From NCBI RefSeq assembly GCF_004664715.2, contig NC_051063.1, positions 69,426,518-69,490,517 on the forward strand: a DNA stretch of 64,000 bases, in the 5' to 3' direction. The stretch is from Peromyscus leucopus. Taxonomy: Eukaryota > Chordata > Mammalia > Rodentia > Cricetidae. Below, piece by piece: positions 1-64,000 of the stretch; the stretch's first letter is position 1; every line of letters starts with the position of its first letter. Made by a program: the position numbers and the translations under genes. The notes beneath the pieces are model-generated. The model was not told the DNA's origin. It saw only the letters and a program-made list of their open reading frames with translations, and made no database searches.

Positions 1-700
1 TTGTCATTTCTAAGTAACATTCTCCAATCTAGATTTCACCGGAAGCTGTTATCAAGGGCCAGGTGACTCTGGTGTGGGCTTCGGTGGATGGGCGCTCTCC
101 TTACACAGGCTACACTGTGGAGGACTTCTCTAGGAGGGCTTGAGGCAGTCGCTCCTTGTGCATCTGGAAGGAAGGGTCCTGAGACGTGTAACGGAGTGCT
201 TCAAGGACCAGAGTGTTGTGTGTGTCCGCTGAGTTGCACACAGGTGTCAGTGGCTAGCACAGAACACTGCTACTGTCATTTGAAGGCTGCTGCCTCTTCC
301 GCCCGCCTAGTCCTCTCCTTTGTTGCTTCTGTCTACTCAGAAACGTCTCTGCATCGGCTCATCATGCTAGGTGCAGCCTTGGCTTATTAGTGGCTGTCCG
401 TGGGCAGATAAAGGTTGCTGGCAGTGAGAAGGAGGGAGACAGAGAAAGAGGTGCAAGAAAGAGACAGAGGGACAGCATTTTGCTACACACTCTTAGATCT
501 GTGTCGACTCAGCCATAAGCCAAAACTCACCTAATTAACACATTTCCACGGAGAGAAGGGGAGACTCCGAGGACGCGCAATTAACCACCCCTGCTGCGGC
601 CTGAGTGCCCCTGCCACCCTTCTACCCTTTACGCACTGAAACAGAGTTACCAAGGCAATGGCAGCTGAGTGGGTGTGGGCGCTGGGAAGCGACCAGATCC
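1..700. other. Intronic sequence, no gene seen
   Basis: Dock1 intron downstream of exon 4331-4227. I see no exon with family residues, no splice-bounded ORF and no recognised repeat. The purine-rich stretch near 420-475 (GAGA-type) is low complexity. Confidence 0.5.
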
Positions 701-701
701 A

Positions 702-880
702 CAAAGGTCTCAGAAGGTTTTTCCTCCTACCCTAGAGGGCCTCCTCAGACACGGAATCTATTGGTCCCTTGAGCCTAGACTTTCCAGCCTCCAGATCTGT
801 GAGCAATAAATTTTTGTTGTTTATAAATTACCCAGTCTAGGGTGTTTTGTTACAGCAGTCCAAACAGATCTGAACAATCC
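702..880 (+). repeat. MaLR-type LTR 3' fragment
   Basis: Contains the characteristic end of old mammalian MaLR LTRs: CTTTCCAGCCTCCAGA, GTGAGCAATAAATTT with an AATAAA at 805-810, then TTGTTTATAAATTACCCAG and a GTTACAGCAG tail. This is a degenerate fossil LTR; the AATAAA belongs to it and is on the strand opposite to Dock1. Confidence 0.6.
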
Positions 881-2308
881 CCCTTTCAAATCTCAATTTA
901 TTCTGCAGTTTAACAAATTACTAAGAAAGTAACAGTTTAAGGTTTGGATATTCCCCTCCTCCCCGCTTTGCACTTAGCTATGGCTTGAAGTATCACTATG
1001 GAAGAAAAAAAAAAAAAGTCCTATTTTTTTTCTGGAAGAAAAATGTCAAGCAGAAAGCAAAGTAATATGTAGTCTTAATTAGAAATATAAATACAGAGTC
1101 TGGGCCTCCTGTGAGGCTCTAGGAAGCCAGACATCTCAGGAAGGCAGAGATTTACTAGAGAGCAGACCACTCAGAAAGTAGCATGCATTTATTAAGCTTT
1201 ACCCTCAAAGAAGGCACAATAATAAAAATACATAAAGGCTTTAATAGAAAAACACTAGAGTTATAGACGAAAACACTAATAGTATTTTCCAGAAACGTCC
1301 ACTACTTTGCATTCTGCAGTAGTCCTTCCAAACACGAAAACGAGGGGGAAATGTACGTACAGTCAACGATATTTATTCCTTGTGAGAATTATAAATATTA
1401 ATAAGAATGCAAAAAAGCAATGAGCTCGATTTATGGAGAGAAACAGTGCCAAGGGGCCAGCGAGATAGCTCAGCGGCTGCTCTCTCGGCAGCGGGAAGTT
1501 GCTAAACATTCCGCCCACTTTTTGGTAACTGGTAATGTCATTGTCAGACTGACCCCTGCCAGGCGATCTGTGAAGCGTAATGAATATATTGCTGCAGCCC
1601 GACAGAGTTATTCAGGTGTGTCGGGAAAGCCAGCTCAATATTAATCAAGCACGTTAAACTCTTTATTCTTACTTCACATTTTGTCCTTTGATGGTGGAAG
1701 TGACCCAGGACGGTCCCTGGAGTCTGCAGGAGCCAGTGCTTGAGACTGTATTGCAGCAAGCCTCCCTGGGGGCATTTCATCACACGCTCAGGCAGGCTGC
1801 TGCCTCGCAGCTGGAGTTAGATAACTACATCCATGGTTGGTATCACAGGGGGATTCTGTGCCTGGGGCCCACACTCTAATACCCATGAGCAGGAGTGTGC
1901 CCGGCCCAAGGTTGGCCTCTCTCTTCCCTGGGCCACATACATGTTGGGGCACACAGAAAGACACTAAAGTTTTTGTAAAATTGGGCAACTTTTAATACAT
2001 GCCTTTTTTGGTGTATGTATTTTGTATGTGCATGTGTGTATGTGTATGTGTGGGGTACCCATGCGTGTACTGGCATGTAGAAGTCATATATCAACCTTGG
2101 CTGTCCTTTTTCAGGTTGTGTATCTGAGGTAGGATCTTTTCCTGATGCATATAACAGTCATAGAAACATGTCACGAGACAGGGAAATCAAGACCAAGAAT
2201 GTCTTCTTCAGAACTGTAAGCAAATTTGACTCATTGGTCGGCCAACATTTATTTACAGATTCCATCCTCACCTGGATATTGGGAAATGCTTGCCTAAAAG
2301 TGCACCAT
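881..2308. other. Intronic sequence, mostly unannotated
   Basis: AT-rich intron with short A and T runs near 1003-1030. A tRNA-like SINE head of about 40 nt (GGGGCCAGCGAGATAGCTC) lies at 1453-1490. A GT-rich stretch at 2012-2065 may be a decayed SINE tail. No coding evidence. Confidence 0.45.
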
Positions 2309-2791
2309 GTTATTTGTTGTAGAGTATTATTTTAAGGTGTGTTACTTTTGTTTATGTTGCATTTGTTTAACTCTGTGAAGCTGTCTAAAACACCTGATGG
2401 CCTAATAAAGAGCTGAATGGCCAATATCAAGACAGGAGAAAGGAATAGGCAGGACTGGCAGTCAGAGAGAAGATATAGAGGGAGAAACCTAAGAGGGGGA
2501 ACAAGAAGTAGGCAGAGAAGGAGGAGGACACCAGGGGCCAGCCCCCCAGATTCACAGCAAGTCACAGAGTAAGAGTAAGATTTACAGAAGTAAGAGACAC
2601 AGTGGCAAAAGGTAGATGAGATAATTTAAGTTAAGGAAAGCTGGCAAGCAACAAGCCAAGCTAAGGCAAGCCATTCATAAGTAAGAATAAGCCTCTGTGT
2701 GTAGTTTATTTGGGAGCTGGGTGGCGGGTCCCCCAAAAGAGCAGAAATAACAACAACAGCTATTGCTCTGGTTATGTGCAACAACACTCTG
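2309..2791 (+). mobile_element. Solo LTR of a cricetid endogenous retrovirus family
   Basis: Begins TGTTATTTGTTGTAGAGTAT and includes TTGTTTAACTCTGTGAAGC, AATAAAGAGCTGAATGGCC, GGAGGACACCAGGGGCCAGC and CATTCATAAGTAAGAATAAG, ending near an AACAACAACA stretch. I recognise this as a dispersed LTR common in cricetid rodents but cannot give a certain family name. No internal retroviral genes flank it, so it is a solo LTR. A related copy in opposite orientation lies at 34250-34657. Confidence 0.6.
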
Positions 2792-2899
2792 CTTTTCCAG
2801 GGAAGAGGCGGATTCAGTTTCAAACATTGTGGTTGTGAAAACTCACTTCCAATTTCTCATAAAATTAAAATTTTGTATGTTCACAGCATCATTATTCTC

Positions 2900-3205
2900 A
2901 TTTAGTTAAAAGGTGGAAATAACTCAAATGTCCATCAATGGGTGAATGGATAAAGTATGGTATGTCCATACAATAGAACCCTACTTTGAAAAGGACTTAA
3001 GTTATGATGCATGCTACAACATGGATAAACCTTGATGCTATCATGCACAGTGCAAGTAAGACACAAAAGGCCAAACACAGTATGACCCAAGTTATAACTA
3101 GGGTGGTTGACTCCCAGGGACAGACAGAACAATGCTAGGTCCTTAAGCTGGGAGTAAAGAAATGGGGTACTATTGCTAAGAGGTATGGAGTTTTAGTTAT
3201 TTTTT
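2900..3205 (+). mobile_element. L1-type 3' UTR fragment
   Basis: Contains the recognisable order AACTCAAATGTCCATCAATG, GGTGAATGGATAAA, ATGCTACAACATGGATAAAC, then TATGACCCAAGTTATAACTA and a T-rich end. This matches old mammalian L1/HAL1 3' ends. It is degenerate and non-coding. Confidence 0.6.
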
Positions 3206-3210
3206 TAAAA

Positions 3211-3360
3211 GATACATACATACATACATATAGATATATACACATAATATATGTATACATACGCACATGCATGTATATATACACACATATATACATACAC
3301 ACACCATATATATATATACATATATATACATACATACATACATACATGTGTGTATGTGTG
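3211..3360. repeat. (TACA/TATA)n complex microsatellite
   Basis: Almost uninterrupted alternating TACATACA, ATATAT and CACACATA units, passing into (GT)n. It carries several long but meaningless ORFs (YIYMYVCIY-type peptides). Confidence 0.85.
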
Positions 3361-3515
3361 TGTGTATGATTGTGCCTGTGGAGGCCAGAGGAAGATAGCT
3401 GAACCCCTGGAGCTGGAGTTACAGGTGGTTTGAGCCACCTCAGCTGGGTGTGGGAACCAAACTCAGGTCTCCTGGAAGATCAGCAAGCACTCATAACTGC
3501 TATCTCTCTGGGCCC
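3345..3515 (-). mobile_element. B3/B2-like SINE, antisense
   Basis: Read on the plus strand it runs GTGGAGGCCAGAGGAAG, CTGGAGCTGGAGTTACAGG, GTGGGAACCAAACTCAGG and GCAAGCACTCATAACTGC to a CTCTCTGGGCCC end, the reverse of a tRNA-derived rodent B3/B2 SINE. Confidence 0.7.
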
Positions 3516-3566
3516 AAGTTCTAGTTTCATAAGTTGAGGCAATTCTGGAACTAGATGGTGGTGATG

Positions 3567-3570
<4 letters not shown>

Positions 3571-3608
<38 letters not shown>
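3571..3608. repeat. (GT)19 microsatellite
   Basis: Thirty-eight bases of uninterrupted GT. On the Dock1 sense strand it is (AC)n, within the terminal intron of the window. Confidence 0.95.
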
Positions 3609-3610
<2 letters not shown>

Positions 3611-3662
3611 ATGCCACTGAAAAATACACAACTAAAAATGCCCCAAACGGTAAATTATATTA

Positions 3663-3980
3663 TGTGTATGTTTATGTGTATGCATGTTTGTGTGTAAATG
3701 TGTGTGCATAGAGCGTATTTGGAGGTGAGAGGAGCCTTGGGTGTTGGTTAATGTCCTGGACCTTGTTTGAGGTGGGGTCCCTTTGTTGTTTACTGCTGTA
3801 TATACCAGATTCGCTAGCCCATGAGCTTCCAGAGTCTCCTGTCTCCATATCCTATCTTTTGGGAGGAGTGCTGGCATTGTAGATGAGTGCCATTGAGTTT
3901 GACTTTATGTAGGTTCTGGAGATCTTAGGTCCTCAGACTTGTGGCAAGTGCTTTGCCCACGGAGCCATCTCCCCAGCTTG
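3663..3980 (-). mobile_element. B4-like SINE, antisense
   Basis: GT-rich tail, then GAGGTGAGAGGAGC, a degenerate middle, and a tRNA-like end with GGCAAGTGCTTTGCCCAC and GGAGCCATCTCCCCAGC. The order matches the reverse complement of rodent B4 (tRNA-derived head fused to B1). Confidence 0.55.
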
Positions 3981-4226
3981 CTATGTATACATTGACACAA
4001 TTAAACACAAATATAAATCTCTGAGGAGAGTTCTTTCAGAAAAAAAAAATCACACAAAAAGTGCATATGTAACCAGAATCCTCATATAATTAAAGCAAAT
4101 ATTCTTGGTCCTTCTCTCTGGCACCCTAGAGTCAGCATAGGACTTTGCTGGGCCAAACACCAGGACTGGAAGGGGTCTCTCTGCTGAGTGAGTGACTTCG
4201 CTCACAGCAAGAAGACTCAAACTTAC

Positions 4227-4331
4227 CCGAAGGAACGAAGGGAATCCTTGCCCATAGTAACCAACAGCAAAATAGTCTGGCTTGGGTCTTATCACCTTGA
4301 CGATGTTCTCATAAAATTGTGCCTGCTTTTT
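4227..4331 (-). CDS. Dock1: Dock1 coding exon (105 nt), DHR-2, phase 0 to 0
   Basis: Most 3' Dock1 exon in the window. The acceptor is TTTCCCTCCAG (ending at 4332) and the donor is GTAAGT at 4226-4221. It has 35 codons from [10 protein letters not shown] to GQGFPSFLR and contains the highly conserved [12 protein letters not shown] block shared by DOCK-A family DHR-2 domains. The residues [10 protein letters not shown] are the main reason for choosing DOCK1; the remembered DOCK5 equivalent differs here (KAMRPQPEY). Confidence 0.94.
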
Positions 4332-5830
4332 CTGGAGGGAAAAATGAAAACTCATTTCAGGGCTGAGCAGAGAATTGGAGCATCTACCCTTCTGGATTCT
4401 TCCTGGGGTCCTGAGGCCTGCCCCTGGAAGAATCTGGTAGTTTTGACATTTTTCATACTGTCCAGCAAGGTATCATAAATGAGCCACATTTGGTCACTAG
4501 TTGTGATTTGGGGGTATTTTCAGTAATCCAAGGGGATGATTTTCCTTCACTCTTAGTGTTTTTGCTGTTTTTTTTTTTTGTTTTTTGGTTTTTTTTTTTG
4601 TTTGTTTTTTTTTTAAGGATACAGATCAGATACTGGGAGAATTTGAAGAACAGAATTACTCTGCTTTAAATTACATACAAATATTCCATCATAAACATGG
4701 TCTGCTGTGCACAAAAAAGCATGGCTGAGAAGGCAGCGACTGATAACTTAGAGGATGCCCTGGCATGACAAGGCTCTGGCCACCACCTGTCCACCTCCTC
4801 TCACGGAAAAGGTGAGGGCTTTACACTAGTTGAAACTCTCAGAGACTCTGGGCTGTCAAGACCCCTGTACTTAGAATGTCAGAGTCTGTAATGCGTCACT
4901 AATGGAAGTTTTAACGTCTTGGCCTATTTGAGAATAAAAAGTGAATGCTCATGGGCTGGAATCAACCAGCAGATAAAGGACAACCATTTCCCAAGATGAC
5001 AAAGAGGGAGCTAGGCAAAGCCAGGAGAACATCTGAGGTGGATCCCGATGTGAATGCTGAAATGAGAAAATCTAGGAAAAACCAAACCAATCCAAAAGCG
5101 AAGGCTTACCAGCAATTCACTCAGCTGTTCATAATCAAACATCTCCGTTTCGTACTGTTCTGCAAGTTCCTTGCCCAGGGCAATGGCCTCCTCCCACATC
5201 TGTGAGGGACATAGATAAAACAGAGAGATCCAAGAATGAATCATGCATCCAGCCAAACAGTAGCATCACTATTCACAATGAGACACCTAGAGATCTGCTG
5301 GATTAACAGGCACACTGCAGGGTGGGATGGGGTGGGGTGATCAGGCAGTAAGTATACAAGTGTTTTCTAGAGGTTCCGGCCTGTGGCTCAGGCCCTGCAG
5401 TCTTGACTAAACCGCTCAACCCCAGGCTCATCCATCACACCAGCTCTTCCCACGGCATGGTGGAACTGGCCCCTCATCACCTGTCCTCACTCTGCAGCAG
5501 CCAGTACTGGCCGCCAAGGACCATCTGTCAGGACAGCCTTGGAGCCAGGGAAAAGACACCACAGGGTGAAGACACATTGCTAGGAACATCTACTACGTGG
5601 CCACTTCCCAAATGTCCCCATTGCATAGCTGTCATGTTCCAGAATGCACACTGCCAGAAACGTCCATTCAAAGCTCCAGAATGCTTGCTTTTTGCAGATG
5701 ACCTCCTCCTTCTCAGATTTTTCAAATCCTGCCAGTATCTGAAAAGGGACCTTCCCTATGGCAAATAGTTTAAAGGTGCTTTTTCAAGTAACTTACTTTA
5801 AAAACATGGATAAACTTTTACTTATTTTAT

Positions 5831-5890
<60 letters not shown>

Positions 5891-8800
5891 CAGTGCCCTC
5901 TGAGGTGAGAGGTGATGAAACCCACTAAAGCTGGAGATATAAGTTGTTGTGAGGGGTACCCAGTGTTGGTGCTGGGAACTGAACTTGGGACTCCGCAAGA
6001 ACAGGACACACTCTTAACAGATGTGCCATCTCCTCAGCCCCTTATCATCATCATCATGATCGCCGTTAGCATTTATTTTTTTAAAGTGTGGATAAACTTT
6101 TGACATGCAGGACTTTGATGCTAGGCCTGGATTTCCCTCGGGAAAGGTAAACTAGGAGGATTGAGAAGCATGGGTGGATTTGGATGTTGAAGTTCCCCTA
6201 AGACGCCTCCCAATTGCTGCCGACTCTTTTCCTTTGGACTTCGGTGACCCAGAACTTTCTCTAGTGTATTAAAACTGGAACATGCTTGTCTTCCCTACCC
6301 AGACTGTATTCCCCCAAGGGCAAGGGCTGGGTGTCACTCATATGAAATTTGAGGGCATTTACCACCTGCTCCTCAAGGCTCAGTGCACAGAACTGAAGGT
6401 TGATAGGAAACGACAAAGCTCAGGCAGTTCTCAACAAACTGTAATCCTAGCCTCAAATGTCTACATTTCCACAGTGCTGCTGTTCCCAGGGGATCACACC
6501 TCATGGGAGCTACACATTCCTGCCCACTAATAGCTAGAAAAAGACCAAGACCTACTGGGGACAGCCCCTCCTTGACAAGGGGCATAGATCTTAACCTGTG
6601 GGTCCAGACCCCTTTGGGGTATGTGTGTGTCACATATCAGATATCCTGCATATCAGATATTTACATTATAATTCATAACAGTATCATAATTACAGTTATG
6701 AAGTAGCAACACAGCAATGTTATGGTTGGGGGTCACCACAACCTGAGGAACTGTATTAAAGGGTCGCAGCATCAGGAAGGTTGAGAGCCGCTGGCCTAGA
6801 TGATCTGGTGGGAGTGGCAGAAAAGCGGAGTCTTTTAGCAGCTTCTAGCTTACACAATATCCCACCACTGTGCTCCCTGGTTCAAGCTCTCCAACCACCT
6901 GGTAGGAGAATGTCATTTCCAGGCTGCAGACAGGGAAGCTGGGAGTCAGAGAGGGAAGGAGCTTGCTCAAGGTCACACAGCAGATGCACAGGAGACTTGC
7001 ATTCTTACTCTTGCAGGTCACATGCCAGCACTTCCCCGGCCGTCACTCGGCACACTCCTGTCACAGAGTGCAGTATCCTGCCTGCTAGAATGGGCCCACC
7101 ACAGGTTTGGGGTGTTAGCGACTCACTCAACTAACTGCAGGGCACTCCTATCCTTACATCCGCCAGAGATACTCTTTTCATACCACTACTTTATAAACTA
7201 TTCCCCTTGGCCTCATTGTGCGTATTGAGAGAGAGTCTCATGGAGTCCCAGGCCAGCTTCCAATTCACCATACAGATGAGGGTGACGTTGAACTGATTCT
7301 TCTGCCTCTACCTCTCAAGTGCTGGGATGATAGGAGTATTATGCATTTATGTCCAAAACCACTTGGTATTCTTGAGGAAGGAAAAAAAATGGAGTTCCGA
7401 ATTAATGGTTGTATTTTGAATAGTTTGAAAAGCAAAGTTAAAGTAAGTTGCTTGTGGGCTTCAGACACAGGACGACCTGTCTGAAGAGGAGTCTAGGAGA
7501 CAGGAACGCCGTGTTAGGGGTCCACACTTCGCCCCTGTTCCCTTTGGGCTGATGTTATCTCATATTCTCTGTGTACTCACACTTGCCTCTCTAGACTTCT
7601 AAAGTCCTCTTCTGAAGCCTGAGCTCTCCTTCCCTGAAGAACACTCTCCCCTGTAATGTTTCTTTTAGGCACCAGTGACCCATGTCTCCCTTAGTATATT
7701 TGCACTTCAAAGATAACATTCCCTTTCCTTGTAGGTCTCCTTTAGCAGTTTGTTCTTTAGTTTCTGCAAGCTAATATACCTTCTCTTAGCTGCTCAGAGT
7801 TTTCAGCCTTCTAATTCACTCCTGAGCAAAAGCTTAATCTGTCTTGATCCTAAATGACAGATGAAGTACTTTAGATACATAGCCAAGTAATTGTTTTTAA
7901 AAGAAATATAGGTCTCGAGTAAATATCTTATCCTGCTCACCCTGAGGTCTCCTGGTTGTGTTTTCTATCAGATTTTCTATAAATACGCACACCTCCTTCC
8001 ATGCCCCTCCGCTTGTGTTAAAGGATTCCACACTGGGCAGATTTTCATCTATCTTTAATTGGACCAGGGCTCTACCGGGAGCCTGGGCAGTTCATACTTC
8101 CAACACGAATGCCTCGGAAAATATTTCAGCGTCACAGAGGAAGCAGATTCAATACGATCTAGATTTAGATTGTCTCTGAGAAAGAATCACTTTGACCTTT
8201 GGTGACTGAACCCGGGATCAGCTCCATTCTTACAAGAACTACAGGCTTAGCAGGCTTGAACAGCTCCAAATGAAAATGCCCGGATTTGCAGACAACTTTA
8301 TTTTCTGATCTGAGGTCTTTAATCCAGTTTCCGGCATCTGGGGAATTGTTGGCTAGCATCCGGAGGGGCACTTTGGCCTCTGTGCTCTTCCCTGCAGGAA
8401 AGGTTCTCCCTTCTTCCTGAACCTTGGTCTCAGGATCTCCCATTGTTTTCGAGCCCTGCCTGCAGAAAACGCCCTTTTCTGATGAAACACCTTCCTCAGT
8501 GTCATGGCAGTGGTAGCAGAGGAGGCTGGGGAGCTGGTGCCATAAGGAAAGTGGGTGGCAGCCATAGAAGCAGGACGGCATGTGTTCAATTCCCAGGACC
8601 CTCACACAAAGTCAAGTATGGGACTTGGCAGACAGTTCAGCAGGTAAGAGCACTTGATGCGCAAGCAGGAGGAGCTGAGTTCAAATCCCCAGCATTCATA
8701 TAAAAAAGCCTGGCACGGTCTCACCGAACTGTAACTCCAGCTCTGTGAGGGAGTGGAGACTGGAGGATCAGTGGGATTTGCTGACTGCCCATCTAACTCT

Positions 8801-11800
8801 AGGTTACATGGGGGCTCTTGTCAGGTGGGAATAAGAGTAGGGGTTGGGGCGGGGAGCAACAGAGCAAAACACCTCTCCCCCAAAGTGGTGGTAGAGAAAA
8901 TATCAAATATTGATTTCTCACAGGCAGACATGAAGAGGATGACAAGGATGCAGACCCTCCAGGGAGGTGGAGCAGCAGCTGCAGATGATGAGACAGGTGT
9001 CACCAGAGACAGGTGTCACCTGTCCTTAACATGGCCAACTCACCAGGACTCCCACGGGCCACACTTACCAGCTGTGAACAGCTCACTAGCAAAGGTGTTT
9101 TATGTGAAGCTTGACTTTCGGCCATTTTTCTACTGCTCATCCGTTTTCCCTGGCAGTTATTGGGAAGAGTCACACTCAATTACCTCCTGAATTTCCAGAG
9201 TCCCACACAGCTTTCTGGTGTTTAATGGATGAGGATCAACGGTGTGGAAGAGGCCACAGCTTTGCTTGAGGTCCCTCTGCACCAGAGGGACCAAGTGGCC
9301 CAGGACCAGCAGGAGGCCCTCATGTTCAATGAGCATCTCTAGTCTCCAAATCTGAACCAGGGAATGTTTGCACATGTGAAGTAGATCTACCCATGTCCAC
9401 CTGTGTGACAGGCTCGAGGAAAGTTTTGTTATTTATCCACTCTTAGGGAAGTCTGATGCTAGCCATGAATCCCTTGAGTCTAACTGTGTCCATCAGGGTG
9501 CCGAGTGGCCTGTGGCACACAGTAGGCTTGTTAGTGGAAAAACTTCCTACACAGCATCGTTCTTGATCCTAATGCTTTAACAAAAAAGAATTCCTTTTAA
9601 TAGCATCAAATCACCAAGAACCTAAGAGACCTGAATATTCAACACAGGTTTGGTCTGATGAGCCAGAGTCTGGCTCACCCCGAGAGCTTGCAGAGCATGA
9701 ACATGAGCTTAGGGCAGGGTTCCACAAGGCTTACCCACAGCCTTCAAAAAGGGGACGTCACAGGATGTGAAAACGTTACCCTACTTAGAAACAAAGTCCA
9801 ACCAGCTCGCCAAAAATGGAAACACATCTCTGAACTTCTATTTACAGCTCACAAGATGATGCAGGCTGCATGTGCTTTGTTTCCCACAAACTCCCCACCC
9901 CAAGCTTGGCACAAGGTAAAGTGTGATCTTCATCAACGAGATCTTATTTTAAAGAAGAAATAGAACTCCAGTTGAAAACAGTTGTAGCTCCACATATCAT
10001 CTGGGCCACAAATTACGTATTGTCTTTGTTAATGGCCGACGGGGTCTGGGCTTCAGCCACTCAGAGTCACAGCCACCTGGGCGAGGAGCAGCGCCCATCC
10101 TCTAGATTCTCCCAATAGCATGGCTGCTATTTTCAACTCTCGTCCTCCACAGAGAAGCCTGGTAATTTTCAGTGAAGTACTCGGATTAAGGGCTTTATTG
10201 AAAATTACTAGGCCTCAGCCAAACACAATAAGACAGACAATTTGGAGCAGCTTCAGAAAAGAGCACTTGCCTCCCTGATAAAGCTGAACAGAGGGTTTTT
10301 GCAGGGAGAGGCCCAGGTGGGGGTAAAAATGGAGCAGGAAAGGAGTCTGCAGTAATTGTTGGGCCAAGGAAGGAAGAAATGTTGGAGAATGAAGACGAGA
10401 GTGAATGGAAATGACATTTTGTGGAGAGAAAGGGAAAGATTAAGACGCCAAGAGCTAGGCCAAAAGTCATTCAAAACACTAAAGAATGGAAGAAAAGCAA
10501 AAATAGAAAAGTCATTTTGTATGGGGGAAACACAGAAAGCTAACAGGTCATAATTTAGCAGCTGGAGCGCCCAATATAAAAGGGCAAAAATTCCTGTTGC
10601 CCTTGTTGGCATCATGGCACCAGGTAGAGAGAGAAGCTTTCCTAGAATTTGACCTCAGCCCACTCCGATGGCCAGGGTTTCCCTGCACACAGGATACAGC
10701 TGTGGACCCGAGAACAGGGCCTTCCTTCCGGTCCACCAGCAACACAGTTACAAGTCACACTGTCTGGGATGCTTTGAGCCCAACCTCCCCGGGGTTACCA
10801 CCCAAAGCCCCGACAGTGCATCAGCTCAAGGGTTTATGCCATGTTTATCTAGTAAGCATAGAGTGAAGGTCTCCTTAAGTGCAAGAAAAACCAGACAAAA
10901 GCTGACAAACTATGTCCATGGGGCTATGCTTGAACCATAGTTTGGTGAGACCGAGGTATCATTTAGCTTCAATCTTATCACTCTATTAAAAATAATTTTA
11001 AGATATTTTTATTATATTTTATCTATTTTATGTATACACACATATGCACACAAATGAATAAATGTAATAAAAATTTTAAATGCATTTCAAGTGCAAGATC
11101 AAACAAAGCTTGAGGTTTAAATGGTTATAAGCATGCATGCACACATGCTCAGACATGAGCAGGGCTGAGCCTGGGTCGTGAGTGCGGTTGGCAAATCTCA
11201 TCTGTGTCATGTCCTCCTGCATGCTTGTCTGCTGATCCACCCAATAAGCTGCTGCCATCACTCAGACTGAAGGTGGGTGCTTTTAGCAGACTAATAGGAC
11301 TCTATATAGAAATGGCCAGCCCTTCTCTTGTGAGGATCCACCTTTGTCCCATTAGCAACCTCTTCTTGAGTGCATAAGGGGCTGGGTGTAACGCTGGTGC
11401 AAAGGGTAGTGCAGTTGTTGGGGGGCTGATGGGGCAGGGCTGATCTGACAGGGTGTCAGGTGTGGGGAAGAAGAGTTATGCATTTGAGGCCTCCCCAAGA
11501 CTCAACGGTCGCCTGAAGAAGCAGCATGATCAAGCAATTGTATGAGGAACTTCATGGAATGCCTAAGTGATGGAGCCTCTTCAATCCCAAGGTATTTGCT
11601 GCTCCAGCAGTGGCCAGAGGGGACTCAGTTGCGAAAAAGTGACTGTGTTGACACTCCGGAGCCCTGGGGTGTCGGGCAGGGGATAATGAAAACTCCGCAC
11701 TTTCTGCCCAGTTTTGCAATAAATCTCAGCTGCTCTAAAAACACACTAGGGGCGGTGACATAGCTCTGTGGATGGAAGCCCTTGCTGTCAAATTAAGGAC

Positions 11801-14800
11801 AAAAGTCTGACCCTGGAACCCACATGGTAGTAGGAGAGAACCCGCTCCTACAAGGTGTCCTCTGGCCTCCACGGGTTGATGGTTACATCAGGTTGGCCTG
11901 TGGGCGGGTCTGTGAGGGATTGCGTGTCAGACTGAAAAACACAGGGAAGAAAGCAAGCATTGCCTTTTTCCTTCCACTGACCTTCAGTCCCACTGGTGAG
12001 CTCATCCACCCTGTTGCTACTGCTGCTGCTGCTGCTGCTAATTCCTTCCCTGATACTGGAACCAGCTTCTCTGGGCTTCTAATGTGAACTGAAGATTAGT
12101 GGCTCTTTAGGTATCCAGCCTTATCTGCCGAGCAACTACTGGCCTCTCAGCTTCTCTGGTATGAGAATGGCATTGCTGGACTACTCTGAACACACTCTGA
12201 AGCCAATCTAATAAGCCCCCTACTAGTATATGTTCATCCTATTGGTTCTGTTCGTCTAGAGGGCCCTGACTAATACAGTCCCCCGGAGGCTCAAGTGGCC
12301 TCCAGATGGTGGCACTGTTTTATGAAGCAATTGAGGAAGTGAGTCACTGAGTGTGGGCCTTGAGGTTTGCTAGCTTAGATTCACTTCCGGTCTTCCCTCT
12401 GCTTCCTGACTTTGGGTGTAGGAGATGCAGCATGACCTTATGCTGCGGCTGAGCCTTCCCTACCATGTTGGACTGTAGTCTTTCTTAAGCTGTAATACAA
12501 AATAAGTCCTTCCTCCCTTAAGTGGCCATTTGTTAGGTGCTCACTCAGAGCAGGGAGCAAAGAAACTTGTCCAATGCCCAAGGCAGAACTTGGTGGAACA
12601 TGGAGGCAGGAACTAAGAGCAGTCGGTGGGTGACAGGAGCCTGAGGTAGACAAGAATGCAGCTCTCCAGGAGACAATGCAACTGGTCCTTACAAGTCAAG
12701 GAAATAACAACTGATCATGATGGACTCTGGTAAGCATAGGCAGATATACCATGGAAGGGCACACTTCTCAATCCAAATAATAAAACAGTGCCGTTCCAGG
12801 AAAGGCCAACACATTCAACAAAATAACATAGCATTCCATGTGTGTGAAAGCACATGGGCACGTATGTGTGTGTGGAGGCCAGAGGCCAGGGTCAGGAATC
12901 TTCCTCTGGCTCTCCACCCTGGTTTTTGTTTTTGAGATAGGGTCTCTCACTGAACCTGGAGCTTTCCCATTTTGGTGGACTGGCCTGCCAGGAAGCCGAG
13001 GGGATCCTCCTGGGCGCTCTTCCCCAGTGCTGAGATTATAGCTGTGGAATTGCCCCATGCTTTTTACCTGCATGCTGCGGATGGAACTCAGGTCCTTGGG
13101 GTTGTGTGCAAACATCTCACCACCCATTTCATCTTCCCAGCCCTGGTGCTGAGTTTCTTGGCTGCTAGTCACTGTCACAGTGGTCTGCATCAGCCTCTCC
13201 TTTTTCCTTAGCCTCTGCCTTGTCCTTGTTCTGCAGGCCCAGTGAGTACCCCAGCTCACTCAACCCCCCAAATTCTCTAATACTAAAGACAGCTGTTTCA
13301 GAATGACAGATATTGGGGTACAAGAGAAGAAAATCATCTCATTTTGGTGCATGCTATGATTTCTTTTCATACCCTTCTGACATAAATTTTATAGTTTATG
13401 TCTTTAGTCTCCTCCTCCATCTTCTTGACACATGGTCTTCCTGCGTAGCCCAGAACTCAAGCTCTGGATTCTCCAGCCCCCACCTACCAACTACTGAGAC
13501 AACAGGGCATGCACCAGCAAGTCCAGCCCATTTTCTAATTATTGTTTTTACATTTTAACGATTTATTTATTCTTATCTTATGTGCATTGGTATTTTGCTT
13601 GCATGCATGTCTGTATGAGGGTATCAGATCCTCTGGAACTGGAGTTATAGACAGTTGTGAATTGTCATGTGGGTGCTGGGAATTGAACCCAGGTGCTCAG
13701 GAAGAGCAGCCAGTGCTCTTAACCACTGAGCCATCTCTCCAGCCTGCGCCATTTTATAATTCTTTAAGACCGTTTTCAGCTTTTCAAGTACTCTAAAGTG
13801 TAGAAAATACATACTCATGGGCACACATGTGGTTCTGACTGCTTGCCATGGCCCCAAAGGACATGCAGTAAACTTTGGTTTCTCATCAGGACTGGATGGA
13901 GGTGCTCTATGGCTATGTATGTGACCTTAACTGTTCTACTTTTGACATTAGAAAACATGAAATTAATTTTAGTAATATCTGGTATACTTAAAATACCATT
14001 CAATGAGTAGTGAATATAAAAAAATTATAATAAATCTAAAAAAGTTAAAGAAATACTTGACACTCATACTTGTGTGCCAAGCCTGCTGTAACAGAGCACT
14101 GGTTTGTCGCTACATGCTTGGAGCAAAAAAAATTCATTTTCTCATAGTACTAGGGACTCGAAGTCCAAGACCAAAGCTTCCTTCTGTCTGTGTCTTCACA
14201 TGGTTGTCCTTCTGTGGATGCGGAGTCCCAGTCTTCTTTTTGATGAGGATGGCAAGCAGACTGGACTAGCATCTATCCTAATGATCTCAATTTGCCTTAG
14301 TTAGCACTTAGAAGACACTGTTTCCAGTCCGCTCACATTCTAAGCTCCCAGGAACAGTTTTCACATACAGATTTTGGGAGGATACAATCTAACCTATAAA
14401 AATACTTATTTATTTGGTAAAGTACCTGACACAAAAGCATGAGGACCTGACTCAGATTCCCATGAACTCACATGAGCCCCACAACCAATAAAACTGGATG
14501 TGGTGCTGTGTACATGTAATCCTAGGCCTGGGGAAGTTGAGACAGGTGCTTCCTGGGTAGCCAGTCTAGTCAAACTGGTAAGTTCTAGTTTGGTGAGAGA
14601 CGCTGTTTCAAAAAACATGATGGACTGCCTCCTGTGAGGAACACTATCTAGGCTGACCTTTGACCTTTACACACATGGCACATATGTGCATACAAAGTAA
14701 GTCCCAGAGCTACAGTGTGAACTGCATACTGCTGACATACCTCAGCTTGGACTGCCTGCACTGAAAGGCCCTGTGGCCCAAACGTGGTCTGTGATTCAGT

Positions 14801-17800
14801 CCCGGACAGCACAGACAAATCCTGCCCAACTCAACGTTTGCAAGTTGTTTCCTCTTGCTGGTGCCAACCTTCTCTGAGGGGCTTCTTCTTGACCATGACC
14901 CTCCTTCATGTTCCCAATGGATACATCACAGGCTGACTATCACCTGTGATCCAATTGTGACTATTTTATAACTTAAGTTCAGGGTGAAGGGAGGACAGGT
15001 GTGTCTCTGGCCCCCATAAACATCAAAATCCTTAGTCCTCAGCAATGGCCTTGGCTGCTTGTCTTATTCCAATTCTTTTAGGAGAGGTGCCCGAGTTACC
15101 TTCCGTCACTGTGATAAACACTCTGGCCAAGAGCAACATGGGGAGGAAGGTTTCATTTCACCCTGTGGTTTGCAGTCCATCATCCAGGAAGTCAGAGCAG
15201 GAACCTGGAGGCAGGAACTGAAGCAGAGGCCATGGAGGAGGGCTGCTTAGTGGCTTGCTCTTCATGGCTTGCTCAGTTTGCTTTTTCATACAGCCCAGGA
15301 CCACCTGCCCAGGGATGGCCCCACCCACAGTGGGCTAGGCCCTTCCCCATCAATCATCAATCAGGAAAATTCCCCACAGGTTTGCCTACAGCCCAATCTT
15401 ATGGAGACATTTTCTCAAAGAAGGTGCCCTCTTTTCAGATGACTCTAACCTGTGTCAAGTTGACGAAAACAAAACAACACCACAACAAAACAATCAGGAC
15501 AACAGGCATGAAGAATGTCCATTCTAAATGACTACCATGTGTTCCCATCTATAGCTCAGACCTGTTTCCCAAAGGAAAGTGGGTCAAAATCTTGAATAGT
15601 CTGTCAAACTGTCAGCATCTCCACTGTGGCCTCTCCCCAATCCCTGCCCTCACAGGACACTGGGACCCGTTCTGCAGCACTTTTCCAATATAGTCCTGCC
15701 TTCCAAGATCCCTCAAATGGAAGAAAGATACTCAATCAAAGAGAGGCCAGATGAACACCAGAGCCAAGATCTCTTAGATAGAAGCAGCTCTTGTCCCTAT
15801 CTCTAGCTGTGAGGAGTTATACCATTAGCTAACAGGCATGGACACTTTTCTTAGAAATTAACTGCTTTACGTGCCATCAGCACACTTACCTAGAACTCAT
15901 CTTTCCTGATCAAATGCTGTGGTGCATGGTGGGAGCAGGCTCCCCTCATGCTGTCCTATCCCCCTAGGCACTTGCCCAGCCCTGGAAGGTCTGTATGGCC
16001 ATGTGATTTGCCTCAGCAGATGACAAGAGCAGAAGCAGTTCAGGGAAACTCCCCCTCTTATTCCATCTTTGGCTACATCCCCCTGAGCAGAAAGAATCTC
16101 AGCCTTCCTGGGCTTAGTGCAGGCGGATGGCCACATAGTCTGAGCAGAAGTGGACCAGTGTTGTTGGGAGCTCTGGAAAGTTCCAGATCAAAACTCCAGA
16201 ATATTCATGGTCCATTCCAGCCTACGTAAAAGATAATGACTTCCTAGAACACATCCTGCTTGCTGATTGTGAGGATGAACCCTTTGCTGCCAGCGAATTA
16301 CCCAGGCACTTCTCGCCCTACGCTCTGGAGTTCTCTCCAGCACCTGCATTGTGTAGTTTCATGTGGATGGGCGGCTTGGTTCCTTTTTAACATTCTGGTG
16401 GAAATGTCACAGGCACTCAGAAGTGGCTTTCCAATCTTCTTGTTTTATCAATACAACTGGAATGGCAGCTGGGAACACAGCCCTTCCAAGCTCTCTCTGA
16501 CTCAAGGTCAGCCAATGGAATACGTCACCACGGTCTTCTTTCTGTTTCCACAACGTAGGGACATCTGAGGACAGTCCTACCAGCTTTCCTTTCTTGTCTA
16601 CACTAGTTTGTCACATGGATTCTTTAATTTTTTTTTTTTAAACCGGGATTTTGAACCTCAGTGCTATTGACATTCTGGGCTGGATGTTCTCTGTGTTGGG
16701 GACACTCTGTGCATTATGGGAAGCTCAGACTCAGCCACAGATTTCTAGTGATACTGGTTCTCACTCATGACAGCAGATGTCCTTGCAGATTGCAGTTGGA
16801 TACCAACGTTCTAAATTGATTGCATTATTTTTTGCCCCTTCACATGTGATTTTTTTTTAGATGAACTATTGTTGTATAGAAAAAGTTATCAGGTTATCTT
16901 TCATCAAAACAAAACAAACAACACCAAACAAAAGACTCCCCTTCTTGTGTCTCTCATTGCTGAAGGCCAATGGTCCTGTTGAAAATGAGCCGCTCCCATG
17001 GCAGGAAGTGCTGATAACTGCTGAGAATTCATTTGTTTGGTCAGCTAGTCTCTACCCAGCACAAGGCAGCCACTGCTCTGGGCATTAGGCATGCTGGGGA
17101 ATGAACAAGCGAGGTTTCTTTTTCTACTGCTCGTAGCCTCTTTGGTGGGTCACCACAGAAGCAGGCATGTAAACCTCTTGGAGCAAATTAAAATAAGTAT
17201 TCCAAAGGAAGATGGAGGGTGGCTTAGGGGTGAGGAGGAGATGACATTTAGGCTGAACTGGAAAGGAAAGAGCTGTGGGGTGAGCAATAGATAGCTATTA
17301 GGCAGAGCAGGGAGGCTGGTGTACTCCAGACTCCAGCAAGGCTAGAACATGGAGTAAGGTGGAGGGTGGAAGAGAGGAAGACGAAGTCAGAGAAACTGTA
17401 GGCTTTAAGGCCCTCCAGAGCTGTGCTGCTGCTCACAGAGATCTTGATTATGGCTACCCATGGAGGCACCTGCGACTCAGACTTGGTGGACCCTTGGTGT
17501 CCTTGGGCCTCCTGCCTTGGCTCTCTATGCAGGCCTCTTTGCACCCTGGTACAACACAAAGCCACAGGTTCAGGCAAAATCCACTGTGTTTCTCTAGCAA
17601 TTTGCGAAGAAACAAAGTGCCCTTAGTCAAGTAAAGGGAGATGAGTCGAGGCCCACTGGTGAAAACTTCCCATCTCTACGTTCTGTTCTACCACAGGGCC
17701 AAGCCACCTTCCAAGTGGCCTGAGTGGGGGAATGTGGCCTTTTCCTGGTGTTATGAATGATAGGCAGCATAGGTCTGTCATCCTAGTTGCTCAGAACACT

Positions 17801-20800
17801 GAAGCAGGAGGGTCACAAGTTCAAATTCAGCCTGGGAAACTTAGTGAGAAGGTCTTTTGAAATAAAAAGGTTAACAGAAGGAATAGACATGTACCTTCAT
17901 GACAAAGCACTTATTTAGCATGGGTGAGGCCCTAGGTTCAATTCTCAGCAACACACATACATATACCATGCAAAAAGAAGACATACTATTACTTCAGATA
18001 CAGAGAGAATCCTGAGCTTGTGTTCACAAAGAGTCTACTAAATGATCACTTTTAATAGGGTTTGGTTCCTGTGAAGGATGACAAAGGGGCAGTGTCCTTC
18101 TGTGCAACAGAGGTGCTGCTGTGGGTAGAAATGCATTCTAGAAAGACACTTGCAGTCCTAAGCTTCATATGAAAATAGGCGTAGGCGTTTCAGACATAGT
18201 TCAGCTCTCTGGAGCAGGGTGGGCTCCCTGCCAGGCCAGTGCCTAGTGTCCTCACAGGAGAAGGAATGTAGACACAGACACACTGTGAGCATGAGGAGAA
18301 CACAGACAACAGGGTGATGGGTCAGCAAGGCAGCAAGTGCCAACAACTGCCCACCATGCCTGCCATAAGCCACAGGCATAAAGCGTGTAGTCCAGGAGGC
18401 CTTCAGAGAGAGCATGGGCTAACTTACACCCGGATTCCAGGCTAACGCTCCAGGCATTGAAAGGTGATCTATTTATACTGTTCAAAGTGTTCTCTCAAGA
18501 CAGTCGTAGGAAACAAAACACCAGTTCCTCTTGGGATCCTGCTGGAGTGACACTGAACAGCTTTGATATGACTAAAAACTTCAGTGGAACCCCAGAAGGA
18601 GCTTGGAAGTCATTTTGGTTTTATGAATTTTTTAAGCCAGAGTGGTGAGTCCTTATATAACGACTACACATCTGGCCACAAGGACAGGGACGAAGTATAC
18701 GACTGTATGACGGCTGATGGAAATGATGGCAGCTTTCCCTTAGCAGAAGTCACTTGAATATATCATTTTTGTTTATGCCAATTAATCTACAAACTGCCAA
18801 GGTGGAACAAAGCCTGTCTCATCACAGGGTTAATTTTTCAGTGACCACAGAAACATGCAAGATTCCAAAGGCATACACCAGTTCCAAGCACCCACATATA
18901 TCCAAGTCACTCTCCCAAACCGGGTTCCCCAAGTAAGAGCTATTAAAATAGCTGGATGTCTTCAGGCCTTACTATCCACAGAGGATCTAAAAGAGCTATT
19001 GATTTTTTTTTTTTAATAGAAAGATTTCTCCTAAGTACAAGCTGGAGGAACATGCATAAAATACTTCTGCACACAGTATGTAACATATCTCTGGTTCTGC
19101 CAACATCATGTGTTAAGAATGGCGCTTCCAGTGCTGTAGGGGGCGTGTGCGAAAAAGAGACCGAGGGACAGCGTGTGTCTTACCTTGCCTTTGTCAAAGT
19201 AGTGGATGATTTCTTGGTAGAGCTGCTCCTTCAGCTGTCCTTGAGTTGTCGCCTGGAACCCGTCCCGCTGAGTGAGGTGGGCTGCACACACGTCCTCTGA
19301 CCACTGAGGCAAAAACGAGGAACGGACAATGCTGAGACAGGGGCATGTTCAATAATACCACTGAGCACCAAGGCAGGCATTGAGTGTGTGTATGAGACTG
19401 TGATTCACGGGACCCAGGTCTGCTGTCACTTGACTGCCAGGGTCTGGGAATGCCAGGGGTGCAACCTGCCTCTGGAGGGCCCAGGAAAGACAGATGGGAA
19501 GGCAGAGCCAGATATGCCCAGTAGAAGACCCCTGCAAAGCATGGGCTCCCAAGCCTGCAAAGCATGGCCTCCCAAGTTTGCGTGCAGCTTCATAGTAGCT
19601 GGGGGTTATAGTATAACCAGGTGCTTGGTGACTGTCTTCAGTGGACAACTAGAGCTTTTTCTCCTTGGTCAGAAGTCACTCAAAACCTTAACAGACAGTG
19701 AGTGTGGATCACAGGTCATCCAGAAAGGAACTCCATAGGCTACCAAGATCCGTAGGGAGGGAGAGGAATCTCTTCACCACCAGCTGTGGGTACCATTGCT
19801 GCCTGGCACAGGCTCCATCAGAGATTGCAGAAGGGCTGGCCAGTTTTTGTGTGAATTGATGAGGTACCAGAGTGGAGGCTAAGGCTATTAGACAGGCAAA
19901 CCATGTGAACGTCTCAATGTGAACTTAACAAACCAGCATGGTTGTTATGGGCTTCAGTAACAATGAGCAACTACTACTTTTTTTTTTTTTGGTTTTTCGA
20001 GACAGGGTTTCTCTGTGTAGCTTTGCGCCTTTCCTGGAACTCACTTGGTAGCCCAGGCTGGCCTCAAACTCACAGAGATCCGCCTGGCTCTGCCTCCCGA
20101 GTGCTGGGATTAAAGGCGTGCGCCACCACCGCCTGGCTAGAAACTACTTCTTGAGGTCCTTCCATGTGCCTATGGGTCAAAGACGGGTCAGGAGCCTCAC
20201 CCATAGAAGTCAACCAAAGACTGTGATCACACAAGTGCGTCATTGACCATAGTAACCCTGAAGAAGATTCCATAGACACCTAAGGGTAGGAGGTGTGACT
20301 TTGCATGAGGTGGCCTGAGAGGCTCAGAGGAGGGTACAGTAGGAATGGACTTCTCAGGTGGACCTGCAAGGTGACCTTGCATTAAGGCAGGACAGCGAAG
20401 GTATTACAAAGAAGCAATTGACTCCCAAGTCATAGTTTCCAAACAAATATGGGTGGGATGTCCCAGTGAACTCAGTGCTAGAGTTAAACCATGGGACCAG
20501 CCGTGATGGCACTTGTCAGGAGCACAGCAGTCAAGGGGAGCAGGGCAAGGAGTAGGGGCCTGGGTGGGGCTGTGACAGAGGACGAAGGGGCCAAGTGAAC
20601 TGGCCTGGTGAAATGGGAATGAGGTAGCAACACACCAGTGGATGCTTGTTCTCTGGCAAACATCCTTTCCAAAGCCCTGGGCAACCTCAAGCTCAACTCT
20701 GTACACCTGAAGGACTTATCCCTCGGACTGTTGGGTAGGAGCAGAAAGACCTCTATATGGTCCACAAGATGCTCAGATTAACAGTGGCCCTGTAGATCCC

Positions 20801-21820
20801 ACCGGCAAGCAAAACTGGAAACTCCGTTATCTGACTTGGGTCACAGTTGGCTGTGTTGGAAGTAGACTCGTGGATGTAAACGTAAAATTCTGGCGATTCT
20901 GACATGTATCTAGTAAGAACCAGAAAGTTCAGGTTTATTTTAATGATTTCGGATCATAAAAGCAACGTATTGAATGGTGATGGGGAAGTCCCCTGCACTG
21001 CCCACTTCAGTTTGCAAATGAATAAATTCACTGCTAATCTAAACACTCATGCTTTTAGTCATCCTTAGTTTTGATTAAAAAAAAAAAAACATGGTTAAAA
21101 AGAAAAGGACTGCATTGAAGAACCTTTTAGTTAACAGACACAACAATACAGACCATCTTGATAAGTAAGTTGATTAACCAGCATGAATTCACATTGATAA
21201 GAATATCAAACATATTTAGGGAAAAAAATCGCAAAATGTAATAGTTTAAAAATATGGAGGCAGATCATGTTGCATTTACCACCTAATTGGCAAATTTGGA
21301 GCCCAGTGGAAGAGATAATGCAATTGAGCCTATTGATTGAGGCCGTGGAACAAGTTATCACATGGCCTGTGACAAACCCATCTGTCCTCAATATATCCAA
21401 AGACTAAGCAAATGGTATGCTTATGCACATATATATACATATATATGGTTTACATTCATTCAGACTTGCAAAGTTTGTGTTCTAAGAATGTGAGCAGTCT
21501 GTCAGGCTGTTTTCATTTCCCTGGTGTGAACAACAAGATCTTCATATTTTGCAAAAATACCCTGCTACTGACATTTAGATTTCTAATAAATACAGACATT
21601 GGGCTTTACAAAAGGAAATGGCTGCTTCCAGAGGCACTCCCCAAAAATCTCTATCTTCAGAAATGTTATTCCTTGGGAGAGCTTTAGATGGCCACAAGAC
21701 AGGAGGTGTCCTTAGGCACCCAATCTCCAGGATTATGGAGGGGGGGCCAGAGGAAGCCAGCTCTTTGCCTTCTGCCTGCCAGGACTCTGCTCATCTCAGG
21801 CAAATGCTGCAGATCCACAT

Positions 21821-21879
<59 letters not shown>

Positions 21880-23865
21880 AAGACAGAGGCTGAAGGAGTC
21901 TGTCTGGTGTTTAATCTGTAACACTCTCCTCCTTGACTCCCATGACCCAACAAGCATCTCCTAATGCACATTTAAATGTAATTTTCTCTTGGAGTTATCT
22001 CTCTACTTCTGGTGTTGGAGGGGCAGGAGCTAGCCTAGATTTGTAAACAAGATTCCTTAACTAAGCACTCTAATGGTTCTTGTTTAGTACAGGAATTTCT
22101 GATCTTTTTATAAGCACGTCATGACAAAGATAATCAAAAGACTGGCTGAGATTCTCAAACATAAAACTTGAAGTTGCATAGCAGCTTCTCCATCTATTCA
22201 CCTGTTTATCCACATCTACTACCATCTACCTATGCATCCTCATAGCTTTCATCTATCCATCCGTCTATCCGTCCATCCATCCATCCGTCCATCCATCTAT
22301 CCTTCCATCCATCATCCATCCATCCATCTGTCCATCCATCCGTCCATCTATCCATCATCCATCAATCTTCCCCCATCCATTATCCAACATCCAGCCATCC
22401 ATGCATCTATCCCTCTCTCTTTCTCCACTTTCTTCCTCACATCCACCCGTCTACTTACTAATCCACCCAACCATCTGTGCTCCCACCTATTTTAGTCATT
22501 TTATGAGGATCTACACAGTATTATTAACTATTCTGGAATTTGCCATGGGAGACAACACAGACACATCAGCACAAGCAAAAGGCCAATGCCTTAGAGCGAG
22601 CTGAGTAATAAAGGAATCATCCGAAGTTGAAAGTTCTCATGCTGATCATTAGCAACACTCCTTAGACACTCAGCCAGCCGACACAGAAACTCTCAGCGTG
22701 GCCCGCTCTCCGGAAATGTCGATCGGCTTCCTCCCTCTGCCAGTGGGAGGAGGAGGATGACTTATCCTTCCTCCCGGCTGCTCTACCAGGGCCACTGCTT
22801 CTTATTGCTATTGTTCGCCATCCTTACTCAGTCCTGTCGGCACAAGTGCAGAGCTGTAGGACATCTGACTCACTGTCGCTTCACAGCCCACTGAAGGTTT
22901 GCAAAACTCGACACCTTGTTAAATCGGCTTTCAGCTGGGCTGACTCTGTAATCAGAGCACTTCTTGAATATTTTTTGTTTATGGCACTGACTGTAGCCAA
23001 TATCCATAAAAATCTCATGCCAGTGGTTTCCTAAAATTTGTCATGGAAAAGGAAAGTTCGGAATCAACTCAGAATGTATAAGAAGAGCCGCACAGACGTG
23101 TCCTGTGGTTTTATTACCTTCAGAAGCTTTGCGTGGAGAAGCAAGGTGTAAGCCGCTTCTGTGTAGTTATCACACTCCTTGTGCAGGTCACAGAGCTTGT
23201 ATAAGTACCTGGTGATGAAAGAAGGCTACATTCTAAGAGCGTCACAAGGTCATTTGTGTGGGGGACTGGGGGTGCTAAATTCAACATTCAACAGTAACTC
23301 ATGGCTATGCTTTCTTTTACTATGTTCATAATTCACAATGCCTTGAAAACTGTTGGTGTAGAAATCACTAAAAGAACTGACAGAAATAAATGTAATAATA
23401 ATAACACACACACATATACCAAACATATATAAATAAAAGCATATATTGACATACATATATGCAAATATATAATATTAAGTCATCTTTGTAGGAAAAAAAT
23501 GAATATATTATATAAAGGTAAGAATTTTATTTCAAGGGTCCTTATTTCTTTCATCTTCTCCAGTTTTATTCCTCAAACATTTGAAATGAGATCTAGACTG
23601 CATTTCTCTTGAGTCAAAATGCACACACACACACACACACACACACAAATCCATAAAGATCCAAATCCACAAGATAAAAAAACAAAAACAAAAAACCCAT
23701 GATGACAGCAAATGCGATCAAAAGGAATGTCTGTGCTGTGCGAAGAAAGGGATGCTCTTTACTATAAAGCCAGACACATTTTGGATCAAAGAGGCTGGTT
23801 GTTTTCCTAAGTTTATTATATTCATATGGTATGTTTTAAAAGGAAAAAAAAAAAAAGATAAGAGC

Positions 23866-23896
<31 letters not shown>

Positions 23897-24761
23897 GAAA
23901 AAAAAAAACCACACAAGTACACTCTGTGTAGTTAACAAACAGTCAAGCTTTCTGTCACGTAGATGCAAGGCTAACCTTGTTCTCTAAAGTGGTCCATCAC
24001 CTTGCTGACACTGACCACAGAATCTGAAAAGGGACATGAAATACAGTGCACCACTCTAAGAAAGTGCTTTGATCTCCCAGTGATGCTGGGGATCAAATCC
24101 AGGTCTTCCCCAAGCTCTATCAGTGGTCTGTGTCCTCACTATATCTTAAAACCAAAGAAAGAATCAAATCCAGCTGGCCACACAAAACATTTTTCTTTTC
24201 TGTGTGAAAAAGACAGGCATGTGGGAATAAGGTACTAGTTAAAGTAAGAGTGGACTGCAGAATTAGATTGTCTACTTTTGGGAACTTTATATTTCTCATT
24301 TGATCACATGATTGCTAGGAAACTTTAAATTTTGTAATATATCTTTTAAATTTTTTTTCCAGAAGGGCTACATTTGTTGATCAACAGGAATGGAAACCTT
24401 AAATAACCACGGAGTTTGGCTCCCTAGCTGCCTAAATGTTGCCCTCTTGGCCCAAACTTTACATAGGTATGGACACGCTATATAAGGGCTGAGAGCACAT
24501 CTGAGGCTCCACCAGATTTCGTCTCAAAATCACCCTGATTTTCTACAGAAGACTCTTCAAGGTACAAACCACTTGTTCACATGATTTGACACACAGTGAT
24601 GACAACATGCACAGAAAGGGTGTGGCCTACTACACACACAGGATGCTGGCCAGTGTGCCACATATGTACCTTATACACATCTCATAAGGGATTGCAGTGC
24701 ACACAGAGGATTCCAGCCAGCTCAGCCCATACATCCCTTATCTACATCTCACAGTGATTAC

Positions 24762-24807
<46 letters not shown>

Positions 24808-27800
24808 GCTGGCCAGTGTGGCACACATAGAGGATGCCAGCCAATATGGCACATGCCTACCTTATATACATCTCACAGTGATCACAATGCAGAGGGAGCC
24901 ACCAGAGTGGCTCACACATACCTTATGTACATCTCTTCTCTTTCAATTTCTTTGTAGAAATTCTGAAAAATTAAGCCATGGCATTGTTTTAAAACACTCC
25001 ATTACGTAACACAATACAGAAAACAACAAAACAAAAATTAAAACAACAACTCATCAAAATGGTCCCATATTGTGAGTCCATGGTTCAGTTATGATTGGCA
25101 CATCCAGTGGACCAAGTCTATGCAGAGGAGAGTTCTCAATTTACCGGAGCTCTGAGCACCTCACAGTATTCCTGACTTTTGCTTTTGTAATGACCACCTC
25201 TCAGATGCTTGAGACACTTGAGGACTAAATCTATATGTGTCATTTGAAAGTCACCCATCTGCAGTAAAAACAAGGTGCTGGCTGAAAACACAATCTCTTT
25301 ATCATTGTAGTCTCATTTAAATAAACAATCCAAAAATCGGGAGTAAGGAAAGGCATCATCAGTGATGTCAGTATGCTGGGGTCACCATTTGTGAGAGACA
25401 CAGAAGCATGGGGACATTCTTGTCCTCACGTGTCCCAAACCTCTAGGTACATCTATTTAAAGGTAAAGACATGTTGATTACATAGCCCTGCCACCTACCC
25501 TGAGCAGTGTTGAAGCAGAACCCACCCTCCCACCATCAGCCCATGTTTCCTAGAGAAAATCCATTGTTTTAGAGAGACAGACCTTCCAAACCATAGTGAG
25601 AAAAATAGGTATTCACTTAAAAAGGAAGGAAGGAAGAAGTGAGGGAGGGGGGAAGAAGGAAGGAAGCCCTTCGTACACAACCCTGGTGGGGGAAAAGTTG
25701 GTTTGTGAATTCCAATAAGAGGGCCATTTCTACACATTACGGCAAAATATCATCTAATTCAATGTTTATACCCAAATCACACTTCCGGTGAGCGTGGCAG
25801 TACACATGTGTAATGCCAGCACTTGGGAGGCTGAGGCAGAAGAATTGTGAGTTTGGGCCAGCAAGGACTATATAGAGAATCTCAGACTAGTCTGGGTGAC
25901 ACAGTGAAACCCTGTCTTAGCCTTCCCTCCTGGTAACATTTCTTCTTCGTGTGGACTACTTTATATACATGACGTCACGCACTGGACACTACAAAGGTAC
26001 AGAGTCAACTCACAGGGCCTGTAAGGATGCATTTCTTATCTGTATTAGCTTTTTTTTCATTTATCTGGTGAATTTCATACATGCATACAATGAAACATGA
26101 TCACATCCAATGACTACTTTCCCCTTTAACTCCTTCCCAAACGCTCCCCTCTTAACTTCACGCCTTCTTATTCTCTTTTTGGATAACGCATTAAATCTAA
26201 TTCATGCTGTCACATATGCATGGGTGAGGGCCCATTTCCTGGAACATGTGAACTAGACTAGTGGCCACATATTCATTCTTTTTTCTTTTAAACCTATAGA
26301 TTCATTATTTTAAAAGAACGATTTTCCCAGCCAGGCAGTGATGGTGCACACCTGTAATCCCAGCACTCAGGAAGCAGAAGTAGGCAGATCTCTGAGTCAA
26401 GGCCAGCCTGGTTTCCAGAGTAAGTTCCAGGACAGCCAGGGCTACACAGAGAAACCCTGCCTCAAAGGCAAAACAAAACAAAAAAGAACGATTCTTCCTC
26501 CCCCTTCAGCTATCATCTGGTAATAACTCCTCAGTAAGGGGTGGGACCCAGAGAGCATCCTCAGCATGAAATTTAGCATCTGAGAATGATACTTAAACTC
26601 TACCATCAAGTGTCCGAGGGAGCTGGCAAACATCAACATTATAAAGGAACACAGTGACCCAATAAGATGATTTAATTTCATAGGTCAAAAAGGACACTGT
26701 TTCCAAGGTACAATCTCTCTGGAAAGAAAGGACGGGAGTATGTAGACAGCAGCAAAGACGGGCCATGTTCCGAAGAACTGGTTTTACCTGGTGCTGCACC
26801 TGACATTGGAACGAGCTTTGGTTCCTGTGACGCACACAGTAATGAGGATATTTTCGGCTACAAGTCAAAGACCTAACAAAAGATTCAGAGCGAGCACAGC
26901 GCTTCCTTCTCACTCACAGGCATTCAAAAGTCATGATGTCACAGCAGCCTCTTTTGTGCCCGTGTTTTCAATTCCCTCTTACTATTTTGCTCACTCATGG
27001 ATTCTCCCTTATCCTCTGACCCTCACCCACCTCTCAGACATGGGCTGTCTTTTATCTTCTGCCCTGGATGGTTTGCTATCCTCTTTGAACTTCAAAACCC
27101 CTCTAGAGCTGAATATATAGTCAGTATGTAGTAATATAATATGTAATATTATATGGTTATAGGTCATATATTCCTATATATGAACTTGGCAATGAATGTT
27201 TAGAGATAGGAATTTTTAAATTATTATTTATTTTTAATCTGTGTATGTGTGCGTTTAGTATATGAGTTTGTACAATAGTGCAATGTGCTCTTAGCTGCTC
27301 AGCCATCTCTTTAGGCCCCAGAGATAGGAATCTCATCTGTAATCGTCTAGTTTCTTTTCCTTACTCTCACACATTTACATTCCACATGGACATGTTCAAA
27401 CAGGGCAGGATCCATCCCATCACCCCTGGGCATGGGGAAAGACTAATGTTTCACTTTTCAGACAACGACACAAACTGCTTCCAGGTGAAGAAGTTAATAA
27501 TGTGAGATCACCTCGGGAATTCTGGGTGGCTCTCAGCATGAGCCAGAGCTGACTACGGCCACAGTAGGTGGGCACTGAGTGAGTCTCCAAATAAAGAATG
27601 ACTACACGTCAACATCAGAAACACTTGGCTGCAGATGTCATTCCAAAAGCCTGTTTCCCAACTGTGGCCGCTGGTGATAAGAACCCAAGTTCAGCATGGT
27701 GCCATCTCTCTACCAGGTTTCATGTCCCCCCGAGCAGAGATCTTGCTTAAAAACACACTGAAATCTTAGTCACCAAAGTTGGAAGCCTAATGAATCTATT

Positions 27801-30800
27801 AATACTTCTTCCTTCTAGATGCTAAGCAGTCTCACAGGCCCTCTTAAGGATCACAGTGCACACGCTACAAACACACCCAGAGTAGGGAATGATTTTGAAA
27901 AGGTCTCCATGTTTTTCCCACAGGAAAACTCCAGTCTGTACTTCATGTCAGCCTCACTGGCACCAGGGAGTCTCATTGCTTAGGGCAGAGGTAAGAATGC
28001 ACAAAAAATGCTCAAACCAGAGCCAGCTGCTTTCCTGTGTCTACAGGTGAAGGCCATCTTAGCAGTCAATCTACATGAACATAAAGAGCCAGATGGACAG
28101 ATCTCAGGGACAGACATCACACATGTAGGAGCCATGTGCAGACCCATTAACCTAGTTAAATTTCTTTTTGAAAAACTTTTAACTGTACTTCCTTTTTTTC
28201 CAGTTGAGAATTACATACAATGAACTTTGATTATAACTCCAACTCCTCCCAGATCCACTCTCCCTACATTCCCAACTTTGTGTCTAAAATTGTTTTTAAA
28301 CCCACCAGGTCATTTGTATTGCCCAGCTACTCCTGAATGGGTGGCCATCCACCAGAGTGTGGTTGATTTGTAGGCACCAAACTCTTCCAGGTTCAGAGGT
28401 AATGGAAGACCACAAAAAAAAAAAAAAAAAAAAAAAAAAAAGGAAGGAAGGAAGGAAGGAAGGAAGGAAGGAAGGAAGGAAGGAAGGAAGGAAGAACCTC
28501 AATGTTTTCTGGAAATAAAAGGGCAATTGCACACACGAACTCTCAGCAATTGTGACAGCATGCACAAGGCTTTATAAACTCTACCCAGACCCAACCCACC
28601 CTGGAGAGAGGAGGTGGGCATGAATTCTTTCCCCTAGCTGAGGAGCTGCTGGCAATTGACAGCTGCTGGAAGAGGGCGAGCCAGGCAGTTTTCTTTAAGG
28701 GTGTAACATCTACTTGGACTTTTAAGTTCACTAAATTCTTCCCTGGTCATGTCCCAGTTATTGATGAGCTATCTATCCAAGGGGTATTTCATTGTGTGGA
28801 GGTGCTTCAGGTTCCAGAATTTCTTTCTGATTCTTGGATGTTCTGCATACCTCATCCATCTTTTCTTGCATATTGCCACTTTTGTAATTAGCATCCCCAG
28901 TTGTTTTTAATCTTTCTGTATGTGCGTGTATGCCTGAGTTCATATGTATGTGCACACCTGTGCACACACATGTAGAGGTCAGAAGACAACCTCAGGTGCT
29001 GTTCTGTAGATATCGGCCACCTTTTAAAATATTATTTATTTACCATGTATACGTGTGTGAGAATATATGCAAGTGTGTATGTGTACAATGGCATACTCAT
29101 CTACCATGGCACATATGTGGAGGTGATGGGATAACTTGATGGGATAACTTCCATTATATGGGTCCTGAGGACTGGACACGGGTTGTCAGATGTAGCAACA
29201 GGCACCTGATGAACATTTTGCGCCTCCCACTTTTGAGGCAGGGTCTCTTACTGGTCTGGCTCTTGAGCTCCATCTGCCAGGGCTGGGATTATAAGTATGT
29301 GCCACCCCACCCAGTGTTTTCAGTGTGAATTCTGGGGCTCAAACTCAGATCCTCAGCACCCCCAGTCTCCTTAGTCCCCAGAATTGTTTGAAATGTCTGG
29401 GCCAGGAGCTATAAAACCTCTGTTGTGTCCAAGTCTGGCTCCGATGGCTTCTCTGTCACTTAAACTGTGCTCTTTTTTAAGTATGGCTGTTTTAGGTTGA
29501 AAGGAATGTGACATTCAGCCACAGTCTCTACTCCTGGATTTCAGCTCCGGCAGCTGTGACAGGGGACCTCCCTGCCTCTGCCACCACAGGAGCACTTGCT
29601 TGCCTAGGGAGATGGGGGTTAGAAGAACTGTTAGTCTTCCACTTTGTTCCTTTTTCCTTGCTGCGAAGAGAGTGATGATTCCCAAGCTCTTTCCACAACC
29701 GACAGGTCCCCATGTTTATGGAAGGGAAAACTCTCGTTATCAGAAATGTTTGCCATCAGCCTTAACAGCTTGCTCAGACAGCAGACAGGGGCTGCGATTG
29801 CACAGGCACTCTCAGGAGATGTCCCTCATGGCAAGACAGAGATGACACCGATGTTAAGGGAAGCCCCTTCTGCCGATCTTGTTTATTCAAATATCCCTAG
29901 GGCTTTTCTTCCTTCCTTCCTTGCTTTCTTTAAGATCTACTTTATTATTTATTTATATGAAAGTATGTATGTCTCTGTCCATGCCCGAGTATCTGCAGAG
30001 GCCAGAAGAGGGCATTGGATTCCCTAGTGCTGGAGTTACGGGAGGTTCTGAGGTGTCTAATATGGGTGCTGAGAACTGAACTCTGGTCCTCTACAAGAGC
30101 AATACTCACTCTTAACCATCTCTCCAGCCCCTTCTGATTTTTCTTAATGCGTGTGGTGTGTCTGTGTCTGTGTATACACCTATGCATGTGTTCAGAGGCC
30201 ACAGGAGGAAGTCAGGTTTGCTGTTCTCCACCCTATCCCACTGAGATAGGGCCTCTCATTGAATCTGGAGATCTGGTGGTTGATGGTCAGCAAGCCCCAG
30301 CGATCCTCCTGTCTCTGCCCTCACAGTACTGCAGTTATGAGCACATACGCCACTCTGCCCAACTTTTGGGTGGTACTGGGATACAAACTCAGGGTCTCAG
30401 GCTTACACAGCAAGTGCCATCTCTGCAACCCCTTTGGAAGAATGAATGCTGTACCACATTCTTCCTGGCATGAAAGTTCATTCCAGTGACCCTAGAAGAC
30501 TTGCCAGTCACATAAATGGCAGATACAGAAGTGAGGGCTAAGTGCTTGCATGCTTCTCAGTGACTGGGTCATGGCCTGAACTCAGAAGGCCAGTGACTGG
30601 AGAGAGCGGTGGAGAAAGTTAGGCATGATAGAAATAGTCTTGTTTTGCATTTCTGCCTAGAGACAGCCGTGAGAAACAGAGGAGAGCCTCCATGGCCAGG
30701 AGTCAGCCATTCTGGTTCCTGAGGACGGTAGGAGTGCATAAAGAATCAGAGGGCTCTGAAGCAGGACTGGGAGACGCATCCACAGAGAGAGGCAGGACGT

Positions 30801-33800
30801 TGGCCAGCCACCCTTGGAGTTGAGCTTGTGTGTCATCAAGCTCCCTAAAAGTGCACTGTGTGTGCCTCAAGTTCTTCCTGGATACAACTTCAGAAGGACG
30901 TGCACCAGGGAGGGTGTCCACAGACCTAACTACGTTGCAGGCAAAGCAGCAACGCCAAGGTCAACGATAACCAAATTCACCCAGCCACCTTCCACTGGCT
31001 GCCCTGCACTGGTGTCTGTGGGGCTCTAACCAATGACCATTAGCTGGGTGGCTTCAAAGGACACAGTCCTCACAGTCATGGGGTTCTGAAGTCAAGGTGT
31101 CAGTAGGCCAGCCATTCCTGTGAAGGCTTTCGGGGAGACTCAGTCCTTGAGTCTTCCAGTGTCTAGACATTTCTGGAGTTCTGGGGACTGTCTTCACCAC
31201 TCTACCTGATGCTCTCTGCTCACATGGCTTCTCTTCTGTATGTGTTTGCTTTCATTTTCTGGGGCAGCACACTGAAACAAGGTCTTCTGTGGCCTACACC
31301 GGTCTCACATATGCTATGTAGCTGAGGCGGGCTTTGAACTCTCGCTCCTCATGCCTCCACTTCCCAGGTGCACCACCATGCCCACCTTCTTCTTTTACCT
31401 CATATGAAACTCCTGTGAATGGATTTAACCCTTATCCACCTAGGCATCCCCGGCTAATCTCATCTCAAGCTCAGCTGTCAGTGATTCCTCAGCGGCTGTC
31501 CACTTGGTTTTTCTTTTTCCTTTCCTTTGAGATAGAGTCTCTCATTGGCCTGGAGCGTACCAAGCAGAATATGCTGGTTGCCCGGTGAGACCCAGAATGC
31601 AACTGCTCAACTGTCTTTTCTTCACCAGAGCTGAGATTATATGTCACCATGCTTGGGTTATTTTTACGTGAGTTCTGAAGGATTGAACTTGGGTCTTCAT
31701 GTTAGTATGGCAAGTACTTTACAGACTGAGCTTAACACCCACCCACCACCCACCACCACCCCCACCCCATCAGCAGAGACTCCTTTTTCCTAAAAGGGCC
31801 ATATTCACAGGACTAATATATATCTTTGGGATACTACCATTCAGGACACTCACTATCGTACCTGACTCTGACCTAATAAAAGTAAAGCCTTCATATCCGG
31901 AACTCATGAGGTGCTACCTGGCTATGAAACTAGATGGCTTGCCACCCTCAGCCACAGCAGGTACGTTGTGAAAACATTCAGAAGGCTGAGAGCTGATATG
32001 CAAGCAACTCTCTGTCCTTCCTTCCCTGTACCAAAGAGGACCTCGGTAGGGGAAGCTCTGCTGTGATGTGAAGTGTTCTATGGCCAGCTGTCCTCTGGGC
32101 TCCCAAATCCCCTGGCTCCATTTGCATGTGGCATGCTGTGAAGATGGCATGCTTAATTGACTTCTGCTCACCAGCACGTTGACTGTGCAGCTCATGCGAT
32201 TCTCTTTGTTTTCGTCATGCATGATGGTCCTGTAGTCCAGGAGCCTCTCCATCAGCCGCACCACCAGCTTCACAAACGTTTCTCCTGTCTTGGCCAGGTA
32301 TTTATGCTTCCTGCAGTGCTCCAGGAGGCTGAAAAATAATTACATACACCTTGTGAATCACACGGCAAGAAAGGAACTTGAGGTGAGGTTTAAAATATTT
32401 CCCATTATTAACACATTTTAATTATTTCTGGGCTACAAAGTTCATTGTAGTCTAATTACAAGTCTCTCCGTCTCTCTCCTGACATAAATCCCACCACGAA
32501 TCAACACTTACATTTTATCAAATAACACTTTGTACTGCTCATCTCCTCTGCCTCCTTCCACTTCATGATCCAGCTTAGTGATGATCTCATTTTCAAACTA
32601 TAATTAAACAGAGGAAGCATAAATAATTAGCATGGCAGATATTCCATTTGACAACATGGGCCTCAATCACTTCTACATCTTTGGGACCACTGTAACATGG
32701 TGACCCTCTGCCTTTGAAACCTGATTTCATCTCAGAGATGCTGTCCCTGAGCACCTGCAGACATCTGCTGACTCTCAGCCTCAGAGAGAACCTTTCTTTT
32801 CTCTTTGAGATCCTGGAGCCTGAATGCCTGTCCCTCAATGGCGGGAGTGAGAGGTGAAGCCAACTGTAGGCAACGGAATCAAGGAGTAATGGGAAGAGAC
32901 ACTAAACTTTATCTCTACCAACCAACAACACATGAAATAGGGCGCCGATTCCTGGGAAAGCACAGATGGCATTTCATTTGCTAGGTTAGCATTCTCGACA
33001 ATCTGAAAACATCCACGGGGCCACATCCCTGCCCCTGCCGTGACGGATCTCCAATTCAAATAGGATTGCCAAAGACCCCAGAAAGAAAGTCCAGCAGTCA
33101 CCTTTACATGGTCCATCTCCAGGCTCACCCTACACTCCAGAGCTGCTGACTGGATAGCGTGAGCATCAGTTGACTGAATATCTCTCAAATCCAGACTTTA
33201 AAAAAAAAATCTCTAAATTCCAGGGAGTCAGAATTTCCCAGAATGTTTCTAGGGCTCACTGGACTGGATATAAACACCTTGATAATGACAATGTCTCCCC
33301 ATCTCCTTCCCTGATAGCTGGGTGACATGCAGTTTCAAAGAGAAACCAGGGTTACCCAGTGAGGGTGTTGGTGGGAGGAGGGACTGGGGGAGCATGGGTT
33401 CTTAGAAAGATGGAGATGTCCACACTCTAAACAAAGGAAGGTGAGTGGGAGGGAGGCAGACAACTAAATTCAAAGTCCAGAAAGCAAGCACACTATAGCA
33501 TGGATGTGAGGATCTCCAGGGACCCTTTAAAGATGTTCAACCACTCAGTTCTCAGCAGCAATCACCAGGTCCCCCACAATGACAAGGTTCTTATAATAAT
33601 GACAGCCAGGCGAGAGTAGGCCTCCTCCCTTAGTGACTGCTATATTGAGTCTTTGAGACGAGCCTGAGACAGTTGTCCTCATGAAGTGACTATGTTGCCC
33701 CTCCCACATAAAACACTTGTTTGGTGTTCTGTCAGGTGTTTGGAAATAGGATCTCGTGTAGTTCAGGCTGGCTTCAAAGTCAGTATGTAACCAAGGATGA

Positions 33801-36800
33801 ACTTTGGGTCCTCCTGCCCCCACCTCCCAAGTGTTGGGATTATAGATACGTGCCAATATACCAGATTTTATGGGGTGCTGAGGATGGAACCAGAGTTTCC
33901 TTTATATCAGGCAAGCCCCTTTTACCAATGAGCTACATTCCTAGGGATGCAGGGAGTTGAGGCTTAACACAGATGGAGCTCAGGAGAGCTTAGTATGTCA
34001 GCAAAGAGCGGGCTGGTTGGTACTGAAACAATTGGCTCTCTGGGCCTTGTCCAACCAAGTGGTGACATGGCGTAGCCACAGCAGTAGACATGAGACACTG
34101 ACATGGGGCATGTGATGTGCTACTGCAGCAGCGGCAGCTAATGGTGGGCTCTGGAGAAGCAGAAAGCAAGGCCCAGGGAAGAGCCTGCAAGGCGGTATAG
34201 ACTCTCCTGTAGCAGGCTTTCTTAGACCACCAGCCCCCAAATCAAGACACAAAGACTTACTATTAATATGAATGCTCAGCCTTAGCTTAGGCTTGTTTCT
34301 GGCTAGCTTTTCCCCCCCTGCAACTTAAATTAACCCATTTCTATTCATCTATGTGCTGCCCTGAGGCTTGTTTAACCTCATGTACGTACTGTCTATCCTG
34401 CCTTCCTGCTTCCTCCCTGCCTGTCTGTCTGGCCCCTGGCTGGCTGGCTGGTTCTCCTTTTCTCTCTCTCCCAACAGCCCTGCCTATCCCCCCTCTGCCT
34501 AGCTATTGGCTGTTCAGCTTTTTATTAGATCAATCATGTGCCTTAGGTAGGCAAAGTAAAACAGCAACATATCTTTACATAGTTAAACAAATGCGGTATA
34601 AACTAATGCAACACATTTTGACAATGTTAAGCAAATATTCTATTCCACAACACTCTCCCATCTTCATCAGGATGCCTCAGCACCCAGAGCCTCACTTTCA
34701 TCCTGCTGCACAAACCTAAGATGGGGCTGCTTCTTGCTTAGCACTAAGGACTTGGCAGCCTCCCAGCCACCTTGGCCTTTCTCAGCGCCTCATTCTTTCT
34801 GATCTTCTCACACTCTCCTCCCAGATAAATACCACTTTTTGATTGTCAGGCTTAAGAATTTCAAGGCTTCTTTAGAAACAGAGATGGTTCCATTGAAGGA
34901 AGAGATTGACTTGGCTTATTTTCCTTTTTTCAACATGGAGCCTTAAGAAAAAGACTTTCACTGCAAAATGACCATCTTCTGCTACTCGCCTGCAATGACT
35001 CTGGTCTGTACAATGGATTCCTTCAAGCAGCCATTCACTTTGGACTCTAACACAAGGGAGCTCTCTTGCAATTAGCCCTGAGATGGCATTTTAAGGCAGT
35101 CCTGTCTTTCATGGGGAAACAGAGTGGGGTGCCAAAGATCAAAAGTGTGACAAACAGGAGGGATTCCCAACAAATAGCTGAGTTCTAACAGAGAACCAAA
35201 TACCTTAATTCAGACACAGCACTCAAACACCCGTGTTTGAGGACTACAACTAGTGAAGTAAAGGCAATTCAGAAAGGAAGGACACTGGCAAGCACACACA
35301 TTCAAAATTGTTCACCCCTCCCCAGTCAGAAGGTATTGGGATGTGGCTTCCACTTTCCAAAAACCTGCTTTCTCTGCTTCCGTGTGTAAACTTAGCTGTC
35401 ACACACACACAAGGACAACGAGGACGTCTTGGCTCCTTAAATATGCTGCTTATCAAACTGGTCTGAGGAATTTAATGTTTTCCAAAAAGAGTGGCCAAAG
35501 GGTAAGTGCACCAGAGCACAGCTGATTCTAGATTTACAGAATGCCAGCCTAAGGTAGAGCATTTGCACAAACAACTGGCAACCCTGTCACATATCAGCCA
35601 GGCTCACCGCGCACCAGCTAGCCTCTCATTTCTGAGTCTTCATTTACAGAACATACTAGGATCAATATGCTAGTGTACTGTGACCTGTTATGATAATCAG
35701 AATTAAGCAGCCCCATCCCAATAAATTGGAGACAGTCCATTTGCTGACAGAGCAGGGCTGCTTTTCTACAAAGGTTGTGTTTATTGTGTCCCTTGTCAGC
35801 CTGCACTGTGGTAACAGGCAGCAGGGCTCTGTGGCTAGGATAAAATTAGAGTGTGTTTATTGTGCTACCCAAAAGGTGGCGGAGGCTCACTCACTGATGT
35901 AATAAGCAGAATCATTATATTTTCTTCTCTTTTTTGAATCACCAATATTGCTACAAAAATATCCACAGGGTATCCAACCTAAAATATGGAATAAAGCATC
36001 TCAAGTCTCTGATAGCAGTATCCGCCTGAGAACATTAAATGTAAGAGATCATCAATTTAAGGCATTTAGAAGGATGCTTTTCAACGGACTCTGATAGCCT
36101 CAGAGTGGCATTGATGTTGTGAATTCAATTAACTTAGAAAAAAAGCTATTACTTCCCATTCTTACTGCCAAAGTCAGCTCAGGGCTACTGAATACTATTT
36201 CAGAGACTACGAAGTAGGGATTCCAGTCATAGATAATCTTAAAGTCTATGATAATTCATTTGGGTAAATCGTGTGTGTGTTTCTACCCACTGAACCGCCT
36301 TGCCAGTCTTACTGCTATTGCTATGATATATTTATATGTGTATATGATCAGACCTGCATTCTATCCAGGATTGATTATCATAGAGATCTGGACACAACTA
36401 ATTCAGCATCCAGATAAAGGTTCAGAGCTTATCACAAGCTGGTTGAAATCATGAACTGATGAGTGTAGCCTGCTGCATCTAATAGCAAGAGTTTCCTGGT
36501 AAATGTTACCCTTTGCCCAAAGTGCTCTCCTTTTCCCTTGTTCTCATGAAAACAAGCTCAGAAGATACTGCAGGGTAGGAGCTTGGTGCTTGGCCACTTC
36601 CTGATTTCAGAGAACACCAAGGAATCTTCTCTATTGTCTCCTCTACCTCCAGATGGAGCTGGGCCAGCCTGCTGGAGCCATGGAACCCTCCTCATGGGAT
36701 TTACCAGAGGGTACAAGAAACAGAAAGATGGTTGACTGAGTCTGGGTGGAAAATGTGTTCCCGAAGAAGCCTCCGCAGACACGAGCCATAGCTTAAGAAC

Positions 36801-39800
36801 CTCTGTCTCCCAGTTCTCCTGATGACATCCTGACAGTGACAGGTTCTCCAATCTGTCACTTGGCCTTTAATCCCTGTGCTCAGACACACTAATATTTTTT
36901 TATTTAGATTGCATTTATCTTCCCTAACCACTGTGTAAACTTAATTACACACTTAATTAATCTCTAGGATTTCATCCCATATTTAAAAACCTCCATATTC
37001 CCCATGTCTATTAAGTAGGCAGTTCCATGACCTTGAAGCTTCTCTAAACGGTTCATGAGCTGGGAGACCCCAAAACTGTACCCTTGGGGCAAGGAGGCCA
37101 GGCTGCCTGCACTGTCTGGCTGAGACACTCACAACTCAGCCTGGAGAGGGACTTTTGGCTGAGCACAATTACTGTGAACTGAGAGAAAATGGCTGCAGAG
37201 AGAGTCAAGGTTGATTTAGTTGAGGGAGACAATGAGAGGTTGAGAATGTCTTTGCTGGAAGGCTTTAAGGAACAGGATTCAATATAATAGGAAGTCTTGG
37301 AGTCAAAGGTATTGGTTGTCAAGATCTCTCAGACCACCTTCGGGAATGAATTCAATGAAATCAAATCTACTCCCCTTGCCATGGTTCTTCTAGAAGTTTC
37401 CAAAGCAATATGACCATGCATTCTTTAGAAATGAAGAGCACAAATAAACAAGCCAACAAATAAAACTCCCAATGAATTGGAGAATAAGCAAGACAAAATT
37501 TTCATCCAATTTTATTCACATTCATAGTAGATTACAAATTGTACTGGCTTTTTAACTAAGAGGCAGAAGTTTCCCACATCCACTTGGGTTATTCAATTAT
37601 TTGCTTACGGTTAGCGGCATGGGCAGCAGAAGGAGATTATTCAAACAGACACTCAGGAACTGAGTTTTGGACAACACCAAGATTACTCATGTTTATATTG
37701 TTACTACTAAATGGGGGTGTCTGGAGGCGGTGAGGCAATTTACCAAGCCTCCCAAAGATGACATGAAACAGCCCCATGACTGAGCATATGATTTTACCTT
37801 TCCCACTGCAGTTTTTATCAATGGTATGTGGACTGTGTGGCTATTTGCTTACACTTTTCAGCTGTTAGCACTGTATTTTCCAAAGCTGTAACAAATGGAA
37901 TTCTTTAAAAATATGTCAGGAGAGAATTTAAAGTGTAGTGTTTTTTTTCCCCCCATTTTTATGTTTTGGAAGTAAAATGCAGTGTGAGGCTGAGACTCTG
38001 GGGCTTATGCATCTGGAAGGCTGTCAGTAAAATTGCAGGAAAGTTAGTGTAAGGCCAAGCGATGGTTCATCATCTCTTTACCAAGGCCGGGTGTGTTAAG
38101 GTGGGTAACCAATGGGGCAGAACAATCTGGATGCCTCCCCACCTCTCCCATGCTGCTATAGGATGGGGTGAAAGAGGAACCAGACAGAGGACCATGAAAA
38201 CAGTGGTGAGTTGAGGTAACATGTTACAATGAGAGCGGACAGAGAATTCCTGGAGGGAAACCAAGAGAAGGGAATGATTTAGGTGGATGGGTGTCCCCAA
38301 GCTGAGACTACCACATGTCTTCTTGCCTCTGCTACTTGAAGCACTCATAAAAAGGAGGAAAAGGACATGCTCCAAAGACAGTATGGGGCAGGGAGGAAGA
38401 GTGAGAGTGGGAATTTGGGGATGGGAGAGAGCATCTAGCCGACCATGTCTTCCTCCCACTGCTGTACTGGCCATAAGGATATACATGCCTACAGCTAGGA
38501 GGAATTTCTGAAAGAACCCTAGGCTGTTTCGGCCTGGTCCAAGACCATGTTGGATCACAGCTTCACCCATTGGGATCCAGTCCCTGCACAACTTGGCCAT
38601 AAACAGGTGGCTTTTACTAGCATGAAGGACCCTGTGTCCACAGACCTTCCTGTTATTATTGTTGTTTTGCTTTTTCTTGGCCTTTTTTGAGCCAGGGTTT
38701 CATGTATCCAAGGATAGCTTCAAACTTGCTAGGCAGCTGAGGACAACCTTGAAATTTTGATCCTCCTGTCTCCACCTCTAAAGGGCTGGGATTAAACACG
38801 TACCACCATGCCTGGTTTATTCAATGCTGGGGATCAAACCCATGGCTTTGTGTACTTCAGGTAAGCACTCTATCCACTGAGCCATATGCCCAGGTCTATA
38901 GACTTTCATAGAGCTGATGGCTCATGGTGAAATCTGCAGAACTGAAGAAACCAAGATGACTCAATGACCCAGGGTAAGGAATGCAGCCCTAGAAAGGTTG
39001 TCACAGGATGCAGGGAATCATAGTTCCTGAATGGGTAACTCTAGGCCTCCCCATCCTACCACTCTAGGAGCCCAGCCAAAGAAAGGACCTTGGAGAGGCT
39101 GCACAGGGCAAGGGCACAGGGATCCTGAAGGAAGTTTTCTGCTTTTCCAAGAACTGCATTGGAAAGAACACGCTAATAAAATGCTAGCACTGTGGCTGAG
39201 GAAGGCAAGGGCAACAACTCCAGGCAACTCTGGGAAAGCTGATTTGCAGGACAGGCTTCTAAAGCTCCAGCCATGGGTAGATACAATTTAATCTTGAGTC
39301 AAAACGGAGGTTGCCCCCTGAACTCATCAGGTCACCTCCAAACTCCAATTACAAGTCAACAATACAACCTGGCCATGATGCAGATTTCACCAACATCAGC
39401 ATATCCACTGCTCTGCTTTGAAAGCACAATCTTTAGAAGATGCTGTGTCCTGTGACCAAAGCACTAAAGCTGCCTAAAAACAAAAAACCCTAATGCCTTC
39501 CCCTCACTCCATTAGGTTTGTGCATCTGCTATAAAAGTGGAGGCAATTTAAGCCCTCGCTGACGTGACTAATCAGGTTAGATAATTGCACTTGTGGTGAA
39601 TTAGTTAAACAGCAGCCAACCATCCCCAGCCCAGCAGCTCCTGGATGGAGAGGCAGGCAGAGCCAGCTGTTTACTGGGGGCTGAGCGTGCATCCAGTCAG
39701 GGTGTACCAGCAGAGGTTGCCTATAAGGAACAGGGGCCATGCTTTAAGAGAACAGGCTGACAAGGACTGTCAGACTTTCAGCCAGACTGAAAGCAAGAAG

Positions 39801-42796
39801 GTGCCAGAAGGATAGAGGAAGTCAACAGATAAGTGCTGTGGTCCTGGAGGGAGGGCCCTGGTGTGGGGGAGCAGGGATAGAGAGAAGGATGAAGGTTGGA
39901 GATGAGAAAGGGTAAGGAATGGTGAGTCTTCTCAAATGAATGTGATCAGGAGGCAGAGAGGGCAAGCCAAGGCCACTGCAACTAACTTATACTAGACAAC
40001 CAAATGACCAGGATACCAGCCGAAAAATAAGTGATGGGGAAGGTTTTGGGCACAGCATCTTCCTGGGAGGCTGAGGCAGCTGATCTTTTCCCAGTCCTCA
40101 GGAATAGACTGGCACAGAAGAGATCTGCTACAGTTGGCACCTCTAGAGTGCCCCCCAAATCCACGTGATGGGCGCTTGGTCTCCAGGAAACCTTTAGTGT
40201 GGGAGATGTGTAGGCCAATGAGATGCACCTTTGAGGGAGATCAGGGCCTCAGCTCTTCCTTGACTTCTTTTCTTTTCCTGGCCCTGGGGTGTGTGGCTTT
40301 ATACCACTACTCCTCCAGGCCCTTATGGTGAGCTGCCCTACTAAAGACCCCAAACAACAGGGACAGTTGATCATGAGCAAAAACCCTCTCAAGCTTCGAG
40401 CCAACACAGGATTATCTCCTGTTTTGTTCTGGTGAGGAGAGAAAGCTTGTGATCACGAGATTGTTCCAACAGACTTTATGGATTTTGTCTTTTGGGCTGC
40501 TTCACTTAGAGCCATCACTGCGTGCAACCCTGTGTCTCAACACAAATGGAAAACGGCCAGTGAGTTTTCTGCCAAATGCTGGCATATGAGACCACGCTTA
40601 GCCTGATATGTCTCTTTTGTGGATCTGCTTGCTCATGGCCCTGCTTTTATTTGCCTACATCCAAGCAAGGTGTGTTTTAAGTCGGTGAAATGCTTCTAGA
40701 AATTGAGTGTGGGTTCGGGAGCGTCGCTGCTCTGTGGTGTGACTCAGGAAGTTTAGCTTCCTGCAAAAACGAAGGGCAGAGTCTGAATGCCCCGAAGGAG
40801 GAAAGTGTTCAGACTGGAGATCCTGCTTCTATGACTCTCACTAACTTCTACCATTTTCCAGCAAACCTGGAGGAAATCAGCATGGGAAGCACCTCCTTAG
40901 AAGACGACTGTAGGGTAGTTAGAAACGTCCACAACACAGCAACCAGACACAAAGACCACGAGGAGGCAAGGGAAATGCAGAAACTCACTGCTCATTCATC
41001 TTCATTTCAGCTACCCTTGACCTTTGTTTTGACCCAAAAACTATGTTTAAAAATCGAGAAATGGTATAAATGGCTTTTGATTTTAGTTTTCTGGACTTGT
41101 GACATTTATCTATATAAACACTTTCTCTCCCTTTACCCGAATCTTTAAATTAATAGCAGTTTTCACAAGTCTTTCTTTGTGCTCGGTTCATATGAAATTC
41201 AAAAAGTCAGATGAATCTTATGCCTGGGAGAAGTATTTTAGATTCTAATTTGTACTTTCAACAAGCCTGGAGTGACACTGGAGCCCGGCTTTAGAGGCGC
41301 CAGCAGTGGAGGCAGGTCAAAGCTTATAGCAATAATATCAAACAATTTGGCAATAATGTCAAATGGTACAAAAGCATTTTGATTCCAAAATTACATTTCT
41401 GAGTATGTATACTGGGGAAACATTCAATATGATTCAAGCTATGTGAATGAGCAGGTACACAGTACATTTATTGATAGTAGAAACTGAGCAGCCTAGGGCA
41501 AAAAAGTCAATCTGTTTCCAGAAGTGTTATATCTCCATTAAAATCAGATTTAAAAATTACACACACACACACATATGCACACCACATATATATTAATGTA
41601 TATTTGTGTATATTATATGTGTGTGTGAGTGGGTATGTGTGTGTGGGAGTACACAGCCCACCCGCAGAGGTCAGGAGTGCACAGCCCACCTGCAGAGGCC
41701 AGGAGTGCACAGCCCACCTGCAGAGGTCAGGAGTGCACAGCCCACCTGCAGAGGTCAGGAGTGAGTGCACAGTCCACCTGCAGAGGTCAGGAGTGCACAG
41801 CCCACCTGCAGAGGCCAGGAGTGAGTGCACAGCCCACCTGCAGAGGCCAGGAGTGCACAGCCCACCTGCAGAGGTCAAGAGTGCACAGCCCACCTGCAGA
41901 GGCCAGGAGTGCACAGCCCACCTGCAGAGGCCAGGAGTGCACAGCCCACCTGCAGAGGCCAGGAGTGCACAGCCCACCTGCAGAGGTCAGGAGTGAGTGC
42001 ACAGCCCACCTGCAGAGGCCAGGAGTGCATAGCCCACCTGCAGAGGTCAGGAGTGCACAGCCCACCTGCAGAGGCCAGGAGTGCACAGCCCACCTGCAGA
42101 GGTCAGGAGTGAGTGCACAGCCCACCTGCAGAGGTCAGGAGTGCACAGCCCACCTGCAGAGGTCAGGAGTGCACAGCCCACCTGCAGAGGTCAGGAGTGC
42201 ACAGCCCACCTGCAGAGGTCAGGAGTGCACAGCCCACCTGCAGAGGCCAGGAGTGCACAGCCCACCTGCAGAAGCCAGGAGTGCACAGCCCACCTGCAGA
42301 GGCCAGGAGTGCACAGCCCACCTGCAGAGGCCAGGAGTGCACAGCCCACCTGCAGAGGCCAGGAGTGCACAGCCCACCTGCAGAGGCCAAAGGGGGTCGT
42401 TGAGTGTCCTGTTCTCAGTCTCCACCTTATTCCCTGAGACTAAACATCTCACTGTACCCAAAGCTCACCTTTTGGTTAGGCTGGCCAGCCAGCAAGCTCC
42501 TAGGACCCATCTGTCTCCTGCCTCAGCAGTAGAATGGGTCACTATGCTGAGCTAAGCTTTTTTAAAAACAAGTATTCTAGGGATTCAAACTCAGGTCTTC
42601 ATGCTTTCACAGAAAATGCTCTAAACCCATTAAGCCCTCTTTCCAGCCTTAGGATTTAATGTAAAGTCCATATAAACACCAGTAAGGGACAGCTAGAAAC
42701 CAAGGACCATCCTCCCCAAAGAGGAAGACAGAAGAGGACAGATTCTTCAGTAAGGATGGTCACAGCCTTTTCTTTGAGGTGTGGAGAACCGTGTGT

Positions 42797-42853
<57 letters not shown>

Positions 42854-45800
42854 ACCTTTAGCTGTAGAACCATCTGTGAGTGCCTTCCAGTTTTGTTTTT
42901 ATCTGTCCCTCCAGTCCTCACACTCTTTGCACACTTACATCCTTACCATTTGGAAGCTCCGGGTGAAGTGGAATTCACACTGCATCATGTCAAAGAAGAT
43001 GGGAATGGTGGCTTTTCGAAGTTCCGTCTCAGGAATCAGCGTCATTTCCAATATCGGGCCGACCATTTCCGGGATGAATTTTATCTTATGTTGACCTTTC
43101 AATAAAGAAATGTGACAGCTATTATTATTATTATTATTATTGTTGTTGTTGTTATTGTTTGTGTTTTTCGAGACAGGGTTTCTCTGTATAGCTTTGCGCC
43201 TTTCCTGGAACTCGTTTTATAGACCAGGCTGGCCTCGAACTCACAGAGATCCGCCTGCCTCTGCCTGCCTCCCAAGTGCTGGGATTAAAGGCGTGCGCCA
43301 CCGCCGATATCTATTATTTTTAAAAAGAAAGGGGTGGATTTTCAAAGAGCATTTAAGAACACAGAACACAGCAGCCCAGACCCTGTGATTTTGAATGGGA
43401 GTTTCCACGGTTGTGAACCCAATCTTGCTTGTAAGGAGTTTGAACACTTCCATTCATGTGTGGACTGAAGGCTGAGGAGGTAGCTCAGTAGGTAAAGCAT
43501 TTGCCATGTAAGCATGCAGACTGGGGTTCAGAACCCCAGTACCCACATAAAAGCGGAAGAGGCATGGCGGCACTCATCCAGCACATGAGAGGCAGAGACT
43601 GGATCCCTGGGGCAGGATGATGAGATGAGTCGGACTAGCCGACACAGCAAGCTCTGAGTTCAGTGAGAGACCCTGCCTCAGTAAATAAAGTAGAGGGCAT
43701 GGAGAAATGACACTCAAAGCGAAACTATGGTTTCTACGTCTGTGGAACACATGAGCATGCCACATCCATATATGCATGCAAAAAACAAAAATATGGATAG
43801 AATTCCTAGTGATACAAGGGAAGTGACTTAAAGACACATGCACTTTAAGTCTATTACAGAAGGGCAGGGAGGGTCCAGTCTCCCATCTTAAAGTGGAGTT
43901 GAGAAGGTTGAATTGTGAGGAAATCATGAGCAAGCAACGAGACACTATCCTCTACATGGGTCTCAGGCCAGCAAGATAGCACAGTAGATAAAGGTGTTTG
44001 CCACCAAGCCTCGTGACCCGAGCATGGTCCCAGAACCCACATAAAGGTAGAAGGAGAGAGCCGACCCTACAGGCCAGCCTCTCGTCTCCATTCAGGTACT
44101 GTAGCATGGATACCCCCTCCCCCTTATCATCCACACAATACAGTAATAATGAAAAAAAAAATACTTAGAAACTTGTTAACAGGGGCTGGAGAGATGGCTC
44201 AGCAATTAAGAGCACTGGTTGCTCTTCCAGAGGACCAGGCTTCATTTCCCAGCACCCACATGGCAGCTCACAACTGTCTGTACCTTCAGGTGCAAGGGAC
44301 CTGGCACACTCTCACAGACATACAAGCAGGCAAAAGACCAAGGCACACAAAATAAAAACTTGTCACCTGTGGGCACATCTTGTTCAGTGTGTTTAGTGGC
44401 AGGTACTATCATATTCTTTTAGAGCGCTTGTTTGTATGTTTGTTTTGAGACAAGATCTCCCTATATATTGACCAGACAGGCTGGTTTCACAAGAAGTCAA
44501 TTGTAGCACATAAGTCAAGGACATGATCACCATCTGCTCTTCAGCAGACTGAGCAGGGGGCAGGGGCTGGGAGCGCCAGCATCTGACAAGCATGGAGCTG
44601 ACACAGGGAGAGTGCAGATGGTCTCCTAGGTCCCTTCTGTCTCCAAGATGGCGTGGTGAGGTGGCACCTCCATGAACGACCCAATAGAAATTGTAGGGTC
44701 CACTACCCCAGGCTGCTGCTTGAGAGGGATGCATTAATGTACAGAACAGTTTTGTTGGGCTAAGGAGATGAAGGGCCCTCCCTGCAAGCATGGTGACCCG
44801 AGTTCCATCCTCGGAACTTAAAATAATGAAAAGCAAAGGAGTGGTGGAATCCACATGCATTCCCTGCACGGGGAGGTGGAGGGAGGTGGAGGGAGGTGGA
44901 GGGAGGTGGAGGGAGGTGGACTCCTAGGGCTCACTGGCCAGCCAAACCCACTTGGTGAGCTCCAGGCTCACTTGTGTGTCACTGAATTCAGGACATCTGG
45001 GGAGTGGCGTAGATACATGGGGCTTGAGAGCCAGGAAGATGGGGTGGGGGGGGGCAGCAGTGACAAGCCCTAGCTCACACCCCTACTGGTATGCTAGAGT
45101 GAGGCTTCCAGGAGGCTTTCTATACACAATCAGGGCTGGCTGGGATGGCTAATCTCTGTGGCTAATCAACAACATCTGGAATCAATTCAAGCACTTGAGC
45201 ACACCTGTGAGGGATGTTTCTTGATTAGATTATTTGAAGTGGGAAGACCCAGCCTAAATCTGGGCCATGCCTTCTAGTAGCAGTCCATATAAGAGGACCT
45301 GGAAGAAGGAAACTTTTGCTTTCTGCCTGCGTGCTCTTGCTCTTGCTGGCAAGTTCATCTGTTCGGTTACTGAGGCATTCCTCTGCTGGTATTAGAAGCT
45401 GCTTTTTTGAGATTCCAACATAGAATGAAGACCAGCAGCTCCCTAGGTCCTCCTTGGGATACCAGCACAAGACTGGGACTGCTAAGACATCCAGTTTCAT
45501 GGACTGAACAATTATGGGAGTCTTGGCCTTTGTTTTTGTTTTTTTAAATTTTTCAAGACAGGGTTTCTCCGTGTAGCTTTGCACCTTTCCTGGAACTCGC
45601 TTTATAGACCAGGCTGGTCTCGAACTCACAGAGATCCACCTGCCTCTGCCTCCCGATTAAAGGCATGCACCACCACTGCCTGGCAGAGTCTTGGCCTTTG
45701 TATCATGAAATAGCCATATGCGACTACTCAAACACAGCCTAGCCTGTAAGCCACTCTAAAATGTATATACGTGCGTGCACGTATATGCAGAGTCCTTCTA

Positions 45801-46619
45801 TCAGTTCTGTTCCTTTAGAGAATGCTGACTAATAACACCAGCTTGCTGAGGGGAGACTCCTCGGCAGCAGTCTCTCCTCTTTCAGAACTCTTCCTTTATC
45901 TTCCAGCCACTGCACTGTAACTAGCGCTGTCTCGTTCCGGCGCGTAACAGGAGGGTGCACGAGAAACGATACGCCTGAGTGAATTATTTGTGACATTTTC
46001 TTATTAACACCAGCCAGCTGATCTGGAGTTAATTAATCTTATTAATACTTTGACACAATTGGGAAACACAATACGGAATTTGCTTTTCTTTATGGCTCAA
46101 CGAACGCAGATTTCTGTCAAGAGAGTCATTAAGCAAATGTGTCTATTATAAATAACCATACATGAGAAAGTAGACCGTTCTCAGAAGCCAGAAGATGTTT
46201 TTATGGAATGGACACAGGTACAAATGTAATCTCTGATAAGGAACCTGAATTTAATTAGAATCCAAATTTCCAACTTTGGTTCAATAGTTAGTACCTTGTC
46301 TTGAAGCTGCAATGGTGTGATTCTGCCCATTTCCCTTAATGCTTAGCACTTCTGAAAGGCATGCAAGTGCCGCAAAGTGGTCCCCTGAAAGTGCCATTAT
46401 ATTCAATTTCTCAGGTGACATTTTCCTTGTATTATGCCTAAAAGATGTCAGAGCCAATGCTTCAGAAAACAGGAGATCGTGACAGCAAGTTGTTCATCAA
46501 CTGTAATTCTGGCGTCATAAAGCCCTCTCTGTCACTGGCAGCCTTTATTGTTCCGAGCTGGGAAGATCATACAAGGCAGAGCAAGTGGTGGCAGGGGCAG
46601 CCACTGGAAAACTAAGCTA

Positions 46620-46654
<35 letters not shown>

Positions 46655-49600
46655 TTCATCCCCATGGATCATCACCCTTCCTTTTGGCATGGAAAACACA
46701 CCAGGCTGCAGTAACCTGAGACCTCTGAGCAGTGACACCCGTAGGGACAGAGCTGTCACAAGTCCATAGTCCCTGGGCTTTCTGATGCTCGTTATTTGTT
46801 TAATTATTTGGGACACCCACATTTTGGGTTTCCCCTGGTGCACATCCAGCTGAAGTCTGATGATGGACCTGGATGGGGGTCAATGAGAGTCAAGGACATT
46901 CCTGCAGTTTTCTTTTCCTTTGGAGAGAAAGGAGGAACAGGCTGATTGTGATGGTTTGAATGAACAAAGTCCCCGTAGCTCAGGTATTTGCACACTTGGT
47001 CCCTAGTCAGTGGCTCTGTTGGGGAAGGTTATGGAACCTTTAGGAGGTGCAGCCTTGCTGGAGGAAGTACGTCACCGGGGGCGGGCTTTGAGAGTGTAGA
47101 GCCTTGCTCCACTTCCAGTTGGCTTTCTCTGCTTCCTGGATGTAGATGGGAATATGATCTCTCAGCTTCCCTTTCCAGTAGCCTGCTGCCATGCTTTCTC
47201 TGCCATTATGGGCTGTCTCTCTGGACCCTTGGGTGACGTAGACCATTTCTTCTCAAAGTTGTTTTTGGTCATTGTGTCTTATGACGGGGACAGAAAAGTA
47301 CCTGAGGCTCCAGTAACCATGGTGCAAGGCAGACAGTCTACCTTCGCTCCCCCGGTTGTATTCTCTACCCATTTAAGACCTGTCTGGAGTTTCTATTCTA
47401 GGGACAGGATGTAGTGCTAACTCCTCTGAAAGTGACACCTGGCTTTCCCTGGAAGCCAGGCATTTCCCAGTCTGTACCTTCCCCAGGATCTGGATGTTCG
47501 CCTTGACACCTTTGATGTTCAGGAGTAACATCTGTGCACACACAAGGACCACAGAACAGAACCTTCCAGCACCTTCTGCTAGGGTCTATCGTGCTGTATC
47601 CAGGTTTAATGAAAAGCAGCCAGTTTGCACATTCCCCAAAACACCAGTGAAGGGGATCCTTGCATGAAAAATAGCCCAAGCCAAATAAGGCCCAAACAAT
47701 GCCTCTCTGTGAGTACTTTTGTTCTAGCCAGATCGGGTCAGGGAGCATGTGCTGGTTCCTGAGAGCCGGATGTAATAAACAAAAGTAGATGGTGGAACCA
47801 AGGCAAGAGGGAGATGAGGTGGCCCCACAGGCTGCCTCAATCAGCTCCCCTAAATAACAGGAGAGTTGGGTAAATGAACACATTTTCCCCTACTTTTCTT
47901 TCGGAAGAGGATGGTTTTGACTTTCTCTTTTACATGCTGAGTTTTGGGAAGAAAAGGCCTGTTGCCCTGTCCCACCGAGCAGGGCTGCTGCGGCACCTCT
48001 GTGTGAGACACCCGTCTCCAAAGACTCCACACAGCACTGGAAGGGCAGAGGGAAGGCATCCGGTGCTGCGGTGGAGTGACAGGTGACTAATTCTAAGGTG
48101 AGGAACACATCTGATTCGACTTCTATTTTTATTTTCTTGGCAGAACTGGCTGTATGTGCCTGCCAACATATTCCCAAACCTGAGCCCATTGGAAAGAAAG
48201 AAAACAGGAAACTCTGTGGAAAATAGGTTGTGCACATCCTGGGAAATCATGATGGGCTGCTCTGAGTTTGGAGAGCGGCGATCTGCATAGTGCCTTTGGC
48301 AGGCAGGTCTGAACGCTGGAGAGCCGCAGCAGGGAGGGTCCTTGCTGGCTATGATCACCCCACAGAGCAGTTCTTAGAGTCTGCTTGGGGAAGATCCCAG
48401 GAGGAGCGAAGGACTTATTATTTGTCAAAACAAAAACAAAAACAAACAAAATCCCATGAAATTCTCTTTTATTTGCCTAGCAGTTGTCCTTTCTTGTAGA
48501 TTACAAATCTCTGCTCTTTAACTGGCCAAGGTCATGGCTTCCTTTGGATCTCCTGCTTGTTCTCATGCCCAAGTTGATGTCTGCTTTTGATGAGCAAGCT
48601 TTGAAACACTCAGGTGTTAGTCAGGTGTTCACACTAGTGAGTGACAATGGGGGAGGGCGTTGGGGGGGTGGGGAGGGGGCTGCTCCTCCTCAGTTAGCTT
48701 CGTTTTTGGCATGGTGCATCAAAAGTCTCTATTGCCGGGCTCATCTTATTAGAACATGACAGATAATGTCCACCACTCTGAGACAGAATAGGAAAGGCTG
48801 AGACTGCAGGCCCCCAAGGAGGCTCTGTGGAGAACCTCACTCTTCCCAAAGCCCATCTTTCCTTCCTTCGTGGCTGTCATGGAGAATGTCATGGAAGGAA
48901 ATGGAGTCGGGGTCAAGGTCAACCTCTGGAGCTTCAGAGGTGTCATCGACAATACTTAAAGGTGAACATGTAGCTTGGCTGCCAGAGGAGGGAGAGACAT
49001 CTTTAGAGATGCAGCTACCGGCAAGGTGCACATGCTCCTGGAAATCATCCTCACTCATGCTTCTGTAAGAGCCTTAATGAAACTCATTGTGTAACCCATA
49101 AAAGATAAACAATGGGCATAAAAGTGTGGGGGGGGGGCAGAAGGGTATTAGTGGAAGTGAGAGGGGAAAAGAGAGGGTAGGGGGAGTGAATATTTTCAAA
49201 AAATCATGCATATGTATAAAACAATAAACCCATTATTATATAATTGAGATTTTAAAACAAAACTTTAAAAATAAAAGCACAAAGATCAGGGTCAGTGTTA
49301 AAAATATAAGACAGAGAAACATACTAAGGTCACTGCTAAAAGCAAAACAAAACAAAAACACAACTCTTAAAAAAAAGTTAAGACACAAATTGAAAAAGCA
49401 AGAAGACCCATTGGTTAGGATTATCTTTGGCCACCTGGAGCCAGAGCTCAGCACTGAAGTTTCCTTAGTTCCAACCAGTGACCCTGTCACTGCAGGATCA
49501 TAGCAGGATGCTGGGGATGCCGAAGACAGCAGCCACTGCTTGGCAAGGAAGAAGAGGGCACCTCATTGTACACTGATCCCTCAGACCTCTGCTTGGCTGA

Positions 49601-51561
49601 CCTCAGGATCTCTTTTCTTTTCTCTTCCTTTGCTGTACTAGAGACGGAGTCCAGGGCCTTGTGCATGCAAGCCTATGTCCAGAGGAGCCAAAGGGACAGA
49701 TGCACAGTGCAGCATGCCAAACGGAATGGAACCCATGTATCTCCTTTGTGGATGGTGGGCCTAGAGAGCACCTGGACTCCCTGTCTTTTGGCAGAGAGCT
49801 GCAGTGTGAGCCATCCATCTGCAGGCTTCTTTGCTTCTCCTTATTCTCCTTCTTACAGACTAACACATTGTTTCCTGCTTGGCGTGAGTCTGGCCATCAG
49901 GCTTTCCAGGTCAAGTGACATATATGTCTGTAAGCATGTAATTTCGAGAAGGAACAGAGGAAAATTGGTTAAGATGACCCATGGATGGCCCCTTGCCTGT
50001 TCCAACAGCCTCAAAATCTCACTACAGAGCTCATCCTATGTACATGTCACAGGGTCATGTGGCTTCTGGATTGGAAATCTGAAAAAATCCTGCCCAGTCC
50101 CCATAAGGTATAAACTAGACTGTTAAATGAGGGAAGCACAGAAGGATCTAGTCACAAGACTGAGGTCACAGAGGCAGGGCAGGGCAGGGCAGTGCAGAAA
50201 GAAAACTTAGTATGACTTAGCAAACTACCCACTCCATCCTTGGGTTCCTATGCCACTTCAGGGATGGCAGAAAGTCAGGAAGGGCAGGATCATTCCGATA
50301 GGGTCCGTGTTGCAGAGATCAGCGGGCTGAAATGTCCAAGAGCTAGGACTTAGGTCCTTCAAATACAGCTTGCTGTGGTCAGGTTAGTCTTATAGGGAGT
50401 ATCCCTGAAGGGCCCCAGCCTGCTCCAATTCGGATGCCCAATACACATGAGATAGTTCAGGTTCTGCATGTACTGGGTGGGTCCAGCAGACACAGATGCC
50501 TGACAGCTCTGCACTTCTACCAGGGAAAGTCTAGCCTGCAACTGTAGGCCTAGAAGCTGAGCTGGGTCCCCAAGGGAAACACTTATGCTATAGGCATCAC
50601 CTATAGAGTACTATCGCCTAGAGAGTTTCTCACAGTCTCATTTTCCCAGGTGTTTCACATTTCTATTCCAGGTAAAGACCCACTGGAGAAACCAAAACCC
50701 AAACCAAAATATCTAGCCAGGTGTGGTGGCACACATCGGCAAACCCAACTCTCAGGAAGCTGAGGCAGTCTAGATTGGGGTACACGGTAAAATTCAACAA
50801 TGACAACAAAAAGAAGAAAAGGAAAGAGCTCTATTTTTTCATCTAAGCAGAACGAAAAAGAACACTGGGGAAATCTGACGACACTGAGGAGCTTGAAAGG
50901 GCGAGGAGTCAAAGGGACAGTGAGAATCTTGTTCAGGTTGCCAAGAGGTCACTTTGATCCTGCTGATCACAGTAACAGGTGCATCCCTGCAAAGTCTGCT
51001 CCTGCCTGTCACAGCGTGTCCAGGTGTGTGATGGAGTCCAGGACCACACTTCCATCAAAAGCCATGCTTCACTTTTGTCTTTCCAGCCACACTTTCCAGG
51101 TATTATGCTGATCCTGATGATCTCAGGTACCTGGGCAACCCCAGCAACGTCTGGGACACTTTGATGAGTGAGTGTCGAAGGCAGATGGCAATAAGGACCT
51201 AGTATCAAGACCAGGCTCCCAGTAGGAACATTGAAGACAGAAGTCAAGTTCTTCTCTGTCACTAATCTTTAAGAAACTTATCTATGAGAAAACCATGTCC
51301 TATAGGTTTTAAAAAATAATTTTATCACCTTTACGTATCTTTAATGTTTTGTTTTTATGTATGTGGGTATTCTGCCTGCATGTGTATCTGCATACCACAT
51401 GCATGCAGTACCTGAGAAGGAAGGAGGGTGTTGGATCCCTAGGATTGGAGTTACAGATAGTTGATCATGTGGGTGTTGGGAATCAAAAGCAGGTCCTTTG
51501 AAAGATTAGCCAATGTTCTTAACCATTGAGCCATCTCTCCAGCCCCCATTTATTCCGCTCT

Positions 51562-51592
<31 letters not shown>

Positions 51593-52506
51593 CGCGCGCG
51601 CATGCATGCACATTTGTGTGCAAATGCATCCTAGTATAGACAGAGGAAAACTTGCAGTGCTTGGTTCTCTCTTTAACCACATGAGTCTTAGGATCAAATT
51701 CAGGTCATCAGGCCTGTTGGGAAGTTCCTTTAGCCCCAGAGTCATCTTACTGGCCCTTGGTTAAGAGTGCAATAGAGAATTCCTTATTCTGAGTGATGAA
51801 ATGCCCTGGGAACATAGTGTTAATGAGTTAATTCCTGGATAAAGTTATCTTCGGTTTATATTATCATTAAACAGATCTCTCACTGCTTTGATCACATCAG
51901 CACACCATGCTACCACCACCTGGTGGCAGGGTAAGCAAATGCAGAGTTTGAGCATGTGAATAAACCTTTTAGAAGGTAGATTCTGCACAACTGAACACAA
52001 AGGTCACGGTCTGGTAAATGACTTACAGTAAACATAACCGTAAGCAGAGCAGTACTTAGAAGCAATAGCACTCCAAGCTATGTGTCTACCTGATACCAGA
52101 GTGTGCTTTCTTGATTTCCTTATTTGCCACAGGGATACATTTTTCACTCTCTTTAATCTGTTTTCCTTACTGAAAATGGAACTAAGCAAGGAAGAGTGAT
52201 TGCTATCCCAGGAAGAGAAGGAATTAAGGCCTTTGAGGTATCCCAAAGGGGCTGGGAAGGTGGCTTGGTTTGTAAAGTCCCTGCCATGCAATCATGAGGA
52301 GGACCTGAGTTCAAACCCAGAACCATGTAAACCAAATCTGGGCAAGGCGGCCCATGCCTGTGACCCCAGTGCCGGGGAGGTGGAGACAACTGGGTCCCTG
52401 GGGCCTGGCAAGCAGGCACCTAGTTAACTTGGCCAGTTATAAGTGGATGAGAGATCCTACTCTAAAATCAGGTAGACAGTCCTAACGAAGCAAGGCTGAA
52501 CTATGG

Positions 52507-52542
<36 letters not shown>

Positions 52543-53699
52543 CAACATTGAAAAATGGGGCCAATGTCACAAGGGAAGTCAAGGTGCCCACTTCGTCCCC
52601 AAGATGATGCCCAGCTACTCACCCAGGTTGTACCACATGTCCCTTATCTCGAAGCCAATCTGCCTCCTCATGTCTCCATACCTAGAAACCAGGGAAGGAA
52701 GGAAGGCACGTCATTCTACAGAGCCATCAGAAAGCAAACTCCACGCTTCCATCACGTACTCAGATGAAGGACGTGTCAGAATTCCAGCTACATCTGCCAG
52801 CAGCAGGATTTCAAGGAGAGCTCCAGGTGGGAATCAGGCTCGTCCCAGATGACAGTGCATTCCTGAGAGAGCACAGACAAGCTGTGAAGAACAGCCAAAG
52901 CATCTTGTGTTCTTCAGTCACATGGCTCCTGGGCCTGAGGGAGTTTGTTTTTCCATGCATGCTGCTGTGAGCACATCCAGGCACCCCTGAGCATCCTATC
53001 TACAGAGGCAGCAGCCTCCCAACAGGAAAACAAAATCCTGGAGTTGGGGAAGGCTGCTTCCAAATTTTCCCCATTCTTCTATATCCCTTCAAATGTAAGC
53101 AAGATCTTAACACCCAAATATGTCAACAAACATTCCACTGGTTTTTGTTTATCTGGGAAAATAAATGCTAATTTTCCTCCCGGTGGGCAAAGAGAGGAGG
53201 TGTGCATTTCATGAGTAAACAGAATTTGATGCTTCAGAAGATAAACCTTTATTAGTTTGTGAGCAATTTAACTTTTTCTTTTAGTGCCTAAGGAAAAAGC
53301 TGATTATATTAAAAATAATAATTTGCAAAATTATCATACAGCATTGCAACCGAGCAGCTGCATCGTCAAGCTCGCTCCCTTCTTTCGTCCGTCCTTGTGC
53401 CGGCTGAGGCGCCAAGGAAAGCTGATCACAGATGATGGTGTCCTGGCTCTTCAGGCAAGCATCCTGGCTGCTAAATCAACAACTCCCAGCTGGCTGCCTC
53501 CTTATTAAAGTCTCTGGTGCCCTAAGCACCTGCCTGTCACTCACAGCAGAAGGGTTACAGTGGCATGTTCATCTCAGCAGTGGAGAAAGAATGTAATCCA
53601 AACCATGTACACATGCTTTCTTTTTGAAGGATCTGGCATATATACAAACATAGGCATCTGTATGTATATGTTATACAATGTTCCTTTCCATATATATAT

Positions 53700-53749
<50 letters not shown>

Positions 53750-53968
53750 CAGTATGTACATACTCTTCTCCATATTATATACATCTATAAAGAAAATAGA
53801 AAGCAGGTTATGAGAGGTGATGAGATTTAAAGGGAGGGAAAAATAAGAGTCGGTAATGGTATATATAAGGTAAAAAAAATAGAAAGGGGACTGGATTAGG
53901 GGTAGGAAGGAAATCAAAGGAGGGGTCTTGGGGAAAAGCATTGTGGGTATATAAGAACAAACTGTAAT

Positions 53969-54014
<46 letters not shown>

Positions 54015-57000
54015 TCACAAACCCATTACTTTGTATGATAACTAATACGTATATGTGTGATGTTTATCAGCCATGGAGTGTAGGACATCCAGGTGTAGGT
54101 GGAACAACAGAGTTGGGAGGTCAGCTACTTCCTCTCAGGCTAAGCTGGGATCTACAGACCCAGCCCAGCAAGCCAGTGAGCGCTGACAGGTGTTCTCAGT
54201 AAATCAGGGGTTCTCAGCCAGCAGTGGACTCATGGTCAAGAAGAGTCACTCCCACAGCAATGGGAAGCCTGAGCCAGCCAGTAAGACCACCACCAGCAAA
54301 GCCTGTGGGTCTGGGGTCCTGGGTGACAGGGAGATACGGTTCCACGCTTGACTCTCCCTTCCAATTGCTCAAGTAAGTTGTCCATCCTTTTGAGGTTTCT
54401 CAGCAGCCACTGCCACCTGGGCCCGGGCAAGATGCAGTTGGCATCATCTGGCATTTATCAGGGGGAGAGGAATCACATTAAGACCCAGCCTTGACTATTT
54501 TTTTTTTCTGAGATTAATGGACTAGTCACTTTAAGCTACAAGGCCTCAGACAAGACTGGGACACACAGCATTATGGCAGGTGGCTACACAACATAAACAT
54601 CCTCAGCTCTCTAGCCCCCTATGATCATGTGTTCATAGCCTCAACCTACTAACGATGCCAGTGGTACCAAAAGTGGTATCACTAACTCTGGCTTTGAACA
54701 TCTTGCATCTAGGCTAGGGGGAGGATTTCTTCTCAAAACACAAGAATGTCTAACAGTAGGCTTCATGGGTGTCTCTGTTTCTCTGCCCTTGACTCAACCT
54801 TCTCTCAGCCCTCTACTGATTACAGTTCTAATAGCTAAAGGAAGTTCTGGGGTTTATTTTGCCAGCAGCAGGTTTAACATTTGTGACTCGGGTTGGTGAC
54901 CTGCCTTTCTCCAGCTGTTTTGGAAATGAAGAGTTCTGTGCCTGCTAGTCAGCACCTGCCTTGCTGAAGGATGGTGAGGACCATAGGTTTCCTCTCACTG
55001 CTGCTTCCTGGACTCAGGTGATGATTTGAATAGTAGTATTTGAGAGCCAGGGGGCCGGCATTTATCAGAGCAGGTGATTCTCGTGAGAGCCAGGCCTACA
55101 GCACAAGGAGCTGAAAATACTGTTTAACAGTCAAATAAGACAAGATGCCTGGAAACCCAAACAGAGAAGAGGGAGCCGCATGGTGGAAGGCAGGACTGGA
55201 GTTCCCCAGCAGTGGGCGTGATCCTTCCTTTACATTTAATGAGAAGGCAGAGCTGATGAATCTATACATGCTTCCTAATAATTCCCAAGTGGAACAGCAG
55301 CTGTCACCAGGCCTTAAGAGGGCTTGCGGGAAACGCTTCTACCTTCTTCTCTTGGAAGAGAAAGATGATGATAATTGAGAGTGTCTGGTTGAAGCTCAAT
55401 TCCTGGACGCAGGCCTCGGAGCTGGGGGCAACCGTAGAGATCACAGTTAAGTGGCTCTCTCACAGTGTAGAGTCAGGGAGCTGGCCCAAGCCCGGAGGGG
55501 AGAAGCCGGATGACTTGGCTTGGATTACAGGGCAAAGAGAGAAGAGAGTCCACGTCCTCAGACCACAAGCCCACACTGTCCCCTGCACTGTGCACACTCT
55601 TGCCACTGGGTGTCACATCTTCTTCCATCTCCTATCACTATTACAGTGCCATGCCACTCTTCCAACAAGGAACCAGGACTCACGGTGCCAAGCAGATGAG
55701 CCTGGCTCCACCAAGGCGTAAGGACAAAGACCTGGAGTGACCTCCCTTCTGTGTGTTCACCCACCAAGTGAGCATAAGAAAGTTGGCTTGAGAGGGAGCC
55801 CTTCCCTAGTCCAGGAAGCGCTAAGTTCCTACACTTAGGCTTAATGCTAGCACGTGGACTCCTGTATCTTTAACCCAAGAAGAGAGAAAGAATTACATCT
55901 ACCACATTCAGCCCTCCTAAGGGATAAAGCAACCATATCCCAAATCTAAGCACAGCTGGACAAAGACCCGGGTCCTCTGGTCCCCACCTTCTTTCACAGC
56001 GTAGGGAAACAGCTCCTGAATGGAGAGAGTAGGGTGGTGCTCACTCTCTCCCAGCCAACACTCTAGTGAGGAGATGCTGCAATTTAAAGGGCTTACCTTA
56101 ACCACAGCATCTCGCTCCTGGCTGCAAGGGCCAGTAGACGGATTCATTTACTGAGAACTCCAACAAGACCCACAGGCCTCGGGAGACACACGTCATGACA
56201 GGAGAGACAGACTTCAACTCCAGAATCACACAGGTTATCTACATATCTTCTACACATGATTCCCGTGGGTGGTGACCTTACTTGGAAATAGGATCTGTAC
56301 GATGTAACCTAGTTGCAATGAAGCCGCACTGGAGTAGAGTGGACCCTGAATGCAAGAAGTGCTGTTCCTATGAGGAGGACACACTAAGTCACAGACATAG
56401 AAGGAAGCTATGAAAAGAACCTAACCTGGAGACGAGCAGGGAGTGGATTGACAACACAAGCTAGGGGATGCTGAGGACTGGGGACAGCCAGCGGAAGTGA
56501 ATAGAACCTCCCCCAGCAGAAGAACCTACACCATCGCTTCTGGTTTTCAGACTACCAGCCTCTATAACTACCGGACGACAGATTGTGACTTTGTTGTGCC
56601 CCACTGTGATGGCAGTGGAACCCAGGGAACATATGCAATGATCCATCTACTTCGTATCTGGCCCAGTCAACAATTAGAATCTAGAACCTGAAAAATGCTT
56701 TTCTAAGGAGAGAATAAACCAAGAATACTACGACCAAGGTTGGAGGGGGCTCTGACATGGGATGTGTGGGTCTAGAAATCTAAACCAGACAAGGAACCAG
56801 GCTGGAGAGGCAGAAGCAAGCCTAGAATGGAGTACTAGGGGAGAAGGAGATGGAGTTCTTGAAGATGGAGTGTTGTGATTTGGACACTGTTGTCCCCAAA
56901 GGTCCATGTGCTGCAAGTCTGGTCTCCGAGGTAATAGGACAGAGAGATGGCAGACATTAAGACATCTAGATGTGGTTATATCATGAGAATACTGCCTTCA

Positions 57001-60000
57001 GGGATGGATAAATGTCTTTCAAGAGACTGGCTTGGTTCTCTCAAGATTGCGTTAGTCAGATCTCTTGAGAGTGAGCTAGATCTCTCAGGACAGAGTTAGG
57101 TCTCTAGGAACAGATTAGTCACGGGGAGAGCATGTATTTATAAAGCAAATCTGCCCGTTTTCCTCTCAGGAACATTCCTTCTCTGTACTCCATGCTCTCC
57201 CTCTTCACTACCACGCTGTTAGGCAGCGCGAGGCTCTTTAGCAGAAGTTGGGAACATGCTGGCCTCATGTCCTTGAAGTCTCTCACCTCCAAGATGATGA
57301 GCTAATGGTAACCCTTTACCAAGTAACCACACTCTGTGTGAGTGACCATGACATGGGTGAAGAACAACAGCATTGAAGGGCTTGGGGACAGCAATTAAAA
57401 GCACTAAGTGTCCCATCCTGATTTAGTGCCTTGTCCCTTGGTCAGAGGTTCTGGAGGAATATACAGTATCGGTGGCCAGAGTGCCAAGGGTGGATGGTTA
57501 GGACAAGAGAGAGAAAGGAGGGCCACCAAGAAGGAAGCTCCTGGGTAGGATGAGGCATTTCTGTCCTAATTGGAAAAAAAAAAAAAAACATACAAACAAA
57601 AACCCACAATAGGTGGGAGGGGATGAGACCACTGGGAACGAGCCCAGTTTGATACAAGGCTGATGTGAGCATTCTGTCTGTGTTCAGCTTTATTATGCTC
57701 CTCAGGACAAGGTCTCATCAATGTATCTCATTAGCTTTGCCAACGCAAGGGTGACACAGGACTACTTCTCGTGAAGCTTGTTTCCCTGGGTCCCCCTCTA
57801 ATCCTTACTGTGAATTTACTTGGAATAATTTGAATCTTTTGGAAAAAATAATTAGCATGAGGAGTGAATTGATCGTATTCTGCAATACAGAATCCTACCT
57901 TCTGATTAGACTATGCTGTAACACGGGACTTGTCACATCACATTTATCTCTTCATAGCTTCCCTCAAAACCCCATCTCTAGTTTGGTACCTTAGAAGCCA
58001 GTGTCTGATGAAATGGGGATAGTTTTGTTATTGTGATGTTTTGGTCCAGCTGCCAAACATGTCCTCTTAGGAGGTTATAGGTTTCACAAGGGAAAATAAG
58101 GGTAAGTAAGAGAGTTGGGTTTGTCCAGTCAATTGTCCCCTCCCCCTGCTGTGATGCCTTTGAAAGAAGGAGTCTCTTGTAAATACTTGAAAAAGCATTG
58201 TGCTTAGTGGCATACACCTTTAATTCCAGCACTCCGGAGGCAGAGGCAGAGGCAGGAGGCTCTCTGTGCCTTGAAGCTAGCCTGATGTACATAGTGAGTT
58301 CCAGGACAGTCAGAGCTATGTAGAAAGACCCTGTCTCAAACAAAAATAACAAAACAAAAATAAACAAAAACATGCAAAAGCATTTCACAAATCCTTTCTA
58401 TCTCAGAACAAAGTTGTGTCCTGAGCATGGAGCTCTCTCGTAGTCATGTGACATATTAATGTCCAAATGGCTGTGACTTTAAAGTTAACTCTTCTGCTTT
58501 GCATTTATATTTCCTCAGCCCCAATAATGTAAAACGCTTGGGGAGAGTGGATGATAGTCCAAAGCAGCATTCTCCTGATGTCTGTCACTGGGAGTCACTA
58601 GCACCAAGGACATGTTCAGGTGGAATAACAGCATTTTATTATGGAGTTTGATTCCTTGCAGTTCTTTACTTTGGGAGTTACAAGCAAATTTTCCTCTTAC
58701 CCGGGGGTTGATATACTCAGTTCTGGGCATGGTGTATCTTGTTCTTTTTTTGTGTGTGTTTTATACCTGGGTACTTAGGGCATGAAAAAGCAGATCTTCT
58801 GCTTCCAGAAATCTCTACTTTTCTGAGCCATGGTGAGGTATACAAGGCAGGGAAAAAAAAAAAAAAAAGGCAGAGGTTGTCCACTCAGATGTGTCCTAGA
58901 GAAGCTGACAGGCCAGGCACGGAGAGTCCCGAGAGCAGGAGTTGGAGGATCTGAGTCTACTTCAGACCAAGGCTTTCCTCCAGATATAGTTAAACGTATG
59001 CATTATGCCCCAAGTACCTAAGATCAGCTACTACCTTGAGCTACTGGGGCTAACTCCATATCATTTCCCTGCATGCTCTACTCTTCAAGTCAGTGCATCT
59101 CTTTGCTAGAAGATCAGGCCATGCCCTTTGGGGTGCCACACCAGTCAAATGGGCAGACAGCCCAGCTTCCATCTAACCCTTGTCTTAAGTTCACACTACC
59201 TGGTAGCTTTTGCTTCCTAGGCTGTGCCTTGCAGGCCAGCCTCCAGTTTTCAAGGCCCTGGTGACAACCTTACGCTCTCCTGACTCCATTCACTGCTTTA
59301 GCTTAGCTTTCCTCTAGACAATGAATGTCTTCACCTTGAGATTTACTTTCCCTCCTTCCCCTGCATCAGGACCATACTTGCCTGAGCATAGAAGAGGCTT
59401 AATCCTTTTCCTCTAAATAAACTACAGAGATGATATCTAGGTGCTCAATTCACCCAGTAAATTAAAGAGTTTGGGCAGGACACCCTGAGATACGTCTTAA
59501 GCCGCTTGCTATTTAAGAATAATGTACTATGAAGTGATAAGTTCTATAAAGAGGCACAATTATCATGAACACTGGTGACACCCTGCATGATGCTGATGTC
59601 TCTTGGGGCTTATAAGTCATGTTAGGGAACACACCGTGCCCTCAGTGGCCAGTCACTGTCACATATAGTCTGTGGCCGAGTGAGGCCCAAATATCTCATG
59701 GAGTTTACAAAGACAACTTCAAATATGGTCAGGCTTTTTCCCTGAGAAGTCCTTGAGAACACAGAGGCATAGCTCCAGAGTCTTGTTATTGTGTCTGAGA
59801 GAGACAGGAAAGCCCGATCCAGAGGCACCGTGGGCTCTGGAAAGGGAGACACCAGATGGCTATGTTTAATTTCCTTGGGCTCTGTGACCTTTGAATCCAT
59901 AGAACAAAGACTTTCTCTGGAGAACGGGGTCCTGCTAAAGCAATCGCTGTGGCTGGTCTAGTTTAAACTGTTAACACAGCAACATGAGGAGAAGCCAGCA

Positions 60001-61616
60001 CAGAGCTACCACCGCAGTCTCCACAGTGCTGGGCATCAAGGCCTCCAGATGGAGCATCTAATTTAAAAGCATCTCTCCTCCAGCAGGCGCCTGCGGTAGT
60101 TTGAATGAAAATGGCCCCCAAAGGGAGAGGCACTATTAGGAGGTGTGGCTTTGTCAGAGGAAGTGTGTCACTGTGGGGATGGGCTTTGTGGTCTCCCATG
60201 TTCAAGCTATGCCTAGTGTGGCACTCAGTCTCTTTCTACTGCCTGAGGATCAAGATGTAGGACTCTCAGCTCCTTCTCCAGCACCATGCCTGCCTGCAGG
60301 CTGCCATGTCCCCACCATGACGATAATGGACTGAACCTCTGGAACTGTTAGGCAGTCCCAGTGAAATGTTTTCCTTTGTAAGAGTTGCTGTGGTCATGGT
60401 GTCTCTTCACAGCAACAGAAACCCTAACTAAGACAGCCTCTATTTCTAAAGGCAGGAAGCAGAGGGGCTTCATAATGAATGGGTTCTAAACTCAGCCAGC
60501 ACTAGGGTTGAGTGCCAGAGTCTCCTCTCAGTGTGTACAACCCACATGGACTGCTGGACAAACGTAACAAATGGTGGGAGCCTGAGCTTCAAGGAGCTGA
60601 GGTAGCCTCAGTGACCCACACTGAGAGCTGCTAAGGGTACCCTGCTTCTAAAATGATGGTGCTACCCCATGGACAGCCACAACACGACCAGTCATTCCTT
60701 CCTTCTCACAAGCCCTGTGACTGCCAGAAACTGGGAACTTTGTGTAGGGTCAGTCTCCAGCACGCACAGCTCGCAAAGGTGTGTCCCTGGGTCCTGGGGG
60801 CCATGGTGAGCAAGGAAGTCTTGAAAAGCCTCCAAAGAGAGGCAATGTGCCAGCGGCCAACCACCCGAGGGAACCAAAGGCGATCTGGTCAGGCACAGGA
60901 AAGTTTGCAGACAGGCTCTCTCTGAAAGTCAAGCAGCATAAGTTCACCCTGTGCACAGGGCTGCCTAGGCTGGAATCTGCCACCATGAGCTAGATAAGGT
61001 AGGTGGCCCAAGACGAGCCCTCCAGCTTTCTTTATCTTGCTCATATGGAAAACATGGATGATGGAAAGACTTACTGAAATGAAAAAAATCATGCTCTTTA
61101 ATGATTGCATGTGAAACACACACAGGCAAACAAACATATGCATACATATACATACATGCATATACACATACACATATACACATGCATGCACAGTGCTTAG
61201 AAGGCTGCTGGCTCGTGAACTAAGCTCAGTATTATATGCAGAAACATGTCTTATACTCCAGGGATCATGTGCTTTCCATTTCCCAGTAAGGGAGATAGAA
61301 AGTGCGGAGCAGCTTCTCATTCCCAGACCCCCTCTGCACCCTCTGACCTCAGGAACTCATAGGGACTATGCAAAGACAGTCACAGTCACAGGATATTGCA
61401 GAGACATTATAAATATGATGACCCAGAAATACGGTCACCATTTCAGAATCTTCTGGGGAGTCCCCATCGAAGGGACACCTGAAACAGGGTGACTTTGGTG
61501 GAACTGGGGCAAGAGAGGAGCTATAACCTCAGGACACCAAGACCTTGGGAAGGAACCTGAGCAACCATTTTTTTTCTTTCTCTGTTAACTGTGTGCGTGC
61601 ATTCGTGCATTTGTGC

Positions 61617-61662
<46 letters not shown>

Positions 61663-62694
61663 CATGTGAGTGCTTGTATGCCGAGATCGGAGGTGTTGGA
61701 CACCCCCTTCCACATGCTTTGAGGAAAGGTTTCCTGTTTGCTTCCGTGTAAGCCTGAAAGCTCTGGGGGATTGTCCTGTCTCTCTTTCTCATCACACTAT
61801 ATGAGTTCTGGAGTTACAGATGTGCACTATTTGTGTCTAGCTTTACACGTGTTCTGGGGATGTGAACTCGGATACTTAGGGTTAAGCAGCAAGCATGTGA
61901 CCCACGGAGCCATCTCCTCAGCCCGTGACCTTCTTTCTTGACATGGGAACAGGATCATTCAGGATGGCCTCTGGTACCACAGAACTGCCCAAGGATCTTG
62001 GCCTTCATGAAGCTTCTTCAATGACACACAGGCTAATCTCGTCCACTCAAACCCAGAGGAAGACAGGGAACTTTCGTGCCAAGAAGGGAACCATGGAGAG
62101 CTCTGTTTCAGCAGGCTGGACAGTTCCAGCAGGCTGGACAGTTCCAGCAGGCTGGACAGTTCCAGCAGGCTGGACAGTTCCAGCAGGCTGGACAGTTCCA
62201 GCAGGCTGGACAGTTCCAGCAGGGCTGACGGCCTTCATCAGAACCCTCTTTTGCAGAAGCGGAATTGGAAAAGTAAGCAATAAAGGAAACCACATGTATA
62301 ATGACATCAGGAGAGTGCTCAGCAAAAGTCATTATCTCCAGAAACTCAAATGCCATGTAGCACTAACCATCTCCAATCACACTGACTTTGAACCTACCAG
62401 GATGAATCCTGCAATTTGGAGTTCTTGATTCACGGGTTACAAAGGCGATGCCGGATTTGTGATTTGAAACCACCCTTTCCTTACACTGTGATTACATCTC
62501 AATTTGTACCCAGTTGGCTTAGAGGAGACATGGAAATTAGGGTAATAAGCAGGAGGCTCCTGCCCGGAGCAGCAGAGCTGGGGAACAACTTACTTGTTGA
62601 AGATTTTGGCTCTCTTAGCACTTGAAAAATTCTCCAGCTGCAGGGACTCTTGAGTGAGGAAAGCCACGGCCAGGTGAAAATAGTTGTTCCACAG
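4227..62694 (-). CDS. Dock1: Dock1 (DOCK180) partial gene: ten internal coding exons
   Basis: Minus-strand join of exons 62694-62594, 52681-52623, 43095-42947, 32597-32512, 32328-32172, 24962-24922, 23208-23118, 19303-19184, 5199-5110 and 4331-4227. The total is 999 nt, 333 codons, with no internal stop and compatible phases at every junction; all introns are GT-AG. DOCK1 is a cytosolic and membrane-recruited guanine nucleotide exchange factor that, with ELMO, activates Rac1 in migration, engulfment of apoptotic cells and myoblast fusion (family knowledge). The window covers the helical segment before DHR-2 (codons 1 to about 184) and the first, helical lobe of DHR-2 (from about codon 185). 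The SH3, DHR-1, catalytic lobes B/C and proline-rich tail are outside the window. DOCK1 is preferred over DOCK5 and DOCK2 on remembered paralog differences in the last exon; an alignment would settle it. The next 3' exon is not visible, so the intron at the left edge exceeds 4.2 kb. Confidence 0.93.
4332..5109 (-). other. Dock1: 778-nt Dock1 intron
   Basis: GT-AG intron between exons 5199-5110 and 4331-4227. It contains a T-rich tract (A-rich on the sense strand) at 4568-4614. No other recognised element. Confidence 0.85.
5110..5199 (-). CDS. Dock1: Dock1 coding exon (90 nt), DHR-2, phase 0 to 0
   Basis: The acceptor is CCCTCACAG (ending at 5200) and the donor is GTAAGC at 5109-5104. It encodes 30 codons, [16 protein letters not shown] through LSELL. 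The initial ATG is internal methionine, not a start, because the acceptor directly precedes it and the frame is open from the previous exon. The exon is symmetric and is followed by a 778-nt intron. Confidence 0.93.
5815..6041 (-). mobile_element. B3-like SINE, antisense, with expanded (GT)28
   Basis: Ends with GTGCTGGGAACTGAACTTGG, CACTCTTAACAGATGTGCC and CATCTCCTCAGCCCC, the reverse of a tRNA-derived SINE head. Its 3' tail contains an uninterrupted (GT)28 at 5833-5888, so the microsatellite probably grew from the SINE tail. Confidence 0.7.
5833..5888. repeat. (GT)28 microsatellite
   Basis: Fifty-six bases of pure GT between TTATTC and ACCAGTGCC, inside the antisense B3-like SINE. Confidence 0.95.
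6588..6795 (+). mobile_element. URR1-type hAT DNA transposon fossil
   Basis: Contains CTTAACCTGTGGGTCCAGAC, CCCCTTTGGGG, ATATTTACATTATAATTCAT, ACAGTTATGAAGTAGCAAC, GGTTGGGGGTCACCACAACC and TTAAAGGGTCGCAGCATCAG, ending AAGGTTGAGAGCCGCTGG. These are hallmarks of the non-autonomous rodent URR1 family. The two ends are near-complementary (CTTAACCTG versus AAGGTTGAG), as expected for terminal inverted repeats. Confidence 0.8.
6800..8620. other. Intronic sequence with one old B1
   Basis: A degenerate antisense B1 lies at about 7230-7345 (CTCAAGTGCTGGGATGATAG). The remainder is unremarkable intron; ORFs here lack splice context or recognisable domains. Confidence 0.5.
8620..8830 (+). mobile_element. 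B4-like SINE, sense
   Basis: tRNA-like head GGCAGACAGTTCAGCAGG, GTAAGAGCACTTGATGCGC and GAGTTCAAATCCCCAGCA, followed by GCCTGGCACGGTCTCACCG and GTAACTCCAGCTCTGTGAGG. It is diverged. Confidence 0.55.
8831..11744. other. Intronic sequence, nothing recognised
   Basis: About 2.9 kb of the 14-kb Dock1 intron. It has no exon-like ORF with splice borders and no clear SINE. An AT-rich patch lies at 10980-11070. ORFs of about 145 aa (9190 region) and 120 aa (10253-10615) show no recognisable family features. Confidence 0.45.
11745..11885 (+). mobile_element. B3-like SINE head, sense
   Basis: GGGGCGGTGACATAGCTCTG, GACCCTGGAACCCACATGG and TGTCCTCTGGCCTCCACGGG follow the order of a B3/B2 element; the 3' tail is missing or decayed. 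Confidence 0.5.
12090..12530 (+). repeat. Two adjoining rodent dispersed repeat fragments
   Basis: The first piece ends TTGGTTCTGTTCGTCTAGAG then GGCCCTGACTAATACAG, a common rodent repeat end also seen near 45800-45840. The second (from about 12320) has GCTTCCTGACTTTGGGTG, CATGTTGGACTG and AATAAGTCCTTCCTCCCTTA, resembling another LTR-like rodent family. Family names are uncertain. Confidence 0.45.
12838..13142 (-). mobile_element. B4 SINE, antisense
   Basis: Plus-strand order: GTGTGTGGAGGCCAGAGGCC, TTTTTGAGATAGGGTCTCTC, ACTGAACCTGGAGC, GGGATCCTCCTGGGCGC, GTGCTGAGATTATAG, GATGGAACTCAGGTCC and CATCTTCCCAGCCC. This is the reverse complement of a full-length B4 (tRNA head plus B1-like body). ORFs here are SINE shadows. 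Confidence 0.75.
13400..13535 (-). mobile_element. Old B1, antisense
   Basis: GACACATGGTCTTCCTGCG, TAGCCCAGAACTCAAGC and GGGCATGCACCAGCAAGTCC correspond to a decayed B1 in reverse. Confidence 0.45.
13553..13746 (-). mobile_element. B2/B3 SINE, antisense
   Basis: ATTTATTTATTCTTATCTTATG at the tail, GTGGGTGCTGGGAATTGAAC, CAGCCAGTGCTCTTAACC and ACTGAGCCATCTCTCCAGCC at the head end. This is well preserved. Confidence 0.8.
14075..14400 (-). repeat. Old mammalian LTR-like repeat, antisense
   Basis: Shows CATTTTCTCATAGTACTAGG, GAAGTCCAAGACCAAAG, TGTCTTCACATGGTTGTCC and ATTTTGGGAGGATACAATC, the typical reverse order of an ancient MaLR-like repeat. Strongly diverged. Confidence 0.45.
14410..14710 (+). 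mobile_element. B4 SINE, sense, diverged
   Basis: AAGCATGAGGACCTGACTC, AACTGGATGTGGTGCTG, GTAATCCTAGGCCTGGGG, GGTAGCCAGTCTAGTC, GTTTGGTGAGAGACGCTGTT, TCAAAA and an AC-rich tail follow B4 order. Confidence 0.65.
15085..15480 (+). repeat. Rodent dispersed repeat, about 400 bp
   Basis: Recognisable blocks: GTTACCTTCCGTCACTGTG, GAGCAACATGGGGAGGAAGG, GCAGAGGCCATGGAGGAGGG, CATGGCTTGCTCAG, CAGGACCACCTGCCCAGGGA, TGGCCCCACCCACAGTGGGC, CAATCTTATGGAGACATTTT and GTGTCAAGTTGACGAAAAC. I know this as a common rodent repeat but will not give a family name. Its ORFs are not genes. Confidence 0.6.
15500..17750. other. Intronic sequence with a MER5-like fragment
   Basis: The stretch 16640-16760 reads GAACCTCAGTGCTATTGACA, TTCTGGGCTGGATG and TGTGCATTATGGGAAG, which resembles MER5-type hAT-Charlie DNA transposon remnants. 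The rest is ordinary intron without exon evidence. Confidence 0.5.
17757..17965 (+). mobile_element. Old B1-tRNA composite SINE, sense
   Basis: A B1-like part (TCCTAGTTGCTCAGAACAC, GGAGGGTCACAAGTTCAAAT, CAGCCTGGGAAACTTAG) is followed by an ID/tRNA-like part (AAAGCACTTATTTAGCATGG, GGTTCAATTCTCAGCAACAC). Diverged. Confidence 0.5.
19184..19303 (-). CDS. Dock1: Dock1 coding exon (120 nt), DHR-2 lobe A, phase 0 to 0
   Basis: The acceptor is TTTTTGCCTCAG (ending at 19304) and the donor is GTAAGA at 19183-19178. It encodes 40 codons from [10 protein letters not shown] through HYFDKGK, including [17 protein letters not shown]. It is a symmetric exon (phase 0 at both ends), so skipping would remove 40 residues in frame. 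The following intron, 14.0 kb, is the longest complete intron here. Confidence 0.93.
19978..20140 (-). mobile_element. B1 SINE (cricetid subtype), antisense
   Basis: The T-rich tail is followed by CGAGACAGGGTTTCTCTGTG, GCTTTGCGCCTTTCCTGG, AACTCACAGAGATCCGCCTG and GTGCTGGGATTAAAGGCG. The GCTTTGCGCCTTTCCTGG segment is the cricetid-type B1 variant and is the best lineage clue here. A short flanking duplication (AACTACTT-like) is visible on both sides. Confidence 0.9.
20145..21820. other. Intronic sequence, nothing recognised
   Basis: About 1.7 kb of the 3.8-kb intron. It includes a poly(A) run at 21078-21089 and a short TATATACATA patch at 21430-21446. No coding signal. Confidence 0.45.
21823..21874. 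repeat. (GT)26 microsatellite
   Basis: Fifty-two bases of pure GT between CACATAC and ATATGAAG. Confidence 0.95.
22235..22420. repeat. (CCAT)n degenerate tetranucleotide array
   Basis: Repeated CATCCATC, CGTCCATC and TATCCATC units over about 185 bp with C/T and G/T interruptions. The HPSIHPSI-type ORF through it is a by-product. Confidence 0.9.
22430..23110. other. Intronic sequence next to exon 23208-23118
   Basis: No repeat recognised. The part 22690-22900 is relatively GC-rich, with CpGs (CTCTCCGGAAATGTCGATCG). Nothing further can be supported. Confidence 0.4.
23118..23208 (-). CDS. Dock1: Dock1 coding exon (91 nt), DHR-2 lobe A, phase 2 to 0
   Basis: The acceptor is TTCATCACCAG (ending at 23209) and the donor is GTAATA at 23117-23112. 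One base completes arginine, then 30 codons from [10 protein letters not shown] through HAKLLK. This helical segment belongs to lobe A of DHR-2, which in DOCK proteins supports dimerisation and orders the catalytic lobes (established for the family). Confidence 0.93.
23622..23647. repeat. (CA)13 microsatellite
   Basis: Short CA run in the 1.7-kb intron. A-rich runs follow at 23849-23860 and 23868-23909. Confidence 0.9.
24600..24935 (-). repeat. Diverged tandem array copying a Dock1 exon end and donor site
   Basis: On the minus strand the true exon end reads ATGTACATAAG|GTATGT (junction 24922/24921). Related blocks follow in the intron: ATGTATATAAG|GTAGGC (24861/24860), ATGTAGATAAG|GGATGT (24737/24736) and ATGTGTATAAG|GTACAT (24670/24669). 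Between them are shared segments: CACTGGCCAGCAT or TGGCTGGCATCCTCT, CTGTGTGCA and CATTGTGATCACTG. Units are about 61-67 nt apart, except where (TG)n expansion and an extra partial unit stretch one interval to 124 nt. The array ends within the 41-nt coding exon. Confidence 0.8.
24763..24805. repeat. (AC)21 microsatellite inside the tandem array
   Basis: Pure AC run that interrupts one unit of the exon-end tandem array. Confidence 0.95.
24922..24962 (-). CDS. Dock1: Dock1 coding micro-exon (41 nt), phase 0 to 2
   Basis: The acceptor is TTTTTCAG (ending at 24963) and the donor is GTATGT at 24921-24916. It encodes [13 protein letters not shown] (13 codons) plus AG of an arginine codon completed by exon 23208-23118, giving the family-typical [13 protein letters not shown] place the beginning of DHR-2 about here from family knowledge. 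Because 41 is not a multiple of three, skipping would frameshift. The end of this exon and its donor are duplicated, in diverged form, in a tandem array in the following intron. Confidence 0.92.
25790..25925 (+). mobile_element. Old B1-like SINE, sense
   Basis: GTGTAATGCCAGCACTTGGG, AGGCTGAGGCAGAAGAATTG, CTAGTCTGGGTGACACAGTG and AAACCCTGTCTTAG keep Alu/B1 (7SL-derived) order. Confidence 0.75.
26045..26285 (+). mobile_element. L1-derived fragment (rodent)
   Basis: CATACAATGAAACATGATCA, ACTACTTTCCCCTTTAACTC, CATTAAATCTAATTCATGCT and GAGGGCCCATTTCCTGGAAC match a widespread rodent L1-derived segment. A second, differently truncated copy lies at 28150-28395. Confidence 0.5.
26325..26490 (+). mobile_element. 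B1 SINE, sense
   Basis: CCAGCCAGGCAGTGATGG, CCTGTAATCCCAGCACTCAG, AGGCCAGCCTGGTTTCCAGA and CAGGGCTACACAGAGAAACC, ending in an AAACAAAACAAAAAAG tail. Confidence 0.9.
26495..28149. other. Intronic sequence, mostly unannotated
   Basis: An AT-rich stretch near 27120-27245 includes a short antisense SINE end at about 27270-27320 (CTCAGCCATCTCTTTAGGCC). Nothing else recognised. Confidence 0.45.
28150..28395 (+). mobile_element. L1-derived fragment, second copy
   Basis: CAACTCCTCCCAGATCCACT, CTCCCTACATTCCCAAC, TGAATGGGTGGCCATCCACC and AGAGTGTGGTTGATTTGTAG resemble the fragment at 26045-26285 and its rodent L1 relatives. It is directly followed by poly(A). Confidence 0.5.
28412..28494. repeat. Poly(A) plus (GGAA)13 purine tract
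   Basis: A run of A to 28441 is followed by 13 uninterrupted GGAA units (28442-28493). The whole is an 80-nt homopurine block on the plus strand (homopyrimidine on the Dock1 sense strand). Confidence 0.92.
28910..29385 (-). mobile_element. B4-like SINE, antisense, interrupted by a B3-like SINE
   Basis: Outer element: CACACATGTAGAGGTCAGAA and GACAACCTCAGGTGCTGTTC, resuming with TTTTGAGGCAGGGTCTCTTA, GGGCTGGGATTATAAG and CTCAAACTCAGATCCTCAGC. Inner element about 29025-29215: AATATTATTTATTTACCATG, GTGGAGGTGATGGG and GGGTCCTGAGGACTGGACAC. This is a nested insertion. Confidence 0.55.
29930..30131 (-). mobile_element. B2/B3 SINE, antisense
   Basis: ACTTTATTATTTATTTATATG tail side, GAGGCCAGAAGAGGGCATTG, GTGCTGGAGTTACGGGAGG and CTTAACCATCTCTCCAGCCC head end. 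Confidence 0.8.
30140..30435 (-). mobile_element. B4 SINE, antisense
   Basis: GT-rich tail, then TTCAGAGGCCACAGGAGG, CACTGAGATAGGGCCTCTCA, TTGAATCTGGAG, AGCAAGCCCCAGCGATCC, TGGGATACAAACTCAGGG and GCCATCTCTGCAACCCC. It sits head to tail after the B2/B3 copy. Confidence 0.7.
30440..31245. other. Intronic sequence, possible ancient repeat
   Basis: Bases 31040-31230 (TTAGCTGGGTGGCTTC, CACAGTCATGGGGTTCTGAA, GTCAAGGTGTCAGTAGGCC) look like an ancient mammalian repeat of uncertain family. The rest is unremarkable. Confidence 0.4.
31250..31395 (-). mobile_element. Old B1, antisense
   Basis: CACTGAAACAAGGTCTTCTG, TGCTATGTAGCTGAGGCGGG and GTGCACCACCATGCCCACC are a decayed B1 in reverse. Confidence 0.5.
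31505..31735 (-). mobile_element. B4 SINE, antisense
   Basis: TTTGAGATAGAGTCTCTCAT, TGGCCTGGAGCGTACC, AGAGCTGAGATTATATG, GGATTGAACTTGGGTCTTCA and GGCAAGTACTTTACAGACTG. A (CCACC)n-like C-rich tract follows at 31737-31768. Confidence 0.6.
32172..32328 (-). CDS. Dock1: Dock1 coding exon (157 nt), phase 2 to 0
   Basis: Largest exon in the window. The acceptor is ATTTTTCAG (ending at 32329) and the donor is GTGAGC at 32171-32166. One base completes isoleucine, then 52 codons run from [10 protein letters not shown] through SCTVNVL. It includes the [16 protein letters not shown] helix. It is the last exon before the segment I take as the DHR-2 start, so it links the helical spine to the exchange domain. 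Confidence 0.93.
32329..32511 (-). other. Dock1: 183-nt Dock1 intron
   Basis: GT-AG intron between exons 32597-32512 and 32328-32172. No repeat inside. It is the only short intron among multi-kilobase neighbours, so the two exons are probably recognised together by intron definition (inference). Confidence 0.9.
32512..32597 (-). CDS. Dock1: Dock1 coding exon (86 nt), phase 0 to 2
   Basis: The acceptor is AATTATAG (ending at 32598) and the donor is GTAAGT at 32511-32506. It encodes [10 protein letters not shown] through KVLFDK (28 codons) plus AT, completed by C in the next exon to give isoleucine. An acidic/glycine stretch ([10 protein letters not shown]) sits in the middle. It is separated from the next exon by an intron of only 183 nt, far shorter than every neighbouring intron. 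Confidence 0.93.
32600..33725. other. Intronic sequence, nothing recognised
   Basis: Start of the 10.3-kb intron's 3' part (upstream of exon 32597-32512 on the minus strand). No repeat or exon signal. Confidence 0.4.
33735..33950 (-). mobile_element. B1/B4-type SINE, antisense
   Basis: GGAAATAGGATCTCGTGTAG, TTCAGGCTGGCTTCAAAGTC, CCTCCCAAGTGTTGGGATTA, GGTGCTGAGGATGGAACCAG and AATGAGCTACATTCCTAGG: a B1 body plus a tRNA-like head, decayed. Confidence 0.6.
34250..34657 (-). mobile_element. Cricetid LTR, antisense copy
   Basis: Plus-strand blocks include CCTTAGCTTAGGCTTGTTTC, GGCTAGCTTTTCC, CTAGCTATTGGCTGTTCAGC, TTTTTATTAGATCAATC, GGCAAAGTAAAACAGC, AGTTAAACAAATGCGG and ATTCTATTCCACAACA. These are reverse-complement equivalents of the LTR at 2309-2791. 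No internal viral genes adjoin it. Confidence 0.55.
34660..38655. other. Four kilobases of intron without recognised repeats
   Basis: Low repeat content compared with the rest of the window. It has a small SINE-head remnant at 36280-36310 and T/C-rich patches at 37943-37957. No exon, RNA gene or convincing ORF; the 176-aa minus ORF (38600-38070) has no recognisable features. Confidence 0.45.
38665..38898 (-). mobile_element. B1-tRNA composite SINE, antisense
   Basis: TTTTTTGAGCCAGGGTTTCA, AGGATAGCTTCAAACTTGC, AAAGGGCTGGGATTAAACAC, CACCATGCCTGG, CAATGCTGGGGATCAAACCC and CTATCCACTGAGCCATATGC. Confidence 0.65.
38900..41545. other. Intronic sequence, low repeat content
   Basis: No transposon recognised over about 2.6 kb. 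An AT-rich conserved-looking patch lies near 39535-39620. The 152-aa plus ORF (40690-41148) has no domain I can recognise and no splice context. Confidence 0.45.
41550..42655 (-). mobile_element. B4 SINE, antisense, expanded by an internal minisatellite
   Basis: CA/GT-rich tail (41557-41650), then GCCCACCCGCAGAGGTCAGG, the 26-copy array, and resumption of B4 order: GGTCGTTGAGTGTCCTGTTC, TCTCCACCTTATTCCCTGAG, GGCTGGCCAGCCAGCAAGC, GGGATTCAAACTCAGGTC and AAGCCCTCTTTCCAGCC. The array therefore splits one B4 element between its tail-proximal and B1-like parts. Confidence 0.65.
41652..42390. repeat. 28-bp minisatellite, 26 copies
   Basis: Copies start with CACAGCCCACC at 41652, 41680, 41708 and so on to 42368. 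Of the 25 intervals, 21 are 28 bp and four are 32 bp (after copies 4, 6, 12 and 16, where GAGTG becomes GAGTGAGTG). Each unit holds a CTGCAG. The main variant is GAGGTCAG versus GAGGCCAG; the last six copies are all the C type. Every frame on both strands is open, producing long spurious ORFs up to 308 codons. Confidence 0.97.
42791..42852. repeat. (GT)n microsatellite, about 62 bp
   Basis: GT run with one A interruption (42801), about 95 nt downstream of the Dock1 donor at 42946 on the minus strand, where it reads as (AC)n. Confidence 0.93.
42947..43095 (-). CDS. Dock1: Dock1 coding exon (149 nt), phase 1 to 0
   Basis: Two bases complete the split glycine; 49 codons follow, beginning [10 protein letters not shown] and ending TRSFQM. 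The donor is GTAAGG at 42946-42941. The acceptor is unusually weak looking: CTTTATTGAAAG with few pyrimidines next to the AG. It lies only 25 nt from the A/T-rich tail of a B1 element, so the branch-point region borders transposon sequence. The peptide with [20 protein letters not shown] is typical of the DOCK1-type helical region. Confidence 0.93.
43119..43320 (-). mobile_element. B1 SINE (cricetid subtype) beside a Dock1 acceptor
   Basis: Body 43163-43310: CGAGACAGGGTTTCTCTGTA, GCTTTGCGCCTTTCCTGG, AACTCACAGAGATCCGCCTG and GTGCTGGGATTAAAGGCG. The tail has become (ATT)n and (GTT)n at 43121-43159. A likely target-site duplication CTATTATT occurs at 43119-43126 and 43311-43318. The element is in Dock1 sense orientation, its tail ending 25 nt before the exon at 43095. 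Confidence 0.9.
43465..43790 (+). mobile_element. B4 SINE, sense
   Basis: GGCTGAGGAGGTAGCTCAG, GTAAAGCATTTGCCATGTAA, GGCATGGCGGCACTCATCC, TGGATCCCTGGGGCAGGATG, GTTCAGTGAGAGACCCTGCC and TCAGTAAATAAAG, then a CA-rich end. Confidence 0.75.
43965..44130 (+). mobile_element. B3-like SINE, sense
   Basis: CAGGCCAGCAAGATAGCACA, GTAGATAAAGGTGTTTGCC and CCAGAACCCACATAAAGG: a tRNA-like head with a decayed body. Confidence 0.6.
44183..44357 (+). mobile_element. B2/B3 SINE, sense, well preserved
   Basis: GGGGCTGGAGAGATGGCTCA, TTAAGAGCACTGGTTGCTCT, TTCCCAGCACCCACATGG, GCTCACAACTGTCTGTA and an AAAATAAAAAC tail. The Pol III A-box-like GGCTCAGCAATTAAG and B-box-like GGCTTCATTTCCC segments are visible; it is a SINE, not a tRNA gene. 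Confidence 0.85.
44755..45070 (+). mobile_element. B4 SINE, sense, with an internal decamer array
   Basis: GGGCTAAGGAGATGAAGGG, GCAAGCATGGTGACCCGAG, TTCCATCCTCGG, the GGGAGGTGGA array, CTCACTGGCCAGCCAAACCC and TGGTGAGCTCCAGGCTCAC follow B4 order. The array sits where B4 normally has a single GGGGAGGNGGAGAC. Confidence 0.75.
44871..44920. repeat. Five perfect copies of GGGAGGTGGA
   Basis: Fifty bases, five identical decamers inside the B4 element. The plus strand carries many GGG and GG runs. Confidence 0.95.
45145..45845 (+). repeat. Rodent dispersed repeat, split by a B1
   Basis: Blocks CACACCTGTGAGGGATGTTT, CTTGATTAGATTATTTGAAG, TGGGAAGACCCAGCCTAAAT, TTTCATGGACTGAACAATTA and TTCTGTTCCTTTAGAGAATG, CTGACTAATAACACC. 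The end resembles the element at 12090-12280. Family name uncertain; probably LTR-derived. Confidence 0.55.
45534..45685 (-). mobile_element. B1 SINE, antisense, with perfect 16-bp TSD
   Basis: CAAGACAGGGTTTCTCCGTG, GCTTTGCACCTTTCCTGG, AACTCACAGAGATCCACCTG, GATTAAAGGCATGCACC. The usual GAGTGCTGG segment is deleted. GAGTCTTGGCCTTTGT occurs at 45518-45533 and again at 45686-45701, a perfect target-site duplication, showing insertion into the older repeat. Confidence 0.93.
45850..46620. other. Unique intronic sequence, candidate conserved element
   Basis: No repeat recognised. It includes an AT-rich homeodomain-site-like stretch (AGTTAATTAATCTTATTAAT at about 46026-46046) and CpGs near 45925-45975. 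Evolutionary conservation cannot be judged from this window. Confidence 0.4.
46621..46650. repeat. A30 homopolymer
   Basis: Thirty consecutive A on the plus strand with no recognisable SINE or LINE body upstream. Confidence 0.95.
46945..47310 (+). repeat. Rodent dispersed repeat (LTR-like)
   Basis: TGATTGTGATGGTTTGAATG, TTTAGGAGGTGCAGCCTTGC, TGGAGGAAGTACGTCACCGG, GGGCGGGCTTTGAGAG, CTGCTGCCATGCTTTCTCTG and TGTGTCTTATGACGGGGACA. Shares its TGGTTTGAATG start and GGAGGAAGT core with the element at 60098-60440. Confidence 0.55.
47315..48830. other. Intronic sequence, nothing recognised
   Basis: No SINE seen. G-rich patch at 48648-48680. The overlapping minus ORFs (47398-48449) have no recognisable domain. 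Confidence 0.4.
48837..49058 (-). other. Uncharacterised 73-codon ORF, possible exon or retrocopy
   Basis: Starts at ATG 49058 (context AAGCATGA) and stops with TGA. The product is acidic and serine-rich: it begins [14 protein letters not shown], has SPSSGSQAT in the middle and ends with [17 protein letters not shown] and GLWEE. An in-frame TAA lies 18 nt upstream. The sequence just before it (GGCTCTTACAG, ending at 49063) resembles a splice acceptor on the Dock1 strand. I do not recognise a family. It could be a chance ORF, a fragment of a retrocopy, or an alternative exon; the frame is not compatible evidence for any Dock1 domain. Confidence 0.25.
49070..50700. other. Intronic sequence, nothing recognised
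   Basis: A-rich patch at 49190-49390. The 186-codon plus ORF at 49566-50126 has no recognisable domain or splice evidence. Confidence 0.4.
50710..50800 (+). mobile_element. B1 fragment, sense
   Basis: CCAGGTGTGGTGGCACACAT, CTCAGGAAGCTGAGGCAG: 5' half of a B1, truncated. Confidence 0.65.
51325..51547 (-). mobile_element. B2/B3 SINE, antisense
   Basis: ATGTGGGTATTCTGCCTGCA, GTGTTGGATCCCTAGGATTG, GTGGGTGTTGGGAATCAAAA and CTTAACCATTGAGCCATCTC, TCCAGCCCCC. Confidence 0.8.
51561..51613. repeat. (TG)12(CG)8 alternating purine-pyrimidine tract
   Basis: TG repeats pass without break into CG repeats and then CATGCATGCACAT, giving 53 nt of strict purine-pyrimidine alternation, a Z-DNA-prone composition. 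Confidence 0.92.
51614..51760 (-). mobile_element. B4/B3-like SINE, antisense, diverged
   Basis: CAGTGCTTGGTTCTCTCTTT, AACCACATGAGTCTTAGGAT, CAAATTCAGGTCATCAGGCC and GAGTCATCTTACTGGCCC. Its tail is the adjacent TG/CG tract. Confidence 0.6.
51911..51930 (-). promoter_or_regulatory. CTCF-like motif candidate
   Basis: On the minus strand the core reads CCACCAGGTGGTG, matching the CTCF consensus CCASYAGRKGGCR at 12 of 13 positions. It lies outside any SINE I recognise. A single motif match is weak evidence without binding data. Confidence 0.3.
52245..52538 (+). mobile_element. B4 SINE, sense, with (CA)14 tail
   Basis: GGGGCTGGGAAGGTGGCTTG, TGAGTTCAAACCCAGAACC, GTGCCGGGGAGGTGGAGACA, CTGGGTCCCTGGGGCCTGG and a (CA)n tail at 52511-52538. 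It ends about 85 nt beyond the donor of exon 52681-52623 on the minus strand. Confidence 0.85.
52623..52681 (-). CDS. Dock1: Dock1 coding exon (59 nt), phase 2 to 1
   Basis: Short exon with acceptor TTTCTAG (ending at 52682) and donor GTGAGT at 52622-52617. One base completes the K codon. Nineteen codons follow, [10 protein letters not shown] through MWYNL, then one base of a glycine codon. The split glycine (G|GT) is completed exactly by exon 43095-42947, confirming both boundaries. It is part of the helical region before DHR-2. The exon is flanked by introns of 9.9 and 9.5 kb. Confidence 0.93.
52690..53690. other. Intronic sequence, candidate unique element
   Basis: No repeat recognised. 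AT-rich stretch 53220-53350 and a CpG-containing piece 53350-53420. Nothing else supportable. Confidence 0.4.
53704..53745. repeat. (CA)n microsatellite
   Basis: CA run preceded by TATATATACATA. Faces an inverted (GT)n at 53972-54012. Confidence 0.94.
53972..54012. repeat. (GT)n microsatellite
   Basis: GT run of about 41 nt, complementary to the (CA)n 226 bp away. Confidence 0.94.
54015..56225. other. Intronic sequence, nothing recognised
   Basis: About 2.2 kb of the 9.9-kb intron with no clear transposon and no exon signal. Confidence 0.4.
56240..56700 (+). repeat. Ancient LTR-like repeat (MaLR type), diverged
   Basis: GGTGACCTTACTTGGAAATA, GGATCTGTACGATG, GAAGCTATGAAAAGAACC and TGGTTTTCAGACTACCAGCC keep the order of old MaLR-like repeats. 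Same broad family as 14075-14400 in reverse. Confidence 0.45.
56875..57370 (+). repeat. MaLR-type LTR (MST/MLT1-like), diverged
   Basis: TGTTGTGATTTGGACACTG, TTGTCCCCAAAGGTCCATGT and AAGACATCTAGATGTGG at the start, with CTTTACCAAGTAACCACACT later. It contains a small internal degenerate duplication of AGATCTCTTGAGAG / AGATCTCTCAGGAC at 57058-57105. Confidence 0.5.
57380..58185. other. Intronic sequence, nothing certain
   Basis: Poly(A) at 57574-57588. AT-rich unique block 57815-57960. No coding signal. Confidence 0.4.
58192..58375 (+). mobile_element. B1 SINE, sense
   Basis: TTAGTGGCATACACCTTTAA, TTCCAGCACTCCGGAGGCAG, AGCTAGCCTGATGTACATAG and GACCCTGTCTCAAAC with an AAAATAAACAAAAAC tail. 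Confidence 0.85.
58380..60090. other. Intronic sequence, nothing recognised
   Basis: A-rich run at 58853-58868. No exon or repeat family assigned. Confidence 0.4.
60098..60440 (+). repeat. Rodent dispersed repeat (LTR-like), well preserved
   Basis: GGTAGTTTGAATGAAAATGG, CACTATTAGGAGGTGTGGCT, AGAGGAAGTGTGTCACTGTG, TGGGCTTTGTGGTCTCCC, GATCAAGATGTAGGACTCTC, CTTCTCCAGCACCATGCCTG, GAAATGTTTTCCTTTG, GGTCATGGTGTCTCTTCACA and AACCCTAACTAAGACA. This is a familiar rodent repeat; I cannot give the family name with confidence. Confidence 0.65.
60445..61105. other. Intronic sequence, nothing recognised
   Basis: No repeat assigned. A degenerate (CATA/CACA)n patch follows at 61118-61190. Confidence 0.4.
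61585..61925 (-). mobile_element. B4-like SINE, antisense, with (TG)n tail
   Basis: (TG)21 at 61620-61660, then GATCGGAGGTGTTGGACACC, GAGTTCTGGAGTTACAGATG, TGGGGATGTGAACTCGGATA and CACGGAGCCATCTCCTCAGC. Confidence 0.65.
62109..62223. repeat. 18-bp minisatellite, six perfect copies plus a partial
   Basis: Unit CAGCAGGCTGGACAGTTC starting at 62109, 62127, 62145, 62163, 62181 and 62199, then a degenerate seventh copy. As 18 is divisible by three, it encodes an (AGWTVP)n plus-strand peptide by chance. It lies about 370 nt into the intron after exon 62694-62594. Confidence 0.96.
62594..62694 (-). CDS. Dock1: Dock1 coding exon (101 nt), phase 0 to 2
   Basis: Most 5' Dock1 exon in the window. The acceptor is TTTTCAG at 62701-62695 and the donor is GTAAGT at 62593-62588. 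It encodes 33 codons starting [10 protein letters not shown] and ending AKIFN, plus two bases (AA) of a lysine codon completed by the next exon. The segment lies in the helical region between DHR-1 and DHR-2. The reading frame is continuous into exon 52681-52623 (K-YGDMRRQ). A six-copy 18-bp tandem repeat lies about 370 nt into the following intron. Confidence 0.93.
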
Positions 62695-62699
62695 CTGAA

Positions 62700-63710
62700 A
62701 ACCAAAAGACCGAGGAGACACTAAGTTGTGGGATAGCTTAACAATGGATCTCAGAAATGCTCTGGGCAGTTATCATCCTGAAATGCTTAAAACAGCATTG
62801 CAAGCCAGCCCTCCGGGTGTGATTCATAACTGAGTGTGAGGCTCAATTCACCAGGGCAAACTCCTCTAACCTCTGCTTGTGCCTCAGTTTCTTCAGCAAT
62901 AACATGAGGTTGTTAGTAGTATCTGCCTGGGTAGGCTTCCTGGAAGGCACAGGGATTATGACTTGCAGAAGTAGTGGCTACAGATATGGTGGTGCTGAGC
63001 ATGCATTGAATGCTGCACGGTTTTAGCTTTGTTAGCATGTGATGGAGCCCCTCTCTGAAGAACAGTATACCCTTGCATGATTTACGACTTTTTATTATAC
63101 CAAAATTATGCATACACCAGACAATTAGGGAAAACATGTAAAAAGATCAAACCTCCATTTCAAGGATTTATGGACTGTATATGATTTGAAGGATGATCTT
63201 TAGAAGACATTGTAGATGCCAGTTTTTCTCATTTACAAACCAGGGATAATATCCAAATGCGATAGCTACAAAGAGTCACATAAAGATAAGACGTTCCCAT
63301 TACCAACTCTGAGCTTAATGACCTGTGAAAGGTAGGAATTCAAGAGCATCCCCAGGATTTAAGAGTGTATGTGGCCCCCTTTATCTGGCTCTCCCTAGGA
63401 TATGGCCGTGCCTACAGTGCTGCGGACCATCACAGAATTAGTCCAGGATGCCCTGGTCACCCATCTCAGGATGCTCACAGCTACAGTAGGATGGAAGCTG
63501 AGCAGATGTCCCTAATCTCAGAATACCCAGAGTTTAAGATAGAGCAAGAAGACTAGCACAGGATGGGAGGAAGATAGACTGCAAAAAAACCCTTCAAATG
63601 CTGTTACTTTTCCAAGTTCACAAGTCCAGTAACCCAACGTCTCAGAGGAGAGGTTCAACTAGCTGATTTTAAACTAGGTGCAAGAAGAAATGCACAAAAA
63701 GAGCCAGGGC
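62700..63710. other. Intronic sequence upstream of the first exon in the window
   Basis: No repeat and no further Dock1 exon seen between 62695 and the right edge. Confidence 0.45.
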
Positions 63711-63717
63711 ATTTCTT

Positions 63718-63816
<99 letters not shown>

Positions 63817-63832
63817 CCTATCTACCCATCCA

Positions 63833-63875
<43 letters not shown>
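63718..63875. repeat. (CTAT)n followed by (ATT)14
   Basis: About 108 nt of CTAT units with one 3-nt interruption near 63765, degrading to CTAC/CCAT, then ATT repeats at 63834-63875. Confidence 0.94.
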
Positions 63876-63884
63876 TTAGTTTTT

Positions 63885-64000
63885 TTTTAATTGAGCCAGG
63901 ATTTCTTTGTGTAACCTTGGCACTGTCCTGGAACTCGCTCTGTAGACCAGGCTCACCTCAAACTTAGAGAGAGCCTCCTATCTCTGCTTCCACAGTGCTG
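63885..64000 (-). mobile_element. B1 SINE, antisense, cut by the window end
   Basis: GAGCCAGGATTTCTTTGTGT, TGTCCTGGAACTCGCTCTGT, AGACCAGGCTCACCTCAAAC and CTTCCACAGTGCTG. Its A/T-rich tail borders the (ATT)14 repeat. Confidence 0.85.

Follow-up and report, generated by a model that had tools for sequence, protein, structure and literature searches.

A decayed tandem repeat of a DOCK1-type exon end and its splice donor in Peromyscus leucopus, with a donor-like intronic copy that is probably little used

The window analysed here, a 64,000-nt stretch of Peromyscus leucopus DNA, carries on its minus strand coding exons of a DOCK-family gene, two of which bound the intron that is the subject of this work:

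Positions 24922 to 24962, minus strand: a 41-nt DOCK1-type coding exon, DHR-2 lobe A, with its last codon split.
Positions 23120 to 23208, minus strand: the next coding exon, acceptor partner of the former; the last bases of the exon are left out of this interval.

The 41-nt exon, read from 24962 to 24922, has the 3' end AAG/GTATGT (the slash marking the splice position) and closes with two bases of an R codon. When a 114-residue query composed of this exon and the next three exons in the window (starting at 23208, ~19303 and ~5199) was compared with the PDB collection, the five matches returned were chains of DOCK5 (E 3.4e-48) and DOCK2 (E 1.6e-44) only, and the same peptide matched DHR-2 Lobe A in Pfam (4.6e-18). 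The peptide of the exon itself reads REEMYIR in DOCK2 and REDIYIR in DOCK5, and aligns to both without gaps. An IUPAC back-translation pattern of the exon found 0 stretches in bacterial and archaeal contigs and 0 in viral contigs, as is expected there. We take the gene to be DOCK1, rather than another DOCK-A member, on the strength of the earlier note and of the sequence known for DOCK1. The next exon, at 23208, opens CAG/GTACTT, which pairs with U1 at -7.1 kcal/mol and could in principle present a possible AG/GT donor after splicing.

The last 14 bases of the 41-nt exon, its donor and approximately 47 nt of intron constitute a repeat unit (minus strand), of which three further copies follow within the intron. 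The block GAGATGTnnATAAGG, together with donor and spacer, starts at 24935, 24874, 24750 and 24683, that is, at intervals of 61, 124 and 67 nt, and the array comprises the following features:

Positions 24875 to 24935, minus strand: unit U0, 61 nt, with the last 14 exon bases, the native donor (G at 24921) and the first 47 intron bases.
Positions 24751 to 24874, minus strand: unit U1, 124 nt, with decoy donor D1 (G at 24860, AAG/GTAGGC), 61 nt beyond the native site.
Positions 24795 to 24828, minus strand: a spacer-only partial fifth copy within U1, without the exon-end motif, 88% to the reference copy.
Positions 24763 to 24804, minus strand: a tract of (GT)21 (transcribed strand) that begins 56 nt beyond D1.
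Positions 24684 to 24750, minus strand: unit U2, 67 nt, with donor position D2 at 24736 (AAG/GGATGT), dead.
Positions 24590 to 24683, minus strand: unit U3, its right border placed by eye, with decoy donor D3 (G at 24669, AAG/GTACAT), a weak site 252 nt downstream of the native one.

An earlier note on this DNA had described four copies of the motif, with donors at 24921, 24860, 24736 and 24669 and with distances of 61 and 252 nt, and all of these values were recovered as given. It had taken the last 11 exonic bases to be shared; those bases are indeed repeated, but the block begins three bases earlier, at GAG, which brings the exonic share to 14 bases. In front of the intronic copies the remaining 27 bases of the exon, those upstream of GAG, are absent, and therefore one border of the duplication lies within the exon. 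U1 is longer than the other units because of the (GT)21 tract and the second, motif-less spacer block (24828 to 24795). The sharing of intronic spacer, likewise described before, was borne out by an independent repeat search, which returned in-register copies in three families (3, 4 and 4 copies), the spacer-only piece being an addition to what had been described. At a score of 30, Tandem Repeats Finder listed nothing at the array but the (AC)n tract; the array is therefore degenerate, and it is not a minisatellite in the sense of similar head-to-tail units found by that program. In U3, EMCIR can still be read in frame, and D3 joined to the next exon would read on, but stops lie upstream. Four GT runs of at least 16 nt occur on the minus strand of the window, that of the array being the longest and the others starting at 53745, 52538 and 23647.

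Local alignment of the units gave identities, over ungapped columns, of 47/57 for U0 and U1, 44/55 for U0 and U2, 37/50 for U0 and U3, 45/56 for U1 and U2, 69/85 for U1 and U3 (an alignment that runs into the GT tract) and 49/64 for U2 and U3. The 20-mer GAGATGTACATAAGGTATGT, taken around the native donor, occurs with four or fewer mismatches at four places on both strands of the 64 kb, all of them in the array and the native site among them; the next-best place, at 56247, has five mismatches. Against the downstream intron the first unit scored 26.0, as compared to a mean of 12.9 (sd 2.0) and a maximum of 22.0 among 2000 dinucleotide shuffles, in which the GT run was masked and the two remaining pieces were shuffled separately, and none of the 2000 reached 26.0. 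The units are thus alike beyond chance, as had been proposed. An interspersed repeat within the window was rejected as a source of the similarity, given that U0 scored at best 16.5 outside the array when both strands were covered by 850 overlapping blocks of 300 nt, as compared to 25.5 and 19.0 for those blocks of the array that exclude U0. Also rejected were a structured RNA (z-score 0.93; 88 of 100 shuffles folded equally well or better) and a known RNA (no Rfam match reached the gathering score in positions 23000 to 26000).

Similarity between tandem neighbours is in itself frequent in the window. When 2120 sliding 61-mers of the minus strand were each compared with the 285 nt downstream of them, 38 reached a score of 26.0 or more; four of these fall in the DOCK1 intron array and 23 in an array at 41.7-42.4 kb. 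The sole unusual feature of the present array, relative to the other tandem similarity here, is that the repeated segment takes in the end of an exon together with a functional donor. The larger array (41629 to 42552), the strongest self-similarity of the sliding scan of the window, consists of closely similar units and holds a 308-aa open frame of repeated blocks on the plus strand. Short tandem arrays at 62011-62280 and 22246-22458 read, in one frame, as SRLDSS and SIHP repeats.

The native site and its copies were scored as donors by log-odds from a human donor frequency table and by duplex energy with the U1 5' end, the duplex program choosing its register freely. The native donor scores 5.64 and pairs at -8.7 kcal/mol. 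D2 has GG and, as the earlier note had it, is the copy destroyed by a change of GT to GG. The description of the two remaining copies as decoys is apt for D1, which is good as a 5' splice site (4.62, -9.2 kcal/mol), and overstated for D3, which is weak (1.31, -5.6 kcal/mol). Among the 144 GTs that lie past the native donor and up to the first base of the next exon, D1 comes first by either measure and D3 takes seventh place by the frequency table. Over the 3595 GTs of the whole minus strand, each site itself being counted, those with an equal or better table score number 12 for the native donor, 51 for D1 and 240 for D3, and those with an equal or better U1 energy 71, 60 and 354. D1 is a true donor-like site by score, but such quality is ordinary, arising approximately once in 1.25 kb.

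The consequence of using either copy is governed by a feature within the first bases of the intron:

Positions 24912 to 24914, minus strand: a TGA in frame at intron positions +8 to +10, the intron reading Y V stop; a stop for any extended exon.

Use of D1 would extend the exon by 61 nt and use of D3 by 252 nt. Because of this TGA, either extended exon would terminate the protein at ...MYIRYV, irrespective of the number of bases added. The frame shift that had been foreseen as the consequence does not stand, as the stop ends the protein first and the 252 nt of D3 are a multiple of three. A protein so truncated would retain almost none of the DHR-2 exchange domain, and a transcript with an extended exon and many exons downstream should be a substrate for nonsense-mediated decay.

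With regard to the origin of the array, we favor an old tandem duplication of a segment of approximately 61 bp straddling the exon/intron border, which probably arose through replication slippage or unequal exchange and would have been followed by more copying, growth of the GT microsatellite inside the array and neutral decay. The exon end would then be the source copy, kept constant by the protein, and the intronic copies relics. This direction, also that of the earlier note, is indicated because the exon peptide is kept in DOCK2 and DOCK5, such that the exon is older than the array; the copies sit in sequence with several stops. The opposite order, in which intronic repeats came first and gave rise to the exon end, we regard as scarcely credible: similarity by itself carries no direction, but the ungapped alignment of the exon peptide to DOCK2 and DOCK5 implies that the exon end predates copies as diverged as these. 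Nor do we give appreciable weight to a chance resemblance in an AT/GT-rich intron, or to a duplicate of the assembly. The region is rich in GT and in simple sequence, but the shuffles described above rule out the former, and the units differ from one another at 10 to 15 of 45 aligned columns (22-33%), which is not expected of a false duplication. Over the 30 spacer columns, 9 to 13 differ between units (Jukes-Cantor 0.38 to 0.65). Rodent substitution rates are 3.5 to 7 per billion years and site, and at these rates the age is probably 27 to 92 million years from the spacer and 19 to 63 from the whole block, crude values that come from the units of this one array and are subject to few columns, alignment choices and conversion. 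The divergence suggests an old duplication event and no false duplication in assembly. The motif is better kept than the spacer, with 13/15 against 12/30 invariant columns in the four units (Fisher p = 0.004) and 13/15 against 15/30 in the three intronic units (p = 0.023), in a comparison that is biased, the motif having served to pick the units, and the fifth piece, which lacks it, having been excluded; because of this definition and omission we do not take the difference as selection.

As to the fate of D1, we infer that it is mainly unused, since the native consensus is better and transcripts using D1 would meet the stop and probably undergo nonsense-mediated decay; selection against the stop may also contribute to its silence. 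Against a silent relic stands the fact that D1 is the best of the 144 intronic GTs and pairs with U1 slightly more strongly than the native donor. The donor scores and U1 pairing of D1, the in-frame stop in its extension and the start of (GT)21 at 56 nt past it would also suit an alternative, which we consider unlikely, in which D1 is a working donor of low or regulated use, yielding a 102-nt poison exon and less DOCK1 via nonsense-mediated decay, and in which (UG)21 may let TDP-43 silence D1. The downstream one of two occupied 5' splice sites is preferred where they are more than 40 nt apart, according to work cited in the consulted part of PMC5933811, and D1 lies at 61 nt; the consulted part of PMC10809524 gives 167 to 433 cryptic 5' splice sites per gene for three genes in a reporter assay. 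TDP-43 represses cryptic sites near UG tracts (PMC13343711, consulted part), and a (UG)n tract does lie close to D1. PMC13343711 also lists human DOCK1 among the mis-spliced genes, but the event is not known to concern the present intron; moreover, the three other GT runs of at least 16 nt on the same strand of the window render the tract unremarkable. Repression of D1 by TDP-43 at (UG)21 may accordingly be entertained as a lead only. We would consider it highly improbable that D1 beside the array-grown (UG)21 forms a lineage-specific DOCK1 poison switch, with U1 on both sites, TDP-43 silencing D1, and loss of TDP-43 leading to D1 and the in-frame stop. It is also improbable that the copies act, uncut, as U1 landing sites that aid recognition of the 41-nt exon in the manner of an intronic enhancer. 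D1 pairs well with U1, and exon definition is known to be promoted, for PAH exon 11, by a U1 site that lies ~+17 to +20 into the intron (PMC5933811, consulted part), but D1, at +61, is farther away than in PAH, where greater distance led to skipping and cryptic use. The native donor, furthermore, is strong by the table (12/3595 as good or better; 71/3595 by U1 energy) and so needs little help. Most likely, the locus holds a decayed tandem duplication with a D1 copy that is little used; in the reading as a whole, that is, an old and decayed tandem duplication with the exon end as source and D1 donor-like but mainly unused, we place qualified confidence, somewhat above even.

Several known systems bear comparison with this array. 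The units of the IFI6 minisatellite are 12 nt long, present in ~26 copies and sited at an exon end. As in IFI6, the tandem units of the DOCK1 array start near the exon end, at the exon/intron border, and carry the donor position with them; of the downstream copies of that position, D1 is good, D3 is weak and D2 lacks GT. In IFI6 the minisatellite is a source of multiple splice donors, and two of its downstream units are used (PMC4526556, consulted part), and the paper on its donors is cited in the consulted parts of both PMC4526556 and PMC2572611. The DOCK1 array differs in that its units are 61 to 124 nt, four in number and decayed, and in that an extension meets a stop at once; donor use is known for IFI6, whereas the DOCK1 copies were read from sequence. 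IFI6 is the nearest precedent, to which the DOCK1 array adds a small and decayed example. Zhuo et al. reportedly described, in PNAS in 2007, the gain or change of introns by tandem genomic duplication. Such duplication of AGGT segments is reviewed in PMC3443670 (consulted part), and here too a splice-site-like AGGT is copied in tandem. In that process, however, it is a segment of an exon that is duplicated, with a new intron arising between the copies, whereas the DOCK1 copies sit within an intron that was already present and no additional one is evident; the native donor and the AG of D1 are 61 nt apart, and inspection of the sequence before that AG revealed no clear pyrimidine tract. Most cryptic donors arise by chance, and the DOCK1 copies differ from most of them in descending, as it appears, from a real donor. 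They resemble pseudo-5' splice sites and cryptic donors (PMC10809524, consulted part) in being donor-like GTs near a real donor that are presumed silent. Duplicated donors in Dock1 are absent from the titles and abstract openings of the literature matches listed for Dock1, which is weak evidence of absence, and apparent mentions of 'dock1' in the consulted parts of PMC10325915 and PMC12424998 are of DOCK11 and DOCK10.

The array is a compact natural record of donor copies that arose beside a real donor and decayed in place, one of them dead, one weak and one strong. It allows one to ask if, and why, a site descended from the native donor, at +61 and with equal U1 pairing, is ignored. Judged from sequence, its interest would be low to moderate unless RNA shows use of D1; if D1 is in truth regulated, the tandem repeat would make a poison switch in the gene of a Rac activator.
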